DNA from: Butyrivibrio sp.
Lineage (GTDB): Bacteria > Bacillota > Clostridia > Lachnospirales > Lachnospiraceae
NCBI RefSeq assembly: GCF_017635265.1
Contig: NZ_JAGBLU010000091.1
Span: 151,857-215,856, forward strand
DNA length: 64,000 bases
Direction of reading: 5' to 3'
The first letter of the stretch is position 1. Each line of letters opens with the position of its first letter. Of the stretch, positions 1 to 64,000 are shown piece by piece. Both the position numbers and the translations under genes were made by a program. Below the pieces are notes generated by a model, which ran no database searches, was not told the origin of the DNA, and worked only from the letters and a program-made list of their open reading frames with translations.

Positions 1-731
1 TCCTGAGCCATGAGCACGCGGCGCTTTGTGATGTACTGATAACAGGAAACTCCCATGTAGGATTTAAATAATCTTTCAAAGTGAAACTTGGAGAAACCTG
101 CTATTTCAGCCAGCTGTTCAACACTTAAATCGTCAGATCTGTGGGAATCAATATAGTTTGTAACTGAAACCAGTTTGTCGATATTCTTGCGTTGTGGGTC
201 ATCGCTTACAGATACACTTGGGGCATCGTTGAGGTGCATGCTTCCTATTTGGGCAAGAATAAGTGTCACCAGTGAATAAACTGAAATGTGAAGGAATTCA
301 TCACTTTCACCATAAAGCCTGTCGATTTCCCAGAAATAATTCTGAAGGCGGGCATCTTCAAGAGGGTATTCGTTCTGCCTGATATGAACATAAGGCGGAA
401 GAGTTTTGAGGAGTGGGACCAGGGATGAAACCTGTGAATAACCACCGATGTCAAAAAGAAGGATGAGCTTTTCACCGCCGGGGGTGTCTGACAGATACTC
501 GTGAAGAGTTCCCGGAGCAATCAGGATTATGTCGCCGGGATTGCAGCAGATCATTGACTGGGTATCATTGTGAAATTTTATTTTTAGAGTTCCTGATACA
601 ATGAGGATCAGTTCCACTTCATTGTGCCAGTGTAGAGGGTATTCTGAAAGTGTGTTGTGATATAAAAGAACGCCCTTTAAGGTGTCGTAAAAAATGTCCT
701 CTCGGGCCTGTTCGTTGATGTCACTGATCAT
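1..731 (-). CDS. AraC-family transcriptional regulator, C-terminus cut by window edge
   Basis: Reading the minus strand from the ATG at 729-731 gives an open frame of 243 codons that runs off the window. Residues about 1-140 look like a cupin-type sugar-sensing domain (PLHWHNEVELILIVSG, then NPGDIILIAPGTLHEY). From about residue 185 an AraC/XylS helix-turn-helix begins (NYIDSHRSDDLSVEQLAEIA, then FSKFHFERLFKSYMGVS). The second HTH is truncated because the sequence ends, not because of a mutation. The gene is divergent from the GH67 alpha-glucuronidase with 88 bp between starts, so it probably controls that gene and perhaps the ABC importer behind it. Family assignment is firm; the ligand is unknown. 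Confidence 0.9.
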   Translation of the reverse strand, partial: MISDINEQAREDIFYDTLKGVLLYHNTLSEYPLHWHNEVELILIVSGTLKIKFHNDTQSMICCNPGDIILIAPGTLHEYLSDTPGGEKLILLFDIGGYSQVSSLVPLLKTLPPYVHIRQNEYPLEDARLQNYFWEIDRLYGESDEFLHISVYSLVTLILAQIGSMHLNDAPSVSVSDDPQRKNIDKLVSVTNYIDSHRSDDLSVEQLAEIAGFSKFHFERLFKSYMGVSCYQYITKRRVLMAQ

Positions 732-819
732 GTTAATGCCGCTCCTTATCCGGGAAACTTTGTTTTTACGTGGTTTATTTTATCATAAAAGATTTTATTA
801 GAGAAAGGATTTATAAAAA

Positions 820-2805
820 ATGGGGAAGAAGGAATGGACACAGCTTTGGCTGGAGTATAAAAACGTAAGCTCTGACAATAAGACTGTAAGCTGTAGTGTT
901 GAGGGTTTTGATAAGGACTCAAAGATTATTAAAAGTGCACTTTGTGAACTTAAATGTGGATTAAAAGGGATACTTTCGGATGAAGTTGTGGAAAATGAAG
1001 GTGCAGAGGATATAACTCTTAGTATAGTCAGGGATGAGAGTGTTTCTAAAGAAGGCTATAAGCTTTATGGCACTGATAAAAAAGCAGAAATTTTGGCTTC
1101 TGATGAAAATGGCGCCCTTTACGGAGTCTTTGAATTATTAAGACAACTCTCATGTGGGAAAAAACTTGCTGAGATCAATATGGAAAAGAAGCCGGCCAAT
1201 CCTCTTAGAATGATGAATCATTGGGACAACATGGATGGAAGTATAGAGAGAGGTTATTCAGGGGAGTCTTTCTTTTTTGAAAACAGAGAGATCGTTGTAG
1301 ATGAGAGAACAAGAGACTATGCAAGATTCATGGCAAGCGTTGGCATAAATGGCATTGTTATCAATAACGTTAATGTTAAGGACTCTGCTACATATCTTAT
1401 TACCGACAGATATTTTGACAAGGTAAAAGAGCTCTCGGATGTATTTGCAGATTATGGTATAAAGACATACCTGTCACTTAACTTTGCGTCTCCTATAGAG
1501 CTTGGCGGTCTTGATATTTGCGATCCTCTTGATGAAAAAGTTATCTCATGGTGGAAAGAAAAAGCAAAAGAAGTATTCGGAAGGCTTCCTCACCTTGGGG
1601 GATTCCTTGTAAAAGCTGATTCCGAGGGAAGGCCCGGGCCATTTACATATGGAAGAACTCAGGCAGATGGCGCAAATATGCTGGGGGATATTGTTGCTCC
1701 TTACGGCGGAATCATTATCTGGAGATGTTTTGTATATAACTGTACTCAGGATTGGAGAGATTATAAGACTGATAGGGCAAGAGCCGGCTACGACTACTTC
1801 AAGGAATATGATGGCGCATATCATGATAATGTAATCCTTCAAATTAAAAACGGACCTATGGACTTCCAGATAAGAGAGCCTATTTCACCACTTATCGGCG
1901 GACTTACCAAGACCAATCAGATGCTGGAGGTTCAGATTGCTCAGGAGTATACAGGTCATCAGATCGATCTTTGCTATCTTATACCTATGTTCAAGGAAAT
2001 ACTGGGCTTTAGAACATATTGTCAGAAGGACAATGATACTGTTGCAGATATAGTCAGCGGAAGAGCCTTTGGCAATAAGCTTGCCGGAATGGCAGCAGTC
2101 ATAAACACAGGTAATGACAGGAACTGGACAGGCAATTATCTGGCAGCGGCAAATCTCTATGGTTTTGGCAGACTTGCCTTTGATACGTCTCTTAGCGCTG
2201 AGGAAATAGCAAGAGAATGGATAAGACTTTCTTTTGCCATTGAGAAAGAAGAAGAGGATAAGCTGACAGATATGCTCCTTAGATCAAGAGAAATCTATGA
2301 GAAGTATACAAGTCCTCTTGGAATTGGCTGGATGGTAACTCCTAATACCCATTACGGTCCAAGTGTTGACGGGTACGAGTACTCAAGATGGGGGACATAT
2401 CACAGAGCAGATCATTTAGGAATAGGTGTTGACAGAACAGATAAGGGAACAGGCTATGCTCAGCAGTATTACAAGGAAAATGCAGAGCAGTACAATGATC
2501 CTGAAAAATGCCCTGAAGAGCTGCTTTTATTTTTCCATCACATACCATATACATGGAAACTTAAGAGCGGAAAAACATTGATACAGCATATCTATGACAG
2601 CCATTTTGAGGGCGAAGCAGAGGCAGAAGAACTTTTTGAAACATGGAAGAGTCTTGAGGGGCAGGTGCCTGATGAAGTGTTTGAAAACGTAAGCGGCAGG
2701 TTTAAGATGCAGATAGACAATGCCAAAGAATGGAGAGATCAGGTAAATTCCTATTTCTACAGAAAAAGCGGCATAGCTGACGAAAAGAACCGCATAATAT
2801 ATTAA
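820..2805 (+). CDS. aguA: GH67 alpha-glucuronidase
   Basis: This enzyme removes 4-O-methyl-glucuronic acid from the non-reducing end of aldouronic acids released from glucuronoxylan. The 661-residue protein has the full GH67 length. Family signatures include YARFMASVGINGIVINNVNV (residues 167-186), KADSEG with probable acid Glu269, NGPMDFQ with Asp348, and QEYTG with Glu376; the last two correspond to the paired catalytic bases of characterised GH67 enzymes. The C-terminal WGTYHRADHLGIGVDRT stretch is also typical. No signal peptide is present, so it should be cytoplasmic and act on imported oligosaccharides. The ATG has a purine-rich AGAAAGGA site upstream. The next genes encode an ABC importer, which fits aldouronate uptake (inference). 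Confidence 0.95.
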   Translation: MGKKEWTQLWLEYKNVSSDNKTVSCSVEGFDKDSKIIKSALCELKCGLKGILSDEVVENEGAEDITLSIVRDESVSKEGYKLYGTDKKAEILASDENGALYGVFELLRQLSCGKKLAEINMEKKPANPLRMMNHWDNMDGSIERGYSGESFFFENREIVVDERTRDYARFMASVGINGIVINNVNVKDSATYLITDRYFDKVKELSDVFADYGIKTYLSLNFASPIELGGLDICDPLDEKVISWWKEKAKEVFGRLPHLGGFLVKADSEGRPGPFTYGRTQADGANMLGDIVAPYGGIIIWRCFVYNCTQDWRDYKTDRARAGYDYFKEYDGAYHDNVILQIKNGPMDFQIREPISPLIGGLTKTNQMLEVQIAQEYTGHQIDLCYLIPMFKEILGFRTYCQKDNDTVADIVSGRAFGNKLAGMAAVINTGNDRNWTGNYLAAANLYGFGRLAFDTSLSAEEIAREWIRLSFAIEKEEEDKLTDMLLRSREIYEKYTSPLGIGWMVTPNTHYGPSVDGYEYSRWGTYHRADHLGIGVDRTDKGTGYAQQYYKENAEQYNDPEKCPEELLLFFHHIPYTWKLKSGKTLIQHIYDSHFEGEAEAEELFETWKSLEGQVPDEVFENVSGRFKMQIDNAKEWRDQVNSYFYRKSGIADEKNRIIY

Positions 2806-2825
2806 ACATATAAAAAACAAAGAAG

Positions 2826-2876
2826 AGAGCTGTGAAGAATGAGTAATCATATCATTTCTTTGCAGCTCTTATTTTG
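2826..2876 (+). terminator. Hairpin terminator after GH67 gene
   Basis: AGAGCTG (2826-2832) pairs with CAGCTCT (2863-2869), with further partial pairing inside (GAAGAATGA against TCATTTCTT) and a TTATTTT tail. It lies 21 bp after the GH67 stop. The rest of the 270-bp gap to the permease gene is AT-rich and holds no gene; a promoter for the ABC operon is expected there but I could not define one well. Confidence 0.6.
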
Positions 2877-3075
2877 GCAGAGTATAAGTGGAGCGTTTAG
2901 ACAAAATATACAGTTGAACACTTCTGTGAATTGTAAAGAATGCACAATGCGCGCATTTATCGGTAAGTGATAGTCAATATTTGATAGGAATAAATGACGT
3001 GAGCAATATAGAATAAAAGAGTAGAAATTGTGCAATATTTCTACAATAGAAAGTAAGGGTTTTTAGGAGGAGTTT

Positions 3076-4023
3076 ATGAGCAATACCAAAGCACAGAGAA
3101 AGGGGAGCAACCAGTCATTTGGGGTATATATTAAGCGTTACTGGCAATTATATGTACTGCTTGCTCTGCCTATTATCTATCTGATCGTTTTCAAGTACAT
3201 TCCAATGCTTTACATCATGATTGCATTCAAAAAGTACAGCATTGTCCAGTCCATTTGGGAAATGCCATGGGCAAAGAATCATGGTATGGAGTATTTCATC
3301 AAGGCATTTAGTACAAAGGATTTCATCAATTCTTTGAGAAATACAATAGTACTTAACCTTCTTGATCTCGTTATCGGATTCCCGATACCAATTATATTTG
3401 CTCTTATTTTGAACGAACTTCGTTTCAAAATGTTTAAAAAGACAGTTCAGACTATAGCATATATGCCACATTTCCTTTCATGGGTTATTATCTATGGTCT
3501 TGCACTTCAGCTTTTTACACCGACAGACGGTCTTGTTAATATGGCAATCAAGGCACTGGGTGGTGAAGCAGTTCCTTTCCTTAATGATCCGGCTCACTGG
3601 GTTGGGACATATATCGGACTTGGCGTCTGGCAGAGTTTTGGTTGGAACTCAATCATATATCTTGCTGCTATTGCCGGCATATCACCTGAGCTTTATGAAG
3701 CTGCCAGTGTAGATGGCGCCGGAAGATTTCAGAAGATGTGGCATATCACTTTGCCCGGAATCAAGCCTACTATAGTAGTTCTTTTGATTATGGCTCTTGG
3801 TAATATTATTGGATCTAACTTTGACAGACCATTTGCACTTCAGAACAACCTTGTTATGAAGTATGCAGAAGTTATTTCAACATATGTTTATAAGGCCGGT
3901 ATTAAGGGACTTCAGTTCAGCTTAACTACAGCGATTGGGCTTTTCCAGTCTGTGATCAATGTATTCTTCCTGCTTGCTGCCAACTGGCTTTCACGTAAGC
4001 TGGGTGAACGTGGTATATGGTAG
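3076..4023 (+). CDS. Sugar ABC transporter permease, LplB-type
   Basis: This is the first membrane subunit of a binding-protein-dependent oligosaccharide importer. The 315-residue protein has about six hydrophobic helices, beginning with LYVLLALPIIYLIVFKYIPM near residue 27. The cytoplasmic EAA loop is EAASVDGAGRFQKMWHITLP, near residue 208, which docks onto the ATPase. It opens a three-gene set (permease, permease, binding protein) with no ATPase gene, as usual for this class, which borrows a shared MsmX-type ATPase. A strong AGGAGG site precedes the ATG. Position after GH67 suggests uptake of xylan-derived aldouronates, but LplB/YtcP systems carry many glycans. Confidence 0.92.
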   Translation: MSNTKAQRKGSNQSFGVYIKRYWQLYVLLALPIIYLIVFKYIPMLYIMIAFKKYSIVQSIWEMPWAKNHGMEYFIKAFSTKDFINSLRNTIVLNLLDLVIGFPIPIIFALILNELRFKMFKKTVQTIAYMPHFLSWVIIYGLALQLFTPTDGLVNMAIKALGGEAVPFLNDPAHWVGTYIGLGVWQSFGWNSIIYLAAIAGISPELYEAASVDGAGRFQKMWHITLPGIKPTIVVLLIMALGNIIGSNFDRPFALQNNLVMKYAEVISTYVYKAGIKGLQFSLTTAIGLFQSVINVFFLLAANWLSRKLGERGIW

Positions 4024-4036
4024 GAGGTGGCTTTAA

Positions 4037-4921
4037 ATGGATGAAAGTAGAACAATAAGATCCACCAAGACACAAATTGGGGATTGGGTTTTCGTTATTA
4101 TATGTGTACTTATAAGTCTTATCTGTGTGATTCCCATGATAAATCTTTTGGCAAGATCACTTTCAGGTACAGACTATCTTGTAAGGCATGAGGTTTATCT
4201 TATACCAAAGGGATTTAACTTCGATGCTTACAAAACAGTTCTCGGCGATGTGAAATATATTCACGCATTTGTATGGACGGTATTTTTGACAGTAGTATGC
4301 ACAGTCTTTTCACTTTTTATGACAACAATCTGTGCATATCCCTTGATCTTTGAAAACTTAAAGGGAAGAGGAATCATCAATATATTTATTACTATTACAA
4401 TGTTCTTTTCAGCAGGTACAATTCCTAACTACCTGCTTATGCAAAAGATTGGATTCCTTGATAATCCGTTGGTACTCATTGTTCCATATTGTATGAGTGT
4501 TTACAACATGATTATCATGAGGAGCTTTTTTTACGGAATTCCTGAGTCACTTAGAGAATCGGCGGAAATTGATGGTGCATCATACTTTAGGATTCTTTGG
4601 TCTATATATATTCCGCTGTCCAAACCTGTTCTTGCAACACTTGCTCTTTTCTATGCTGTAGGACGTTGGAACGGTTATTCAGATGCTCTTATGTTTATGA
4701 AAAACAAGGATTTCTATCCTTTGCAGCTTCTTCTTTACAACATTCTGAACAATATCAATTCAGTAGAAGTTGCTACTCAGGAAGGGTTCTCTGCACCGGG
4801 GCTTAAGGATTCACTTAAGTCTGCGATAGTTATGTTTTCAACAATTCCTATTTTGTGCATTTATCCGTTCCTTCAGAAATACTTCATTCACGGAGTTACT
4901 CTTGGAGCGGTAAAAGAATGA
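4037..4921 (+). CDS. Sugar ABC transporter permease, YtcP/MalG-type
   Basis: Second membrane subunit of the same importer, 294 residues with about six membrane helices. The EAA-loop equivalent is ESAEIDGASYFRILWSIYIP, near residue 173. The gene starts 13 bp after the previous permease, behind a good GGAGG site, so the two are co-translated. The C-terminus (QKYFIHGVTLGAVKE) is characteristic of the YtcP group. The following gene is the binding protein, separated by 145 bp that contain a stem-loop. Confidence 0.92.
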   Translation: MDESRTIRSTKTQIGDWVFVIICVLISLICVIPMINLLARSLSGTDYLVRHEVYLIPKGFNFDAYKTVLGDVKYIHAFVWTVFLTVVCTVFSLFMTTICAYPLIFENLKGRGIINIFITITMFFSAGTIPNYLLMQKIGFLDNPLVLIVPYCMSVYNMIIMRSFFYGIPESLRESAEIDGASYFRILWSIYIPLSKPVLATLALFYAVGRWNGYSDALMFMKNKDFYPLQLLLYNILNNINSVEVATQEGFSAPGLKDSLKSAIVMFSTIPILCIYPFLQKYFIHGVTLGAVKE

Positions 4922-4992
4922 TCACTTAGCGAGGTTTTGGCGAGCTTAGTGAGAATTCTTGTTCTGGCTCACACGTAGTGTGAGAGCAGAAC
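4921..4992 (+). repeat. Intergenic repeat copy plus strong stem-loop upstream of binding-protein gene
   Basis: Two things lie here. At 4921-4950 is a degenerate copy of a hairpin motif also seen at 11871, 42170 and 42372 (CACTT, then GAGGTTTT, then CGAG, then TTAGTG). At 4961-4992 is a strong hairpin in which GTTCTG pairs with CAGAAC and CTCACAC pairs with GTGTGAG around a GTA loop. A T-run follows about 11 nt later at 5003-5010, too far for a normal terminator. Such a stem can protect or separate the downstream binding-protein message (inference). Confidence 0.6.
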
Positions 4993-5066
4993 TTCCTTGT
5001 TAGAGTTTTTTTGAAAAAATATGTTAATTTCCCCTACGGGGGTAAAAGATAAATGGAGGTTATGTT

Positions 5067-6785
5067 ATGAGGAAAAAAGTTTTATCATTGTTACTTGCAT
5101 CTGCGATGACACTTTCACTTGCAGCATGCGGTAGCCAGGGTGGCGAGCAGGCAACTTCAGAGACGCCTGCAGCTTCAGAAACACCTGCAGCAGAGGCAGA
5201 AACTGCTCAGGCTGACACAGCAACAGAACCAGCAGTTGCTTCAGAACTTACAGATGGTAAGTTCGCAGACACAAGACACATCACAGTTGAGGTTTATGAT
5301 CGTGGTAACGACGGCGGATCAGACCCAACAAACAACGTGTACACAGACTACATCAAGAAAGGAATGCTCGAGAAGCACAACGTAGAAGTTGAGTTCGTAG
5401 CAGTTCCTCGTTGGACAGAGGTTGATGAGATCAACAACCTTCTTGCTGGCGGTACAGCTCCTGATGTATGTGTAACTTATTCTTATCCAACAATCAAGAC
5501 ATATGCTGACATGGGCGGTGTTCTTGATCTTAGACCTTACATTGATGATTACAAGGATGAACTTCCTAACCTTTGGACATGGCTTGGTGAGTCAAACCTT
5601 TACTGGGATGCTGATCCTGAGAACGGCCAGACATGGGCTGTAGAGGCAAAGCTTGCTAACATGAACAGAATTCTTACATTCGTTCGTAAGGACTGGCTTG
5701 ATAAGCTTGGTCTTGCTGAACCTACAACAAAGCAGGAGTTCCATGACATGCTCGTAGCATTCAAGGACAATGCTAGCGAACTTCTTGGAGCAGACGCTGA
5801 CAAGATGGTTCCTTACTCAGTTTCTTACGATGTAGGTTGGAGAGCTGGTACTCTTATCGAGTCTTTCATTGACCCAGATATTTCTGACAAAGAGTTCTAT
5901 GTAAACGGCTTCGATGACAGAAAGCTTACACAGAACGGAACAAAGGAAGCAGTTAAGCTTCTTAACCAGTGGTACAACGAAGGCCTTATGTGGAATGACT
6001 TCGCTATCTACGGATCAGGCGATACAACAGAAGATGACATGATGAAGGCTGGTTATGTTGGCGCATTCACACACAACTGGGATTATCCTTTCAGAAACGG
6101 TGAGGATTCAATCCAGGCTAACCTTAAGAGACTTGTAGGCGAAGACGCTAAGTACGTAGCAATCGATCCATTCGAAGACAAAAACGGAACACACAACAAG
6201 TTCCTTGCAGGTCCTATCGACCGTAAGATTTTCTTCCCTGCAACAAACGATGAGCCTCTTGCATCAATGCTTTACCTTGATTTTATTTCAGATCCTGAGA
6301 CAATACAGTTCTTGCAGCTTGGCGAAGAAGGCGTTACATGCAACAAGCTTGATGATGGTGGATATGAAATCGTTGCAGCAACAGGTGATGCAATCCAGAA
6401 CTCCGGTATGAATATTGACTACACAATCACATGTAATGGTCTTCACCTTACATCCGATGACCTTACAGAGAAGACTCTTGCTCACTCATATGCAGGAATC
6501 GATGTTGAGGATGTAATCAAGGCTAATGAGATTGCAAAGACAGATACAAGAATCGGTATCAACGTTAAGACCGGTGACATCGAGGCAGAAGGCGGCGTAG
6601 GTGATACACTTTCAGCTAAGAGAGATCAGATTTATGATCAGGCTATGAGCGCAAGTGTAGACGCATTCGAATCTGTTTGGGATGAGGGTGTTGCTGATTA
6701 CCTTGGTTCAGGCGGACAGGCTATCATTGATGAGAGAACTCAGAAATGGGAAGCTACATACGGCGATGCCGAGAATATCAGATAA
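5067..6785 (+). CDS. Extracellular sugar-binding lipoprotein of ABC importer
   Basis: This is the substrate-binding component for the two permeases upstream, anchored on the outer face of the membrane. The N-terminus is a lipoprotein signal (MRKKVLSLLLASAMTLSLAAC) with lipobox LAAC and lipidated Cys21. An Ala/Glu/Thr-rich linker runs to about residue 60, followed by a family-1-type solute-binding fold; the total of 572 residues matches the large LipO/YtcQ group. GGAGG stands ahead of the ATG. The coding sequence is rich in favoured codons, consistent with high expression. Ligand inferred to be a xylan oligosaccharide only from the neighbouring GH67 gene. Confidence 0.92.
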   Translation: MRKKVLSLLLASAMTLSLAACGSQGGEQATSETPAASETPAAEAETAQADTATEPAVASELTDGKFADTRHITVEVYDRGNDGGSDPTNNVYTDYIKKGMLEKHNVEVEFVAVPRWTEVDEINNLLAGGTAPDVCVTYSYPTIKTYADMGGVLDLRPYIDDYKDELPNLWTWLGESNLYWDADPENGQTWAVEAKLANMNRILTFVRKDWLDKLGLAEPTTKQEFHDMLVAFKDNASELLGADADKMVPYSVSYDVGWRAGTLIESFIDPDISDKEFYVNGFDDRKLTQNGTKEAVKLLNQWYNEGLMWNDFAIYGSGDTTEDDMMKAGYVGAFTHNWDYPFRNGEDSIQANLKRLVGEDAKYVAIDPFEDKNGTHNKFLAGPIDRKIFFPATNDEPLASMLYLDFISDPETIQFLQLGEEGVTCNKLDDGGYEIVAATGDAIQNSGMNIDYTITCNGLHLTSDDLTEKTLAHSYAGIDVEDVIKANEIAKTDTRIGINVKTGDIEAEGGVGDTLSAKRDQIYDQAMSASVDAFESVWDEGVADYLGSGGQAIIDERTQKWEATYGDAENIR

Positions 6786-6813
6786 TTAGTATTGGCAAAA
6801 GAAATTTGGGGCG

Positions 6814-6842
6814 GCTGTCACTTAATTGTGGCAGCTGTTTTT
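6814..6842 (+). terminator. Rho-independent terminator after ABC operon
   Basis: GCTGTCAC (6814-6821) pairs with GTGGCAGC (6828-6835), one wobble pair, loop TTAATT, followed by TGTTTTTGTG. It closes the importer operon. Confidence 0.85.
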
Positions 6843-6952
6843 GTGTGAGTTGTTCTTGAGTCATAATACTCCCACTTTGTATAAGCGTAAGTGACTTCTC
6901 TAACATTCTAAAAAATTTAGATTGCGGCTTCGTACGCCACCATTGACTGAAC

Positions 6953-7050
6953 CTGAGGAAAACGCCTTGGTCTGGGAGCCGACGGTGAGGACGATGGGAA
7001 CAGTAGATCTTATCTCACCGTCGGATGCAGCATTGTAGCGTTTTCCTCAG
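6953..7050. repeat. Nested double hairpin inside left arm of palindrome
   Basis: CTGAGGAAAACGC (6953-6965) pairs perfectly with GCGTTTTCCTCAG (7038-7050). Inside it CCGACGGTGAG (6979-6989) pairs perfectly with CTCACCGTCGG (7014-7024). The unit is missing from the right arm. It is bounded by ACCTG at 6951-6955 and 7069-7073, as if inserted into the arm. Confidence 0.85.
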
Positions 7051-7191
7051 AACCCGTAAATGGCAAGCACCTGCGGTGTGGCTGGGTGTTATTGCCTCGG
7101 GCTCTGACTCCGAGAACAGTAGGGACGGCTATTTTCAAGGATGTATGGCCGAAGCTTTCCAATGCAAGCGTGCTCACATTGGAAAGTTTTT

Positions 7192-7721
7192 GGGCATATA
7201 TTGTTTTTTGAAGTCCACTCACTGCTTATAGATTTTCTCCTTTTCATCCCGTCATACGGATAATTCCAGCACCATTCTTTATTTTTATCCGTACAATATG
7301 GTTATTTTTTGCTCAATGATCTTTAATTTTACGGATAAGATTGCACGATGTATGCTGTCTTATCCGTATGCCACGCGGGAAATGAAGCTTATACTGACCG
7401 ATTTTACGGATAAGATGACACTTTATCAGCATTCTTATCCGTACCTCTGCCAGAAGTATCGGAATTTTCATAGACAAAAATGTCGTTCCGGGCATATAGC
7501 TATTTTTTCAAGTTAACACATCCATCGGCAAATTTTCAGGAAGTGAAAATGGGCATATATGAGAAAAAATGGATTTACACATCCATTAGATGAGTGAAAT
7601 GAAACAAAGTATTATCAATTATTGGATGCTGTAACTTCATAAAAAGCCGTATATGCCCAAACTAACGAATCAAAAATTCTGGCAATGGATGTTGTAAGTT
7701 TGAAATCAGGCTTATGTGCCC
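7192..7721. repeat. Repeated GGGCATATA...CATCC module, three forward and two inverted copies
   Basis: A unit of about 35 bp begins GGGCATATA, passes through a T- or A-rich stretch and ends near ACACATCCAT. Forward copies start at 7192 (degenerate end), 7490 and 7551. Inverted copies are at 7624-7658 and 7687-7721, reading GGATG to TATGCCC or TGTGCCC. The arrangement of direct copies then inverted copies adds to the symmetry of the element. Confidence 0.7.
7255..7443. repeat. Six alternating TTATCCGTA sites with exact 75-bp period
   Basis: TACGGATAA begins at 7255, 7330 and 7405, and its complement TTATCCGTA begins at 7285, 7360 and 7435. This makes three identical-length inverted-repeat units of 39 bp, repeating every 75 bp exactly. 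The 21-bp interiors and 36-bp separators are largely unrelated in sequence. The geometry points to protein-binding sites or a strictly spaced hairpin series. Confidence 0.85.
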
Positions 7722-7986
7722 AAAACAGAATTTTCGTTTTCTTCGCACTCTTGTATTGGAAACTGCGGCCATAAAGCCCGTCACATGCTTGAAAATAGCC
7801 ACAACTACTGTTCCTGGATTCAGAGCCTGAGGCATTAGATTACAGTCACACCGCAGGTTCAGTCAATGGTGGCGTACGTAGTCAATTGCTTACCAATCAA
7901 TCACTAATTTCTTAATTTTATACATAGAATCATCCTGCCTAATATCCAACAACTTACGCATATACAAAGGAAAAGTTATTACCTTG

Positions 7987-8015
7987 TTGAATTGCCCGAA
8001 CGTAACAACAATAAT
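7987..8015 (+). promoter_or_regulatory. Candidate sigma-A promoter for GH3 gene
   Basis: TTGAAT (7987-7992), a 17-bp spacer, then AATAAT (8010-8015), about 90 bp before the chosen GH3 start. Found by eye; matches are 4/6 and 5/6. Confidence 0.45.
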
Positions 8016-8106
8016 TAAGCTAATAAAGGCAAAATATGGTAAGAAAATTAAATGCTCCACCTATACAATAAATATGGTAAACAAAAGAAACTTAAGGGGT
8101 ATAGAT

Positions 8107-10233
8107 ATGAATAGACAAGAAGCAAGAAAGCGTGCAAAAGAGCTTGTTGCTAAGATGACAGTTGAAGAGAAGGCATCTCAGCTTCGCTATGACGCACCTG
8201 CTATTGACAGACTTGGAATCCCTGCTTACAACTGGTGGAACGAGGCTCTGCATGGGGTGGCAAGAGCCGGCACAGCTACCATGTTTCCGCAGGCAATCGG
8301 TCTTGCTGCAGCTTTCGACGAGGAGCTGATGAAAGAAGTCGGCGAGATCATCGCTACAGAGGGAAGAGCCAAGTATAACGAGCAGTCTAAGAGAGAAGAC
8401 AGAGATATCTACAAGGGACTTACTTTCTGGGCACCAAACGTTAATATTTTCAGAGATCCCAGATGGGGCAGAGGTCATGAGACCTATGGTGAGGATCCAT
8501 TCCTTACAAGCAGCCTGGCAGTTCCTTTTGTTAAGGGGATTCAGGGCGATGGAGAGTATATGAAGGCAGCCGCATGTGCTAAGCACTTCGCTGTTCACTC
8601 AGGTCCTGAGGGCGAAAGACATTTCTTTAACGCCAAGGCTTCTAAGAAAGATCTTGAAGAAACATATCTTCCAGCATTTGAAGCATGCGTAAAGGAGGCC
8701 GGTGTAGAGGCAGTCATGGGTGCTTACAACAGAACCAACGACGAGCCTTGCTGCGCTAACAAGCCACTTATGGTTGACACACTCAGAGGCAAGTGGGGAT
8801 TTGAAGGCCACTTTGTATCTGATTGTTGGGCAGTAAAAGATTTCCATGAGAATCACAAAGTTACAAAGAGTCCTGAAGAATCTGCAAAGCTTGCGCTTGA
8901 AATGGGATGTGATCTTAACTGCGGATGTACATATCAAAAGATCATGAATGCATATAGAGCAGGAATTCTCAGTGAAGAGACAATTACAACATCCTGCGAA
9001 CGACTCTTTACAACAAGATTCCTTTTGGGCATGTTTGATAAGACAGAATACGATGAGATTCCTTTCGATGTTGTTGAGTGCAAAGAACACCTTGAAGTTG
9101 CGCACAGAGCGGCAAAAGAGTCAGTAGTTCTTTTGAAAAACAACGGAATCCTTCCTCTTGATAAGAATAAGATCAAGACAATCGGTGTAGTTGGACCTAA
9201 TGCCAATTCAAGGTTGTCACTTATAGGTAATTATCACGGAACATCTTCAAGATATATCACAGTACTTGAAGGAATTCAGGATAAGGTTGGAAGTGACGTC
9301 CGGGTTCTTTATTCAGAAGGCTGCGATATTTTTAGGGACAACTTAAGCAATCTCTCTGATCCAAATCTTCCGGACAGACTCTCGGAGGCAAAGGCAGTTG
9401 CAGATTATTCAGATGTGGTAATTGTTGTAGTTGGTCTTGATGAGAACCTTGAGGGAGAAGAGGGGGATGCAGGAAACCAGTTTGCATCCGGCGATAAGAT
9501 TAATTTAAGCCTTCCTCTTCCACAGAGACAGCTCCTATACTCTGTACTTGAGTGTGGCAAGCCTACAATCGTAATCAACATGGCAGGAAGTGCCATAGAT
9601 CTTTCAAAAGCCCAGGATGATGCGGATGCTGTTCTTCAGGCATTTTATCCGGGAGCAAGAGGCGGAAAAGACGTTGCGGATATTCTGTTTGGGGATGTAT
9701 CACCTTCAGGAAAACTGCCTGTTACTTTTTACAGATCAGCGGATGATCTTCCTGACTTTAAAGATTATTCAATGAAGAACAGGACTTATAAGTATTTTAA
9801 CGGAACACCGCTTTATCCATTTGGATATGGTCTTACATATGGAGATTGCTATGTGAAGCCTGACAACAATTTACATATGGATAATGGTAGTGAACCTGAT
9901 ACATTTGATGCAGAGCTTACTGTTACAGTAGTAAATGATGGTAAAGTAGACACAGACGAAGTTGTACAGGTTTACATAAAGGATCTTGATTCTGAGTTTG
10001 CAACTACCAATCCACGTCTTTGCGGATTTAAGAGAGTACATGTTCCGGCCGGGACAGAAAAAGAGGTAACAATAAAGCTTGATAAGAAAGCCTTCACATC
10101 TGTTAATGAGGCAGGTGAAAGAAAGGTGTTCGGCAAGAACTTCAGGATTTATTTCGGAACACAGCAGCCTGATGCACGATCAGAAGAGCTTACAGGTCAT
10201 AAGTGCGCAAGCTTTGATGTTAAGCTTAACTGA
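8107..10233 (+). CDS. GH3 beta-xylosidase-like glycoside hydrolase
   Basis: This cytoplasmic GH3 enzyme probably releases xylose (or glucose) from imported oligosaccharides. An upstream ATG at 7984 exists, but the start chosen at 8107 has an AAGGGG site 8 bp before it and begins at the normal family N-terminus, giving 708 residues. Order: GH3 N-terminal barrel with ALHGVARAGTATMFPQAIGL, then nucleophile Asp239 in FVSDCWA; GH3 C-terminal domain starting near VVLLKNNGILPLDKNK; fibronectin-like domain at the end. The Bxl-type sequence around the nucleophile favours xylosidase over glucosidase, but substrate is inferred. No signal peptide. Confidence 0.92.
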   Translation: MNRQEARKRAKELVAKMTVEEKASQLRYDAPAIDRLGIPAYNWWNEALHGVARAGTATMFPQAIGLAAAFDEELMKEVGEIIATEGRAKYNEQSKREDRDIYKGLTFWAPNVNIFRDPRWGRGHETYGEDPFLTSSLAVPFVKGIQGDGEYMKAAACAKHFAVHSGPEGERHFFNAKASKKDLEETYLPAFEACVKEAGVEAVMGAYNRTNDEPCCANKPLMVDTLRGKWGFEGHFVSDCWAVKDFHENHKVTKSPEESAKLALEMGCDLNCGCTYQKIMNAYRAGILSEETITTSCERLFTTRFLLGMFDKTEYDEIPFDVVECKEHLEVAHRAAKESVVLLKNNGILPLDKNKIKTIGVVGPNANSRLSLIGNYHGTSSRYITVLEGIQDKVGSDVRVLYSEGCDIFRDNLSNLSDPNLPDRLSEAKAVADYSDVVIVVVGLDENLEGEEGDAGNQFASGDKINLSLPLPQRQLLYSVLECGKPTIVINMAGSAIDLSKAQDDADAVLQAFYPGARGGKDVADILFGDVSPSGKLPVTFYRSADDLPDFKDYSMKNRTYKYFNGTPLYPFGYGLTYGDCYVKPDNNLHMDNGSEPDTFDAELTVTVVNDGKVDTDEVVQVYIKDLDSEFATTNPRLCGFKRVHVPAGTEKEVTIKLDKKAFTSVNEAGERKVFGKNFRIYFGTQQPDARSEELTGHKCASFDVKLN

Positions 10234-10301
10234 TTACAAGCATATTGAATAAAAAATTGATATGTTTTTCTACATATTGCAAGGTTGTAATTTAGAGAGC
10301 T

Positions 10302-10330
10302 TTGACAGATAATATTTTAGATAAGATTAA
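10302..10330 (+). promoter_or_regulatory. Candidate promoter for isomerase gene
   Basis: A consensus TTGACA (10302-10307) is followed after 17 bp by a weak GATTAA (10325-10330). It stands in the 156-bp gap after the GH3 gene and just before the cre-like site, so the isomerase may have its own start of transcription. Confidence 0.45.
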
Positions 10331-10356
10331 AATAATTAGGGGAAAACAATACAAGT

Positions 10357-10371
10357 TGTAAGCGTTTTACA
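10357..10371 (+). promoter_or_regulatory. cre-like operator (CcpA/LacI-type)
   Basis: TGTAAGCGTTTTACA is a near-palindrome with central CG and matches the catabolite-responsive-element pattern TGNAANCGNWNNCA closely. It lies after the candidate promoter and about 6 bp before the ribosome site of the isomerase gene, where a bound repressor would block elongation. Catabolite repression by CcpA, or a local LacI-type regulator, is inferred. Confidence 0.65.
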
Positions 10372-10389
10372 TTAAGAAAGGGGATTTTT

Positions 10390-11868
10390 ATGATTAACAT
10401 TCCAGAAGTAAAAATTGGACTTGTTGCAGTAAGCCGTGATTGCTTCCCAGCATCACTTGCTGTAAACAGAAGAAAGGCTTTGGCTGAAGCCTACAAAAAA
10501 GCATTTGGTGACAAGGACGTTTATGAGTGTCCTGTTTGCATCTTTGAGAGTGAGGTTCAGACACTTGAAGCTCTTGAAGATGTTAAGAAAGCAGGATGTA
10601 ATGCTCTTTGCGTATATCTTGGAAACTTTGGACCTGAAATTTCAGAGACACTTCTTGCTGAGAAGTTTGATGGACCTGTTATGTTCTGTGCAGCTGCAGA
10701 AGAGTCACAGGGAGACCTTATTGATGGAAGAGGAGATGCTTACTGCGGTATGCTTAACGCAAGCTACAACCTTCATCTCCGCGGAGTAAGAGCATACATT
10801 CCGGAATATCCTGTTGGAACAGCTGATGAGTGTGCAAAGATGATCAACGAGTTCGTTCCTATTGCAAGAGCAATTGTCGGACTTAGAGACCTCAAGGTTA
10901 TCAGCTTTGGACCTCGTCCTATGAACTTCCTTGCTTGTAACGCTCCTATTCAGCAGATCTACAACATGGGCGCAGAGATTGAAGAGAACTCAGAGCTTGA
11001 TCTTTTCGAGAGCTTCAACAAACATGCCGGAGATCCCAGAATCGCTGAAGTTAAGGCTGATATGGAAAAAGACCTTGGTGCCGGCAACAAGAAGCCTGAG
11101 ATCCTTGAGAAGCTTGCTCAGTATGAGCTTACACTTCTTGACTGGATTGAAGAGCATAAGGGCGGCAAGAAATATGTATGTATCGCCGGTAAGTGCTGGC
11201 CTGCATTCCAGACACAGTTTGGATTTGTTCCCTGCTATGTAAACTCAAGACTTACAGGTCGCGGAATTCCTGTATCCTGCGAAGTTGATATTTATGGCGC
11301 AATCAGTGAGTTCATCGGAACATGCATCAGTAACGATGCGGTTACTCTTCTTGATATCAATAACTCTGTACCTGCTGACATGTATGAAGAGAGCATCAAG
11401 GGCAAGTTTGATTACAAGCACACAGATACATTCATGGGCTTCCACTGCGGAAACACATGCTCAAGTAAGCTTTCAAGCTGCGAGATGAAGTTCCAGAGAA
11501 TCATGGCAAGAAACCTTCCTGAGGAAGTTACACAGGGAACACTTGAGGGAGACATCGTTCCTGGTGATATCACATTCTACAGACTTCAGAGTACATCAGA
11601 CAATCATCTTCGCGCATATGTAGCTCAGGGTGAAGTACTTCCTGTAGGAACAAGATCATTCGGTGGTATCGGCGTATTCGCTATTCCTGAAATGGGCAGA
11701 TTCTACAGACATGTACTTATTCAGCAGAACTTCCCTCACCACGGAGCTGTTGCGTTCGGTCACTTTGGAAAAGCTCTTTATGAGGTATTTAAGTATGTTG
11801 GAGCTGAGACAATTGGTTACAATCAGCCGGCATCACTTCCATATCCAACTGAGAATCCTTTTGTGTAA
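10390..11868 (+). CDS. L-fucose/L-arabinose isomerase-family protein
   Basis: Members interconvert aldoses and ketoses in the cytoplasm using a divalent metal. This 492-residue protein is shorter than FucI (about 590) and close to the L-arabinose isomerase-like branch. Visible features are an alternating alpha/beta N-terminal region (GLVAVSRDCFPASLAVNRRK), a middle region with VCIAGKCWPAFQTQFGFVPC, and a C-terminal barrel with MGFHCGNTC and NFPHHGAVAFGHFGKALYEV, supplying probable metal and substrate ligands. A strong AAAGGGG site precedes the ATG, and a cre-like operator lies just upstream. Next to xylan enzymes a pentose substrate is plausible, but the true sugar cannot be read from sequence. 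Confidence 0.85.
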   Translation: MINIPEVKIGLVAVSRDCFPASLAVNRRKALAEAYKKAFGDKDVYECPVCIFESEVQTLEALEDVKKAGCNALCVYLGNFGPEISETLLAEKFDGPVMFCAAAEESQGDLIDGRGDAYCGMLNASYNLHLRGVRAYIPEYPVGTADECAKMINEFVPIARAIVGLRDLKVISFGPRPMNFLACNAPIQQIYNMGAEIEENSELDLFESFNKHAGDPRIAEVKADMEKDLGAGNKKPEILEKLAQYELTLLDWIEEHKGGKKYVCIAGKCWPAFQTQFGFVPCYVNSRLTGRGIPVSCEVDIYGAISEFIGTCISNDAVTLLDINNSVPADMYEESIKGKFDYKHTDTFMGFHCGNTCSSKLSSCEMKFQRIMARNLPEEVTQGTLEGDIVPGDITFYRLQSTSDNHLRAYVAQGEVLPVGTRSFGGIGVFAIPEMGRFYRHVLIQQNFPHHGAVAFGHFGKALYEVFKYVGAETIGYNQPASLPYPTENPFV

Positions 11869-11870
11869 AG

Positions 11871-11941
11871 TACTTGACGAGGTATTATCGAGTCTAGTGC
11901 AGCAGAAGATACCTTGTTGATAAAGAACTTGATGGGGTATA
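11871..11941 (+). repeat. Dispersed intergenic hairpin motif, copy 2
   Basis: TACTTGACGAGGTATTATCG is followed by AGTCTAGTGCAGCAGAAGAT and ACCTTGTTGA. It matches the copies at 4921, 42170 and 42372. CGAGGTAT and ATACCTTG within it can pair. It lies between the isomerase stop and a separate true terminator. Confidence 0.6.
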
Positions 11942-11958
11942 GCAAATTGATAATAGAA

Positions 11959-11995
11959 GCCACTTTGGAGGTTGCTCCAAGGTGGCTTTTCCTTT
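11959..11995 (+). terminator. Rho-independent terminator after isomerase gene
   Basis: GCCACTTTGGAG (11959-11970) pairs with CTCCAAGGTGGC (11975-11986), loop GTTG, followed by TTTTCCTTT. Twelve pairs with one wobble. Confidence 0.9.
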
Positions 11996-12048
11996 ATAAT
12001 TGAAATGTTAAGAGTTTTGTAAAAAAGTTGAAGGGGAGTTATATCTAA

Positions 12049-13755
12049 ATGAAAAAAGCTAGAAAAATCTTTTTTTCTATGGGATTGCTTGTAGCAGTTA
12101 TAGCATTCCTGTCTTTTGTTCCTGCCTTTGGAATTACAGCTAAAGCCGGAGCATCCGGTCCGGAGGTGGCAGTTGGTATTGACGTTTCCAAATATCAGGG
12201 GGCCATTAACTGGCAGCAGGTTAAGGCTGCTGGTGTCAGATTTGCCATGATAAGAGTGGGCACAACCAAAAAAGGACTTGATGAGCAGTTTGCCAACAAT
12301 ATAAATGGGGCTAATGCAGCAGGTGTAAGAACCGGAGTTTACATTTATTCCTACGCTACAACGCCGGAGGCTGCAGCAGCAGAAGCAAATCAGGTTTTGG
12401 CGTGGATTGCTCCATACACAGTAACATTTCCTGTCGCAATTGATATAGAAGATTCATGTCAGAAAGGCCTAAGTTCAGCACAGCTTCAGGCCATAGCAGA
12501 CACTTTCTGCGGAATCTTAAATGCCAACGGGTATGAGACCATGGTATATGCCAGCAGAAACTGGTTTACGAATAAAATGCCAAATGTAGCATCAGCTAAA
12601 TGGGTTGCTCAGTATAACTCATCCTGCGATTATGCAGGAGAGTATGCAATGTGGCAGTCAAGCAGCCACGGTTCATACTCAGGAATTCCTACGAGAGTAG
12701 ATGTCAACCATTTGTATGTTGATTATTTTTCAAGAATTATCGGAGAAGGCTTTAACAGCTGGGGCGGACATGTTTATTACTATAGTAACTACCGCAAACA
12801 GTATGGCTGGCTTAATCTTGCAAACGGAAGGTATCACACAGATGAAAACGGATTTGTTCAGACCGGATGGTTCCAGGATGAAAGTGGTATTTATTACTTT
12901 AAGCCGGCTGAAGGCGGTCTTGCAGCTGTAGGATTTAATGATATTGACGGTTCACGTTTCTACTTTGATGCTAATGGTGTAAGATGCACAGGACTTCTCA
13001 ACCTTGGAGAAGCAGGAGTGTATTATGCAAATGCGGATGGTGTATGTCAGAAGGGCTTTGTTCAGTTAGAAGACGGAATTCACTTTTTTGATGACAATTA
13101 CGCAATGCATGTAGGACTTACACAGGTTGGTAATAATCTGTATCTCTTTGACGGTAACGGAGTAATGCTTACAGGAATGCACGCACTTGAAACCGGTAAG
13201 TACATGTTTGGAGCAGACGGTATCGCTATCAGTGGATGGTATTCCGATGAGCAGGGACAGAGATTCTATTTTAGCCCGGAGACTCATACTGCACTTGCAG
13301 GACTTCAGACAGTAGAGGGAGCAACTTATCTCTTCGGCGAAGATGGAGTAATGCAGACCGGATGGTCAGGTGATGTAGCAAGCAGATATTACTTCGGAGC
13401 AGATGGCAAGATGGTAACAGGATGGAATGTGATAGATGGTCAGTCCTATTACTTTGGAGCTGACGGTAAGATGGCTACGGGTCTTGCAACAATTGGTGAC
13501 GCAGTATATTACCTTGAACCTACAGACGGACATATGACACTTGGATGGGTACAGACAGCAGAAGGCTGGAGATTCTTTGACGGTAATACGGGTAAGATGC
13601 TTACTTCCGTGACAGTACCGCTTGATAATGTAAACTGTACATTTGATAAGAACGGAATCCTAGTTGATCCTGCCGGTTGGACACCCGGAACACCGGCTCC
13701 TGCACCAGCACCTGAGGCTGATGCTGCAGCAGTTGCTTCAACTACAGCAGGCTGA
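12049..13755 (+). CDS. Secreted GH25 lysozyme with cell-wall-binding repeats
   Basis: This is an exported muramidase that cleaves peptidoglycan glycan strands. Residues 1 to about 33 form a signal peptide ending near AKA. The GH25 domain spans about 40-235, with Asp45 in GIDVSKYQG and the DIED pair Asp132/Glu134 as catalytic residues. From about residue 245 to 545 there is a long series of roughly 20-residue aromatic/Gly repeats (YYF, GADGKMVTGW, GWFQDESGIYYF) of the choline-binding or glucan-binding type. The tail is Pro/Ala-rich. Length is 568. It stands alone between two terminators. A role in wall turnover or in killing competitors is possible; no phage genes are nearby. Confidence 0.92.
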   Translation: MKKARKIFFSMGLLVAVIAFLSFVPAFGITAKAGASGPEVAVGIDVSKYQGAINWQQVKAAGVRFAMIRVGTTKKGLDEQFANNINGANAAGVRTGVYIYSYATTPEAAAAEANQVLAWIAPYTVTFPVAIDIEDSCQKGLSSAQLQAIADTFCGILNANGYETMVYASRNWFTNKMPNVASAKWVAQYNSSCDYAGEYAMWQSSSHGSYSGIPTRVDVNHLYVDYFSRIIGEGFNSWGGHVYYYSNYRKQYGWLNLANGRYHTDENGFVQTGWFQDESGIYYFKPAEGGLAAVGFNDIDGSRFYFDANGVRCTGLLNLGEAGVYYANADGVCQKGFVQLEDGIHFFDDNYAMHVGLTQVGNNLYLFDGNGVMLTGMHALETGKYMFGADGIAISGWYSDEQGQRFYFSPETHTALAGLQTVEGATYLFGEDGVMQTGWSGDVASRYYFGADGKMVTGWNVIDGQSYYFGADGKMATGLATIGDAVYYLEPTDGHMTLGWVQTAEGWRFFDGNTGKMLTSVTVPLDNVNCTFDKNGILVDPAGWTPGTPAPAPAPEADAAAVASTTAG

Positions 13756-13787
13756 TAATTATCGAATATTTAAGCGTAAATAATAAA

Positions 13788-13830
13788 GGCGTACATATCA
13801 CATTTAATACGTGGTATGTATGCCTTTTTT
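13788..13830 (+). terminator. Rho-independent terminator after GH25 gene
   Basis: GGCGTACATATCAC (13788-13801) pairs with GTGGTATGTATGCC (13811-13824), followed by six T. Confidence 0.9.
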
Positions 13831-13908
13831 GTCACCTTGTAAAAAGTCTGCTAATCACTTAAAATGTTCCTTGGAGTTTTTATAATTTGAAAGATGAGGG
13901 AAACGTTA

Positions 13909-15138
13909 ATGAATTTCGAAGAAGCTAAAAAGAAACTTGAACAGTTCGGTCAGGAACATGTTCTTAAATACTACGATGAGCTCAGCGAGGCTGAGAAAAA
14001 GGAACTTTTACAGCAGATTGATGAGACAGATTTTGCTGTACTTGAGAACTGCAAGAACCTTGGTAAGAGCGAGGGAAGAGGAAACTTTGCTCCACTTGCA
14101 GCAATGCAGATCTCTGAGATTGAAAAGAGAAAAGAAGAGTTCACAAAGATTGGTGTTGAGACTATCAAAGCCGGAAAAGTAGCAGCTTGTCTCCTTGCAG
14201 GCGGAATGGGAACAAGACTTGGCTCTGACAATCCAAAGGGTATGTATGATATCGGACTTACCAAGCATGTTTACATTTTCCAGAGAATCATCGAAAACCT
14301 TCTTGATACAGTTAAGCAGGCAGGTGGAACATACTTAAGACTCTTTATCATGACAAGTGAAAAGAACAATGATGCAACAATAAACTTCCTTAAGGAGCAC
14401 AACTATTTCGGATATCCTCAGGAAAAGGTTACATTCTTTAAACAGGACATGGCACCTGCTTCTGACTATGAAGGAAAGGTTTATATGGAGGGCAAGAACA
14501 GAATCTCCACATCACCAAACGGAAATGCAGGCTGGTATTCATCAATGCTCAAGGCAGGTCTTCGTGATCTTATTTTAAAAGAGGGCATCGAATGGATCGA
14601 TATCTTTGCAGTAGATAACGTTCTTCAGAGAATAGCAGATCCTTGTTTCGTAGGTGCTACAGTTAATGCAGCAGTTGACTGTGGTGCAAAGGTTGTTAGA
14701 AAGAATGCTACTGATGAGAAGGTTGGCGTTATGTGCCTTGAAGATGGCAAGCCATCAATTGTTGAGTACTATGAGCTTTCACAGGAAATGATGGACGCTA
14801 AGGATGAGAACGGCGATCCTGCATATAACTACGGAGTAATCCTTAACTACCTCTTTAACGAGAAGGCACTTAATGAGATCGCTAAAAAGACACTTCCTCT
14901 TCATGTAGTTGAGAAGAAGATCCCATACATCGATGAGAATGCTAATCTGGTAAAGCCTGAGAAGCCAAACGGATGCAAGTTCGAGCAGCTCGTTCTTGAT
15001 ATGATCCATGAACTTGACAGCTGCCTTCCATATGAGGTAGTAAGAGAGTACGAGTTCGCACCTATCAAAAACAAAGAAGGAATCGACTCAGTAGAGTCCG
15101 CAAGAGAGCTCTGCAAGAAGTGTGGCATAGAACTATAA
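13909..15138 (+). CDS. UTP-glucose-1-phosphate uridylyltransferase (UDPGP family)
   Basis: This cytoplasmic enzyme makes UDP-sugars from UTP and sugar-1-phosphate. The nucleotide-binding signature LLAGGMGTRLGSDNPKGMYD lies about 95 residues in. This is the eukaryotic-type UDPGP fold (409 residues), not GalU; it may also accept UDP-N-acetyl sugars. An ATG 15 bp upstream (13894) is in frame, but the start at 13909 has the better ribosome site (GAGGGAA, about 7 bp away) and begins MNFEEAKKKLEQFG as relatives do. The next gene is galE, so the pair supplies UDP-glucose and UDP-galactose for exopolysaccharide or wall glycan. Confidence 0.88.
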   Translation: MNFEEAKKKLEQFGQEHVLKYYDELSEAEKKELLQQIDETDFAVLENCKNLGKSEGRGNFAPLAAMQISEIEKRKEEFTKIGVETIKAGKVAACLLAGGMGTRLGSDNPKGMYDIGLTKHVYIFQRIIENLLDTVKQAGGTYLRLFIMTSEKNNDATINFLKEHNYFGYPQEKVTFFKQDMAPASDYEGKVYMEGKNRISTSPNGNAGWYSSMLKAGLRDLILKEGIEWIDIFAVDNVLQRIADPCFVGATVNAAVDCGAKVVRKNATDEKVGVMCLEDGKPSIVEYYELSQEMMDAKDENGDPAYNYGVILNYLFNEKALNEIAKKTLPLHVVEKKIPYIDENANLVKPEKPNGCKFEQLVLDMIHELDSCLPYEVVREYEFAPIKNKEGIDSVESARELCKKCGIEL

Positions 15139-15296
15139 GAAAAGGTAGTTAACAAAAAGACAGGTTAATATAACAAATAAAGGTTGTATTCCTCTCAGTC
15201 TATTTTTAATATATTCATAAAAAGATATATTTAAACTATCTTCATGAGGACGCAAAATACTTTTACTCATGTACAAGATGTAGAAAGAGGCAAATT

Positions 15297-16313
15297 ATGG
15301 CAATTCTTGTAACAGGTGGAGCAGGTTATATTGGATCACATACAGTAGTAGAACTTCAGAATGCTGGCTACGATGTAGTAGTCATGGATAACCTTGCAAA
15401 CTCCAGCAAAAAAGTAATTGGAAGAATAGAAGCACTTACAGGTAAGAAGGTACCATTTTACGAGGCAGATATAAGAGACAGAGAAGGACTTGAGAAGATC
15501 TTTTCAAGTGAGAAGATCGACAGCGTAATTCATTTTGCAGGTCTTAAGGCTGTTGGAGAATCTGTTCAGAAACCATGGGAGTACTATGACAACAACATTA
15601 CAGGAACTCTTACACTTGTAGATGTTATGAGAAAGCATGGCTGCAAGAACATCATCTTCTCTTCATCAGCAACAGTATATGGCAATCCTGCATTTATTCC
15701 GATCACTGAAGAGTGCCCTAAGGGAACATGCACAAACCCTTATGGTTGGACAAAGTCAATGCTTGAGCAGGTTCTTACAGATATTCAGAAGGCAGATCCA
15801 GAGTGGAATGTTGTTCTTCTTAGATACTTCAATCCTATCGGAGCTCATAAGAGCGGAACAATCGGAGAGAATCCTAACGGAATTCCTAACAACCTGATGC
15901 CTTATATCACACAGGTTGCTGTTGGAAAGCTTCCACAGCTCAACGTATTTGGTGATGACTATGATACTCCGGACGGAACAGGTGTCCGTGACTATATCCA
16001 TGTTGTAGACCTTGCTCTCGGACATGTTAAGGCTCTTAAGAAGCTTGAACCGGGCAGTGGACTTAACATCTACAACCTTGGAACAGGTGTGGGCTACAGC
16101 GTTCTTGACATTGTAAAGAACTTTGAAGCTGCTACAGGAGTTAAGATTCCTTATGTTATCAAGGAGAGACGTGCCGGCGATATCGCTACATGCTACTCCA
16201 ATGCCGACAAGGCAGAAAAAGAACTTGGATGGAAGGCTCAGAACGGAATCAAGGAAATGTGCGCGGATTCCTGGAGATGGCAGAGCCAGAATCCAAATGG
16301 ATACGACGATTAA
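15297..16313 (+). CDS. galE: UDP-glucose 4-epimerase
   Basis: GalE interconverts UDP-glucose and UDP-galactose with bound NAD. The 338-residue protein has the complete family plan: Rossmann motif GGAGYIGSH (7-15), active-site Ser124 in FSSSATVYG, and Tyr149/Lys153 in YGWTK. The C-terminal [20 protein letters not shown] segment is the usual substrate-binding end. It follows the UDP-sugar pyrophosphorylase by 158 bp and precedes a PHP hydrolase by 21 bp, so the last two are likely co-transcribed. The 158-bp gap is AT-rich with no clear terminator. Confidence 0.96.
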
Positions 16314-16334
16314 AGATTTAAATGAGGTTTTATA

Positions 16335-17144
16335 ATGTACAAAATTGAGTGTGACACACATACTCATACATTTTATTCAAGACATGCTTATTCAACTATT
16401 GAAGAAAATGTACGAGCAGCGAAGGAAGCGGGTATGACGCTTTTGGGCAGCACAGATCACTTCAGTGATATGCTGTTTGGGGATTACAAAGAGGTCAAGA
16501 ATTATCAGTATCTCTTTTGTACCAATATGTGGCCAAGAAATTGGCAGGGGGTTACACTTTTAAAAGGTTGTGAGGCAGATATCGTTGATATGGACGGTCA
16601 TCTGTTTGGTCACGACATTGAAGTTTTGAAATCAACAATAGGTGATACATATGATCCGCCTCAGAACTTACAGAAGATGGTGTTTGACAGATGTGATTAT
16701 GTAATTGCTTCTGTTCATGCCAAGAGACATACAATAGGTCAGTCTGTGGCAAGGAATACTCAGATGTATTTAAATGCCTTAGAGAATCCTAAAGTGTTTT
16801 TTATCGGACACATTGGAAGAGCAGGGGTTCCGTTTGAACTGGATGAAGTTCTTTTAAGAGCAAAAGAACTTCACAAGCCTATTGAGATTAATGAACACAG
16901 TTTCTCTTTTGAAGGCCATCACAAGGAACTCTGCAGAAAGATAGCTAAGAGATGTGCTGAGCTTGGTGTTAGTATATGTATAAACACTGATGCTCATATT
17001 TCGCTGGAAATCGGACATATGGATAGGGCGGTAAATATGCTGGAGAGTATTGATTTTCCGCAGGAGCTTATTATCAATCGATCCAAAGAAGCCTTCCTTA
17101 AAGGATTAAAAGACAGTGGAGTATTTTCGCTGGATGAACAATAA
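16335..17144 (+). CDS. PHP-domain metal-dependent hydrolase (YcdX-like)
   Basis: The PHP fold binds a cluster of metal ions and hydrolyses phosphoesters. Metal ligands are visible at the start (CDTHTHTFYSRHAYS, with His9 and His11), in GSTDHF, in IASVHAKRH and in INTDAHI near the C-terminus. The 269-residue length and these motifs place it in the YcdX/histidinol-phosphatase-related group rather than true HisK. It overlaps no neighbour, starts 21 bp after galE with a GAGG site, and is closed by a terminator. The substrate is not known; a link to sugar phosphates is only suggested by galE. Confidence 0.85.
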   Translation: MYKIECDTHTHTFYSRHAYSTIEENVRAAKEAGMTLLGSTDHFSDMLFGDYKEVKNYQYLFCTNMWPRNWQGVTLLKGCEADIVDMDGHLFGHDIEVLKSTIGDTYDPPQNLQKMVFDRCDYVIASVHAKRHTIGQSVARNTQMYLNALENPKVFFIGHIGRAGVPFELDEVLLRAKELHKPIEINEHSFSFEGHHKELCRKIAKRCAELGVSICINTDAHISLEIGHMDRAVNMLESIDFPQELIINRSKEAFLKGLKDSGVFSLDEQ

Positions 17145-17154
17145 AAGCTGAGTG

Positions 17155-17195
17155 AAAAGCTGGGTTATGAGTCTGATCTTGTAATTCAGCTTTTT
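17155..17195 (+). terminator. Rho-independent terminator after PHP gene
   Basis: AAAAGCTG (17155-17162) pairs with CAGCTTTT (17187-17194), followed by further T residues. Confidence 0.7.
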
Positions 17196-17241
17196 CTATT
17201 TGTCTGTTATAATGCATTTATGAAATAGGAAGGGAAAAAGT

Positions 17242-17511
17242 ATGTTTCGATTGTGGGTAAAACTCATTAATGATAATCACCTCTTAAAAGATACGGTTGT
17301 GTGTGATGATACTGTAGATAGCAGGACACATAAAGTTATGAATGCGATTGAAAAAGCCTGTTATGAGATGGATCTTTCAAAGCCTATCTGGCTTAAGCCT
17401 ATTGTCAGGGACTTTCAGCTTCATGCAAAGTGCAGATTCACAAAGGATGCTTTTATAGAAGAGGTTCCATTTGATTACATGGAGATTCAGGTTTTAGAAG
17501 AAGATTACTAA
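17242..17511 (+). CDS. Small conserved-looking protein of unknown function
   Basis: An 89-residue acidic soluble protein (MFRLWVKLINDNHLLKDTVV at the start). There is no signal peptide, membrane helix or recognisable motif. A TATAAT (17208-17213) stands 29 bp before the ATG and GGAAGGGA provides a ribosome site, so it is probably a real single-gene transcript. Codon use resembles its neighbours. I do not recognise the family; homologues appear likely in Lachnospiraceae, but this is impression rather than evidence. Confidence 0.7.
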   Translation: MFRLWVKLINDNHLLKDTVVCDDTVDSRTHKVMNAIEKACYEMDLSKPIWLKPIVRDFQLHAKCRFTKDAFIEEVPFDYMEIQVLEEDY

Positions 17512-17604
17512 AAAATATTATTTTTTTATTATAAACTGAACACAATTCCGTCACAGAATAAAACTATACTGAATTTCATAAAAGAAAGGAAGAAGGTAGA
17601 GACA

Positions 17605-19212
17605 ATGTTTGACGATGGGAAAAACGAACAGAACAATTCTTACGGATATGGATCCGGATATGGGCAGCAGGGTACTTCTTCAAATGGCTATGTAAATAAT
17701 AATTATTCAAATAACCAGAATACATATGGAAATCAGAATACATATAGCTATGGGAATGGACAGCAATCCTATGGGACATATCAATACAGTGGTTCAAATT
17801 ACGCAAGTGCTCCTGAGCCACAGCCACCCAAGAAAAAACATACAGCAGCAATTGTTATTGCAGCAATCTTGATTCTGGCTTTGGTAGTAGGTGGTGTTGG
17901 CGCAGGGTATTATGCATATTCAAGACATGCATCACTTTTAGCTTCAAATGATAGTTCCGAGGTAGAAGCTGAAGAGAAATCAGAGGCAACTGAAGAACAG
18001 ACAGAAAGCGAACAGAGCGCTGAAACAGAAGATTCTTCAGAGAAAAAAGTAGAAACCACCACAACAAGCGCAGCAACTTCAGTAGTAGTAACTGATGTTA
18101 CAGAAGTAGTTGAAGAGGTAATGCCTGCAATGGTAATTATCCACAATAACTACACAGCATCAGCAAGCTACTTTGGCTATACACAGACACAGGAAGCTAC
18201 AGCTTCAGGTAGTGGTATTATTGTAGGTGAGAATGATACAGAGCTCTTGATCGCAACTAACTACCACGTTGTAGAAGGAGCTGATTCCCTTGAAGTTATC
18301 TTTAATGATGATTCATCAGTAGAGGCTGTTGTTAAGGGATCTGACTCAGATATGGACCTTGCGGTAATTGCTGTATCAATCGATGAGGTTTCATCAGATA
18401 CACTTGATTCAATCAAGGTTGCAACTCTTGGAGACAGCGACTCACTTACACTTGGTGAACCTGCAATAGCAATCGGTAACGCACTTGGTTATGGTCAGTC
18501 AGTTACAACAGGTGTTATTTCAGCTATCAACAGAGAAGTTGAAACTGAAGAGGGCGTAACACATACGTTTATTCAGACAGATGCAGCTATCAACCCAGGT
18601 AACTCAGGTGGAGCTCTTTTGAACATTCAGGGCGAAGTTATCGGTATCAACTCCAACAAGATTGGCGGCGATACAGTAGAAGGTATGGGATATGCTATTC
18701 CTATTTCAGTAGCAAAGCCTATCATCGATAAGCTCATGAACGAAGAGACAAAACGCAAGGTATCTGAGGAAGACAGAGGATACATTGGAATCTCAGGTGT
18801 AAGCGTTCCTTCAGAGATCCATGAAGTATATGGTATTCCTCTTGGAGTACTTGTTCACGATGTATATGAAGGCGGCGGAGCAGCCGATGCAGGTATTAAG
18901 AGCGGTGATGTAATCATTGCTTTTGATGGAGAAGAAATCACTTCTATGGACGATCTCCAGAGCAGACTTGAGTATTACGCGAAAGGCACAACGGTTTCAA
19001 TTACAGTAATGAGACAGAGTGATTCAGGATACACAGAAGTTACCCTTGATGTAACACTTGGTGAAGCAGCAAGTACTTCAAGCAGCACAGATTCAAATGC
19101 TGCAGGCTCAGGCGAAAATCAGTATAATGGTCAGCAACAGCCGGCACTTCCGGATGACAAAAACGGACAAAATGGCGGTGATGGCCAGCAACAGCAGGGC
19201 GGCGGTCACTAA
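17605..19212 (+). CDS. HtrA/DegP-type membrane-anchored serine protease with PDZ domain
   Basis: This protease degrades or processes misfolded proteins outside the membrane. The 535-residue protein begins with a cytoplasmic Asn/Gly/Tyr/Gln-rich tail (1-75), followed by one membrane helix (about 79-102), an acidic linker (115-155), a trypsin-like domain with triad His221, Asp251 and Ser334 (NPGNSGGAL), a PDZ domain (about 395-485) and a Gln/Gly-rich end. The order tail-helix-protease-PDZ is that of Bacillus HtrA. It is flanked by a shared terminator with convergent clpX. Stress regulation is likely for the family, but no operator was identified. Confidence 0.94.
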   Translation: MFDDGKNEQNNSYGYGSGYGQQGTSSNGYVNNNYSNNQNTYGNQNTYSYGNGQQSYGTYQYSGSNYASAPEPQPPKKKHTAAIVIAAILILALVVGGVGAGYYAYSRHASLLASNDSSEVEAEEKSEATEEQTESEQSAETEDSSEKKVETTTTSAATSVVVTDVTEVVEEVMPAMVIIHNNYTASASYFGYTQTQEATASGSGIIVGENDTELLIATNYHVVEGADSLEVIFNDDSSVEAVVKGSDSDMDLAVIAVSIDEVSSDTLDSIKVATLGDSDSLTLGEPAIAIGNALGYGQSVTTGVISAINREVETEEGVTHTFIQTDAAINPGNSGGALLNIQGEVIGINSNKIGGDTVEGMGYAIPISVAKPIIDKLMNEETKRKVSEEDRGYIGISGVSVPSEIHEVYGIPLGVLVHDVYEGGGAADAGIKSGDVIIAFDGEEITSMDDLQSRLEYYAKGTTVSITVMRQSDSGYTEVTLDVTLGEAASTSSSTDSNAAGSGENQYNGQQQPALPDDKNGQNGGDGQQQQGGGH

Positions 19213-19227
19213 TAAATAAAAAATAAG

Positions 19228-19269
19228 GACCATATCTTTGGAAAATCAAAGATATGGTCTATTTTTTTT
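19228..19269. terminator. Bidirectional terminator between htrA-like gene and clpX
   Basis: GACCATATCTTTG (19228-19240) pairs perfectly with CAAAGATATGGTC (19247-19259). T-rich tracts follow on the plus strand and, read in reverse, on the minus strand (CTTATTTTTTATTT), so it can serve both convergent genes. Confidence 0.9.
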
Positions 19270-19311
19270 AAACAATTATTAAATTCTGTTTGAAGTATAT
19301 TGGAACTTTTT

Positions 19312-20868
19312 TTAAACAGATGTTGCCTGGCTTGTATCAAAGACGGGAAGCTTTGGCTGTATGGAATCACCACGGATTTCGATGAGAGGTGAGGCTTTGC
19401 CATCAATGTAGTCTCTGGTAATGGTCACGCGTCCGATATTCTCATCCTTTGGAATTTCATACATGATATCAAGCATGAACTCTTCGATGATCGCACGGAG
19501 GGCTCTTGCACCTGTATCTTTTTCAAGGGCTTTTTCCGCAATAGCTTCAAGAGCACTGTCATCAAACTGAAGATCTACTTCATCAAGTGCAAGTAGCTTT
19601 TGATATTGCTTGAGTATAGCATTCTTTGGCTCTTTTAATATCTGGATAAGCATATCCTTTGTAAGAGCCTGAAGTGTACAGATGATAGGAAGTCTTCCGA
19701 GAAACTCAGGAATCATTCCGAATTTTTTAAGGTCTTCCACAGTTACATTTGAAAGAAGATTAGGATCATCCTCATATTTATCCTTAAGGTCGGCATCAAA
19801 TCCGATTGATGTCTGTTTGTTAAGCCTTTGCGTTATGATCTCTTCCAGATCAGGGAATGCACCGCCGCAGATAAACAGGATGTTTCTGGTGTTTACTGTA
19901 GTCAGAGGAACCATGGCATTTTTACTTCCGGCACCTACGGGAACTTCTACATTAGAACCCTCAAGGAGTTTTAACATTCCCTGCTGAACTGACTCACCGC
20001 TTACATCTCTTGAAGTGGTGTTCTTTTTCTTGGCAATCTTATCTATTTCGTCGATAAAGATAATGCCATGCTCGGTTTTTTCCACATCATTGCCGGCTGC
20101 TGCAAGGAGCTTACTTACAACGCTTTCAATATCATCTCCGATGTATCCGGCTTCTGTAAGCGATGTGGCATCGGCAATTGCAAGAGGTACATCAAGAAGC
20201 TTTGCAAGAGTTTTTACAAGGTATGTTTTTCCGCTTCCTGTTGGTCCCAGTAAAAGAATATTGGATTTCTCAATCTCAATGTCATCCATCGTGTCTGTGG
20301 CCACTCTCTTGTAGTGGTTGTAAACTGCAACAGACATAACTTTTTTGGCCTGATCCTGTCCAATCACGTATTCGTCAAGTTTGGCTTTGATTTTGTGAGG
20401 TGCAGGTATATTTTTGATATCAAATGCAGGTTTTACTTTGCTCTCACTTTTTTTCTTTATCTTCTGAGAGTTTGGAATTCCTCCCATATTAAAACCGTTA
20501 TTGTTGTCCATGTTAAAAAAGCCAAATCCCGGGAATCCATTTTGATTCTTATTGAGCTCATTCATGAGATTAGGATTATTTAACAGATTCTGATAATCAA
20601 ACTGGCTTACAGTATCCATGGTCTTTTGCATACAGTCATTGCAGATGCAGATGTTGTTTGGCAGATGGAACATCTTTCCTGCTTTGCTTTCAGGACGTCT
20701 GCAGACAAAGCAGACATCTTCATATTCAGTTATTTCTTCGTTATTATTTGAAGTATTGTCAGAGCTGACATCAGAAGCGGTTGAATCTTTTGTGGTATCT
20801 ACGACTTCAGACTCTTCACCCTCTTTGACTTCTCTGAAATCAAATTCATCATTATTTTTATTTGTCAT
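19312..20868 (-). CDS. clpX: ClpX ATPase subunit of ClpXP protease
   Basis: ClpX unfolds proteins and feeds them to ClpP. Visible parts in this 518-residue protein: an acidic N-terminal extension (1-50); zinc-binding Cys53, Cys56, Cys76 and Cys79; an Asn/Gly/Phe-rich linker (about 90-150); AAA+ module with Walker A GPTGSGKT (208-215), pore loop GYIG (241-244), Walker B IIFIDEID (269-276); and the IGF loop (355-357) that docks to ClpP. It is about 100 residues longer than standard ClpX because of the acidic head and Asn-rich linker. No clpP lies next to it here. Convergent with the HtrA gene. Confidence 0.95.
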   Translation of the reverse strand: MTNKNNDEFDFREVKEGEESEVVDTTKDSTASDVSSDNTSNNNEEITEYEDVCFVCRRPESKAGKMFHLPNNICICNDCMQKTMDTVSQFDYQNLLNNPNLMNELNKNQNGFPGFGFFNMDNNNGFNMGGIPNSQKIKKKSESKVKPAFDIKNIPAPHKIKAKLDEYVIGQDQAKKVMSVAVYNHYKRVATDTMDDIEIEKSNILLLGPTGSGKTYLVKTLAKLLDVPLAIADATSLTEAGYIGDDIESVVSKLLAAAGNDVEKTEHGIIFIDEIDKIAKKKNTTSRDVSGESVQQGMLKLLEGSNVEVPVGAGSKNAMVPLTTVNTRNILFICGGAFPDLEEIITQRLNKQTSIGFDADLKDKYEDDPNLLSNVTVEDLKKFGMIPEFLGRLPIICTLQALTKDMLIQILKEPKNAILKQYQKLLALDEVDLQFDDSALEAIAEKALEKDTGARALRAIIEEFMLDIMYEIPKDENIGRVTITRDYIDGKASPLIEIRGDSIQPKLPVFDTSQATSV

Positions 20869-20962
20869 AACTACTCCAATCTTGCATTTTAACTACTAAA
20901 CCCATGAGGTTATTATATCCGCATCACATATATTCTTACAAGTTAACATTCTATTAACAAAA

Positions 20963-20994
20963 CACAAAAACAACCCCGTGCAAAGTGCGCGGGG
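20963..20994 (-). terminator. Terminator after carbamate kinase gene
   Basis: On the minus strand CCCCGCGCAC and GCACGGGG pair around a TTT loop and are followed by TTGTTTTTGTG. It separates arcC from clpX, which run in the same direction. Confidence 0.8.
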
Positions 20995-21015
20995 CTGACC
21001 ATTGTAAAAAGGATA

Positions 21016-21954
21016 TTATTCAAATACGATGTGTGTTCCTGCTTTGCCTTTAAGTGCATCCTTAACAGCGTCAAGAGAAGTGATAAGCACTTCGCCGCCA
21101 TGATTTGATTCAAGGAACTCGATAGCTGCCTCGACTTTAGGAAGCATATCAACTTCGCCGAATTCTCCGGCTTCGATGTATTTTTTTGCTGTCTCCACAT
21201 CCATTTTCTGGATAGGCTGTTGATCTTCTTTTCCAAAGCTTGTATATACATAAGGAACAGAAGTTAGAATTATAAGCTTATCAGAATTAAGGTCTGATGC
21301 AAGCTTGCCGGCTATAGCATCTTTTTCAATAACAGCGGAAGCGCCCTTAAGTACGTGTCCCTGTTCAATTACGGGAATACCGCCGCCGCCGCATGCGATA
21401 ACTTCCTGTCCTGCATCCACAAGTGCTCTTATGGCATCAATTTCTACTATATCTATAGGCTTGGGAGCTGCGATTATTCTGCGATAGCCCTTGCCCGGGA
21501 TTTCTTTTACAAAATTACCCTTCTTAATTTCGTTGTCAGCATCTTCCTTTGACATGTTTCTTCCGATTGCCTTGGTAGGAGCGTAAAAAGCCTCATCATA
21601 AGGATCTACTGTAACTTGAGTAAGGAGTGTGCTTACAGGTGTTGAGATGCCGCGACTTGTAAGTTCTGTTTTTAGGGAGTTCTGAATATCGTAACCTACA
21701 TAGCCCTGGCTCATGGCGTTGCACACGCACATAGGAGCTGCTGTGTAGTCGATATAGATTCTGTGGAGCTCAGTCATGGCCTTGTGTATCATGCTGACCT
21801 GAGGCCCGTTACTGTGGGTAATGACGAGCTGGTAACCAGCTTCTATCAGATCCGCCAATGCCTTGGCAGTTACCTTTGTTGCATTCATCTGCTCGTTGGT
21901 TGTAACACCGAGAGCTTCATGTCCTAGAGAAACTACAGCCTTAATATTGTCCAT
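21016..21954 (-). CDS. arcC: Carbamate kinase
   Basis: Carbamate kinase makes ATP from carbamoyl phosphate and ADP, or runs in reverse. The 312-residue length, GHEALGV near the start, the ITHSNGPQV motif and the glycine-rich IACGGGGIPV segment are typical. No arcA or arcB lies nearby, so it is an orphan here rather than part of an arginine deiminase operon; other Lachnospiraceae use it with purine or agmatine degradation. It follows the histidine kinase gene by 72 bp on the same strand, so co-transcription with the two-component system is possible. A terminator follows. Confidence 0.93.
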   Translation of the reverse strand: MDNIKAVVSLGHEALGVTTNEQMNATKVTAKALADLIEAGYQLVITHSNGPQVSMIHKAMTELHRIYIDYTAAPMCVCNAMSQGYVGYDIQNSLKTELTSRGISTPVSTLLTQVTVDPYDEAFYAPTKAIGRNMSKEDADNEIKKGNFVKEIPGKGYRRIIAAPKPIDIVEIDAIRALVDAGQEVIACGGGGIPVIEQGHVLKGASAVIEKDAIAGKLASDLNSDKLIILTSVPYVYTSFGKEDQQPIQKMDVETAKKYIEAGEFGEVDMLPKVEAAIEFLESNHGGEVLITSLDAVKDALKGKAGTHIVFE

Positions 21955-22026
21955 TTTATCCCCGTTTCTGCACGAAAGTGCTAGTAAGATAGGTCTATTT
22001 TACAATAATTGTCCTGGATTTAAAAG

Positions 22027-23313
22027 TTAAATAGGCAGAATAATATTCAGATGAAATACATTTTCTTCAGCGTAAGCATTCATGGCTCCTTCGAATTTAT
22101 CTACCAGCATCTTTATACTCTTTACTCCAAAGCCGTGGCCCCCTTCGCTGTTTTCTCTTACCGGAAGCCGGTCTTCAAAGACTATCTCACCTTCAAAATA
22201 GTTCCAGATGTGTATTGTTACCGAATCACCGAATTTCTTAAGACTGACATCAATGACACGTTTGTCGGGATCTGTTACAGTATCGGCTCCGGCTCTTGCA
22301 TTGTCTATTGCATTAGCAAAAAGAAAATACAAAGACATACTGTCGTAGGCTCCGAGAGAATCAGTGTAGCTTACACAGTTAAAGCGGATATTCTGCTGCT
22401 TGCAAAGAGTGCTCATGTTTCTTAAAAGAACATCCAAAACGTCGTTACCTGTTTTTACCAAGGGAGAAAAACCTTCGATGGAATCTCTGATAGGAGACAA
22501 ATCGGGAATATCGAGCTTGTTGTCACTTGCAAGACGTTCAATCCTGTCAAGCATATGTTTAAGGTCATGGGTCTGAATGTTGGTAAACTGTACCATTGCT
22601 TTCCACTGTTCGTATTGCTTTTCAGAAGCAGATAAAAGACCTTTGATAACCAGCGACTCTGTTTTTTCTTCCTGCCATTTATAGAGATACAGCTGCATGG
22701 CAAGAGCCAGAGCACAGCAGATGATGGCATAGATACAGGATGCAGCCTCGTAGTATGTGTTAAAAACATTGTGATCGGCAATAAGTCTGTTTACACCGAT
22801 GCAGGTAATTACGATGGTTATGGAGAGAACGTTTAGTCTGATGGAGTTTTTTTCAAAATGGAAATTCTGGGCAACCAGAAAATATACAGCCAGATAAACA
22901 GCAGTAAAAACGGCAATTTCTAAGATGATTGGATAAAAATAAGAAATGGAATACAGCCTTTTGGCAAGTGGTGTCAGTGAAAACAATACCGTAAACTTAT
23001 TGGCTATATGCTGCGTTGCAACACCGCCTATGCATGAGGAAATGATTGAAAAAGAATTGCCTTTAAAGCTGAATAGATACACACAAATTGATATGCCAAT
23101 GATCATCAGGAGCATAAAAAATCTGATGAATGTCGAAGACGTGCTGCTTAAATCAACCCGGAAAACTATGATAATTGAGGCAATTATAAGTGCAGGGAAT
23201 CTCAAGAAAAAATGGTTTCTTTTTTCAAAAGTTTTTAAGAAAAGAAATTCCGCAATGAGAATTTCAAGGTAATAGCCAACTGATGTAAAGCTGCTTATCA
23301 ATGATTCGCTCAC
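22027..23313 (-). CDS. GHKL-family sensor histidine kinase (AgrC-like)
   Basis: This membrane sensor probably phosphorylates the adjacent LytTR regulator. I chose the GTG at 23311-23313: it has GGAGG 12 nt upstream (inside the end of the regulator gene) and begins 7 nt after that gene's stop. A longer frame from TTG at 23379 would overlap the regulator. The 428-residue product has about six membrane helices in the first 200 residues, His249 in QTHDLKHMLDR as likely phosphorylation site, an N-box FLFANAIDNARAG and a G-box GHGFGVKSI. These are the marks of the AgrC/peptide-sensing group. No peptide precursor gene is visible nearby. Confidence 0.9.
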   Translation of the reverse strand: MSESLISSFTSVGYYLEILIAEFLFLKTFEKRNHFFLRFPALIIASIIIVFRVDLSSTSSTFIRFFMLLMIIGISICVYLFSFKGNSFSIISSCIGGVATQHIANKFTVLFSLTPLAKRLYSISYFYPIILEIAVFTAVYLAVYFLVAQNFHFEKNSIRLNVLSITIVITCIGVNRLIADHNVFNTYYEAASCIYAIICCALALAMQLYLYKWQEEKTESLVIKGLLSASEKQYEQWKAMVQFTNIQTHDLKHMLDRIERLASDNKLDIPDLSPIRDSIEGFSPLVKTGNDVLDVLLRNMSTLCKQQNIRFNCVSYTDSLGAYDSMSLYFLFANAIDNARAGADTVTDPDKRVIDVSLKKFGDSVTIHIWNYFEGEIVFEDRLPVRENSEGGHGFGVKSIKMLVDKFEGAMNAYAEENVFHLNIILPI

Positions 23314-23320
23314 TTTTTGT

Positions 23321-24034
23321 TTATCCTCCAAGGTACATATTAAGCTGCTCCAAAAAGGCTTTTTTCTTGGAACGACCAATCTTTATCATATCTTTTCCAA
23401 CCTTAATCTCATCTCCGTAAAGACCTTTTACATAAGCAAGATTGACCAGAACAGAAGCACTGCATCTGGCAAAATTATTGCCGGAGAGTTCAGCTTCCCT
23501 CTCACTAAGACCGCCGTAGGAATCTATGATTTCGTCAGTGGTGTGGAACATAAGATCATGTCCCATTACTTCTATATACATAATGTCATTGGAAGAAAGA
23601 ATGTGAGTGCCTCGCTTGTCCTTAACCTTAACAGGCTGACCTTTGCGGCTTTCTAAAAGGCGCATGGCTTTGTCAAGCTTAACGGAGAGATTGCTGTAGC
23701 TGATTGGCTTAAGGCAATAGTCCAAAGCATCAACACCGTAGCCTTCAGGAGCATACTGAGGCATGTTTGTCACAAAGAATAAAAGAACAGTATCGTCGAT
23801 AAGACGCAGCTTTTTGGCTGCTTCCATGCCATTTAAAAAGCCCTTTCCGAGGTCAACATCCATAAAAACAATGTCGAAAGCTTTTTTGTAATCATCTAAA
23901 AAGCTCTCGGCCTTGGAATAAGTTCTGGCACTAAAATCAAATCCCTTTTCATTACCGTATTTATTAAGGCAATCTTCAAGGAATGAAGAATATTCAATAT
24001 CGTCTTCAACAATGGCTACTCTAAACTGTTTCAT
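23321..24034 (-). CDS. LytTR-family response regulator
   Basis: A two-domain DNA-binding regulator of 237 residues. The receiver domain (1 to about 120) has acidic pocket Glu10/Asp11/Asp12, phospho-acceptor Asp59 in FMDVDL and the conserved Lys in CLKPIS. The LytTR domain follows (about 135-235, GTHILSSNDIMYIEV to NNFARCSASVLVNL). Its start lies 125 bp from the divergent GH2 gene. It is co-transcribed with the kinase downstream. Targets could be its own promoter, the divergent glycoside operon, or distant genes; see the candidate LytTR repeats in the shared gap. Confidence 0.93.
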   Translation of the reverse strand: MKQFRVAIVEDDIEYSSFLEDCLNKYGNEKGFDFSARTYSKAESFLDDYKKAFDIVFMDVDLGKGFLNGMEAAKKLRLIDDTVLLFFVTNMPQYAPEGYGVDALDYCLKPISYSNLSVKLDKAMRLLESRKGQPVKVKDKRGTHILSSNDIMYIEVMGHDLMFHTTDEIIDSYGGLSEREAELSGNNFARCSASVLVNLAYVKGLYGDEIKVGKDMIKIGRSKKKAFLEQLNMYLGG

Positions 24035-24058
24035 GACATTATTTTACAGCATTGAGCC

Positions 24059-24088
24059 TGACATTGTAAATTATGCTGTCAAAACTGT
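24059..24088 (-). promoter_or_regulatory. Possible LytTR direct-repeat site in divergent gap
   Basis: On the minus strand ACAGTTTTG (24080-24088) and ACAATGTCA (24059-24067) are separated by exactly 12 bp, the spacing used by AgrA/LytTR regulators. The first half matches the family pattern at 8 of 9 positions, the second only about 5 of 9, so support is weak. Confidence 0.3.
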
Positions 24089-24159
24089 AGATTATTCCAC
24101 AATGATTGAAATCATATATTGCAATTTTGTAAGATTTAACCATATAAAGGAGATTTGGC

Positions 24160-26112
24160 ATGAGAAAAATTCACAACATTAACAACGACTGGAACTTTTC
24201 TATTGATGGAAAAGAAAAAACAGTAGTCAATATTCCGCATACCTGGAATAATATCGACGGGCAGGATGGTGGAAATGACTATTTAAGGACACTGGCTACG
24301 TATGAAAAGAGATTTGAATGTCCTTCATTTGATAGAAACAGTGAAGACGTGTATCTGGAATTTGATGGAGTGAATTCGGAGTGTGATGTCTTTATAAATG
24401 ATCAAAAGGTTCTCAGACACGAAGGAGGTTATTCAACCTTCAGGGAAAATATCACAGAAGTTTTAATGGAGGGGGGAAACAACCTCCTTGTTAAAGTGGA
24501 TAACAGGCCAAACGATAAAGTATATCCGCAGAAGGCAGATTTTACTTTCTACGGCGGAATATACAGAGATGTGAAGCTTATAGTGGTTAATAAAAAAAGA
24601 TTCGACCTCGATTACTTTGGAGGAAGTGGGATTCAGGTTACAGCTAATCCTATTGAAGGCTACAAGAAAGCAAAAGTGTCTGCAAAGATGTGGCTTAACA
24701 CAGATTCAGGGGAAGTACGGGTTACGGTTTTTGACAAGGAGGGAAATGAAGTTTGTCAGGAGATGACTCACAGATCCATAAATGAAGCATGGTCGGATGT
24801 AATTATCCAGAACGTTCATCTTTGGGATGGAATTGATGATCCATATCTGTATAGGTTAAAAGCGGAACTTATAGTTGATGAAATTGTGGTGGATGAAGTT
24901 GAAACACGCTTTGGTGTGAGAGATTTTCATTATCATCCCAAGACAGGTTTTTATCTGAACGGAAGGAAATATACTCTTCACGGCGTAAGCAGACATCAGG
25001 ACAGAAAAGGTGTCGGCAATGCCATAACAGATGAGATGCATAAAGAAGATATGGATCTTATCTGTGAAGTGGGAGCCAACACCATAAGACTTGCCCACTA
25101 TCAGCATAGTCAGACCTTTTATGATCTGTGCGATGAGCGAGGAATGGTTGTCTGGGCTGAGATTCCTTATATTTCAGAGCATATGCCAAACGCAAGAGCC
25201 AACACCATCAGCCAGATGAAAGAACTGATCATTCAGAACTATAACCATCCATCAATTGTGTGCTGGGGCATTTCCAATGAGATAACAATATCCACAAAAG
25301 ATAAAAATGACATGCTTGATAACCACAGAGAATTAAATGATCTGTGCCATGAGATGGATAAGACAAGATTCACGACACTTGCCTGCTATGCAGTATGCGG
25401 ACCATTTAATAAGGTCGCGCATATTACAGACACTGTTAGCTGGAATCTTTATCTTGGGTGGTATGTTCCGGGGCTTTTTTTGAATGATATATGGATGAGG
25501 TTTTTCCACTTTGTTTATCCGGATAGAAGCCTTGGATACTCTGAATACGGATGCGAGGGAATGCCAAACCTTCACTCGGAAAAGCCAAAAAGAGGTGACC
25601 ATACAGAGGAATATCAGGCTCATTATCACGAATATATGCTCAGATGCTTTGAAAGAAATCCGTTTATGTGGGCTACTCACGTCTGGAACATGTTCGATTT
25701 TGCGGCAGATGCCAGAAACCAGGGCGGTGAGCCGGGCATGAACCACAAGGGACTGATCACTTTTGACAGGAAGACCAAAAAAGACAGCTTCTACATCTAC
25801 AAAGCATGGTGGAGCAAAGAACCTTTTGTTCATATCACATCCAAGAGATTTAGGGACAGAACCTCAAACAAGATAACTGTAAAGGTTTATTCAAATCAGA
25901 ACGAAGTCACTCTTTACAAAGATGGAAACAAGCTTGAGACTAGGCATGGCCAGCACGTATTTGAGTTTAAGGTTTCTCTTACGGGAGAAAATGAATTTAT
26001 GGCTGTAAGCGGAGCATGTCGCGATAAAGCAGTCTTTAGAAAGGTTAGCAGACCAAATCCTGAATATACACTTAAGGAATCAGGAGATAAGGGAGCTAAC
26101 TGGACAAAGTAA
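24160..26112 (+). CDS. GH2 glycoside hydrolase (beta-galactosidase/glucuronidase type)
   Basis: A retaining exo-glycosidase. The 650-residue protein shows the GH2 order: jelly-roll sugar-binding domain (about 1-155), immunoglobulin-like domain (160-250), catalytic barrel from about 255 with acid/base Glu374 in WGISNE and nucleophile Glu462 in GYSEYG, then a C-terminal beta domain. There is no signal peptide, so it works inside the cell. It leads an operon with a sugar:cation symporter 20 bp downstream and a permuted GH3, so its substrate is probably brought in by that symporter. Beta-galactoside and beta-glucuronide are both possible. Confidence 0.9.
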   Translation: MRKIHNINNDWNFSIDGKEKTVVNIPHTWNNIDGQDGGNDYLRTLATYEKRFECPSFDRNSEDVYLEFDGVNSECDVFINDQKVLRHEGGYSTFRENITEVLMEGGNNLLVKVDNRPNDKVYPQKADFTFYGGIYRDVKLIVVNKKRFDLDYFGGSGIQVTANPIEGYKKAKVSAKMWLNTDSGEVRVTVFDKEGNEVCQEMTHRSINEAWSDVIIQNVHLWDGIDDPYLYRLKAELIVDEIVVDEVETRFGVRDFHYHPKTGFYLNGRKYTLHGVSRHQDRKGVGNAITDEMHKEDMDLICEVGANTIRLAHYQHSQTFYDLCDERGMVVWAEIPYISEHMPNARANTISQMKELIIQNYNHPSIVCWGISNEITISTKDKNDMLDNHRELNDLCHEMDKTRFTTLACYAVCGPFNKVAHITDTVSWNLYLGWYVPGLFLNDIWMRFFHFVYPDRSLGYSEYGCEGMPNLHSEKPKRGDHTEEYQAHYHEYMLRCFERNPFMWATHVWNMFDFAADARNQGGEPGMNHKGLITFDRKTKKDSFYIYKAWWSKEPFVHITSKRFRDRTSNKITVKVYSNQNEVTLYKDGNKLETRHGQHVFEFKVSLTGENEFMAVSGACRDKAVFRKVSRPNPEYTLKESGDKGANWTK

Positions 26113-26132
26113 TAAGGGAGAAGAGAAGAGTT

Positions 26133-27665
26133 ATGGCAGAAACAGTAAATAAGAATGATGGAATAAACAGAGCAAAGCTCTATCAGCTGGTGCTTTTTCC
26201 ACTGAATAACGGAGCTACAAATGTTTATTACGTCCTGGTTCTTGCATATATTGCAACCTTTGGTTCAAATGTACTTGGACTTGGTGTTTTATTTGCGTCA
26301 GTAATGGTTACGGGAATGAGAGTATTTGATGCTTTCACGGATCCTATAATTGGCGCGTTGATGGACAGAACAAACGGAAAATTTGGTAAGTTCAGGCCGT
26401 TTATGGTAATTGGAAATGCCATTATGGCAATCAGTATCATCACCATGTATATCATCACACCCAATATTCCTGAAACCATGATGGGATTTAGATATGCAGC
26501 TTTTGTTGGCCTTTATGCTATCTGGGTAATCGGATATACATTTCAGACCTCCTGTACAAGAGCGGGTCAGACTGTTCTTACTTCAGATCCGAATCAGAGA
26601 CCTCTTTTCACAATATTTAATACAGTAGGTTCTCTTGCAGGAATGGGTGTTATGCAGTTTCTTGCTCCGATAATCAGAGCTAACGTAGCAGATTATTCAA
26701 GCGCAGATTTCTATAAGTTTTTAACACCAATCGGAATAACGGTTTCAATCGCACTTACAGTTCTTGCCATCATCGGTATTTGGGAAAAAGACCAGCCGAA
26801 GTATTTCGGAATCGGTGGAAGCAAGCAGGAAAAAGTCAAGATTTCAGAATATGTTGAGATCATCAAAAATAACAGTCCGATGAAGAGGCTTATGATTGCA
26901 GGTGCAGGCTGTAAGCTTGCGCTGTCAATTGCCACAAACACAACAGTTTTGTGCATGCTCTACGGCTGTATGATGGGCAACTATGACGGACTTTATCTTC
27001 CGATGATGATTGTAGGTTATGTTTTTTCAGTTCCTTTCTTTGTTCTCACAGTAAGAACAAGCCAGAAGAAAGGGCAAAGGGCATCACTCCTAAGATATGT
27101 ATCACTTGCACTTATTTGTTATGTAGGTGTGCTTGCACTTTTACTTGCATGGAAGCAGGGAGTACCCGGAGTTAATCTCACGCTTATATCAAACGGTAAA
27201 CTTAATATCAACATCTACACGATACTTTTCATAGTGTTCTTTGGTGTTGGATATGGTGCCTATTATTCAACAGCAGATATGCCTATCCCAATGGTGGCAG
27301 ACTGTTCGGATTATGAAACGTACAGATCGGGAAAATATATTCCCGGAATTATGGGAACACTCTTTTCTCTTGTGGATAAGCTTGTTTCCTCACTGTCAGC
27401 TACAGTAGTGGGAATCGCTGTAAGTCTGATTGGAATTAAGTCTCTTCCAACTGCGGAAACTCCCTATTCATCGGGAATGAATGTAGTTGTTATCATACTT
27501 TTCTGCGTAGTGCCTATGGTCGCGTGGATTGCAACAATAATTGCTATGAAGGGTTACATCTTAACGGGGGAAAAGATGCGCGAGATTCAGGAAGTTAATC
27601 AGAAGCGCAAGAAGGCCATTGAAGAAGGTATGAGTATAGAGAAGGCAATGGAACAATATAAATAA
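26133..27665 (+). CDS. GPH-family sugar:cation symporter (MFS)
   Basis: A 510-residue transporter with about 12 membrane helices. The N-terminal half carries DAFTDPIIGALMDRTNGKFG, the GPH (glycoside-pentoside-hexuronide) signature, with the conserved Asp and FGKFRPF loop for cation-coupled uptake. The C-terminus is a hydrophilic helix without an EIIA domain. It lies 20 bp after the GH2 gene and 16 bp before the permuted GH3, in one operon. Probable cargo is the disaccharide or glycoside cut by these enzymes; family membership is firm, cargo is inferred. Confidence 0.93.
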   Translation: MAETVNKNDGINRAKLYQLVLFPLNNGATNVYYVLVLAYIATFGSNVLGLGVLFASVMVTGMRVFDAFTDPIIGALMDRTNGKFGKFRPFMVIGNAIMAISIITMYIITPNIPETMMGFRYAAFVGLYAIWVIGYTFQTSCTRAGQTVLTSDPNQRPLFTIFNTVGSLAGMGVMQFLAPIIRANVADYSSADFYKFLTPIGITVSIALTVLAIIGIWEKDQPKYFGIGGSKQEKVKISEYVEIIKNNSPMKRLMIAGAGCKLALSIATNTTVLCMLYGCMMGNYDGLYLPMMIVGYVFSVPFFVLTVRTSQKKGQRASLLRYVSLALICYVGVLALLLAWKQGVPGVNLTLISNGKLNINIYTILFIVFFGVGYGAYYSTADMPIPMVADCSDYETYRSGKYIPGIMGTLFSLVDKLVSSLSATVVGIAVSLIGIKSLPTAETPYSSGMNVVVIILFCVVPMVAWIATIIAMKGYILTGEKMREIQEVNQKRKKAIEEGMSIEKAMEQYK

Positions 27666-27681
27666 CAGGAGGAAAGAAAAC

Positions 27682-30600
27682 TTGAAAAAGACAGGTATTT
27701 TCAGAGGTTTAGCAGCACTGATGACATTTTTGCTGTCAATCTCAGTAATCGTTGGAAACACACTTGAGTCCTTTTCATCAACAATCGACACTGCTCTTGG
27801 AACACAGAGTGAGATGATGGTAACAGATGATCAGGATGCTGTGTACGACAAATTCACACCACCTGCAGAGCTTCTTAACGAAGACGGTACAGGTAACTCA
27901 CACGCACTTATCCAGGCTGCTATTGATCTTAACAGACAGCAGGCAGCAGAAGGAACAGTACTTCTTAAGAACAATGGAGTATTACCTCTTTCATCAGGAA
28001 GTGCAGTTACACTTTTTGGCATAAGATCCCAGGTGCCGATCTTAGGATCAAGCTTTGGTGTAAAAGCATGCGGAGGCTTTATCAATCTCGATGAGGCACT
28101 TCAGAACAATAAGACAGATTTCGCTCATCACATCACAACATCCCTTTCACAGAATTGGGCAACAGGCCAGGTTGAAAGAGGATACACAACAGACGGATGG
28201 TCTGGTGATGAGTTTGATTTTGACGGTGCCGGATTCAAGGTTAATTCTACAATGACCGGCATCTATACAAAGCTCAATGAGACATACCTTCACACAGAAA
28301 ATGCAGGCCCTTCAGAAGAGTATGATCCGGGCGAGCCTTCAATTGCAGAAATTGAGGCAGTTAACGCAGATTATAAGAGCACATTTGCTCAGTATGGCGA
28401 TGCAGCGATCGTTGTTATCGGCAGACCAAGCGCAGAGAGTGAAGACTACCTTCCTGGTGGAATCGTAGCAGGACTTGGTGCAGAGGAGCCTCTTGCTCTT
28501 ACAACTAATGAAAAAGATATTATTGCTCTTGCAAAAGAATGCAGTGATAAGGTTATCGTTCTTATTAACAGCGCCTCAGCAGTAGAGATCGGCGACCTTA
28601 AGGATGATGCAGATATTGATGCTATCCTTTGGATCGGTGCACCCGGCTCATACGGAATGCTCGGTGTAGCTGATATCCTTTCAGGAAAGGTTAGCCCTTC
28701 AGGCGGACTTGCTGATATTTTCCCAACATATAACCTTTCTGCTCCAGCTATGCAGAATATGGGAAATTTCTCATACAAGAATGCTGAATCAGTTATCACA
28801 AGAGAAAACAGCAGCAACTACATCATAGAGGCTGAGGGAATCTATGTTGGTTACCGCTACTATGAAACAAGATATTATGATGCAGTTCTCGGACAGGGAA
28901 ATGCTACTTCAAATGCAGGAACATATGCATCAGCTAACGGCTGGGATTATGACGCAGAAGTTGCTTATGGCTTCGGCTATGGACTTTCATATACAACTTT
29001 TGATATGGAATATGAAGGTGATCCGGTATTTGAAATTTCAAAAGACGGCGATGTAACAACAGCAACAGCCACATTTAATGTAAAGGTTACAAATACAGGT
29101 GATGTAGCAGGTAAAAAGAGCGTTCAGATCTATGGACAGGCTCCTTATACAGAAGGCGGACTTGAGAAGAGCGCAATAGTTCTTTTGAACTATGGAAAAA
29201 CAGGCACATTGCAGCCCGGAGAATCAGAAGTAGTTCCTGTAACTGTTGATCTTCAGTACATTGCTACTTACGACAGCTCTTTTGACAATGGCGATGGAAC
29301 ATTCGGTACATACGTTATCGATCCAGGCACATACTACTTCGCATTCGGTAACGGCGCCCATGATGCACTTAACAATATCATGGCAGCTCAGGGCATCGAC
29401 ACTGCATCACTTGTAGGCGAAGCAAATGCAGACTATGCATACCAGACAGAGATCACAGAAGATACACTTGCAAGAACATCATTTGCATATTCAAAGACAG
29501 GTGAAAAGATCTCTAACCAGCTTGATTATGCTGACTGGAATTACTTCCAGGATGGCGAGGTTACATACCTTAGCCGTGCTGACTGGGAAGGCACATATCC
29601 TAAGACATACAGCGATATGGAACTTACAAGTCAGGAACTCATTGATTACCTCAATGGTAAATACTACACACTTAAGACAGATGATGATACATCAGATATC
29701 AAGTGGGGCCAGGACGGCGACCTTATGTTCTATGAGATGGCAGGCCTTGACTTTGATGATGAGAAGTGGGATGAACTTCTTTCAGAGATGACACTTGAAG
29801 AGGCTCAGTACCTTGCTACATTCGGTGGCCCAAGTATCCCTGGTGCTGACTCAATTGGAACAGTTGAGACATACATGACAGAGAATGCCGGAAACGGTAT
29901 TGCAGTTAACCTCAATGCGTCAAAAGATACAGAGGCTCCATGGAACATCTCAAGTGATGATCCTAACGGAAACTGGCATCCTGAAGTATTCGGAAGCAGC
30001 CCGCTTACAGCAGCATCATTTAACCCACAGCTTGCTTATGAGCTCGGCGAGTTTATCGGTATCGAGTCACTCTTTACAGGTATTCCGATCCTTTGGGGTC
30101 CCGGACTTAACACACACCGCCACGCTTATAACGGACGTAACGGCGAGTACTATTCAGAGGATCCTATCCTCTCAGGCTACACAGCAATGGAATTTGCAAT
30201 TGGTGCTCTTAACTATGGTCTTATTGCTGCTCCTAAGCACTATGCATTCAACGACCAGGAGACAAACAGAGCAGGTGTTGCTCCATTCATGACAGAGCAG
30301 AGAGCCCGTGAAGTTGAGCTTAGAGCTTACCAGATTGCTTTTGAAGCAACAAAGTATGATACAGAAGACTACGATGCAGGCATGAGAGGTCTCATGATCT
30401 CCTTCTCCAAGATCGGACCGGTTGAGTGTACTGTAAGCACAGGACTTATGACTGAGATCCTCAAGAAGGAATGGGGCTTCACAGGATATGCTGTAACAGA
30501 TATCTATGATGACTTTGACCTTTACACAGCAGTTCTTACATCCGGTGCTACATGTTACGACACACGAGGAATGTCAGGATTCTACACAGATACAACTCTT

Positions 30601-30885
30601 GACAGCCCAAGATTTGCAAATCAGGCAGATGGTTCAACTATCAGTGCATCGGTATTTGCAGGAGACAAGAACGCTCAGCTTGCGGTTCGTGAGGCAGCTC
30701 ATAATGTTCTCTATGCAATAGCATCAAGTAACCTTATGAACAGATACAACGCAACAACACATGTTGTTAAGTTAAACACATGGTGGAGAACAGCTTACTA
30801 CACAGCAATCGGAGTTACAGCTGCATTTACAGTACTGTTTGCACTGCTGTACGTTCTTTCAAAGAGAAAAAAGAAGGAGGCTTGA
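27682..30885 (+). CDS. Membrane-anchored GH3 hydrolase with reversed domain order
   Basis: A 1067-residue GH3 enzyme in which the usual C-terminal domain comes first. Order: hydrophobic N-terminal segment (about 5-28), GH3 C-domain starting at GTVLLKNNGVLPL (about 91), fibronectin-like domain (about 465), GH3 catalytic barrel from about 695 with nucleophile Asp940 in GYAVTDIYDD, then a second hydrophobic helix (about 1033-1057) and a KRKKKEA end. Reversed order is known from Butyrivibrio fibrisolvens beta-glucosidase A, but membrane segments at both ends are unusual. The start is TTG with AGGAGG 9 bp upstream. The catalytic part should face outside, anchored at both ends (inference). Confidence 0.9.
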   Translation: MKKTGIFRGLAALMTFLLSISVIVGNTLESFSSTIDTALGTQSEMMVTDDQDAVYDKFTPPAELLNEDGTGNSHALIQAAIDLNRQQAAEGTVLLKNNGVLPLSSGSAVTLFGIRSQVPILGSSFGVKACGGFINLDEALQNNKTDFAHHITTSLSQNWATGQVERGYTTDGWSGDEFDFDGAGFKVNSTMTGIYTKLNETYLHTENAGPSEEYDPGEPSIAEIEAVNADYKSTFAQYGDAAIVVIGRPSAESEDYLPGGIVAGLGAEEPLALTTNEKDIIALAKECSDKVIVLINSASAVEIGDLKDDADIDAILWIGAPGSYGMLGVADILSGKVSPSGGLADIFPTYNLSAPAMQNMGNFSYKNAESVITRENSSNYIIEAEGIYVGYRYYETRYYDAVLGQGNATSNAGTYASANGWDYDAEVAYGFGYGLSYTTFDMEYEGDPVFEISKDGDVTTATATFNVKVTNTGDVAGKKSVQIYGQAPYTEGGLEKSAIVLLNYGKTGTLQPGESEVVPVTVDLQYIATYDSSFDNGDGTFGTYVIDPGTYYFAFGNGAHDALNNIMAAQGIDTASLVGEANADYAYQTEITEDTLARTSFAYSKTGEKISNQLDYADWNYFQDGEVTYLSRADWEGTYPKTYSDMELTSQELIDYLNGKYYTLKTDDDTSDIKWGQDGDLMFYEMAGLDFDDEKWDELLSEMTLEEAQYLATFGGPSIPGADSIGTVETYMTENAGNGIAVNLNASKDTEAPWNISSDDPNGNWHPEVFGSSPLTAASFNPQLAYELGEFIGIESLFTGIPILWGPGLNTHRHAYNGRNGEYYSEDPILSGYTAMEFAIGALNYGLIAAPKHYAFNDQETNRAGVAPFMTEQRAREVELRAYQIAFEATKYDTEDYDAGMRGLMISFSKIGPVECTVSTGLMTEILKKEWGFTGYAVTDIYDDFDLYTAVLTSGATCYDTRGMSGFYTDTTLDSPRFANQADGSTISASVFAGDKNAQLAVREAAHNVLYAIASSNLMNRYNATTHVVKLNTWWRTAYYTAIGVTAAFTVLFALLYVLSKRKKKEA

Positions 30886-30887
30886 AT

Positions 30888-31331
30888 ATGGCAGACTTTA
30901 TGAAAAAGCAGAGCATTGGCTCATACTTTAACTGCATCGCAGCAGTACTGGGTATTGTTGGAATTGTGGCAGCAGTAATTTGCAGTAACATGACAGTGAC
31001 ATATGCTCTTGGAAACATGGGAACTATCGCACTCCTTGGAGCTTGCGGAATAATCCTTGCAGTAGCTGCAATCTGCCTTCCAAACAAGTTTGGCAACCAT
31101 GACATCTTAGGAACTCTTGCAGTTCTTGGTGCCATTGCAGTTTATACAGCAGCATTTGGTCAGGTTCTTTCAGAGAGAATCCTCCTTATTGCAGGACTTT
31201 TCAGCTATGATTCAGTCAACACAGTAGGCTGGCAGGTATTCTACGTAACAGTAGTTTCAATTGCAGCTTTCCTTGTAGCTGATATCATTCTGATCATTGG
31301 TGCATTTTCAAGATCAGTTAAAGAGAACTGA
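30888..31331 (+). CDS. Small four-helix membrane protein, unknown
   Basis: A 147-residue protein with four predicted membrane helices (starting about 17, 45, 73 and 118). It begins at the ATG at 30888 behind AGAAGGAGG that lies inside the end of the permuted GH3 gene; only two bases separate the GH3 stop from this start, so the two are translationally coupled. I recognise no family. Tight coupling suggests it partners or stabilises the membrane-anchored GH3 enzyme. It is the last gene of the four-gene operon. Confidence 0.8.
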   Translation: MADFMKKQSIGSYFNCIAAVLGIVGIVAAVICSNMTVTYALGNMGTIALLGACGIILAVAAICLPNKFGNHDILGTLAVLGAIAVYTAAFGQVLSERILLIAGLFSYDSVNTVGWQVFYVTVVSIAAFLVADIILIIGAFSRSVKEN

Positions 31332-31344
31332 TAAATTTTACCAG

Positions 31345-31384
31345 ATCCCTTACATGGACAACCTCTGTGTAAGGGATTTATATT
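31345..31384 (+). terminator. Terminator after GH2-symporter-GH3 operon
   Basis: ATCCCTTACA (31345-31354) pairs with TGTAAGGGAT (31368-31377), followed by a weak TTATATTAT tail. A second inverted pair, AAGTCAG and CTGACTT, lies at about 31455-31485, in front of the MATE gene. Confidence 0.7.
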
Positions 31385-31551
31385 ATGAAAAAGACATAAA
31401 AAATTCACTTGAAATTTTGATAAAAAGTAGTAGACTATCTCGTTGTTAGTAAGTTTAAGTCAGGGTTTATAAATGCTCTGACTTATATTTGTTTGAGCAA
31501 AGCTTTTTGCGAAGCGCGTTATGAATTAGGATTCAAGAGAATAGGTAATTT

Positions 31552-32922
31552 ATGAAGAAAACAAGTAATATAAAAGATTTAACAGTTGGAAATCCAATGT
31601 CACTTATTTTTGGCTTTGCCCTTTCATTGTTCTGGGGAATGCTTTTTCAGCAGTTATACAACATCATAGATACTGCGATAGTTTCATGGTTTTTGGGAAA
31701 AGAGGCATACACCGGAATGGGTACAACCGGTGCCGTGAACTTTTTAATAATGGGCTTTTGCATGGGTGTCTGTAACGGATTTGCAATTCCTGTTGCACAA
31801 AGATTCGGAGCAAAAGACTATAAGAGCATGAGAAAATTCGTATCTCATGCAATTATTCTTTGCTCTGTATTTGCCGTAGTGATGACATTTTTTGTCAGCG
31901 TTTTCTGTAGACAGATTCTTGTTGTTATGAAGACTCCTGAAGACGTATTTGAATATGCTTATCAGTATATTATTGTAATTTTCCTTGGAATACCTGTTAC
32001 ATATATGTACAACCTTTTATCAGGCATAATAAGAGCACTTGGAGATTCAAAGCACCCTGTTGAATATCTTATTATTGCATCAGTTCTTAATATCATACTT
32101 GACCTTGTATTTATTCTTCCTCTTAACTGGGGAATTTTCGGAGCCGCTTTTGCAACAGTTATATCTCAGTTTGCGGCAGGACTTATGTGTTTGATATTCA
32201 TTATCAAAAAGATAGATATTCTTCATCTTAAGAAAGAAGACTGGGAGCTTGACAGAGATCATTTCCTGATTCTGTTTAATATGGGGGTTCCTATGGGACT
32301 TCAGTATTCCATAACAGCAATTGGCAGTGTTATCCTTCAGACTGCTATCAATGCCCTTGGAACAGATGCGGCAGCTGCTGTCACAACCGGAAGTAAGGTG
32401 GGAATGTTCTTCTGTATCCCGTTTGATGCCCTTGGATCGACTATGGCAACTTACGGTGGTCAGAATGTGGGAGCCAAAAAGCTTGATCACTTACAGCAGG
32501 GGCTTATGGCAGCAGTTAAACTCGGTTGCGGCTATGCCATCCTTGCGTTCATAGTTCTTGCATTATTTGGAAGGCAGTTTTCAATGATATTCCTTGATGC
32601 AGGAGAAGCAGCCTGTCTTGACAATGCTCATATGTTCCTTTTCTACAACAGTATGTTCTACATTCCGCTGGCATTGGTCAACATAGTACGTTTCCTTATT
32701 CAGGGCATGGGCTTTTCGATGTTTGCCGTTCTTGCCGGAGTTATGGAGATGATAGGCCGAAGTGTTGTAGCAGTACTGCTTGTACCCCGATTTGGCTTCA
32801 TAGCAATATGTCTCGCATCACCAGCAGCCTGGATTCTCGCAGACATCTTCCTTATCCCCGCTTTCATCATGGTAAGGAACAAGCTCCGCAGGATCTTCAG
32901 TGGTCAGGTGGAAATCTATTGA
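31552..32922 (+). CDS. MATE-family multidrug/cation exporter
   Basis: A 456-residue membrane protein with about 12 helices in two matching halves, typical of MATE exporters (GNPMSLIFGFALSLFWGMLF near the N-terminus; second half from about 235, MGVPMGLQYSITAIGSVILQ). It exports drugs or metabolites against Na+ or H+ entry. The gene is single, with its own upstream gap of 220 bp, and it ends only 8 bp before the 634-bp palindrome. Substrate unknown. Confidence 0.92.
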   Translation: MKKTSNIKDLTVGNPMSLIFGFALSLFWGMLFQQLYNIIDTAIVSWFLGKEAYTGMGTTGAVNFLIMGFCMGVCNGFAIPVAQRFGAKDYKSMRKFVSHAIILCSVFAVVMTFFVSVFCRQILVVMKTPEDVFEYAYQYIIVIFLGIPVTYMYNLLSGIIRALGDSKHPVEYLIIASVLNIILDLVFILPLNWGIFGAAFATVISQFAAGLMCLIFIIKKIDILHLKKEDWELDRDHFLILFNMGVPMGLQYSITAIGSVILQTAINALGTDAAAAVTTGSKVGMFFCIPFDALGSTMATYGGQNVGAKKLDHLQQGLMAAVKLGCGYAILAFIVLALFGRQFSMIFLDAGEAACLDNAHMFLFYNSMFYIPLALVNIVRFLIQGMGFSMFAVLAGVMEMIGRSVVAVLLVPRFGFIAICLASPAAWILADIFLIPAFIMVRNKLRRIFSGQVEIY

Positions 32923-32930
32923 TTATGCCT

Positions 32931-33564
32931 GCCGGCCTCCAGACTTGGAGCACAGCCCCCGGAGGTAGCCATTTGCATATCATTTCGAGTTTAGAAGTTT
33001 ATGGCATCAAATTTTTGTTTGTAAATACCTTGGATCAAACTCGCCACCGGGCGCTTGCACTTTTGGAACTGTGAGCTTTGCTTTTTCTCCGTTACAAGAA
33101 AACGTCATTTTCCGGTGCTCAAAGGCAGCTTTGATCAGCGCATGCGAAGCGTTGTTTGAGCAGGGCGTTAAAATAATAAGAACAGATAGTCTTGCCCGCT
33201 GTGCGGGCATTTGGACAAAAAAAGAAGTTACTCCCCAAACTGGTTTGGGAGAAAACTTCTTTTTTTATGTCCAAGGTGCGTAGCACCAATGACTATCTGT
33301 TCTTATTATTTAGCCCTGCGAGTTTTAGCTGCAGCATGCGCATTAAAGAAAAAGATGCCTGAGCACTTGGAAAAGTTTCGTTTTCTTGGCCGGAGAAAAA
33401 TGAAGCTGCACAGTTCCTAAAAGTGCATAGAGCCGGTGGCTCAAACATGTGATCCAAAAGCGGTATTTACAAACGAAAATTTAAATGCTCATAAACTTAA
33501 CTAAACTCTCTCAAACATGCAAAAGGCTACCTCCGGGGGCTGTGCTCCAAGTCTGGAGGCCGGC
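32931..33564. repeat. 634-bp near-complete palindrome between convergent genes
   Basis: The outer 40 bp at 32931-32970 (begins GCCGGCCTCCAGACTTGGAG) are the exact reverse complement of 33525-33564. Both arms then stay alignable to the centre, with indels and substitutions; blocks include GTTTGTAAATACC, AAGAAAACG, and a perfect 20-bp pair at 33172-33191 and 33291-33310. Near the centre each arm holds its own small hairpin: GCCCGC/GCGGGC (33194-33208) on the left and GGTGC/GCACC (33275-33287) on the right, differing in sequence but not in position. It fills the space between the MATE and GH2 stops. TTATG occurs just outside both ends (32923-32927, 33570-33574), possibly a 5-bp target duplication. 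No gene. Confidence 0.93.
33212..33273. terminator. Central hairpin of palindrome, bidirectional terminator-like
   Basis: TTGGACAAAAAAAGAAGTT pairs with AACTTCTTTTTTTATGTCCA, capped by CCCAAAC/GTTTGGG. A-tract on one side and T-tract on the other allow termination on both strands between the convergent MATE and GH2 genes. Confidence 0.7.
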
Positions 33565-33569
33565 AAGGG

Positions 33570-35495
33570 TTATGAGTTGATGCCGCTTGTCATGTTGGGA
33601 TCAATGTCGGGGTTAATCTTGGTGATTTTGCGGTCGTAGGTCATGAGACCGTTGACTTCCTCTTCGACATCGGAGACCTGAGTGTATACGGCTCCAGCAA
33701 GACCCTTTGGTATGAGGGGCTTTAGGGAGGCATTGATGAGGTTGTAGTAGGCAACGCCAAGTTTATCTAAGTTGTCATATTTTTTGTAGCCATAGACACG
33801 ATCGACGCTGGAGTGACCATCTATGTGGCAGGTAAAGCCGCCATATTCCGATATGACAAAGGCACGATTTTTTTTGTCTTCTTCAACTGTAAGAGGACGG
33901 AAGTAGTTGTGAACACTTCTATAGTCGCCGCTTCCCTCGTCAAACCATCCGCTGGCCTGATCTACGGGGCGGGAATGGTCAAGTTCTTTTGCCATAATCG
34001 TGGCACCGGCAGCATTGAACTGTCCCCAACCTTCGTTGAAAAGAACCCACGTTGCGATTGATGGAACATTAAAGAGATACCTTATGGTGTTCTGCATTTC
34101 ATCAAGCCACTCTCTGCGCCCATCTGCTGACCCGCGAGAGAATGTCTTGTAGTAGGCAGGTCCGTCGCTCATGCGGCCAAAGACCTTCGGAAAAAGTGTT
34201 GGCAGATAAGAAACTACGGGCTTGGCATAGGAAGAGCCGCCGCTAACCATATCCTGCCAGACAATCATGCCAAGTCTGTCACAGTGATAGTACCAGCGGG
34301 CGCATTCTATCTTTATATGCTTGCGCATCATGTTGAAATGAAGGCGCTTCATCTCCGTAATATCGTAGATAAGGGCGTCGTCAGAAGGTGCTGTATAAAG
34401 CCCGTCCGGCCAGTAGCCCTGATCCAGAACACCCATGAGAAAGTAGGGGTGTCCGTTTAAATGGAATCTTGTTTTCCCTCTGTCATCTGGCCTTACTTCA
34501 AAAGAGCGCATGGCAAAGTAGGAACTTACATTATCATCTTCACACGTAATCTGAAGCGGATACAGATATGGATCTTCAGGTGTCCAAAGATGAGGATTTT
34601 CAATATTAAACTTAAAGCTGTAATATGATGGAGCAACAGCAGAGTGATCTATACCGATCGATGGAAATGTATCTGATGAAAAAGAATAGTCTCCACTAAA
34701 ACAGGTTCCGGGAGGAACATCGGAGGCCGGTGATTTCACAAGCTCATAGCCCGGTATTTTTACGGTGACGGAGGCTTTTTTGTTTGTGGCAACTTCAACA
34801 GTTACAGAGTGTAGATCAGTCCCGGGATGAATCTTTATTTCTCTTATATAGACTTCAGGAACCTCTTCAATCCACACAGTCTGCCATATTCCGCTTTGGG
34901 CAGTATAATACATTCCGCCTCTTTTCAGGGTTTGCTTGCCACGACTGTGATAAGATGAGTCGCTGGTATCACGAACACGCAAATAGAGAGTATTAGAGGT
35001 AGTAACAAGTTTATTTTCCGTGTAATTAAGATAATCTGTAATGTCTATGGTAAAAGGCAGATATCCACCGCTGTGTGAACCTATCAGAGCGTCATTTATA
35101 AATATATCAGCAAACTGGTCCACTGCACCAAAATGTAGTAAAATCCTTGCAGTTGGAGTTTTTCTTGTTATAACGGGAAGCTTTTTTTTGTACCAGAGAA
35201 GCTGATCGGGAAGAAGCCTTTTTTCAACACCTGAAAGCATTGCTTCAGGCGAAAATGGCACAAGGATGTTCCCTTCCATAACGGAGGGAATTTCATCTCG
35301 TGAATTAACAGGAGTAAAAAGATATTCCCAATAGCCGTTTAAGTTAATGAAACTATCGCGGACAAATTGGGGACGGGGATACTCTTTTAGAAGATTGTCT
35401 GGATCAACGTTTTCACCCCATGTAGTGTAGAGTCTGTTTAGAATGTCGTCCTCATGGGGCTTATCGATTGCTTTGATTGCATCAATTAAGTCCAT
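33570..35495 (-). CDS. GH2-family glycoside hydrolase
   Basis: A second, divergent GH2 enzyme of 641 residues. A jelly-roll domain (about 45-190), a beta-sandwich (about 215-335) and the catalytic barrel follow, with acid/base Glu488 in LFNEGWGQF and nucleophile Glu550 in VISEYGGF. It has an N-terminal extension of about 40 residues with RPQFVRDSFINLNGYW, typical of GH2 members from gut Firmicutes and Bacteroidetes whose substrates are poorly known. No signal peptide. It lies 14 bp downstream of the DUF975-like gene on the minus strand, so it may be in one transcript with the three small genes before it. Substrate unknown. Confidence 0.88.
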   Translation of the reverse strand: MDLIDAIKAIDKPHEDDILNRLYTTWGENVDPDNLLKEYPRPQFVRDSFINLNGYWEYLFTPVNSRDEIPSVMEGNILVPFSPEAMLSGVEKRLLPDQLLWYKKKLPVITRKTPTARILLHFGAVDQFADIFINDALIGSHSGGYLPFTIDITDYLNYTENKLVTTSNTLYLRVRDTSDSSYHSRGKQTLKRGGMYYTAQSGIWQTVWIEEVPEVYIREIKIHPGTDLHSVTVEVATNKKASVTVKIPGYELVKSPASDVPPGTCFSGDYSFSSDTFPSIGIDHSAVAPSYYSFKFNIENPHLWTPEDPYLYPLQITCEDDNVSSYFAMRSFEVRPDDRGKTRFHLNGHPYFLMGVLDQGYWPDGLYTAPSDDALIYDITEMKRLHFNMMRKHIKIECARWYYHCDRLGMIVWQDMVSGGSSYAKPVVSYLPTLFPKVFGRMSDGPAYYKTFSRGSADGRREWLDEMQNTIRYLFNVPSIATWVLFNEGWGQFNAAGATIMAKELDHSRPVDQASGWFDEGSGDYRSVHNYFRPLTVEEDKKNRAFVISEYGGFTCHIDGHSSVDRVYGYKKYDNLDKLGVAYYNLINASLKPLIPKGLAGAVYTQVSDVEEEVNGLMTYDRKITKINPDIDPNMTSGINS

Positions 35496-35509
35496 AGTTT
35501 ACCACCCTT

Positions 35510-36244
35510 TTACTGTTCTACTGTATTTTTAGATGCGTATTGCATAATAAGATCCTGATAAAATGCTGCCAGTGTGGCATTTCGATAGACGTTTATCCAT
35601 AGAAGAGGAAGGAAAAGAGCTATCATACCAAGTAGCATGATTGGAATAAAACTAACATTAAGATAAAAAAGCTTGAAGCGATTGCCTTTCATAATGTGCC
35701 TGCTTGTGGATAAAAGTTCTTTGGCGTTTCTGTCCTGAAAATCATGGAGCAGGTAGAAAGCCTGTGAATAGGTAAGATGCACATAGATGTTAATTACAAG
35801 TTCAAAAAGAAGTGCCAGAATCGTTCCAAGATAAAGATCAGGCGTCGGATTATGCTGAGTAAGATAGAGAAGATATGTGGCAGGAAGACCTGCAACAAAA
35901 TCAACCAGCACGAAAAGAGCCTGAACTTTAACCGCTTTTTCCGGAAACACTTTTACACCGTAAAACAGGTCTGAAATAGAGACGTTCTGGGAATAAATCA
36001 GATTCATATAAAGGAATGTCTTGCCTGAAACAAGAACACCCAAAAGAATGCTTACAATAAGCACAATTATCTCATTTATGATATAAAGAAAAATATTACC
36101 TGAACTGGAAATAGTGGTAATACCTGACAGAACAAACTGTATAATCAAAACTATCAGGTCGGCAGATATAAGTGTGCCATACCTTTCAAGGGATTTTTCC
36201 CGTGCAATTGCTTTAAGTTCTGCTGATGATTTAAGATTAGTCAT
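35510..36244 (-). CDS. DUF975-like integral membrane protein
   Basis: A 244-residue protein with about five to six membrane helices. The start chosen is the ATG at 36242-36244 (MTNLKSSAELKAIAREKSLE); a longer frame would use TTG at 36274 and add an unconvincing segment. The pattern of an N-terminal Lys/Arg amphipathic stretch, a Ser/Thr-rich helix region and the C-terminal FIPIMLLGMIALFLPLLWINVYRNATLAAFY segment (broken here at LLW for length only) resembles DUF975 proteins, whose role is unknown. Spacing to the GH2 gene is 14 bp. Confidence 0.65.
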   Translation of the reverse strand: MTNLKSSAELKAIAREKSLERYGTLISADLIVLIIQFVLSGITTISSSGNIFLYIINEIIVLIVSILLGVLVSGKTFLYMNLIYSQNVSISDLFYGVKVFPEKAVKVQALFVLVDFVAGLPATYLLYLTQHNPTPDLYLGTILALLFELVINIYVHLTYSQAFYLLHDFQDRNAKELLSTSRHIMKGNRFKLFYLNVSFIPIMLLGMIALFLPLLWINVYRNATLAAFYQDLIMQYASKNTVEQ

Positions 36245-36263
36245 TTTGATAAAAAAACCCGTC

Positions 36264-36779
36264 TTATACGGCAAGATCTACGTTATTCCCCACAAGTCCC
36301 TGTCTGTCAATGGACTTTCTTGCCTTCTGATAAGGATTCTCCTCATTTTGATATTGTATTTTTGTGGCTGTTTCGCCGCCACTTACGTAAACACGTCCGC
36401 ACTCGGGACATACTGCTGTTTTGATTGAAACTGAAGCCTGCAAAACCTTGCCGTTATTTAGTGCAGCCTTTTTGAATGCATTACTTACGTGTTCGGCTTC
36501 GTGACCGCGGACTCTTGCACCTGCTGCTGCAGGATCAATGTGCTGTGCGCTTTTAAAAGAAACCATCTCATTTGAACCGTCCTGATATTTGCGGTTTTTG
36601 CAGGTTTCACACTCTGCAGGAGATGATGTTTTACCGGGAGCTTTCTGGGTAGACTCATTGGGATTAAGGATAGGCCCTGTTTCTTTTGCTGAACCTGTTG
36701 CACTTGCAGCAGTAGCTCCGCTATAAGCAGAACCTTCAAACATTCCGTATCCACCACCTATTGAACCGATAATACTCAT
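36264..36779 (-). CDS. SprA-related protein with HEXXH zinc-protease motif
   Basis: A 171-residue soluble protein. The ATG at 36779 is preferred over an upstream in-frame start because AGAGGTG stands 7 nt before it. After a low-complexity Gly/Ala/Ser-rich head (1-50) comes a Cys57-X2-Cys60 pair, then RGHEAEHV with His93-Glu94 and His97, the zinc-protease HEXXH signature, then a second pair Cys124-X2-Cys127. This layout resembles the SprA-related family. Two CXXC pairs could bind a structural metal. The in vivo substrate is unknown. It lies between two membrane-protein genes on the same strand. Confidence 0.7.
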   Translation of the reverse strand: MSIIGSIGGGYGMFEGSAYSGATAASATGSAKETGPILNPNESTQKAPGKTSSPAECETCKNRKYQDGSNEMVSFKSAQHIDPAAAGARVRGHEAEHVSNAFKKAALNNGKVLQASVSIKTAVCPECGRVYVSGGETATKIQYQNEENPYQKARKSIDRQGLVGNNVDLAV

Positions 36780-36804
36780 AGGCACCTCTTTCCACATATA
36801 ATCC

Positions 36805-37218
36805 TTACTGAGATGTATCACTGCTTATTCCCAGCTCTTTTAACATATCGTCGAAACTCTGACCGTTCATCTGCTGTGATATCTGATTGAGCTGTTGTCT
36901 GTAAGTCGGGTCTGTAAGAACTGTATGAATAGATGAAACAAAAACAACGTAACCAAGAACTATTCCGATAGTTCCATAAATAATTCCGCGTTTGGCCTGA
37001 GGAAGAAACTTCTTCTCAGAACCTCTTGATAAAATACCTAAGACAATTGCAACTCCCCCAAGGACAATTCCTATATTCATTACAAAACAGAGAGGAATAG
37101 CTATAAGCCCTGTAACAAGTGATACAGTTGCCATATTTACATGGCTGTCAAGCTGATTGTGACTTTTGTTGTAGTTGTAATTATTGTAGTAGTATTTATC
37201 TTCCCCATTCTCGCCCAT
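36805..37218 (-). CDS. Small membrane protein, DUF4190-like
   Basis: A 137-residue protein with an Asn/Tyr-rich cytoplasmic head (KYYYNNYNYNKSHNQ), two membrane helices (about 30-60 and 80-105) separated by a basic loop (RGSEKKFLPQAKRG), and a Gln/Asp-rich tail. The pattern matches DUF4190-type proteins. The ATG at 37218 has GAGGAG upstream; a longer frame starts at GTG 37239. It is the first gene of the minus-strand group and is divergent from tex. Confidence 0.65.
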   Translation of the reverse strand: MGENGEDKYYYNNYNYNKSHNQLDSHVNMATVSLVTGLIAIPLCFVMNIGIVLGGVAIVLGILSRGSEKKFLPQAKRGIIYGTIGIVLGYVVFVSSIHTVLTDPTYRQQLNQISQQMNGQSFDDMLKELGISSDTSQ

Positions 37219-37304
37219 GAAAAAACTCCTCGTAAGCACAATTTCATGTACTAAATATACAATAATTATGGCATTTTTACAATGTTTGAGCTTTTATGAA
37301 AAGC

Positions 37305-37334
37305 TTGAAAACGGTACAAAATGCTTGGTATAAT
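37305..37334 (+). promoter_or_regulatory. Sigma-A promoter for tex
   Basis: TTGAAA (37305-37310), 18-bp spacer, TATAAT (37329-37334) preceded by TGG (extended -10). It lies about 75 bp before the tex start. Confidence 0.75.
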
Positions 37335-37408
37335 AGGGGAGTGTGCTGATTTATAGAAAATTCAGCAAAAATTTATTATTTTAATAGCTTTTTATAAGCG
37401 AGGGAAGT

Positions 37409-40099
37409 ATGGATATAGTATTAAAGATCAAAGAAGAACTTAACGTGGAAAAATGGCAGGTTGAGGCTGCAATAAAGCTCATTGATGAGGGCAACACGAT
37501 TCCGTTTATTTCACGTTACAGAAAGGAAGTAACAGGCTCACTTAATGACGAGCAGCTTCGTAATCTTGACGAGAGACTGAAGTATTTAAGAGGCTTGGAG
37601 GAACGCAGAGAGCAGGTTCTTGCTTCTATCGAAGAGCAGGGAAAGCTGACTGATGAACTAAAGACCAGGATTATAGCTGCAGAAACAATGGTAGCTCTGG
37701 AGGATCTCTATCTTCCATACAGACCAAAGAGAAAGACAAGAGCCAGCGTGGCAAGAGAGAAGGGACTTGAAGGCCTTGCAAATATTCTTTTGGCTCAGGA
37801 AACAACCAATCCGCTTCAGGATGAAGCTGCTGCATTTGTTGACCCTGAAAAAGGGGTTAATGACCCGGCAGAGGCTCTTCAGGGAGCAATGGATATCATT
37901 GCTGAGGATGTTTCCGACAATGCTGACTTTAGAACATATATCAGAGAAGTAACAATGGAACAGGGCGTTCTAACCAGTAAAGCCAAGGACGAGAAGGCTG
38001 AGAGTGTATACGAAATGTATTACAACTATGAGGAACCTGTTAAAAAAGTTCTCGGACACAGAGTACTTGCTCTTAATCGTGGAGAGGCAGAGAAGTTCCT
38101 TGTTGTTAAAATCGAAGCTCCCGAAGAGCAGATTTTACAGTATCTTGACAAGAAGATGCTTAAAAATGACAATCCTGTCACAACTCCTGTTATAAAAGAA
38201 ATCAATCAGGACGCGTATGAGAGACTTATTGCTCCTGCCATTGAACGTGATATTAGAAATGAACTCACAGAAAAAGCTGAGGACGGCGCTATTTCGGTAT
38301 TTGGCAAAAACCTTACCCAGCTTCTTATGGCACCACCTATTGCAGGTAAGACAGTGCTTGGATGGGACCCTGCTTTCAGAACAGGTTGTAAGCTTGCTGT
38401 TGTTGATGCGACAGGTAAGGTCCTTGATACAAAGGTTATTTATCCCACAGCTCCACAGAACAAGGTTGAGGAGTCCAAGGCAGAGCTTAAAAAGCTCATA
38501 GACAAATATGATGTTGATCTTATTTCTGTAGGCAATGGTACAGCATCAAGAGAATCGGAACAGGTAATTGTTGAGTTGATAAAAGAGCTGGATAAGCCTG
38601 TTCAGTACGTTATTGTAAATGAAGCCGGTGCTTCTGTTTACTCGGCAAGTAAGCTTGCCACAGAGGAATTCCCACAGTTTGATGTTGGACAGCGTAGTGC
38701 GGCATCCATTGCCAGAAGACTTCAGGATCCTCTTGCAGAGCTTGTTAAGATTGATCCTAAGTCAATCGGTGTTGGTCAGTATCAGCATGACATGAACCAG
38801 AAAAAGCTTGGTGAAGCTCTGGAAGGCGTGGTAGAGACATGTGTTAACAAGGTTGGTGTAGACTTAAATACTGCATCTGCTCCGCTTCTTCAGTATATTT
38901 CAGGTATCAGTAAGGTTATTGCCAAAAACATCGTTGAATATAGAGAAGAGAACGGTAAATTTAACAGCAGAGCAGAACTTTTAAATGTCCCTAAGCTTGG
39001 ACCAAAAGCTTATGAACAGTGTGCAGGATTTCTTAGAATTGCAGATGGTGAGAACCCGCTTGATGCCACAAGTGTTCATCCTGAGTCTTATGATGCAACA
39101 CTTAAGCTTATGGATAAGCTTGGAATTACCTTTGATGATGTGAGACAGGCGCAGAAGAATGCAGCCAAGGCTTCACTTGAAAAGCCTGCAGCAAAAAAGG
39201 AAGAAAAGCCAAGACCACAGAAAAAACCAAAACAGGTAGTTATAAGAAATACAAGTACAGCAATGGGGGCAGCACTTGCAGCGGCTCTTGCAGGAAGTAA
39301 CCTGGCAGTAACACAAGATGAGGCTGCTTCTTCAAAAAAGGCAAAAGAGACAGAAACAGATGTGAATACAACAAATGCTTCAGGATCTCTTTCAAAGAAA
39401 GTAACAGAGGCAGAGAAAAAGAAACTTGCAGAAGAGCTTGGGATTGGTGAGATCACACTTACAGATATCCTTTCAGAGCTTGAGAAACCATCAAGAGACC
39501 CCCGTGAGAATATGCCGGCACCGATTCTTAGAAGCGATGTTCTTGATATGAAAGACCTGAAACCGGGAATGGTACTCAAGGGTACGGTAAGAAACGTAAT
39601 CGACTTTGGATGTTTTGTAGATATAGGTGTCCATCAGGATGGACTTGTTCATATTTCACATATTACAGACAAGTACATAAAACATCCTCTTGAGGCAGTA
39701 AGTGTAGGCGATATTGTAGACGTACAGGTTCTTGATGTGGAGCTTGATAAAAAGAGAATATCTCTTACAATGAAGCTTCAGGATCCTGCTAAGGTTGCTG
39801 CCGAAGCGGCTGCAAAGGCAGCAGAGAGGCCTGCGCCAAAGGTAAAGCCGGAGGAGAAGACAAAGCCTGCAGCCAAGAGAACATCTGTAGTCGACGCTGT
39901 TGCAAAGGCAGCGGGAGTTACCAAAAAAGCAGCTCCTGTTAAAAAGGCCGCTGCTCCAAAGACGATGCAGTCAACACCCGTGGCATCTGCAAGCACTTCA
40001 AAGGCAGAAACACCCAAAAATACCGCTACTGCTACTGAAGCACCTAAAAAATTCAAGAAAAAGGGAATTGTCATTTTCAAAGGAAATGCAAACGACTGA
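37409..40099 (+). CDS. tex: Tex-type S1 RNA-binding transcription accessory protein
   Basis: Tex binds nucleic acid and is thought to act at transcription complexes. This copy has 896 residues against 720-780 usually. Visible order: helical N-terminal region, YqgF-like nuclease fold (about 315-440, GWDPAFRTGCKLAVVD), helix-hairpin-helix region (about 490-560), a Lys/Ala-rich linker (about 585-680) absent from standard Tex, an S1 domain (about 715-785, LKGTVRNVIDFGCFVDIGVH), and a Lys/Ala/Pro-rich tail of over 100 residues. The linker and tail are basic and probably disordered, adding RNA contact. Single gene with its own promoter and terminator. Confidence 0.94.
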   Translation: MDIVLKIKEELNVEKWQVEAAIKLIDEGNTIPFISRYRKEVTGSLNDEQLRNLDERLKYLRGLEERREQVLASIEEQGKLTDELKTRIIAAETMVALEDLYLPYRPKRKTRASVAREKGLEGLANILLAQETTNPLQDEAAAFVDPEKGVNDPAEALQGAMDIIAEDVSDNADFRTYIREVTMEQGVLTSKAKDEKAESVYEMYYNYEEPVKKVLGHRVLALNRGEAEKFLVVKIEAPEEQILQYLDKKMLKNDNPVTTPVIKEINQDAYERLIAPAIERDIRNELTEKAEDGAISVFGKNLTQLLMAPPIAGKTVLGWDPAFRTGCKLAVVDATGKVLDTKVIYPTAPQNKVEESKAELKKLIDKYDVDLISVGNGTASRESEQVIVELIKELDKPVQYVIVNEAGASVYSASKLATEEFPQFDVGQRSAASIARRLQDPLAELVKIDPKSIGVGQYQHDMNQKKLGEALEGVVETCVNKVGVDLNTASAPLLQYISGISKVIAKNIVEYREENGKFNSRAELLNVPKLGPKAYEQCAGFLRIADGENPLDATSVHPESYDATLKLMDKLGITFDDVRQAQKNAAKASLEKPAAKKEEKPRPQKKPKQVVIRNTSTAMGAALAAALAGSNLAVTQDEAASSKKAKETETDVNTTNASGSLSKKVTEAEKKKLAEELGIGEITLTDILSELEKPSRDPRENMPAPILRSDVLDMKDLKPGMVLKGTVRNVIDFGCFVDIGVHQDGLVHISHITDKYIKHPLEAVSVGDIVDVQVLDVELDKKRISLTMKLQDPAKVAAEAAAKAAERPAPKVKPEEKTKPAAKRTSVVDAVAKAAGVTKKAAPVKKAAAPKTMQSTPVASASTSKAETPKNTATATEAPKKFKKKGIVIFKGNAND

Positions 40100-40105
40100 T
40101 TTTAA

Positions 40106-40136
40106 GACCACTTTGATTATTCAGAGTGGTCTTTTT
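40106..40136 (+). terminator. Rho-independent terminator after tex
   Basis: GACCACTTTG (40106-40115) pairs with CAGAGTGGTC (40122-40131), loop ATTATT, followed by TTTTT. Confidence 0.92.
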
Positions 40137-40170
40137 ATATCATAGGAAATTGCTTTCCTATGATATAAAA
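40133..40170. repeat. Perfect 17-bp stem-loop adjoining the tex terminator
   Basis: TTTTATATCATAGGAAA (40133-40149) pairs with TTTCCTATGATATAAAA (40154-40170) around TTGC. It begins inside the T-run of the tex terminator. The remaining gap to xylB (to 40327) contains a TATAAT at 40237-40242 with no good -35. Confidence 0.85.
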
Positions 40171-40327
40171 CTAGTAAATGCAAATATTTAGTTAAATAAA
40201 AGCAAAATCTGGAATGATAGTTATGTACAAAAAATGTATAATAAGCATTGTGGAAATCTGAATTTACGATTTTTCATAGTGTGGATAGTAAAGCAAATAA
40301 AAATAGTTTTTATATTAGGAGGAAGGT

Positions 40328-41797
40328 ATGTTTTATATAGGTGTAGATTTGGGGACTTCATCTGTTAAGCTGGTACTTATGGATGAAAAGGGAACTATTC
40401 ACGGAACAACTTCAAGAGAATATCCTCTGTTTTTTCCACAGCCGGGATGGTCGGAGCAGAATCCTGAGGATTGGTACCGGGAGGCTGTAGATGGCCTTAA
40501 AGAGCTTTTAAAGGATGTGGATAAGTCACAGGTTGCGGGCATCAGCTTTGGCGGTCAGATGCACGGTCTTGTTATCCTTGATGAGAATGATAATGTAATT
40601 CGTCCTGCAATTCTTTGGAACGACGGAAGAACACAGAAGCAGGTTGATTATTTAAATGGCGAGATTGGCAAGGACAAGCTTTCAGAGTACACAGCAAACA
40701 TTGCATTCGCCGGATTTACTGCACCTAAGATTCTCTGGGTTGAGGAAAACGAACCTGAGAACTTTAAGAAAATCAAAAAGATCATGCTTCCTAAGGATTA
40801 CCTCGCATACAAGTTTACAGGAACATTCTGTACAGATTATTCTGATGCTTCGGGAATGCTTCTTCTTGATGTTAAGAACCGCAAGTGGTCCAGGGAGATG
40901 TGCGATATTTGCCATATTACAGAAGATATGTTACCGCAGCTTTTTGAAAGCTACGAAAAGGTTGGAGAACTTACAGCAGAATTGTCTTCTGAGCTTGGGT
41001 TAGAAAACGGCGTAGTAGTGGCAGCAGGTGCCGGAGATAACGCAGCAGCAGCTGTTGGAACAGGAACAGTTGGAAATAACAGATGTAATATTTCTCTTGG
41101 AACAAGTGGAACCATCTTCATGTCCGCTGACAGTTTTGCAGTTGATAAGAACAATGCGCTTCATTCTTTTGACCATGCAGACGGACACTTCCATCTGATG
41201 GGATGTATGCTCAGCGCTGCAAGCTGTAACAAGTGGTGGATGGATGAAATCCTAAAGACAAAAGATTATGCTGATGAACAGAAGGGCATTGAGAAGCTTG
41301 GGGAGAACCACGTATTCTTTTTACCTTACCTTATGGGTGAGAGATCTCCTTGGAACAACCCTAATGCCAGAGCTACATTTACAGGTATTACAATGGATAC
41401 AACAAGAGAAGATATGACACAGGCAGTTCTTGAGGGTGTTGCTTTTGCTACAAGAGATATGTATGAAGTTGCCAAGTCAATCGGTGTAGCTCCGAAGAGA
41501 ACTATGATCTGCGGCGGCGGAGCAAAGAGCCCTCTGTGGAGAAAAATGATTGCCAATATCCTCAACATTGAAGTCGATGTTCCTGCCTGTGAGGAAGGCC
41601 CGGGAATGGGCGGTGCTATGCTTGCCATGGTTGCCTGCGGAGCTTATAAGAGCGTTGAAGAGGCAGCAGCTGCAATAGTTAAAGTTGATAAGACAGAGAA
41701 GCCCGATCCTGAACTTGTAGCTAAATATGAAGCAAGATATCAGCAGTTCAAAAACATCTATCCTGCTCTTGCCGAGACTTTTGATAAGATCATCTGA
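40328..41797 (+). CDS. xylB: Xylulokinase
   Basis: XylB phosphorylates D-xylulose for the pentose phosphate pathway. The 489-residue FGGY kinase has the N-terminal phosphate motif YIGVDLGTSSVKLVLMD, FGGQMHGLVILD, the LPKDYLAYKFTG segment, DYSDASGMLLLD, and catalytic Asp in GAGDNAAAAVGTG (about residue 237). The C-terminal ICGGGAKSPLWRKM motif is also typical. It is a lone gene with GGAGGAAGG in front. It would receive xylulose from xylose released by the xylosidase and glucuronidase enzymes in the window; no xylose isomerase xylA is seen here. The 3' end is partly duplicated downstream. Confidence 0.95.
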   Translation: MFYIGVDLGTSSVKLVLMDEKGTIHGTTSREYPLFFPQPGWSEQNPEDWYREAVDGLKELLKDVDKSQVAGISFGGQMHGLVILDENDNVIRPAILWNDGRTQKQVDYLNGEIGKDKLSEYTANIAFAGFTAPKILWVEENEPENFKKIKKIMLPKDYLAYKFTGTFCTDYSDASGMLLLDVKNRKWSREMCDICHITEDMLPQLFESYEKVGELTAELSSELGLENGVVVAAGAGDNAAAAVGTGTVGNNRCNISLGTSGTIFMSADSFAVDKNNALHSFDHADGHFHLMGCMLSAASCNKWWMDEILKTKDYADEQKGIEKLGENHVFFLPYLMGERSPWNNPNARATFTGITMDTTREDMTQAVLEGVAFATRDMYEVAKSIGVAPKRTMICGGGAKSPLWRKMIANILNIEVDVPACEEGPGMGGAMLAMVACGAYKSVEEAAAAIVKVDKTEKPDPELVAKYEARYQQFKNIYPALAETFDKII

Positions 41798-41857
41798 TAG
41801 TTGGTCATAATTTAATTTATTTTTTTGATAAGATTATTTGATAGGTGGCTATCATTT
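41779..41857 (+). repeat. Imperfect direct duplication of xylB 3' end
   Basis: Bases 41779-41813 (TTTTGATAAGATCATCTGAT...) recur at 41823-41857 (TTTTGATAAGATTATTTGAT...), about 28 of 35 identical. Both copies read Phe-Asp-Lys-Ile-Ile-stop in their own frame. Confidence 0.65.
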
Positions 41858-41927
41858 GTTTATAGTTTTATTAGACAAATGTTATCAATTGTCCTATTGA
41901 TTTATTAATATATATAGGGTACTATTT

Positions 41928-41956
41928 AAGCGGATATAGAAATATATCCGCTTTTA
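41928..41956 (+). terminator. Terminator upstream of SAM riboswitch
   Basis: AAGCGGATATA (41928-41938) pairs perfectly with TATATCCGCTT (41943-41953) around a GAAA tetraloop, followed by TTAT. It ends the xylB transcript. Confidence 0.8.
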
Positions 41957-41960
41957 TAAT
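41955..41960 (+). promoter_or_regulatory. -10 element for the SAM-riboswitch transcript
   Basis: TATAAT (41955-41960) ends six bases before the first paired base of the riboswitch, so transcription would begin at the aptamer's 5' edge. The -35 region falls inside the preceding terminator hairpin and is not consensus. Confidence 0.45.
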
Positions 41961-41965
41961 TAATT

Positions 41966-42091
41966 GTTCTCTTATTCAGAGTGGTGGAGGTACATAGGAC
42001 CTAAGAAGCCACGGCAACCCCTTGATCAGTCAGGAAGGTGCCAACCTGAGCGTGCAATTCCGAGTTTCGGACTACGAGCAATAAGAGGAAC
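41966..42091 (+). promoter_or_regulatory. SAM-I (S-box) riboswitch aptamer
   Basis: The leader carries the S-box core: TTATTCAGAGTGGTGGAGG, the AGAAGCCACGGCAACC segment, GGTGCCAACCTGAG, GTGCAATTCC and a closing AATAAGAGGAAC. P1 forms between 41966-41976 and 42080-42091. Binding of S-adenosylmethionine favours the terminator that follows, shutting off metK when SAM is plentiful. Confidence 0.93.
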
Positions 42092-42106
42092 TTGTGATGA
42101 TTAGTT

Positions 42107-42152
42107 CCACTCATTTGTGACTTGCACGCGTCATAAATCGAGTGGATTTTTT
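42107..42152 (+). terminator. Riboswitch-controlled terminator
   Basis: CCACTCATTTGTGAC pairs with GTCATAAATCGAGTGG, followed by ATTTTTT. The GGAAC at the end of P1 can alternatively pair with GTTCC just ahead of this stem, giving the antiterminator. Confidence 0.88.
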
Positions 42153-42159
42153 GTGTGGA

Positions 42160-42410
42160 GCACTTGATGAGTTTTTTTCGAATCTAGTGCGAACCACTTC
42201 TGTACACTTAACTAGTGTAGCTGTTTTATATTAACTCGACTATATGCTTGCTATAATTTGAATCTACTACGTTGTCATCAGTCGTCGATGGACGCCCATC
42301 GACTCCATCTTCCGCCTTGTAGATTGCAAATTATATCTAAGCAATATAGTCGAGAAATATAAAAACAGCCACACTAGGTTATTTCGAGTTTAGTGTAGCA
42401 GAAGAATCAT
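42160..42410. repeat. Palindromic element and flanking motif copies in metK leader
   Basis: An imperfect inverted repeat spans 42208-42381: TAGTGTAGCTGTTTTATATT, then CTCGACTATAT, TATAATTTG and ATCTAC on the left are mirrored on the right by the complement. The centre holds a small hairpin (TCGATGG and CCATCGA, 42285-42302). Outside it, the dispersed motif appears on both sides in the same orientation: CACTTGATGAG...TCGAATCTAGTG at about 42170-42190 and CACACTAGGTT...TCGAGTTTAGTG at about 42370-42394, the latter followed by TAGCAGAAGA. No gene. If transcribed it would fold into one long hairpin between the riboswitch terminator and metK. Confidence 0.8.
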
Positions 42411-42442
42411 TTATGTAGCGCTAGGGCGCAGAAAGGTATTAT

Positions 42443-43633
42443 ATGGATAAATTTATTTTTACATCAGAATCAGTAACAGAAGGACATCCTGATAAGATAT
42501 GCGATAACATTTCTGATGCAATTCTTGACGCATGCATGGAGCAGGATCCTATGAGCCGTGTTGCCTGTGAGACAGCAACATGTACAGGATTTGTTCTTAT
42601 AACAGGTGAGATTACAACAAAGGCTCACGTTGATTATGCGGGAATTGCCCGTAAGACAATCAAAGAGATTGGATATGATGATTCAGCCAAGGGATTTGAC
42701 GGAAATACATGTGCGGTACTTGTTGCGCTTGATCAGCAGTCAGCTGATATTGCCATGGGTGTTGACAAGGCACTTGAGGCAAGAGAGAACCAGATGACTG
42801 ATGAGCAGATTGAAGCAATCGGTGCCGGTGATCAGGGCATGATGTTTGGTTACGCTACAAACGAGACAGACGATTATATGCCATATGCTATAAGCCTTGC
42901 ACACAAGCTTACCAAGAAGCTTACAGAGGTCAGAAAAAACGGAACTCTTCCATATCTTAGAGCAGATGGAAAGAGCCAGGTATCAGTTGAGTATGATGAG
43001 AACGGAAAGGTAAAAAGACTTGAAGCAATCGTTATTTCTACTCAGCATGATGAGAAGGTTACTCAGGAGCAGATTCACACAGATATCAGAAAGTATGTTA
43101 TAGATACAGTTGTAGACAGTGCTATGGTAGATGCTAACACCAAGATTTACATCAATCCGACAGGCCGTTTCGTAATCGGCGGACCTCAGGGTGATGCAGG
43201 ACTTACAGGTCGTAAGATCATCGTTGACACTTACGGCGGAGCAGCTCGTCATGGCGGCGGAGCATTTTCCGGTAAAGACTGCACAAAGGTTGACCGTTCT
43301 GCAGCATATGCAGCAAGATATGTTGCCAAGAATATCGTTGCAGCCGGCCTTGCAGATAAGGCTGAAATCCAGCTTTCATATGCAATCGGTGTTGCACAGC
43401 CTACATCAATTCTTGTAGATACCTTCGGAACCGGTAAGGTTTCTGATGAGAAGCTTACAGAGGCAGTTCGTAAGGTGTTCGATCTTCGTCCGGCAGGAAT
43501 AATCAAGATGCTCGATCTTCGCCGTCCAATCTACAAGCAGACAGCTGCTTACGGACACTTCGGCCGCAACGACCTCAACCTTCCTTGGGAGCAGACTGAC
43601 AAGGTAGAAGAGCTTAAGGCAGCAGTTCAATAA
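42443..43633 (+). CDS. metK: S-adenosylmethionine synthetase
   Basis: MetK makes SAM from methionine and ATP. The 396-residue protein carries the full family set: [20 protein letters not shown] at the N-terminus, [16 protein letters not shown] in the middle and [22 protein letters not shown] later. It is complete with an AGAAAGG ribosome site. Expression is under the SAM riboswitch about 350 bp upstream, and the leader also contains a palindromic element. A terminator follows. Confidence 0.97.
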
Positions 43634-43660
43634 ATAAAAAACAGGTGCAAATATTAGAGG

Positions 43661-43694
43661 CAAGGGATTAAAATTTAGTCCCTTGTCTTTTTTT
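43661..43694 (+). terminator. Rho-independent terminator after metK
   Basis: CAAGGGA (43661-43667) pairs with TCCCTTG (43679-43685), followed by TCTTTTTTT. Confidence 0.85.
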
Positions 43695-43802
43695 GCCTTG
43701 TTTTAAGAGCTTTCACAGGGGTAAAAATTTATTGAACTTTTTTTGTTACCTTACCACCTTTAAAGTGAGTTTAGAGAAGGAAAGGGAGGTGCATTATTTT
43801 TT

Positions 43803-44711
43803 ATGGGGAAGAAATTTCATACTTATCTTAAGAACAACTGGCAGCTATATGTTCTGATAGCTCCGGCTGTTATCTACTTCTTTGTTTTCAATTATTTACC
43901 TTTGTATGGAATACAGATTGCATTTAAGGATTACAAAGCTGTAAGTGGAATTGCAGGAAGTCAATGGGTGGGATTTAAACATTTCACAAACTTCTTTAAT
44001 GCTTATTATTTTAAGCGCTTGTTGGGAAATACTCTGTTGCTCAATGTCTATTACTTGTTATGGAGCTTTCCAGTGCCGATTATTATGGCAATATTACTTA
44101 ATCAGGTAAAAGGAAATAAAATCCGCCAGATGATACAGACCACAATTTATGTTCCATACTTCATATCCACAGTAGTTTTGGCAGGAATGCTATATATCTT
44201 TTTATCACCCACCAGTGGAATCCTTAATACTGTAAGAGGATTTATGGGGATGAGTGCAGTTGACTATATGTCCAGCGCTGAAGCTTTCAGGTCAATATAC
44301 ATAATATCAGGTATTTGGCAGTCAGCAGGTTACAACACGATTCTCTTTATTGCGTCACTGGCGGGGGTAGATCAGGCGCTTTATGAGGCAGCGGAAATAG
44401 ATGGAGCAAGCATATGGCAGAAAATCAGATATATTGATCTTCCAAGCCTTATTCCAACAATAATGATGGTTCTTGTGCTTGATTGTGGAAGGCTTCTTAG
44501 CAGTAATACAGAAAAAGCTCTTGTAATGCAAACTGCAGGAAATATTCCAACATCAGATATAATCGGTGTTTATGTTTACAACATCGGTCTTGGAAGTGGC
44601 CAGTTTTCCTATACTGCAGCGATAGGTCTTTTCATAAATATAATCAACTTTGTCCTTATCATTGCAGTAAATAAGCTTTCAAGGAGGTTAACAGATGTCG
44701 GCCTATTTTAA
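43803..44711 (+). CDS. Sugar ABC transporter permease, LplB-type (second importer)
   Basis: First permease of the second importer, 302 residues and about six membrane helices (LYVLIAPAVIYFFVFNYLPL near residue 16). The EAA loop is EAAEIDGASIWQKIRYIDLP, near residue 196. GGGAGG precedes the ATG by about 13 bp. It overlaps the next permease gene by 17 bp, so translation is coupled. It is related to, but clearly distinct from, the permease at 3076. No ATPase gene is nearby. Confidence 0.92.
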   Translation: MGKKFHTYLKNNWQLYVLIAPAVIYFFVFNYLPLYGIQIAFKDYKAVSGIAGSQWVGFKHFTNFFNAYYFKRLLGNTLLLNVYYLLWSFPVPIIMAILLNQVKGNKIRQMIQTTIYVPYFISTVVLAGMLYIFLSPTSGILNTVRGFMGMSAVDYMSSAEAFRSIYIISGIWQSAGYNTILFIASLAGVDQALYEAAEIDGASIWQKIRYIDLPSLIPTIMMVLVLDCGRLLSSNTEKALVMQTAGNIPTSDIIGVYVYNIGLGSGQFSYTAAIGLFINIINFVLIIAVNKLSRRLTDVGLF

Positions 44712-45606
44712 GAAGAGTTTGAGTAACAGAATTTTTGGAATTGTTAACACAATTTTCTGGGTGATCGTAATGTTTTTGATTCTATATCCTCTTTATCTGG
44801 TTCTCATTGCCTCAGTCTCTGATCCGGATGCAATTGTAAGAGGAGAGGTAATCTGGCATCCGGTTGATGTATCACTTATGGGGTATAAGGCAATTTTTAA
44901 GTACAGCGAGCTTATAAGAGCCTATGGCAATTCACTTGTTTATACATTTATAAGCGTAACACTCAGCATTGTGATAACCTTGTGTGCGGCTTATACGCTG
45001 TCACGCCCCAAATTTAAAGGAAAGGCTTTGTTTAATTTATATTTCGTATTCACTATGTTTTTTAACGGAGGACTTATACCTACATTTCTTACGTTAAAAG
45101 ACATTAAGCTCTATAACACACCTTTCGTAATAATTCTTATGGGATGCGTTAGCGTATGGAATCTGATGGTGGCAAGAACATTTATACAAACAAGTATCCC
45201 ACATGAGCTATATGAAGCAGCAATGCTGGATGGAGCAACACATTTCCAATACTTCATACAGGTTGTGGTGCCACTTAGTAAAACAATCATTGCTGTGCTT
45301 GCAGTTTATTATGGCGTAGCAAAATGGAATGACTATTTTACAGGACTTGTTTATTTAAGAGACAGATCGCTATATCCGCTGCAGACAGTTCTAAGGGAGG
45401 TTTTGGCGACACTTCAGGTGGATAAGTCGGGAGATTATATGATCTCAATGGCAGATAGCGCAGCTTCGATGGCAGAAGCTACAAGAATTGCCAACGTGGC
45501 AAAGTACTGCATTATCGTAGTGGCTACCGGACCGGTGGTAATTTTGTATGCTGTGATGCAGAAATATTTTGAAAAAGGAGTAATGATAGGTTCACTTAAA
45601 GGATGA
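44695..45606 (+). CDS. Sugar ABC transporter permease, YtcP-type (second importer)
   Basis: Second permease, 303 residues, about six membrane helices. The EAA loop is EAAMLDGATHFQYFIQVVVP, near residue 172. Its ATG lies inside the last codons of the previous permease gene, with AAGGAGG just upstream in that coding sequence. The C-terminus QKYFEKGVMIGSLKG is the usual YtcP ending. It hands over to the binding protein after 48 bp that include a small stem-loop. Confidence 0.92.
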   Translation: MSAYFKKSLSNRIFGIVNTIFWVIVMFLILYPLYLVLIASVSDPDAIVRGEVIWHPVDVSLMGYKAIFKYSELIRAYGNSLVYTFISVTLSIVITLCAAYTLSRPKFKGKALFNLYFVFTMFFNGGLIPTFLTLKDIKLYNTPFVIILMGCVSVWNLMVARTFIQTSIPHELYEAAMLDGATHFQYFIQVVVPLSKTIIAVLAVYYGVAKWNDYFTGLVYLRDRSLYPLQTVLREVLATLQVDKSGDYMISMADSAASMAEATRIANVAKYCIIVVATGPVVILYAVMQKYFEKGVMIGSLKG

Positions 45607-45615
45607 TATGATAAT

Positions 45616-45635
45616 AACAGTGTCAAAGCACTGTT
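45616..45635 (+). other. Stem-loop between permease and binding-protein genes
   Basis: AACAGTG (45616-45622) pairs perfectly with CACTGTT (45629-45635). There is no T-run, and an AGGAGG ribosome site follows. The same arrangement occurs before the other binding-protein gene (4961-4992), suggesting a role in message processing or stability. Confidence 0.6.
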
Positions 45636-45654
45636 AAATATAGGAGGGTTAGTA

Positions 45655-47253
45655 ATGAAAAAAAGATTTTTAGCAATACTTTTATCAGCTACGATGATTA
45701 TGGGCATTGTAAGCGGGTGCGGTGCAGACACAGAAGTTGAGGATGCAACAGTTAGTGAGAATACCGGAGATTCAGAATCAGTAGAAAATGGGAATCTGAC
45801 ACTTAAGGTCATGCTGGGAATAAGAGATGTGGATTCTCTTATTGATATTTCAGAGATGCCGGCAGTACAGAGGCTTGAAGAACAGACCGGCATTAACATT
45901 GAGTGGGAAGTTGTAAAAGGATCCGACTGGGAGACAAAACTAAATCTAATGTTTGCATCAGGCGACTATCCGGACATTATTATTGCCAACACAGTTTCTG
46001 TAGATTATGAAGAATATGGAGTTACACAGGGACTGCTTCAGACACTTAATGATGATCTTACCAGTCAATATATGCCTAATTATACGGCAAGAAGAGAGGC
46101 AGAGGATGCTGATCCAACCACAAGCCTTGTCGCATCAGATGGAAATAAGTATGCTATAGGCTATCTGGTGGGACAGAACATCAATACAAATCAGCACTAT
46201 TTCATCAACAATACCTGGCTTGATAATTTGGGACTTGAGACACCTACAAACGTGGACGAACTGACAAATGTGCTCAGAACCTTTAAGTCAGAAGATGCTG
46301 ACGGAGACGGTGATGCCGCCAATGAGATTCCACTTGAGATGGGACTTGATACCGGTTTTTACGGAATCAGATATATTCTTCCAATGTTTGGAGTTCCTGT
46401 TGATTCTGACAGATGGATATATATTGATGATAATAAGAACGTAGTTTTTGCTCCTACAACCGATAACTTCAGACAGTGCATGGAATGGCTTCATACCTGT
46501 TATGAAGAAGGTCTTGTAGATGCAGAAGTTATTTCTCAGGATATAAACACAATCGAGACAAAGCTTAAGGCTGGAAATGTGGGCTTCTTTGCAGCATGGC
46601 GACTTATTGCAATGGGCTTTGATGATAGCGTTATGAAGACGTGCACCCTCTACACGCCTGATAGCTCAGCAAAGTTTGCAAGAATCCTTGAAGTTGCGAA
46701 GGGCGGTGCTTACCTTACAGCTACCAATGAACATGTTGAGGATTCCTTAAGGCTACTTGATGCAATGCTTGATACGGAGATGATGTTCTCACTTTATTAT
46801 GGCGAGAAGGATGCAACCGATGGTACCGGTTGGACATACAATGAGAACGGTAAAATTGATTCTCTCAATGACGGAACAGCTGATGTAAAGAATTATATCG
46901 ATTGCAATACTATGTTCTTTGCTCCTGCTACTTACATTTATGATAACTTTAACATGCCTGCTCAGCGTGTTGAAAAGACTGAGTACTGCCGGACATATGA
47001 TGAAGCAGGAATTATCCAGAAATATTCAAATGACTACTTTAAGTTTGCGCCTCTTACATCTGAGCAGCTTCAGAGCATTACGTTAAAGGAGACTGATATT
47101 AACAATGCTGTTATTGAAAATGTGGCATCATTCATAACAAATGGAGTTACTGACCAGACATGGAATCAGTTTGTTGCTATTTTTGATGGCATGGATACAG
47201 ACAGTTACGTACAGATTTATCAGGATGCAATAAATACAATGGATATGGAATAA
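45655..47253 (+). CDS. Extracellular sugar-binding lipoprotein (second importer)
   Basis: Binding protein for the second importer, 532 residues. The signal peptide [20 protein letters not shown] ends in lipobox VSGC with Cys22 as lipid anchor. An acidic linker follows to about residue 45, then the solute-binding fold. It belongs to the same large LipO-like group as the protein at 5067 but diverges strongly in sequence. AGGAGG stands 7 bp before the ATG. Ligand probably a glycan degraded by the adjacent GH2, GH106-like and GH115 enzymes. Confidence 0.92.
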
Positions 47254-47273
47254 TTTTTATAGAAGGATTGCAG

Positions 47274-47316
47274 GCGGGGCCATGCTTTAATGCATAGGCT
47301 CCGCGTATAGTTTTTT
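47274..47316 (+). terminator. Attenuator-like hairpin between binding protein and GH2 genes
   Basis: GCGGGGCCATGC (47274-47285) pairs with GCATAGGCTCCGC (47292-47304), with one bulge, and TTTTTT starts 7 nt later. Partial termination would keep the enzyme genes lower than the binding protein. Confidence 0.65.
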
Positions 47317-47332
47317 ATGAAGGTATTTTAAA

Positions 47333-49711
47333 ATGGAGAAGATTCTTTTTGATAAAGGGTGGAAATTTAAGATAGAAGATTTAGAACCGCATTGCCCTGA
47401 GAGCGGATGGGGAGGAGCAAAAGCCGGAGCATATGATTTCGGTGCAACAGCCAAAGACTGTAATGAAGAAGATTGGAAAAATATTGATCTTCCATATGAT
47501 TATGTGAGGGAAGGCGAGTTTGTTCTTGACACAGCCGATACAGAAGGTATGGGGAATATTCCGGAAATGCAGTCTATCCGTTCAAGGCTTCATGCAGGAG
47601 GGTGTCTTGAGCCCAAGGTAGCCTGGTTTAGAAAACATTTCATAATAAATAAAGAAGATCTTGATAAAAATTATGTTATTAAGTTTGATGGAGTATACAG
47701 AAACTGTGACGTATATCTGAATCAAAAGTATGTAGGCTCCTATCGGAGTGGGTATACATATTTTTATTTTGAAATATCAGATTTTTTAGTTGAAGGTGAT
47801 AATCTGATCAGCGTAAGAATTGATCCAAGAGAACGAGAAGGCTGGTGGTATGAAGGCGGTGGCATATATCGCCATGTATGGCTTTACAAGTATGATGAAC
47901 TCATGATACTTCCATATGAGAATAAAGTGGAAGTGTCTTTTGATGATGAAAAAAACAGAGTAGATATTTCAGTGTGTGCACAGATTATAAGCAGAGCATA
48001 TAAGGATAAAGACATAACTGTTAACTTTGGGATTTTTGATGAAAAAAATGCCATGATCGCTGAAAAGCACGTTGATTTAAACGTCAGGGATTGGGAAGAA
48101 GAATATGCAAAGACAACATTTTCTTTGGATAAAGGAAGCTTTGAGTTTTGGAGCACTGACAATCCGGCTCTTTATACCCTTAAGACCACAATTATACTGG
48201 GAGAAAGCGACAGGCATATTGTCTGTGAAGATGTGACCTTTGGTATAAAGAGAGTGGAGTTTACAGCTGGTGATGGACTTTACTTAAATGGGAATAGGCT
48301 GCAGATAAAAGGCCTTTGTTTACATCAGGATCACTCGGGAGTTGGTATTGGAGTGCCGGATAGTGTTATAGAATATCGGCTTCGAGAGCTGAAAAAGATG
48401 GGTATGAATGCAATAAGATCGGCACATCATCAGCCTTCAGATGTATTACTTGATCTATGTGATCGTTTAGGGATTCTTGTTTTCTCTGAAAACAGGAGGA
48501 TGAGCAGCGCAGAGGAGGACATAGAACAATTAAGAAAAGTTATAAAGCAAGGGCGAAATCATGCATGTGTTTTCCTGTGGGGAATAGGCAATGAAGAAAT
48601 AAATGTTCAGCATTTGGATGAAACAATAAGGGTAACTGAAAGGCTGAAGCGAGAGATTAGAAAGCTTGACTCAACAAGGTACTTCACAAGTGCCATCGTA
48701 TGCTGGGATGGGAAAGACAGGTTTGAATATGCTACAAAGTATTTTGATGTGGCTAAGCATTTGGATGTAATGGGCTTTAATTATTGTGACAGCGCCTGGG
48801 ACGATTATCATAATCATTTCCCCAATCAGCCGATTATAATCACAGAAATTGATGCTGCAAATAGTTCAGCAAGAGGAATATATTCAACTGACGTGTCGAA
48901 GGGACATTTTTTTACTTTAGATCCGAATAACATAAGTAAGTGTACAGACATTCAAAGAGTGAAAAAGCGCTTTGAAATAGGAGAGAAATTTTGGAAAGAA
49001 ACTGCTGAAAGAAAGTATTTGGCAGGAGCTTTTCTGTGGACAGGAATTGATTACAGAGGTGAGCCGACGCCAATGCCATGGCCTGCCGTGTCATCTACTT
49101 TTGGAATACTTGATTATTGTGGATTCAGAAAAGATAGTTTTTACTTTTATCAGAGTTGGTGGGGGAAAACACCTACTATTCATTTGTTTCCCCATTGGAA
49201 TAATCCGGTCAATCCTGGAGAAAGACTAACAGTTTATGCCTATAGCAACATGGATGAAATCGAGATTTTTGTTAATGGGAAAAGCTATGGTAAAAAGTCT
49301 GTAAAAAGTAACTGGTATGTCCGGTGGGAAGATGTAGTATATGAGCCCGGGATGCTGGAGGCAGTAGGAACAAAGGGTGGAAAAGAGTATTGCGAGAAGG
49401 TTGTCACAACGAAAAAGATAGACAAGTTAATGGTCAGAAAATACGAAGAAAATATTCTCATAAGTGATAATATCAGTATATGGAATATTGATGTTGTGGA
49501 TGAAGATGGGAAGACTGTACCGGATGCCTGCCCGCTTATTCATATTGTGACCGGAGAAGGAACAACGCTTATTGGTGCCGGAAATGGGGATCCATCCTGC
49601 CATGAGAGTGAGTTGTCTTGCGAAAGACATGCATTTAATGGGAAATTGCAGGTTATAGTCAGTTCTGATGGAGAGCCTTTGGTAGAGGCGGAGATTATTT
49701 CTTTTGATTAA
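47333..49711 (+). CDS. GH2 glycoside hydrolase with extra C-terminal domain
   Basis: A 792-residue cytoplasmic GH2 enzyme. Order: jelly-roll domain (about 1-180), beta-sandwich (190-300), catalytic barrel from about 305 with acid/base Glu421 in WGIGNEE and nucleophile Glu505 in IIITEID, followed by a DUF4982-like beta domain (about 610-690, NPVNPGERLTVYAYSNMDEI) and a final beta domain. Beta-galactosidase is the usual annotation for this architecture, though other beta-glycosides are possible. It lies between the importer and its AraC regulator, 9 bp before the latter, so it probably acts on the imported glycan. Confidence 0.9.
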   Translation: MEKILFDKGWKFKIEDLEPHCPESGWGGAKAGAYDFGATAKDCNEEDWKNIDLPYDYVREGEFVLDTADTEGMGNIPEMQSIRSRLHAGGCLEPKVAWFRKHFIINKEDLDKNYVIKFDGVYRNCDVYLNQKYVGSYRSGYTYFYFEISDFLVEGDNLISVRIDPREREGWWYEGGGIYRHVWLYKYDELMILPYENKVEVSFDDEKNRVDISVCAQIISRAYKDKDITVNFGIFDEKNAMIAEKHVDLNVRDWEEEYAKTTFSLDKGSFEFWSTDNPALYTLKTTIILGESDRHIVCEDVTFGIKRVEFTAGDGLYLNGNRLQIKGLCLHQDHSGVGIGVPDSVIEYRLRELKKMGMNAIRSAHHQPSDVLLDLCDRLGILVFSENRRMSSAEEDIEQLRKVIKQGRNHACVFLWGIGNEEINVQHLDETIRVTERLKREIRKLDSTRYFTSAIVCWDGKDRFEYATKYFDVAKHLDVMGFNYCDSAWDDYHNHFPNQPIIITEIDAANSSARGIYSTDVSKGHFFTLDPNNISKCTDIQRVKKRFEIGEKFWKETAERKYLAGAFLWTGIDYRGEPTPMPWPAVSSTFGILDYCGFRKDSFYFYQSWWGKTPTIHLFPHWNNPVNPGERLTVYAYSNMDEIEIFVNGKSYGKKSVKSNWYVRWEDVVYEPGMLEAVGTKGGKEYCEKVVTTKKIDKLMVRKYEENILISDNISIWNIDVVDEDGKTVPDACPLIHIVTGEGTTLIGAGNGDPSCHESELSCERHAFNGKLQVIVSSDGEPLVEAEIISFD

Positions 49712-49720
49712 TGGGGTTAT

Positions 49721-51907
49721 ATGAGAAATCATAGAAAAAGAACTACAAATGAAATATATAAGTCGATGCTGATCCTTAATGTTTTTATTGGAGTTATTAT
49801 CCTGATAATCGCAGGATATCTGTATTCTTTTTATTACAGAACTATGCTTGACAATTTCTTTTCATCAAACAGACAGTATCAGGAAACCGTGGTCAACAGA
49901 CAGGAAAACGATATTGAAATAATGAACAATATTGTGACACAGCTTGCGCTTTCTGAAGATATTACAAAGTTTAAACTAAGCGAACAGCCGGTAAAAGCCA
50001 GATACCTTATTGACAGATTATATCAGTATACAAAGGTCAGTCAGTCTTTTAATCAGATGTTCTATTATAACCGCGATGATCATTATGTCTATAACGGAGC
50101 AACTTCTATTGAACTTACGATGTTTCTAAGTGATGGCCTTTTGCTTGAAAACTCATCCAAAGATACTATAAGTGATTATCTTCAAAATGCAGATGTTATG
50201 AAGGTTATCCCGGAGCAGAAGGCAGAGGGCTATGTAATAGAGAGATATGGCGAGTTAAGTAATAAGGTATCGGTATTTTTTCTTCCCATCGTCCCACAGA
50301 TGGGAGGAACGGCAGTTTTTATAGTCGGAAACAAGTATTATGATACACTTCTTGAAAGCGATGCTGCTGATAAGAGACAGACCATGATTGTTTATGATGG
50401 ACAGGTGATTGCATCCAGAGGATATCTGGGAATTGAATTGTCAGATATAGATGGTTATAAGGAACTGTCTGAAGATAAACTCATTAGGATAAATGGGGAT
50501 AACTATGCAGTGGTTTATAAAAAAAGTGACAGTGGTCTTGAATACATAACTTTGCAGTCAGCATCAAGCTTTTATGATGGATTCGTTCAGGGGCAGTGGA
50601 CCATATTTTTTATAACTATAATTTCCTATCTTGTTCTGTCTACGGTGGTCGTGGTTATCAGAAGAAATATGGGCAAGCGTGTTAAGAGCATTTCAAACCT
50701 TCTGAATGAGGATGATGACAGCTTTGCAACAATAGAGAGAGGAATCAGAGCTCTTGATGAGAATAAAAAGGCATCAGAGCTGGAAGGACTAAAGCACAGA
50801 AGAGGAAAGTTCGTTAATGATTTTGTCTGTAACGGCTTTGAGAATAACGATGATGTCCTGAAAAATGCGAGGAAGGCAGAGCTTGATATTGAAGATAAGC
50901 TTTATGTCGTCACGCTGACCGGTGAAAAAGAAAACGGTAATGAACGCAGGGTTAATGACATAATTCTTGAGATGTTAAAAGCTGAAAAAAGGCTTACAGG
51001 TTACGGGCTTAATCTGATTGCGAAAAGGCAGAGTCTTTTTGTGGTGTTTGGAGATAATAAAGAAGCAATAAAGGAATTTCTCGATAAGATGCTTGCAGTT
51101 GGGAAGAATAACTGCGAGAAGTTTATTCTTTCGGCAAGTGACTTCCACAGTGATTTCGGAGAAGCATCCAGGGCATATCTTGAGGCTGACGCAGCCTATG
51201 ACAATAGATTTCTTGCGGATAACGATGCTGTTCTTTATTATAACGACGTATCTGTTGTTGAGTCTATAAAAGAGCTTCCGGCTGGATTTATGCAAAGACT
51301 GAAAAATGCAATAAGACTTGGACAGATAGAAAACATGGAAAAAACTGTCGATGAGATTGCCGAGCACATGCAGCAAAATGGGCAATCGCTCATGGGATTC
51401 AGAATAATGTGCAACGACATTATTCATCTTTTGATAGATGAGTGGGATGATAATGAAAACAGTGATATTTTCAGTGTTTACACTTTGTCGCAGTGTATGA
51501 CTGTTCAGGATTTTAGAGGAGTACTTTTGGATGTTTGCAGAGGCCTTATGCATAACAAGTCGGAAAAAACATCTGAAGATGATTCCATGGTGCAAAGAGC
51601 AATTAAGTATATTAAAGAGAATTATGCAAGTTCAGATTTTACCATGAGTGTTCTTGCGGATAAGCTTGGAATCAGCGCAGTTACTCTTTCCGTTAATTTT
51701 AAAAATGAAATGGATATCAGTCCATCCGACTATCTTGCAACTGTAAGAATGGAGAAAGCCAAGGAACTGCTTAGACATACTGATAAGAAAATCAGAGATA
51801 TCAGCATGGAAGTAGGTTACGAAGATGATCATGTCTTCACCCGCAGATTCAAAAAGTACACCGGAACAACTCCGGGGCAATACAGGAGTGAACATTATGA
51901 GGTTTAA
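49721..51907 (+). CDS. Membrane-bound AraC-family regulator with extracytoplasmic sensor
   Basis: A 728-residue one-component sensor-regulator. Membrane helices at about 15-38 and 292-314 enclose an outside sensing domain of about 250 residues; a cytoplasmic region with a coiled linker follows, then an AraC double helix-turn-helix at about 625-728 (SVLADKLGISAVTLSVNFKN and ISMEVGYEDDHVFTRRFKKY). This design is common beside LplB/YtcP importers, where it senses the glycan or binding protein and activates the operon. The end of the gene overlaps a GH43 remnant start by 11 bp. Confidence 0.92.
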   Translation: MRNHRKRTTNEIYKSMLILNVFIGVIILIIAGYLYSFYYRTMLDNFFSSNRQYQETVVNRQENDIEIMNNIVTQLALSEDITKFKLSEQPVKARYLIDRLYQYTKVSQSFNQMFYYNRDDHYVYNGATSIELTMFLSDGLLLENSSKDTISDYLQNADVMKVIPEQKAEGYVIERYGELSNKVSVFFLPIVPQMGGTAVFIVGNKYYDTLLESDAADKRQTMIVYDGQVIASRGYLGIELSDIDGYKELSEDKLIRINGDNYAVVYKKSDSGLEYITLQSASSFYDGFVQGQWTIFFITIISYLVLSTVVVVIRRNMGKRVKSISNLLNEDDDSFATIERGIRALDENKKASELEGLKHRRGKFVNDFVCNGFENNDDVLKNARKAELDIEDKLYVVTLTGEKENGNERRVNDIILEMLKAEKRLTGYGLNLIAKRQSLFVVFGDNKEAIKEFLDKMLAVGKNNCEKFILSASDFHSDFGEASRAYLEADAAYDNRFLADNDAVLYYNDVSVVESIKELPAGFMQRLKNAIRLGQIENMEKTVDEIAEHMQQNGQSLMGFRIMCNDIIHLLIDEWDDNENSDIFSVYTLSQCMTVQDFRGVLLDVCRGLMHNKSEKTSEDDSMVQRAIKYIKENYASSDFTMSVLADKLGISAVTLSVNFKNEMDISPSDYLATVRMEKAKELLRHTDKKIRDISMEVGYEDDHVFTRRFKKYTGTTPGQYRSEHYEV

Positions 51908-52028
51908 TAACCCGATAATAACAGGCTTTGCAGCAGATCCAAGTTTTGTAGGGACGATGCTGGGAATTGGAGTTATTGGTGGAAAAGGAAAATCATCAGG
52001 AGTGTTTAAGTATATAAGAATTAATTGA
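51897..52028 (+). pseudogene. Remnant of a GH43 gene, N-terminus only
   Basis: A 43-codon frame starts at ATG 51897 with CAGGAGTG 7 bp upstream, overlapping the regulator stop. Its first 18 residues, MRFNNPIITGFAADPSFV, match the conserved start of GH43 beta-xylosidase/arabinofuranosidase proteins (NPIIxGFxPDPS). After that the sequence loses similarity (GTMLGIGVIGG) and stops within 25 codons. The position and retained ribosome site suggest a GH43 gene once followed the regulator and was deleted internally. Short length limits certainty. Confidence 0.6.
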
Positions 52029-52040
52029 CAAGGAGAAGGT

Positions 52041-53861
52041 ATGGAAATCAAGGCGCTTAAGGAGTTTACACCGATACCATTTTGGTTTTGGAATGATGAA
52101 CTGAATGAGGATGAAATCCTTAGACAGATGAAAGAAATGAAGGATAAGGGGGTGGATGGATTTATTATTCATCCAAGAAAAGGGCTGCCCTCTTCCATTG
52201 GCTATTTATCTGATGAGTATTTTCATTATGTTAAGTTTGCGGTGAAGATGGCAAAAGAGATGGATATGAAGGTGGTGCTTTATGACGAAGCCATGTATCC
52301 TTCAGGCTCAGCTCATGGAGAAGTGGTAAAGGCAGATATTTCTTTTGCATCAAAGGGGCTTAATAGGATAAGAAAAGATTCGGTTATTGGAGAGAAGAGG
52401 ATAATAGTGCAGACTATAGAAGATGGCGAGCAGATAGTCTATACGCTTGAGGAAAGCGGCGGCACCATAAGAGGAGTTCATCCCGGGGAAGATGATGGAG
52501 AGGAAAATGCTCCCAAAAGTGCAGATCTTCTAAATCCTAAGGCTGTAGCTAAATTCATAGAGCTTACTCATGAAAAGTATTATGCTGAACTTTCTGAGTA
52601 TTTTGGGGATACGATCATAGCCTTTTTTACCGACGAACCTAATATACTCGGAAGAAACGCAAGAGAAGATATCATTCCCTGGACCGAGGGACTAATAGAT
52701 GAATTCAAGGCAGCAGGCGGAAAAGAAGAGGATTTGCATTATCTGTTCGAAGACACTGCTTCTGATATTTCCATTTCTACAAAAAGAATCTACAGGCAGG
52801 TAGTTCATAACAGACTTGCAAACAGCTATTACAAGCAGCTCTCCGACTGGTGCACAGCCCATAAAATTGAACTGACGGGACATCCTGAGAAGAGCACTGA
52901 TATTGGTTATCTGAAGTACTTTCAAAGGCCGTGCCAGGACATAGTCTGGAGATTTGTCGAACCTGAGGATGGGCACGCAATTCAGGGAGAACATTCGACA
53001 ATGGGTAAGTGCTCTGCAGACAGTGCAAGACATCGCGGCAGGAGAAGAAACGGTAATGAATGCTTTGGCTGTTGCGGACAAAGACAGGACCCGAAACTCT
53101 TTACAGAAAAGGATATGAGATGGTATCTTAACTGGCTTTTTGTCAGAGGAGTAAATCTGATTTACCCTCATGCGTTCTACTATTCAATAAGAGAAGACAG
53201 GGGAGATGAGCGTCCGCCGGAAGTGGGGCTTAACAATCCATTCTGGCCGGAGTATCACAAGATGAGTGATTTTATTAAAAGAATGTGCTATCTGAACACT
53301 GATTCTGTGAACTGTGCTCAGGTTGCCATTTTATGCGGACAGGATACTTTGTCATGGAAAATAGCAAAACCTCTTTTTACCAATCAGATAGAGTTTAACT
53401 ATTTGGAAGCGGAACTTTTGTCTGAGTGCAGGATTTCAGATGGAAAGATACATATTGCTTCTCAGGAGTATTCGGTTTTGATCGCAGAGCCGGAAGAGTA
53501 TAAAGCTCTATATGAAAGCGATAAGAGTCTGTTAAAAGAATTTGAGCAGAGTGGTGGAAAACTATTGATTGGTGGTGGAAATGACCGGGAACTACTGCAG
53601 TTTGTATTAAATAGTATTCATAGGGAGCTTACTTTTAGCGGCGATACCTATGACCTTCGCTGCAGCCATATAGTAAAGGAGGGAAAAGATATTCTTATCC
53701 TCGCTAATGAAGGTGTGGAGTCTATCAAAGTGGGCTGCAAACCCGGTAAGTACAAAATGGTTTCAATGTGGAATCCTTATACACTGGAGAGCAGAACAAA
53801 TGTGGAAAACATTACTATTGAGCCATGTGATTTGTGGATAATGGAATTGGAGATGGGGTGA
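52041..53861 (+). CDS. GH106-like putative glycoside hydrolase
   Basis: A 606-residue protein with a probable TIM-barrel catalytic region. Signatures are the opening PIPFWFWNDELNEDEILRQM, YDEAMYPSGSAHGE (about 80), FFTDEPNILGR with Glu199 as a likely catalytic acid, and GKCSADSARHRGRRRNGNEC. These resemble GH106 alpha-L-rhamnosidase-related proteins of gut bacteria, but this protein is much shorter than true GH106 (about 1000 residues) and lacks the long C-terminal beta domains. A beta-rich segment of about 50 residues closes it. It has no signal peptide, and starts 6 bp before the next gene's region, in one operon. Substrate unknown; rhamnose or uronate side chains are options. Confidence 0.65.
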   Translation: MEIKALKEFTPIPFWFWNDELNEDEILRQMKEMKDKGVDGFIIHPRKGLPSSIGYLSDEYFHYVKFAVKMAKEMDMKVVLYDEAMYPSGSAHGEVVKADISFASKGLNRIRKDSVIGEKRIIVQTIEDGEQIVYTLEESGGTIRGVHPGEDDGEENAPKSADLLNPKAVAKFIELTHEKYYAELSEYFGDTIIAFFTDEPNILGRNAREDIIPWTEGLIDEFKAAGGKEEDLHYLFEDTASDISISTKRIYRQVVHNRLANSYYKQLSDWCTAHKIELTGHPEKSTDIGYLKYFQRPCQDIVWRFVEPEDGHAIQGEHSTMGKCSADSARHRGRRRNGNECFGCCGQRQDPKLFTEKDMRWYLNWLFVRGVNLIYPHAFYYSIREDRGDERPPEVGLNNPFWPEYHKMSDFIKRMCYLNTDSVNCAQVAILCGQDTLSWKIAKPLFTNQIEFNYLEAELLSECRISDGKIHIASQEYSVLIAEPEEYKALYESDKSLLKEFEQSGGKLLIGGGNDRELLQFVLNSIHRELTFSGDTYDLRCSHIVKEGKDILILANEGVESIKVGCKPGKYKMVSMWNPYTLESRTNVENITIEPCDLWIMELEMG

Positions 53862-53867
53862 ATCACT

Positions 53868-56075
53868 ATGCAGATAAACATTAGTACAAAGATAACCGGT
53901 GATGTGGATAGCGTGCCGATACAAAAGGCAGTTAAGGCTTTTGAGAGGGATTTAAAAAACACATGTGAAAAAAATTCAGAATCCGGACTTGAGATCAGGC
54001 TGATTCGAACTAAGAAAACAGCAGAAAATGAAACAAATACCATGACTTCACCGGTAATACAAAAGTCAATTTCATATGACGCTTCAAAGGAAAGGTTCAT
54101 AGTTGATCGGAAGGACCATGAGCTGACGATTACTTCTGAAAGTGACTTTGGACTTATCTATGGTATTTATCATATCAGCAGAGAATTTCTTGGGGTTCAG
54201 AATTTCTGGTTTTGGAATGAGCAGGAGCTTTATAAACAACCTGAGCACGTAGTTCCTGATAACTATCACTACGAATCAAAACCTTCAAAAGTCAGATTCC
54301 GCGGCTGGTTTATAAATGATGAGGTCCTTTTTGACGGATGGAGAGAAAAGGTCGGCGAGAACTTCCCGTGGGAAATGGCCTTTGAAGCTCTCCTTCGCTG
54401 CGGCGGAAATATGACAATCCCCGGTACTGACCATAATTCTCACAGGTATAAAAAGCTTGCTGATGAGTATGGACTTTGGATCACCCATCATCATGCAGAG
54501 CCCTTGGGAGCCCAGATGTTTGCGCGAGCTTATCCTGATCTGGAGGCGAGTTTTAATAAACATCCGGATCTTTTTAGGGGGCTTTGGCAGCAGGCGATTG
54601 AGGACCAAAAGAACTGTAAAGTGGTGTGGAATCTTGGCTTTAGAGGTCAGGGAGACAGGCCATTCTGGGCTGATGATCCAACCTACGATACACCTGAAGC
54701 TCGCGGCAAGCTCATGAGCGAGCTTATCCTTGAGCAGTACAATCTGGTAAAAGAGTCAGATAAGGATGCAGTTTGCTGTACAAACCTTTATGGTGAAACC
54801 ATGGAGCTCTACAAGGATGGATACCTGACTTTCCCAAGTGACGTAATAAAGATCTGGGCAGATAACGGTTTTGGTAAGATGGTTTCAAGAAGACAGAACA
54901 ACCATAATCCAAGGGTTTATGCTCTGCCTCATGAAGGGGATAACAGTGCTCATGGAATCTATTACCATGCATCTTTCTATGACCTTCAGGCAGCAGCCAT
55001 GATGACCATGCTTCCCAATGCTCCTGAATTTGTGGTAAAAGAGCTTACTGATGTCTATGCCCATGGCGCAGATGATTTTTGGATAATTAACTGTTCCAAT
55101 ATTAAGCCCCATACTTATTATCTGGATTTGATAGCCAAAATGTGGAGTGCTTGCGATGAGAGTAATTCTGATTGTAATAGCAGAGAGAGCTTAAATGCGC
55201 AGGAATATGGGATTGAACATCTTCATGACTATGTGAGAAAATATTATGGCAGTATCACCACGCCTGACTTTATTTCAAGGATAGAAGATGCCTATAAAGC
55301 ATGGCCTGATTATACTCCCAAGTACGGTCCTAATGATGATGATCACGCAGGAGAGCAGTTCAGCAACCATGGATCAAGGATTCTTGCCTGCGGTTTTATC
55401 AGCAATTTTGACAAGTTTGAGCCTTCAAAGACCGGAGCACTTCCGGAACTTAATTGGATTTGTGCAAAGGATACACTTTTAGAACAGACAAAGTGGCATG
55501 AAGAAAAATATAAAGAAGCTCTTGAGGGATACACTAAATACCTTGAAGAATGCAATAACATTAAAGAAGAACTGATGGCAAAAGGCGAAAATAAGGCAGC
55601 AGAAGTATTGGACAATAATCTGATATGCCAGGTTCAATACCACTACTATAGCTATCTCGGAGCATATCATATTTGCAGAGCTATTATTACCTGTCTTGAT
55701 GACAGGACAGAAGGCGGCAAATTCATAGATGTACTGGAGGAAGGTTCTAACGGGAAACAGGTTGACTTTCTAACTGCATTTTATGAGGCTGGTCTTGCCA
55801 AAAAAGCGTTTTTTGAAGGCTATAATGTGATGCGAAGCCACGAGCATGATATCTGGGAAGGATTTTATGAAAATGACTGTGAAGCAGATATCAGACAGTC
55901 AGGATTTGTTGCAGCAAGTCTTATGTCATATCTCAGGACATTAGGAGATGGACCGCATTTTTATAAGTGGCAGCGCAAGTTCCAGAAAGAATCCGGAGGA
56001 GAAAAAGTACATCTGATCCTCAGAATCAAGGCTCACCTTGATGATGATGAACTTTGGAATCTGATGACACAGTAA
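53868..56075 (+). CDS. GH115-family enzyme, xylan alpha-1,2-glucuronidase-like
   Basis: GH115 enzymes remove glucuronic acid from internal positions of xylan, complementing GH67, which needs terminal ones. This 735-residue protein shows a small N-terminal alpha/beta domain with GLIYGIYHISREFLGV (about 105), WFINDEVLFDGW (about 150), ITHHHAEPLGAQMF (about 205), and WNLGFRGQGDRPFW (about 265), all in the GH115 order. It is shorter than typical members (800-950), lacking part of the C-terminal beta domain. No signal peptide. It is the last gene of the locus; its terminator hairpin overlaps the end of convergent dnaE. Confidence 0.82.
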   Translation: MQINISTKITGDVDSVPIQKAVKAFERDLKNTCEKNSESGLEIRLIRTKKTAENETNTMTSPVIQKSISYDASKERFIVDRKDHELTITSESDFGLIYGIYHISREFLGVQNFWFWNEQELYKQPEHVVPDNYHYESKPSKVRFRGWFINDEVLFDGWREKVGENFPWEMAFEALLRCGGNMTIPGTDHNSHRYKKLADEYGLWITHHHAEPLGAQMFARAYPDLEASFNKHPDLFRGLWQQAIEDQKNCKVVWNLGFRGQGDRPFWADDPTYDTPEARGKLMSELILEQYNLVKESDKDAVCCTNLYGETMELYKDGYLTFPSDVIKIWADNGFGKMVSRRQNNHNPRVYALPHEGDNSAHGIYYHASFYDLQAAAMMTMLPNAPEFVVKELTDVYAHGADDFWIINCSNIKPHTYYLDLIAKMWSACDESNSDCNSRESLNAQEYGIEHLHDYVRKYYGSITTPDFISRIEDAYKAWPDYTPKYGPNDDDHAGEQFSNHGSRILACGFISNFDKFEPSKTGALPELNWICAKDTLLEQTKWHEEKYKEALEGYTKYLEECNNIKEELMAKGENKAAEVLDNNLICQVQYHYYSYLGAYHICRAIITCLDDRTEGGKFIDVLEEGSNGKQVDFLTAFYEAGLAKKAFFEGYNVMRSHEHDIWEGFYENDCEADIRQSGFVAASLMSYLRTLGDGPHFYKWQRKFQKESGGEKVHLILRIKAHLDDDELWNLMTQ

Positions 56076-56109
56076 CTAAATTACTCAAAAACATACATTG
56101 AATAAATGA

Positions 56110-56149
56110 AACGTTCAGGCTGTATCAAACAACCTGAACGTTTTCTTTT
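56110..56149. terminator. Terminator shared by GH115 gene and convergent dnaE, overlapping dnaE coding end
   Basis: AACGTTCAGG (56110-56119) pairs with CCTGAACGTT (56133-56142), followed on the plus strand by TTCTTTTC. The right arm is made of the last codons of dnaE, so the plus-strand terminator lies partly inside that gene. Confidence 0.75.
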
Positions 56150-59100
56150 CCAAATGCATCTGATAGCGCATCAATCATATTCTTATCTGCCTTTATGGTG
56201 TATCCTTTTCCAAGCTTTTTAACCTGCTTGGTTTCTGTGAGATATACGGTAACGTCATCCTTGCCATCACTTTCTGACAGCATTGAAAAGAGTTTGCCCT
56301 CGTTAATGCTGTACTCATCCAGATTGGCAAATCTTATCCATACTGTTCTCGGAATTTCTTCAAACATGGTGATTTTGCTGGCAATAAGCTTGGCATCGCG
56401 GTCTTCTTCTACAGAAACCCTGCCTTCAATGAAGACTTTTGAATCAGCATTAAGACGGGGGGCGTTAGCCTCGTATGTCTTGGGGAAAACTATCACTTCA
56501 ACACTTCCGACCATATCTTCCAAAGTAATAAAAGCCATTACCTGATCATTTTTAGTGTACTTTATTTTTTTATCACTGATGATTCCCCCGATTTTGGCAG
56601 TAGTATTGTCCTTTACAACGGGAATGCCACTTTCATCATCAAGATAAAAATCTGTTGTGGTGTTAGTGATATTCTTTTTCCACATTCCGGCGTACTCTTC
56701 AAGAGGGTGGCCTGAAACATAGATTCCAAGGACCTCTTTTTCAAATTCCAAAAGAAGCTCACGAGGGAATTCCCCCACATTTGGAAGAGGCACTTCGTAC
56801 TGCTTTTTCTCGGTTTCTCCTGCAAGATCAAACAGGGACATCTGACCTGCCATTGAGTTCCTTCCGCTGTTATGAAGCTGATCCATTATCTGAACATAGA
56901 CAGTCATGAGCTGTTTTCTGGTTCCCTCGAAACAGTCAAAGGCTCCGGCTTTTATGAAGTTTTCAATAGCTCTTTTGTTAACATCACTTTCTCTTCCCTG
57001 CATTCTTGTGAGGAAATCGTTGATGTTCTTAAATTTGCCTCTTAGCTCACGCTCTCTTACAATAGCGGAAATAACAGGTCTTCCGACACCTTTTATGGCT
57101 GTGAGGGCATATCTTATGGCCTTTTTACCATCATGTCCGGTAACAGAAAAACCTGAATAACCTTCGTTAATGTCAGGTGGTAAAAGAGTTATTCCCATGT
57201 TTCTGCAGCTCATGATATAACCCGATACTTTTCCGGGGTTATCTATAACTGAAGTCATGAGGGCAGCCATGAACTCTACCGGGTAATAGTTTTTCAGCCA
57301 TGCGGTCTGAAGGGCAACTACAGCGTAGCAAGCTGCATGGGATTTGTTAAAAGCGTACTTGGCAAAGTCCATCATGGAATCGTAAATGGCATTGGCAACT
57401 TCGGGAGATATGCCTTTTGAGGCGCATCCGGGGACGTTTTCATCAGGGTTACCGTTAACGAAGTTAGCTCTTTCCACTTCCATGACATGCTGCTTCTTTT
57501 TACTCATGGCACGTCTTACAAGGTCAGCACGTCCGAGAGTATAACCACCAAGCTGCTGTACTATCTGCATAACCTGCTCCTGATAGACAATGCAGCCATA
57601 GGTTGGTTTTAAGATCGGTTCAAGTTCAGGAGTCTGATAGCTGATGGATGCAGCGTCATTTTTTCCTGATATGTATTTAGGAATAAAGTCCATAGGACCC
57701 GGACGATAAAGCGATATTCCGGCAATGATGTCTTCAAGAGACTGAGGCTTAAGTTCTTTCATGAAGGCCTGCATACCTCCGGATTCAAGCTGGAATATAC
57801 CATCGCACTTGCCACTTCCTATAAGAGAAAGGACATTTGGATCGTTGTAATCAATATTATCTATATCAATGAAATTCGGGTCACCTTTTTTGGCACCTAT
57901 GGAATTGTTGGCAAAACGCACGGCATCCTTGATAACAGTAAGGGTGCGAAGTCCCAAAAAGTCCATTTTCAGCAGTCCAAGCTCTTCTATGGTAGTCATG
58001 GTGAACTGAGTAGTTATATTTCCCTCGGCTGAGCGTGACAAAGGAACGAGGTCTTCGGCAGGAGCCTGACAGATAACAACGCCCGCAGCATGAATTGAAG
58101 TGTGCCTTGGTAAGCCTTCAAGTTTTTTACACATGTCTATGAGCTTGTGAACCGTCTCATCAGTTTCGTACTGGGTGCGCAGCTCCGGATTCATGGAGAG
58201 AGCTTTTTCAAGAGTGATGTTAAGCTCATTGGGAATCATTTTGGCAATCTGGTCTCCATAGCTGTACGGAAGATCCATGACTCTCGCCACATCTCTTATG
58301 ACACCCTTGGCAGCAAGGGTACCGAAAGTGATGATCTGAACGACCTTGTCAGCACCATATTTTTCAGTAACATAATCAATGACATCCTGTCTGCGCTCGT
58401 ACTCGAAATCCACGTCTATATCAGGCATGGATACACGTTCCGGATTAAGGAATCTTTCAAAGAGAAGATCATACTTAATAGGGTCAATGTTGGTTATGTG
58501 CATGCAGTAGGAAACAATACTTCCGGCAGCAGAACCTCTTCCCGGACCAACAGCAATATCGTGCTCGCGGCAGTAGTTGTTGTAGTCCCATACAATAAGG
58601 AAGTAATCAACATAACCCATGCGCTTAATGACGCCAAGCTCATAGTCAAGCTTCTCCTTAAGAGTTCCGTCATCATCAGGGTATCTTTCGTGAAGCCCGT
58701 CGATGCAGAGCTTATTGAGATAAGTCCACGAATCGTATCCTTCCGGTACTTCGAAATGTGGGAGCTTTGTGACACCAAACTCGATTTCCACATGGCACCT
58801 GTCAGCGATTTTCTGCGTGTTATCAAGCGCCTCTTGTGCATATGGGAAAAGAGCTCTCATTTCATCTTCGCTTTTTACGTAATACTGCCCACCCTCATAG
58901 CGCAGTCTGTCTTCATCAGAAACTTTTTTACCGGTCTGGATGCACAAAAGAAGGTCATGTGCCTCAGCATCATCAGCATAAGTGTAGTGGCAGTCGTTGG
59001 TTGCAACAAGTGGAATGTCAAGTTCATCTGACAGAGCCAAAAGAGTGTTGTTTACAATCCGCTGATTAGGAATACCATGATCTTGAAGCTCCAAAAAGAA

Positions 59101-59610
59101 ATTGCCGTGTCCGAATATTTTATTCATTCGGATAGCAGCTTCTTTTGCCTTGGCATTTTCACCTTTTATAATGTTCCTGGGAATTTCACCGGCAAGGCAG
59201 GCACTAAGGGCAATTATACCCTCGTGATATTGCTCCAAAAGCTCCATATCGACACGGGGCTTGTAGTAGTAACCTTCAGTAAAACCGCGGCTTACAATGT
59301 GCGAAAGGTTGGCATAGCCTACATTGTTCTCGGCTAAAAGAACTAAATGGTAGTATCTGTCATCGGTTGCTGTAGCTTCCTTATCAAAACGTGACGAAGG
59401 AGCCACATACACTTCGCATCCGATTACAGGATTTATTCCTGCTTCCCGGCACGCTTTATAAAAGTCAATAACGCCGTACATTACACCGTGATCGGTAATG
59501 GCGCCGGCTGTCATGCCGAGACTTTTAAGCCTGTTTACATATTCTTTTATTTTGTTAGAACCGTCCAAAAGGCTGTACTCTGTATGGACGTGAAGATGCG
59601 TAAAAGCCAT
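56125..59610 (-). CDS. dnaE: DNA polymerase III alpha subunit
   Basis: DnaE-type replicative polymerase subunit, 1161 residues. The start chosen is ATG at 59610 (MAFTHLHVHTEYSLLDG) with GAGGG upstream; a longer frame would use TTG at 59622. An N-terminal PHP domain (HLHVHTEYS, AITDHGVMYG), the palm with PDIDVDFEYERR, the finger region with GLPRHTSIHAAGVVI, tandem HhH region and an OB-fold at about 990-1075 (KIGGIISDKKIKYTKNDQVM) are all in the usual order. Firmicutes also carry PolC, so this is probably the second replicative polymerase. Convergent with the GH115 gene. Confidence 0.96.
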   Translation of the reverse strand: MAFTHLHVHTEYSLLDGSNKIKEYVNRLKSLGMTAGAITDHGVMYGVIDFYKACREAGINPVIGCEVYVAPSSRFDKEATATDDRYYHLVLLAENNVGYANLSHIVSRGFTEGYYYKPRVDMELLEQYHEGIIALSACLAGEIPRNIIKGENAKAKEAAIRMNKIFGHGNFFLELQDHGIPNQRIVNNTLLALSDELDIPLVATNDCHYTYADDAEAHDLLLCIQTGKKVSDEDRLRYEGGQYYVKSEDEMRALFPYAQEALDNTQKIADRCHVEIEFGVTKLPHFEVPEGYDSWTYLNKLCIDGLHERYPDDDGTLKEKLDYELGVIKRMGYVDYFLIVWDYNNYCREHDIAVGPGRGSAAGSIVSYCMHITNIDPIKYDLLFERFLNPERVSMPDIDVDFEYERRQDVIDYVTEKYGADKVVQIITFGTLAAKGVIRDVARVMDLPYSYGDQIAKMIPNELNITLEKALSMNPELRTQYETDETVHKLIDMCKKLEGLPRHTSIHAAGVVICQAPAEDLVPLSRSAEGNITTQFTMTTIEELGLLKMDFLGLRTLTVIKDAVRFANNSIGAKKGDPNFIDIDNIDYNDPNVLSLIGSGKCDGIFQLESGGMQAFMKELKPQSLEDIIAGISLYRPGPMDFIPKYISGKNDAASISYQTPELEPILKPTYGCIVYQEQVMQIVQQLGGYTLGRADLVRRAMSKKKQHVMEVERANFVNGNPDENVPGCASKGISPEVANAIYDSMMDFAKYAFNKSHAACYAVVALQTAWLKNYYPVEFMAALMTSVIDNPGKVSGYIMSCRNMGITLLPPDINEGYSGFSVTGHDGKKAIRYALTAIKGVGRPVISAIVRERELRGKFKNINDFLTRMQGRESDVNKRAIENFIKAGAFDCFEGTRKQLMTVYVQIMDQLHNSGRNSMAGQMSLFDLAGETEKKQYEVPLPNVGEFPRELLLEFEKEVLGIYVSGHPLEEYAGMWKKNITNTTTDFYLDDESGIPVVKDNTTAKIGGIISDKKIKYTKNDQVMAFITLEDMVGSVEVIVFPKTYEANAPRLNADSKVFIEGRVSVEEDRDAKLIASKITMFEEIPRTVWIRFANLDEYSINEGKLFSMLSESDGKDDVTVYLTETKQVKKLGKGYTIKADKNMIDALSDAFGKENVQVV

Positions 59611-59735
59611 ATTTTCCCTCAACTAAATTAATTATTTTAAAATTATACATCATAGGCTTTAAACATCCAATACCGGGTATGAAGCAGACAATTTGATAAA
59701 AAAATTAGTTAAAATGTTAAAAAAAATTGAAATAA

Positions 59736-59776
59736 GAAACGTTTCCATTGCAGATTTAAATTAATTGCGATAATAT
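59736..59776 (+). promoter_or_regulatory. pfkA promoter with palindromic operator
   Basis: TTGCAG (59748-59753), 17-bp spacer and TAATAT (59771-59776) form a good sigma-A promoter. Just upstream, GAAACGTTTC (59736-59745) is a perfect palindrome with central CG and resembles a half-matching cre or LacI-type operator. Confidence 0.6.
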
Positions 59777-59842
59777 ATTCTAGAAAAAATGTCATAAATT
59801 TATCAATGAATTTTAGTTAGGGTTAGGAATCGAGGAAAGCAT

Positions 59843-60811
59843 ATGGCAAAGCAGATAAAAACAATCGGCGTATTAACAAGTGGTGGTGATGCACCAGGAA
59901 TGAATGCTGCAATCAGAGCAGTTGTTCGTAAGTCTTTAGCTAATGGTCTTAAGGTTAAGGGTATTAAAAAAGGATATATGGGTCTTCTCAATGAAGAGAT
60001 CATTGATATGGACAGAAGAAGTGTATCCGATATTATCCAGAGAGGTGGAACAATTCTTGGAACAGCTCGTTGCATGGAATTTACAACACCGGAAGGTCAG
60101 GCTAAGGGAGCTGAGATTTGCCGTAAGCATGGAATAGATGGCGTTATTGTTATTGGCGGTGACGGTTCATACAGAGGAGCTCAGAAGCTGTCACAGCAGG
60201 GAATCAACACAGTAGGTATTCCCGGAACAATCGACCTTGATATCTCCTGTACAGATTATACAATCGGATTCGATACAGCTATCAACACAGCTATGGAAGC
60301 TATCGACAAAATCCGTGATACATCTTCTTCCCATGAGCGAGTTAGTATCGTAGAAGTTATGGGACGTCACGCCGGCTACATTGCACTTTGGTGCTCAATC
60401 GCCAACGGTGCAGATGATATTCTTCTTCCTGAAAAATATGATTACAATGAGCAGCGTATCATTGATAACATTATTGATAACCGTAAAAAAGGCAAGACAC
60501 ACCACATCATAGTAAACGCTGAAGGTATTGGACATTCAACATCAATGGCTCGTAGAATTGAGGCTGCAACAGGTCTTGAGACAAGAGCATCAATTCTTGG
60601 TTACATGCAGCGTGGTGGTAGCCCGACATGTAAGGATCGTGTATATGCTTCAATGATGGGATGTTATGCAGCAGATATTCTTGCAGCAGGCAAGACAAAC
60701 AGAGTAGTTGGCTATCGCAACGGACAGTTTGTTGACTACGATATCGATGAAGCTCTTGCTATGAAAAAGAATATCAACGAGTACATGTACGAAATCGCAC
60801 GTATTCTTTAA
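59843..60811 (+). CDS. pfkA: ATP-dependent 6-phosphofructokinase
   Basis: PfkA phosphorylates fructose 6-phosphate, committing sugar to glycolysis. The 322-residue protein has TSGGDAPGMNAAIRAVVRKS (12-31), GGDGSYRGA (106-114), whose Gly at the nucleotide site indicates ATP rather than pyrophosphate, and catalytic GTIDLD with Asp131 and Asp133. The usual sequence is GTIDND; the Leu132 replaces Asn, as I recall for related Clostridia. Start ATG follows GAGGAAAG. Single gene with its own promoter and terminator. Confidence 0.96.
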   Translation: MAKQIKTIGVLTSGGDAPGMNAAIRAVVRKSLANGLKVKGIKKGYMGLLNEEIIDMDRRSVSDIIQRGGTILGTARCMEFTTPEGQAKGAEICRKHGIDGVIVIGGDGSYRGAQKLSQQGINTVGIPGTIDLDISCTDYTIGFDTAINTAMEAIDKIRDTSSSHERVSIVEVMGRHAGYIALWCSIANGADDILLPEKYDYNEQRIIDNIIDNRKKGKTHHIIVNAEGIGHSTSMARRIEAATGLETRASILGYMQRGGSPTCKDRVYASMMGCYAADILAAGKTNRVVGYRNGQFVDYDIDEALAMKKNINEYMYEIARIL

Positions 60812-60837
60812 TTACATATTTGATGAAAAAATGATTC

Positions 60838-60869
60838 AACGGCGGATTTTTTATATCCGCCGTTTTTTT
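60838..60869 (+). terminator. Rho-independent terminator after pfkA
   Basis: AACGGCGGAT (60838-60847) pairs perfectly with ATCCGCCGTT (60855-60864), followed by TTTTT. Confidence 0.92.
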
Positions 60870-60932
60870 ATCCTTTGTTTGTTGTGTTATACTATATACA
60901 CTAACCGGGTATATGGAATAAGAGGAAAGATA

Positions 60933-61736
60933 ATGATAACAAGTACTAATAACGATAGAGTAAAACAGGTAGTGGCTTATGTGCAAAAGAGCAAGGCCCG
61001 CAAGGACGGAGACGTATTTGTCATTGAGGGTATGAAAATGCTCAGAGAGGCTCCTGTTCTTCAGGTAAGAGAAGTGTATGTAACGCAGAGATTTCTTGAT
61101 AAAGCCACTGAGGAAGATAAAGAGATTCTTTGGAGATATGGTGCAGAGGAAGTGGCAGATGATGTCATGAAAAAGATGGCAGACACTCAGACACCTCAGG
61201 GAGTTCTGGCGGTGGTTTCCCAGTACCATTATTCAGAAGAGGAAGTTTTGAAAGGGTATAATAAAGATGATGAAGGCGCAAAACCGCTCATCCTTATTCT
61301 TGAGAACATTCAGGATCCCGGAAACCTTGGAACAATGCTTCGTTCAGGTGAAGGAGCCGGTGTTACCGGAGTGATCCTCAGCAAAGGCTCGGCTGATATC
61401 TACAATCCAAAGGTCATCAGATCCACCATGGGCTCAATTTTCAGAATGCCTTTTATATATGTAGAAAGCCTTCCTGAAATGATAAAAAAACTTTCTGCAA
61501 ATGGTATCAATACTTATGCTGCGCATCTTAAAGGGAAAAAGAGCTATGATGAATTTGACTACACAAAGCCCACAGCTTTTTTGATTGGAAATGAAGGAAA
61601 CGGTCTTACAAAGGAAACAGCTGATGCTGCTACAGAATATATACTGATTCCCATGAAGGGCGAAGTTGAGTCTATGAATGCTGCTACATCTGCGGCGATA
61701 TTAACATTTGAAGCATCCAGACAAAGAAGGGGGTAA
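60933..61736 (+). CDS. SpoU/TrmH-family RNA 2'-O-methyltransferase
   Basis: A 267-residue SAM-dependent methylase for rRNA or tRNA. The ATG at 60933 (MITSTNNDRVKQVV) has AGAGGAAAG 6 bp upstream; a longer frame lacks a good site. An N-terminal substrate-binding domain (1-100) is followed by the SPOUT knot: ILENIQDPGNLGTMLRSGEG (motif 1), FLIGNEGNGL (motif 2) and IPMKGEVESMNAATSAAILT (motif 3). The C-terminal methylase motif with GEVESMNAA is typical of the RlmB/YsgA group; the target nucleotide is not readable from sequence. proC follows by 5 bp. Confidence 0.93.
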   Translation: MITSTNNDRVKQVVAYVQKSKARKDGDVFVIEGMKMLREAPVLQVREVYVTQRFLDKATEEDKEILWRYGAEEVADDVMKKMADTQTPQGVLAVVSQYHYSEEEVLKGYNKDDEGAKPLILILENIQDPGNLGTMLRSGEGAGVTGVILSKGSADIYNPKVIRSTMGSIFRMPFIYVESLPEMIKKLSANGINTYAAHLKGKKSYDEFDYTKPTAFLIGNEGNGLTKETADAATEYILIPMKGEVESMNAATSAAILTFEASRQRRG

Positions 61737-61741
61737 TAAAA

Positions 61742-62536
61742 ATGACAATAGGATTTATCGGACTTGGAAACATGGCAAAGGCTATGATCGGTGGAATACT
61801 GGCCAAGGGACTTATGGGACCCAATGAGATCATAGGAACAGCTGCAACTGAAACTACAAGAACTAAAGTTGCAGGTAAGTATGGAATTCAGATCAGAAGT
61901 TCCAATGAGGCAGTTGCCAAAGATGCAGACATAATCATACTGGCTGTTAAGCCGCAATATCTAAAGGTTGTTATTGCGGATATCATGGACTGTGTTGACG
62001 AGAACAAGATTGTTGTCAGCATTGCTGCAGGTAAAACCATAAACTGGCTTGCAAAAGAGTTTGAGAAACCGGTTAAGCTTATAAGAGTAATGCCGAACAC
62101 ACCGGCTCTTGTTTTGGAAGGGTGTTCAGCAGTCTGCAGAAATGACCTTGTAACAGACAATGATTTTCACTTTGTAATAGAGCTCCTTGAGAGTTTTGGT
62201 AAAGCCTATACTGTTCCTGAGTCAATGATGGATGTTGTGGTAGGAGTCAGCGGTTCATCTCCTGCTTATGTATTTCTTTTCATAGAAGCTATGGCAGATG
62301 CAGCCGTGGCAGGAGGAATGCCCAGAAAACAAGCCTATGAATTTGCTGCGCAGTCAGTTTTGGGAAGTGCCAAGATGGTTCTTGAGACCGGTAAACACCC
62401 GGGTGAACTCAAGGATATGGTATGCTCACCGTCAGGCACCACAATTGAAGCGGTACATGTTCTTGAAAAAGAGAGATTCAGAGGAACTGTAATGGATGCA
62501 GTTCAGGCATGTATTGAAAAAAGCCGCAAAATTTGA
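61742..62536 (+). CDS. proC: Pyrroline-5-carboxylate reductase
   Basis: ProC makes proline from pyrroline-5-carboxylate with NAD(P)H. The 264-residue protein begins MTIGFIGLGNMAKAMIGGIL, a Rossmann nucleotide site, and has VSIAAGKTI, RVMPNTPALV and the C-terminal motif SPSGTTIEAVHVLEKERFRG, which marks the active site. It sits 5 bp behind the methyltransferase gene, so they are co-transcribed. Its stop codon lies inside the -35 box of the next gene's promoter. Confidence 0.96.
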   Translation: MTIGFIGLGNMAKAMIGGILAKGLMGPNEIIGTAATETTRTKVAGKYGIQIRSSNEAVAKDADIIILAVKPQYLKVVIADIMDCVDENKIVVSIAAGKTINWLAKEFEKPVKLIRVMPNTPALVLEGCSAVCRNDLVTDNDFHFVIELLESFGKAYTVPESMMDVVVGVSGSSPAYVFLFIEAMADAAVAGGMPRKQAYEFAAQSVLGSAKMVLETGKHPGELKDMVCSPSGTTIEAVHVLEKERFRGTVMDAVQACIEKSRKI

Positions 62537-62561
62537 CAAAAAATCATATGTTTGTTAATAT
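62533..62561 (+). promoter_or_regulatory. Strong sigma-A promoter for wall-hydrolase gene
   Basis: TTGACA (62533-62538), a 17-bp spacer and TAATAT (62556-62561). The -35 overlaps the proC stop codon (62534-62536). Transcription should start near 62568. Confidence 0.85.
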
Positions 62562-62648
62562 CTCTTTCGGAGTGTTTTCGACTTGTTAACAAGTCGAAAT
62601 AATTTCGTAATATTTACCCGGCGTTCGTCAGGGTGATAAAGAGGAAAG
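62562..62648 (+). promoter_or_regulatory. Structured leader with perfect 24-bp palindrome and occluded ribosome site
   Basis: TTTCGACTTGTT (62576-62587) joins directly to AACAAGTCGAAA (62588-62599), a loopless perfect palindrome. CTCTTT (62562-62567) can pair with AAAGAG (62638-62643), which is part of the ribosome site AGAGGAAAG. Between them ACCC and GGGT (62616-62634) can pair. It may be an operator, an RNA switch, or both. Confidence 0.55.
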
Positions 62649-62655
62649 CAAGGAT

Positions 62656-63768
62656 ATGAATAAAAAGCTAGAGTTATCCCGTGGGATAATGAGACTTATC
62701 ATGATTTGCGGTCTCGTCTTGATTCTTTTTGATTCCCATGGAATGACAGTACAGGCAGGTGGCGGAGCTTACGGTGTTTCAGTTTCTGCAGGTATATCTA
62801 ACATTGTTAGTCCGGTAGCACCTTTGGGAATTGATAAAACCGCTACTGAAGTTAAAGTTGCGGCAAGCGTTGAAAAGTCATCAGATGCAAGTTCGGAAGC
62901 TTCTTCTCAGACGACAGAATCGACACTGGTTATGGCCAATGTCAGTAAGGTCATGAACGTGAGAGAAGAGCCAACTGAAGATGGACAGAAAGTCGGAGTA
63001 TTATACAAGGACTGCGGTGGAAGAATCCTTGAGAGAAGAGACGGATGGACCAAATTGCAGTCAGGAGATCTGATTGGCTGGGCCAAGGATGAATATCTTT
63101 TATTTGATGAAGAGGCTCAGGCTCTTGCAACAGATGTAGGAAAACAGCTGGTAACAAGCCAGAGCAGTGCGCTTAATGTCAGAAGCGAAGCATCTGAGGA
63201 TGGCGAGATAATCGGAGTCCTTGGAGAAAAAGCTTTCGTAGATATGATTGAAGATCTGGGAAATGGATGGATCTGTGTGGATTACAACGACGAAACAGGT
63301 TATGTTCAGTCGGAATATGTTACTACAGAATTCAAGATTGACCAGGGTGAGACAATAGCGGCTATCAAGATCCGTGAGGAAGAGGAAAAGAAGAAAGCTC
63401 TCACTAAAAACACAGGAGCTGTTAGTGCAGATGCGGATGAAGTTAAACTTCTTGCAGCACTTATCCAGTGTGAAGCCGGTAATCAGCCTTATGAAGGACG
63501 AGTTGCAGTTGGTGCGGTTGTAATGAACCGTGTTAAGAGTGGAGCTTATCCTAATAGTATTTACAGCGTTATTTATGCATCAGGTCAGTTTACACCTGCA
63601 CTTAACGGAACAGTTGCCAAGGTATACAATAGCGGCAAGATTTCAGATACCAACTATCAGGCGGCTCAGGCAGCTATAAGTGGAGAGACAACCGTTGGAA
63701 CCGCCCTTCACTTCAGAAGAGTAAACGGAAGAGATGGTATCATCATCGGAGCTCATGTATTCTGGTAA
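62656..63768 (+). CDS. Exported SH3-domain and SleB-type cell-wall hydrolase
   Basis: A 370-residue exported protein probably acting on peptidoglycan. An N-terminal signal or anchor (about 10-35, RLIMICGLVLILFDSHGM) is followed by a Ser-rich linker (60-95), two bacterial SH3 domains (about 95-150 and 170-225, MNVREEPTEDGQKVGVLY and LNVRSEASEDGEIIGVLG), a charged helix, and a C-terminal hydrolase-2/SleB-like domain (from about 260, AALIQCEAGNQPYEGRVAVG). SleB is a spore-cortex enzyme in Bacillus, but this architecture also occurs in non-sporing Lachnospiraceae, so a wall-turnover role is as likely. It has its own promoter and structured leader. Confidence 0.9.
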   Translation: MNKKLELSRGIMRLIMICGLVLILFDSHGMTVQAGGGAYGVSVSAGISNIVSPVAPLGIDKTATEVKVAASVEKSSDASSEASSQTTESTLVMANVSKVMNVREEPTEDGQKVGVLYKDCGGRILERRDGWTKLQSGDLIGWAKDEYLLFDEEAQALATDVGKQLVTSQSSALNVRSEASEDGEIIGVLGEKAFVDMIEDLGNGWICVDYNDETGYVQSEYVTTEFKIDQGETIAAIKIREEEEKKKALTKNTGAVSADADEVKLLAALIQCEAGNQPYEGRVAVGAVVMNRVKSGAYPNSIYSVIYASGQFTPALNGTVAKVYNSGKISDTNYQAAQAAISGETTVGTALHFRRVNGRDGIIIGAHVFW

Positions 63769-63830
63769 TGCATAAAATATGAATAATTATTCAAAAATAT
63801 TCACATTGGTGTATATTTATGCTAATATAT

Positions 63831-63854
63831 AAGGGATTGCAACAGCAATCCCTT
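63831..63854 (+). terminator. Stem-loop after wall-hydrolase gene
   Basis: AAGGGATTGC (63831-63840) pairs perfectly with GCAATCCCTT (63845-63854), loop AACA. There is no T-run, so termination is less certain. The gap from 63769 holds no gene. Confidence 0.65.
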
Positions 63855-63883
63855 ATACTATTTGTGTAGCATCTTTAATAAAA

Positions 63884-64000
63884 CCCCCTGCTATGCAGGG
63901 GGACAACAGCTGCTTTAGCTTAAAGTAGAAAAACTCCGATATTACAAGATTTTTGGGTTCGCCAACCAAGCTTGAATAAAGGAGTTTTGGCTCATATGAG
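63884..64000 (+). mobile_element. Probable left end of an IS200/IS605-type element, cut by window edge
   Basis: CCCCCTGC (63884-63891) and GCAGGGGG (63895-63902) form a short GC-rich hairpin with a TAT loop like those at IS200/IS605 ends. AAAACTCC (63930-63937) can pair with GGAGTTTT (63981-63988), which would cover the ribosome site before an ATG at 63996-63998, as in the self-repressing leader of IS200. TTGG...CCAA (63954-63968) forms a further hairpin between. The transposase itself is outside the window, so this rests on structure alone. Confidence 0.45.

Follow-up and report, generated by a model that had tools for sequence, protein, structure and literature searches.

A dispersed family of long imperfect palindromes in Butyrivibrio, probably non-autonomous transposons moved in trans by an IS66-type transposase

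Long palindromes in bacterial DNA are expected to be cut and lost. The 64,000-nucleotide stretch of Butyrivibrio sp. DNA analysed here (the window, on contig NZ_JAGBLU010000091.1) carries one of more than 600 bp that fills the junction between two convergent genes, and the question raised by this locus is what such a sequence is and how it came to lie there. The explanation which we consider probable is that the window palindrome belongs to a family of MITE-like DNA transposons of Butyrivibrio that are non-autonomous, are built over their whole length as an imperfect inverted repeat and are moved in trans by an IS66-type transposase.

The palindrome at the MATE/GH2 junction

Self-alignment established that the palindrome exists as described in the initial annotation and that its actual span is 32930-33565, one further base pair at each end. 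The features of the locus are as follows.

31552..32922, plus strand: MATE transporter, flanking host gene (Pfam MatE, E 3.5e-37)
32930..33565, no strand assigned: whole giant-hairpin element, imperfect palindrome of 636 bp (self-alignment, fold, family members)
32931..32970, plus strand: left outer arm, 40 nt, pairs perfectly with 33525-33564 (self-alignment)
32971..33170, plus strand: left core arm, homologous and orientation-specific in further copies (copy comparison)
33140..33146, plus strand: conserved GCATGCG, left (copy comparison)
33171..33191, plus strand: inner arm, 21 nt, pairs perfectly with 33291-33311 (self-alignment)
33193..33209, plus strand: tip side hairpin B, GCCCGC...GCGGGC (sequence, fold, copy comparison)
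33217..33266, plus strand: central tip hairpin with an A-tract before and a T-tract after, giving the look of a two-way terminator (terminator scan negative)
33275..33287, plus strand: tip side hairpin C, GGTGC...GCACC (sequence, fold, copy comparison)
33291..33311, plus strand: inner arm, 21 nt, pairs perfectly with 33171-33191 (self-alignment)
33312..33524, plus strand: right core arm, homologous and orientation-specific in further copies (copy comparison)
33334..33347, plus strand: conserved GCATGCG(C/T)ATTAAA, right, with variants in some copies (copy comparison)
33525..33564, plus strand: right outer arm, 40 nt, pairs perfectly with 32931-32970 (self-alignment)
33570..35495, minus strand: glycoside hydrolase family 2 (GH2), flanking host gene (Pfam Glyco_hydro_2)

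The 40-bp outer repeats proved perfect in the self-alignment, and the arms, which had been described as alignable along about 300 bp each, showed 256 identities over 286 aligned positions together with 62 gap positions; the perfect inner pair, previously given as 20 bp, in fact matches at 21 of 21 positions. The distances of 8 bp to the MATE stop and 5 bp to the GH2 stop were also correct, as the MATE reading frame ends at 32922 and that of GH2 at 33570. The two arms of the central hairpin (33217-33240 and 33243-33266) match at 83%. The predicted fold of the palindrome has an energy of -380.9 kcal/mol as compared to -175.1 +/- 5.7 kcal/mol for 20 shuffled sequences (z -36), and its best inverted self-match scores 278 bits, against a maximum of 38 bits among 20 windows simulated as a first-order chain. 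The window palindrome is genuine and not a product of chance. An assembly artefact would be next to impossible: contigs do often break within these palindromes (L069, and the contig ends at L296/L301), by which token the copy counts given below are probably lower bounds, but diverged homologous palindromes are present in many assemblies and in a 3.55-Mb contig of genome G006, and these show that the palindrome of the window is not an error of assembly.

The suggestion that the element is more than a simple terminator was borne out. The description of its centre as terminator-like is owed to the appearance of the A-tract, stem and T-tract only, since a simple consensus scan for intrinsic terminators called none in the palindrome region, though a GC-rich stem and a T-run are visible at the tip. 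In agreement with the earlier remark that no named family was known to fit the sequence, Rfam yielded no match at curated thresholds, the four matches at E <= 10 all falling far below the gathering scores, and collections of phage and plasmid sequences held no match for the element. A direct-repeat family was not found within the palindrome. Four internal open reading frames (56-70 aa) had no Pfam match at E <= 0.1, and the element thus contains no transposase gene, as is characteristic of a MITE. In some copies one stretch reads MRIKEKLHEH, but the coding role that this suggested was rejected, as the reading is interrupted in others, including that of the window, and the reading frames of the window match nothing.

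Two further repeats were observed in the window. A second palindrome of 166 bp (42212-42377) lies between a SAM riboswitch (41969-42087) and a gene at 42443-43633, the product of which we take from its sequence to be S-adenosylmethionine synthetase, and is perhaps the expression platform of the riboswitch. Between 6928 and 7881, inverted repeats are found at 7069-7144/7783-7858 (79%) and at 6928-6955/7854-7881 (96%).

Distribution, anatomy and pairing across copies

The genome under study contains three copies of the palindrome, the other two being approximately 71% identical to that of the window over some 430 bp, while the left outer arm (32931-32970) has no second match in a search of the same genome. 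The search proposed earlier for further copies elsewhere in Butyrivibrio was made by BLAST with the second copy of this genome, which gave matches in 13 of 79 genomes of the genus, its own included. From 19 of 23 tip sequences a covariance model was constructed, which matched 52 of the 79 at E <= 0.001, the weaker of these matches being counted by model score. The matches in one genome numbered up to at least 30, which was every candidate scored, and palindromes often matched on both strands. Among 397 genomes sampled across the taxonomic family the tip model matched 15, including the genome under study and one other of the same genus; the matches in the remaining 13 were mostly weak or restricted to the tip, the strongest being in G322, which was the only genome of another genus inspected in detail (L168, L196-L199), and such weak and tip-only matches outside the genus were excluded from membership. 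The analysed set comprises 51 copies from 25 genomes. These dispersed, imperfect palindromes measure approximately 510-810 bp by self-alignment, and exceed the few hundred bp or less that are typical of MITEs. The literature searched, mainly listings and the openings of abstracts, contained no recognised description of this family.

Individual members depart from the common layout. The element of L065 (= L049), at 5513-6266, carries an additional hairpin-like stretch of about 50 nt in its left arm, and in L059 (5826-6396; = L046) and L060 (5628-6303; = L050) the tip is wholly or partly deleted while the arms are still paired. At L196, L198, L062 and L201, palindromes of the family occur in pairs of opposite orientation, about 0.5-4.2 kb apart.

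The copies share an orientation, the same arms being more alike between copies than opposite arms; L002 and L003, for example, align with 708 bits on the same strand and 187 bits on the opposite strand, and comparison of copies shows that conserved asymmetric loops mark the orientation of the element. The tip is laid out as one central and two side hairpins. When copies are classed roughly by motif, the side hairpin rich in GC lies on the left in 21 and on the right in 10, with 20 of the 51 left unclassed. Paired changes are frequent at the tip, where 27 of 47 pairs had changed on both sides as compared to a mean of 14.7 in shuffles. The proportion of cells that pair there is 92.3%, against 82.9% after shuffling; sliding the partners lowers it to 34-46%, a comparison that favours the tip structure because that structure was derived from the same alignment.

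Such pairing could mean that selection acts on an RNA fold, the element being a structured RNA in the form of a very long terminator or of a double-stranded hairpin. The very stable fold and the paired changes at the tip are in keeping with this, and of the 50 copies mapped, 47 have at least one gene's 3′ end beside them. We consider this reading quite unlikely, as RNA tolerates G.U pairs and not A.C pairs, whereas the isolated arm mismatches counted in 28 chosen copies of the 51 comprised 105 G.T, 113 A.C and 241 others (p 0.64), so that G.T was no commoner than A.C; wobble pairs, counted in 23 copies, numbered 198 on one strand and 188 on the other. Nothing in this balance indicates selection for folding as RNA, and following these tests structured RNA was set aside as the leading explanation. 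Nor, in tandem gene contexts, is there a preferred orientation, the element lying with the genes in 13 cases and against them in 11, and the Rfam result given above also speaks against an RNA of a catalogued kind. The pairing of the arms looks to be a property of the DNA rather than of RNA. The contexts themselves, taken from a crude map of open reading frames for the 50 of 51 copies with both neighbours, were convergent in 23 cases, tandem in 24 and divergent in 3 (raw counts for these copies only). Nine proteins encoded beside copies were tested; seven matched ordinary families of host proteins, and two had no Pfam match.

Insertion sites, end motifs and the candidate transposase

The arrival of the element at its present site was examined in relatives. 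At the MATE-GH2 junction all five relatives inspected lack the element; in them the matched ends of the two genes are about 50-75 bp apart, and a terminator-like hairpin lies in this interval. Such a long palindrome had been proposed to owe its presence either to a function or to a recent arrival, and it is the recent arrival that these five junctions support, the function being conjectural. A second case is L062, where two copies with cores 97% identical occupy sites that are empty in L130, which has short junctions with terminator-like hairpins there; in L131 the corresponding junctions measure about 120 and 195 bp. The outer flanks of the L062 copies are 97% and 96% identical to L130, and the stretch between them is only 83% identical and approximately 1 kb longer in L062, indicating that this region has been altered in other ways too.

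Evidence for the mode of insertion comes from the ends. The sequence GTTAC(T/C)ATTCAC occurs within one mismatch at both ends of 7 of 50 copies examined, the other 43 being without near-intact ends on both sides. Perfect 8-bp target duplications (8/8) flank L066, L067, L206 and L211, with weaker ones at L064 (7/8), L149 (5/8) and L078 (4/8), while an eighth copy found by means of the motif, L246, has 6/8; mismatched control pairs agreed at a mean of 2.0 and a maximum of 4 of 8 positions (n=56). The duplication at L067 is not clean proof, as the sister site, from which the element is absent, has AAAAATGA twice, with the terminator in tandem, and the repeat may therefore predate the insertion; the terminator beside L067 begins with the duplicated AAAAATGA. 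The two copies of L062 lack these ends and are not flanked by a duplication. In the window copy, too, no end motif is recognisable and no duplication is convincing, for which reason its membership rests on its core, and it may be an older or end-altered member of the family. At L252 (1501-1547; G065:C16) a tiny palindrome consists of two end motifs 23 nt apart, with the core absent, and at about position 2480 of L288 a terminator-like hairpin, AAAAATGAGCCCTAACCTCCGTCCCTAGAGCTCATT, occurs twice in tandem at the empty site in G065.

The duplications bear on a further explanation, namely that the hairpin travels in single-stranded form, carried by a transposase of Y1/REP type (RAYT-like) that recognises the stem. 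A hairpin extending over the whole length, with its orientation marked by conserved asymmetric loops, is in keeping with such a carrier, and Y1 proteins of approximately 250-285 aa are encoded in G003, G065, G039, G007 and G009. However, the linear end motifs and the target duplications of 8 bp are indicative of a DDE element, G069, G036, G051 and G050 have matches to the element and no Y1 match at E <= 1e-5, and G010 and G011 have Y1 proteins and no match to the element. This carrier, very unlikely in our estimation, was dropped owing to the lack of a consistent linkage between genomes and to the 8-bp duplications.

The outer arms require separate consideration. The outer 36-42 nt of the L062 copies are mutually unlike, yet are paired within each copy. 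Homology of these arms to the terminators of the empty sites was considered and was not established by the shuffle fractions, which were 0.34 and 0.04 for the first copy against G009, and for the second 0.13 and 0.24 against G009 and 0.009 and 0.06 against G008. The element of L206 occupies precisely the loop position of a hairpin belonging to the host (z -6.9), and this is one way in which outer arms can derive from the host. Loop insertion into host terminators was rejected as a general rule, as only L206 was clear among the nine copies with both ends within two mismatches to which the folding test was applied, the other eight giving z from -1.4 to 1.0, and the locus-specific outer arms are thus explained at one site only.

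It is conceivable, if unlikely, that the palindromes are born at each locus, template switching during replication making or perfecting the arms site by site, and that only the core has spread, for example by gene conversion. The differing outer arms of copies with 97% identical cores fit this account. So does the identity between the window arms of 1.00 in the outer 40 nt as compared to 0.56-0.84 inside, a gradient that is biased because local alignment set the ends, and so does the observation, made in 26 of 74 directed comparisons, that blocks of high identity end where bases are paired, which is not independent evidence, being expected because both copies are paired there anyway. Against it stand the 8-bp duplications of four copies, the conserved asymmetric loops, which escape homogenisation, and the element of L063, which a second species has at the corresponding position (two contigs), conserved outer arms included, from which it follows that such arms, once established, can be stable.

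The earlier proviso that the palindrome might turn out to derive by decay from an insertion sequence already described was answered in part: no protein family was found inside it, while the ends of the best-preserved members are those of some IS66-family elements. The exact 12-bp motif occurs at 15 of 27 loci carrying relatives of one IS66-type transposase and is absent from 12; a shuffled control at the 27 loci gave 16 hits with up to two mismatches, and so bears on inexact matches only. The motif stands at both ends of L305 (3,204 bp, a whole contig) and L307 (3,474 bp). The NCBIfam IS66 transposase model matches L305 at E 2e-57, above its curated cut-off, and L307 (E 1.6e-45) and L310 (E 4.6e-48) below it. 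Neither L307 nor L310 has a duplication (4/8 and 5/8), while L316, a more distant relative with the ends GTTACTGTTCAG, has one of 8/8. Of 20 loci identified through the general IS66 domain PF03050, 19 were without the exact motif. Relatives of the transposase at E <= 1e-20 were present in only 15 of the 79 genomes, and none at this threshold was found in the genome under study or in G003, G006, G009, G065 and G067, all of which carry the element. The genome under study has IS66 transposases of another kind, and sequences resembling the ends of L307 are present at contig ends in G009, making an unassembled IS66 copy possible there. A separate IS66-like element with the ends GTTACAGTTCAGACCCTA was observed in several copies in one genome (G001; L283-L287).

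On the preferred explanation, an IS66-type transposase would cut at the GTTAC(T/C)ATTCAC ends and move the element in trans. The element would come to lie mainly where genes end (3′), next to a terminator hairpin or, in one clear case, within it, and its own central hairpin may there keep transcription stopped.

Comparison with known systems and implications

Passages of a published account of prokaryotic MITEs (PMC10969869) describe them as non-coding, often intergenic elements with terminal inverted repeats and target duplications, which fold into stem-loops and are mobilised in trans by a related insertion sequence, and include terminator-like members such as SPRITE; those named there measure approximately 150-235 bp, and the term IS66 is absent from its main text. 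Compared with the MITEs of that account, the Butyrivibrio palindromes differ in their length, their whole-length pairing, their conserved tip and their genus-wide paired changes. With the IS66 family (NCBIfam NF033517; Pfam PF03050/PF13005) some of them share the 12-bp ends that occur in some elements of the genus and the 8-bp duplication seen in the related L316. The IS66 elements measured here are unlike the palindromes in being approximately 2.2-3.5 kb long and in encoding a transposase, and as no protein family was found in the window palindrome, the palindromes can at most be non-autonomous relatives of IS66.

Foldback-type transposons of eukaryotes consist almost wholly of long inverted repeats, as does the present element, which differs in being bacterial, in its ends and in having no direct-repeat family. 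REP/BIME sequences associated with RAYT are likewise intergenic palindromes often near terminators, but the Butyrivibrio palindromes are far longer, have 8-bp duplications in some copies and show no consistent link to Y1. The attC sites of integrons conserve hairpin structure over sequence and use asymmetric unpaired bases to set orientation, and resemble the present family in both respects, while size and duplications set the latter apart. The family is unusual in its size, its pairing over the whole length, the tip hairpins that swap sides and the paired changes across copies.

A more far-reaching form of the transposon reading, which we put forward tentatively and rate as the less likely form, would have the element maintained as a DNA-level hairpin: selection on the folded single strand or cruciform, and not on RNA, would keep its 220-320 base pairs by means of paired changes, the tip would resemble a junction with inverting side hairpins, and the outer stems would stem from, or be shaped by, the host terminator hairpin that was entered, making the element a movable extension of a terminator hairpin.

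The palindrome family may explain some of the assembly breaks in Butyrivibrio. A palindrome of 500-800 bp that persists, spreads and stays paired across the genus despite sequence change provides a natural test system for the tolerance of long hairpins by the cell, and also for selection on folds of DNA, as distinct from RNA, and for mobilisation in trans by IS66-type transposases.
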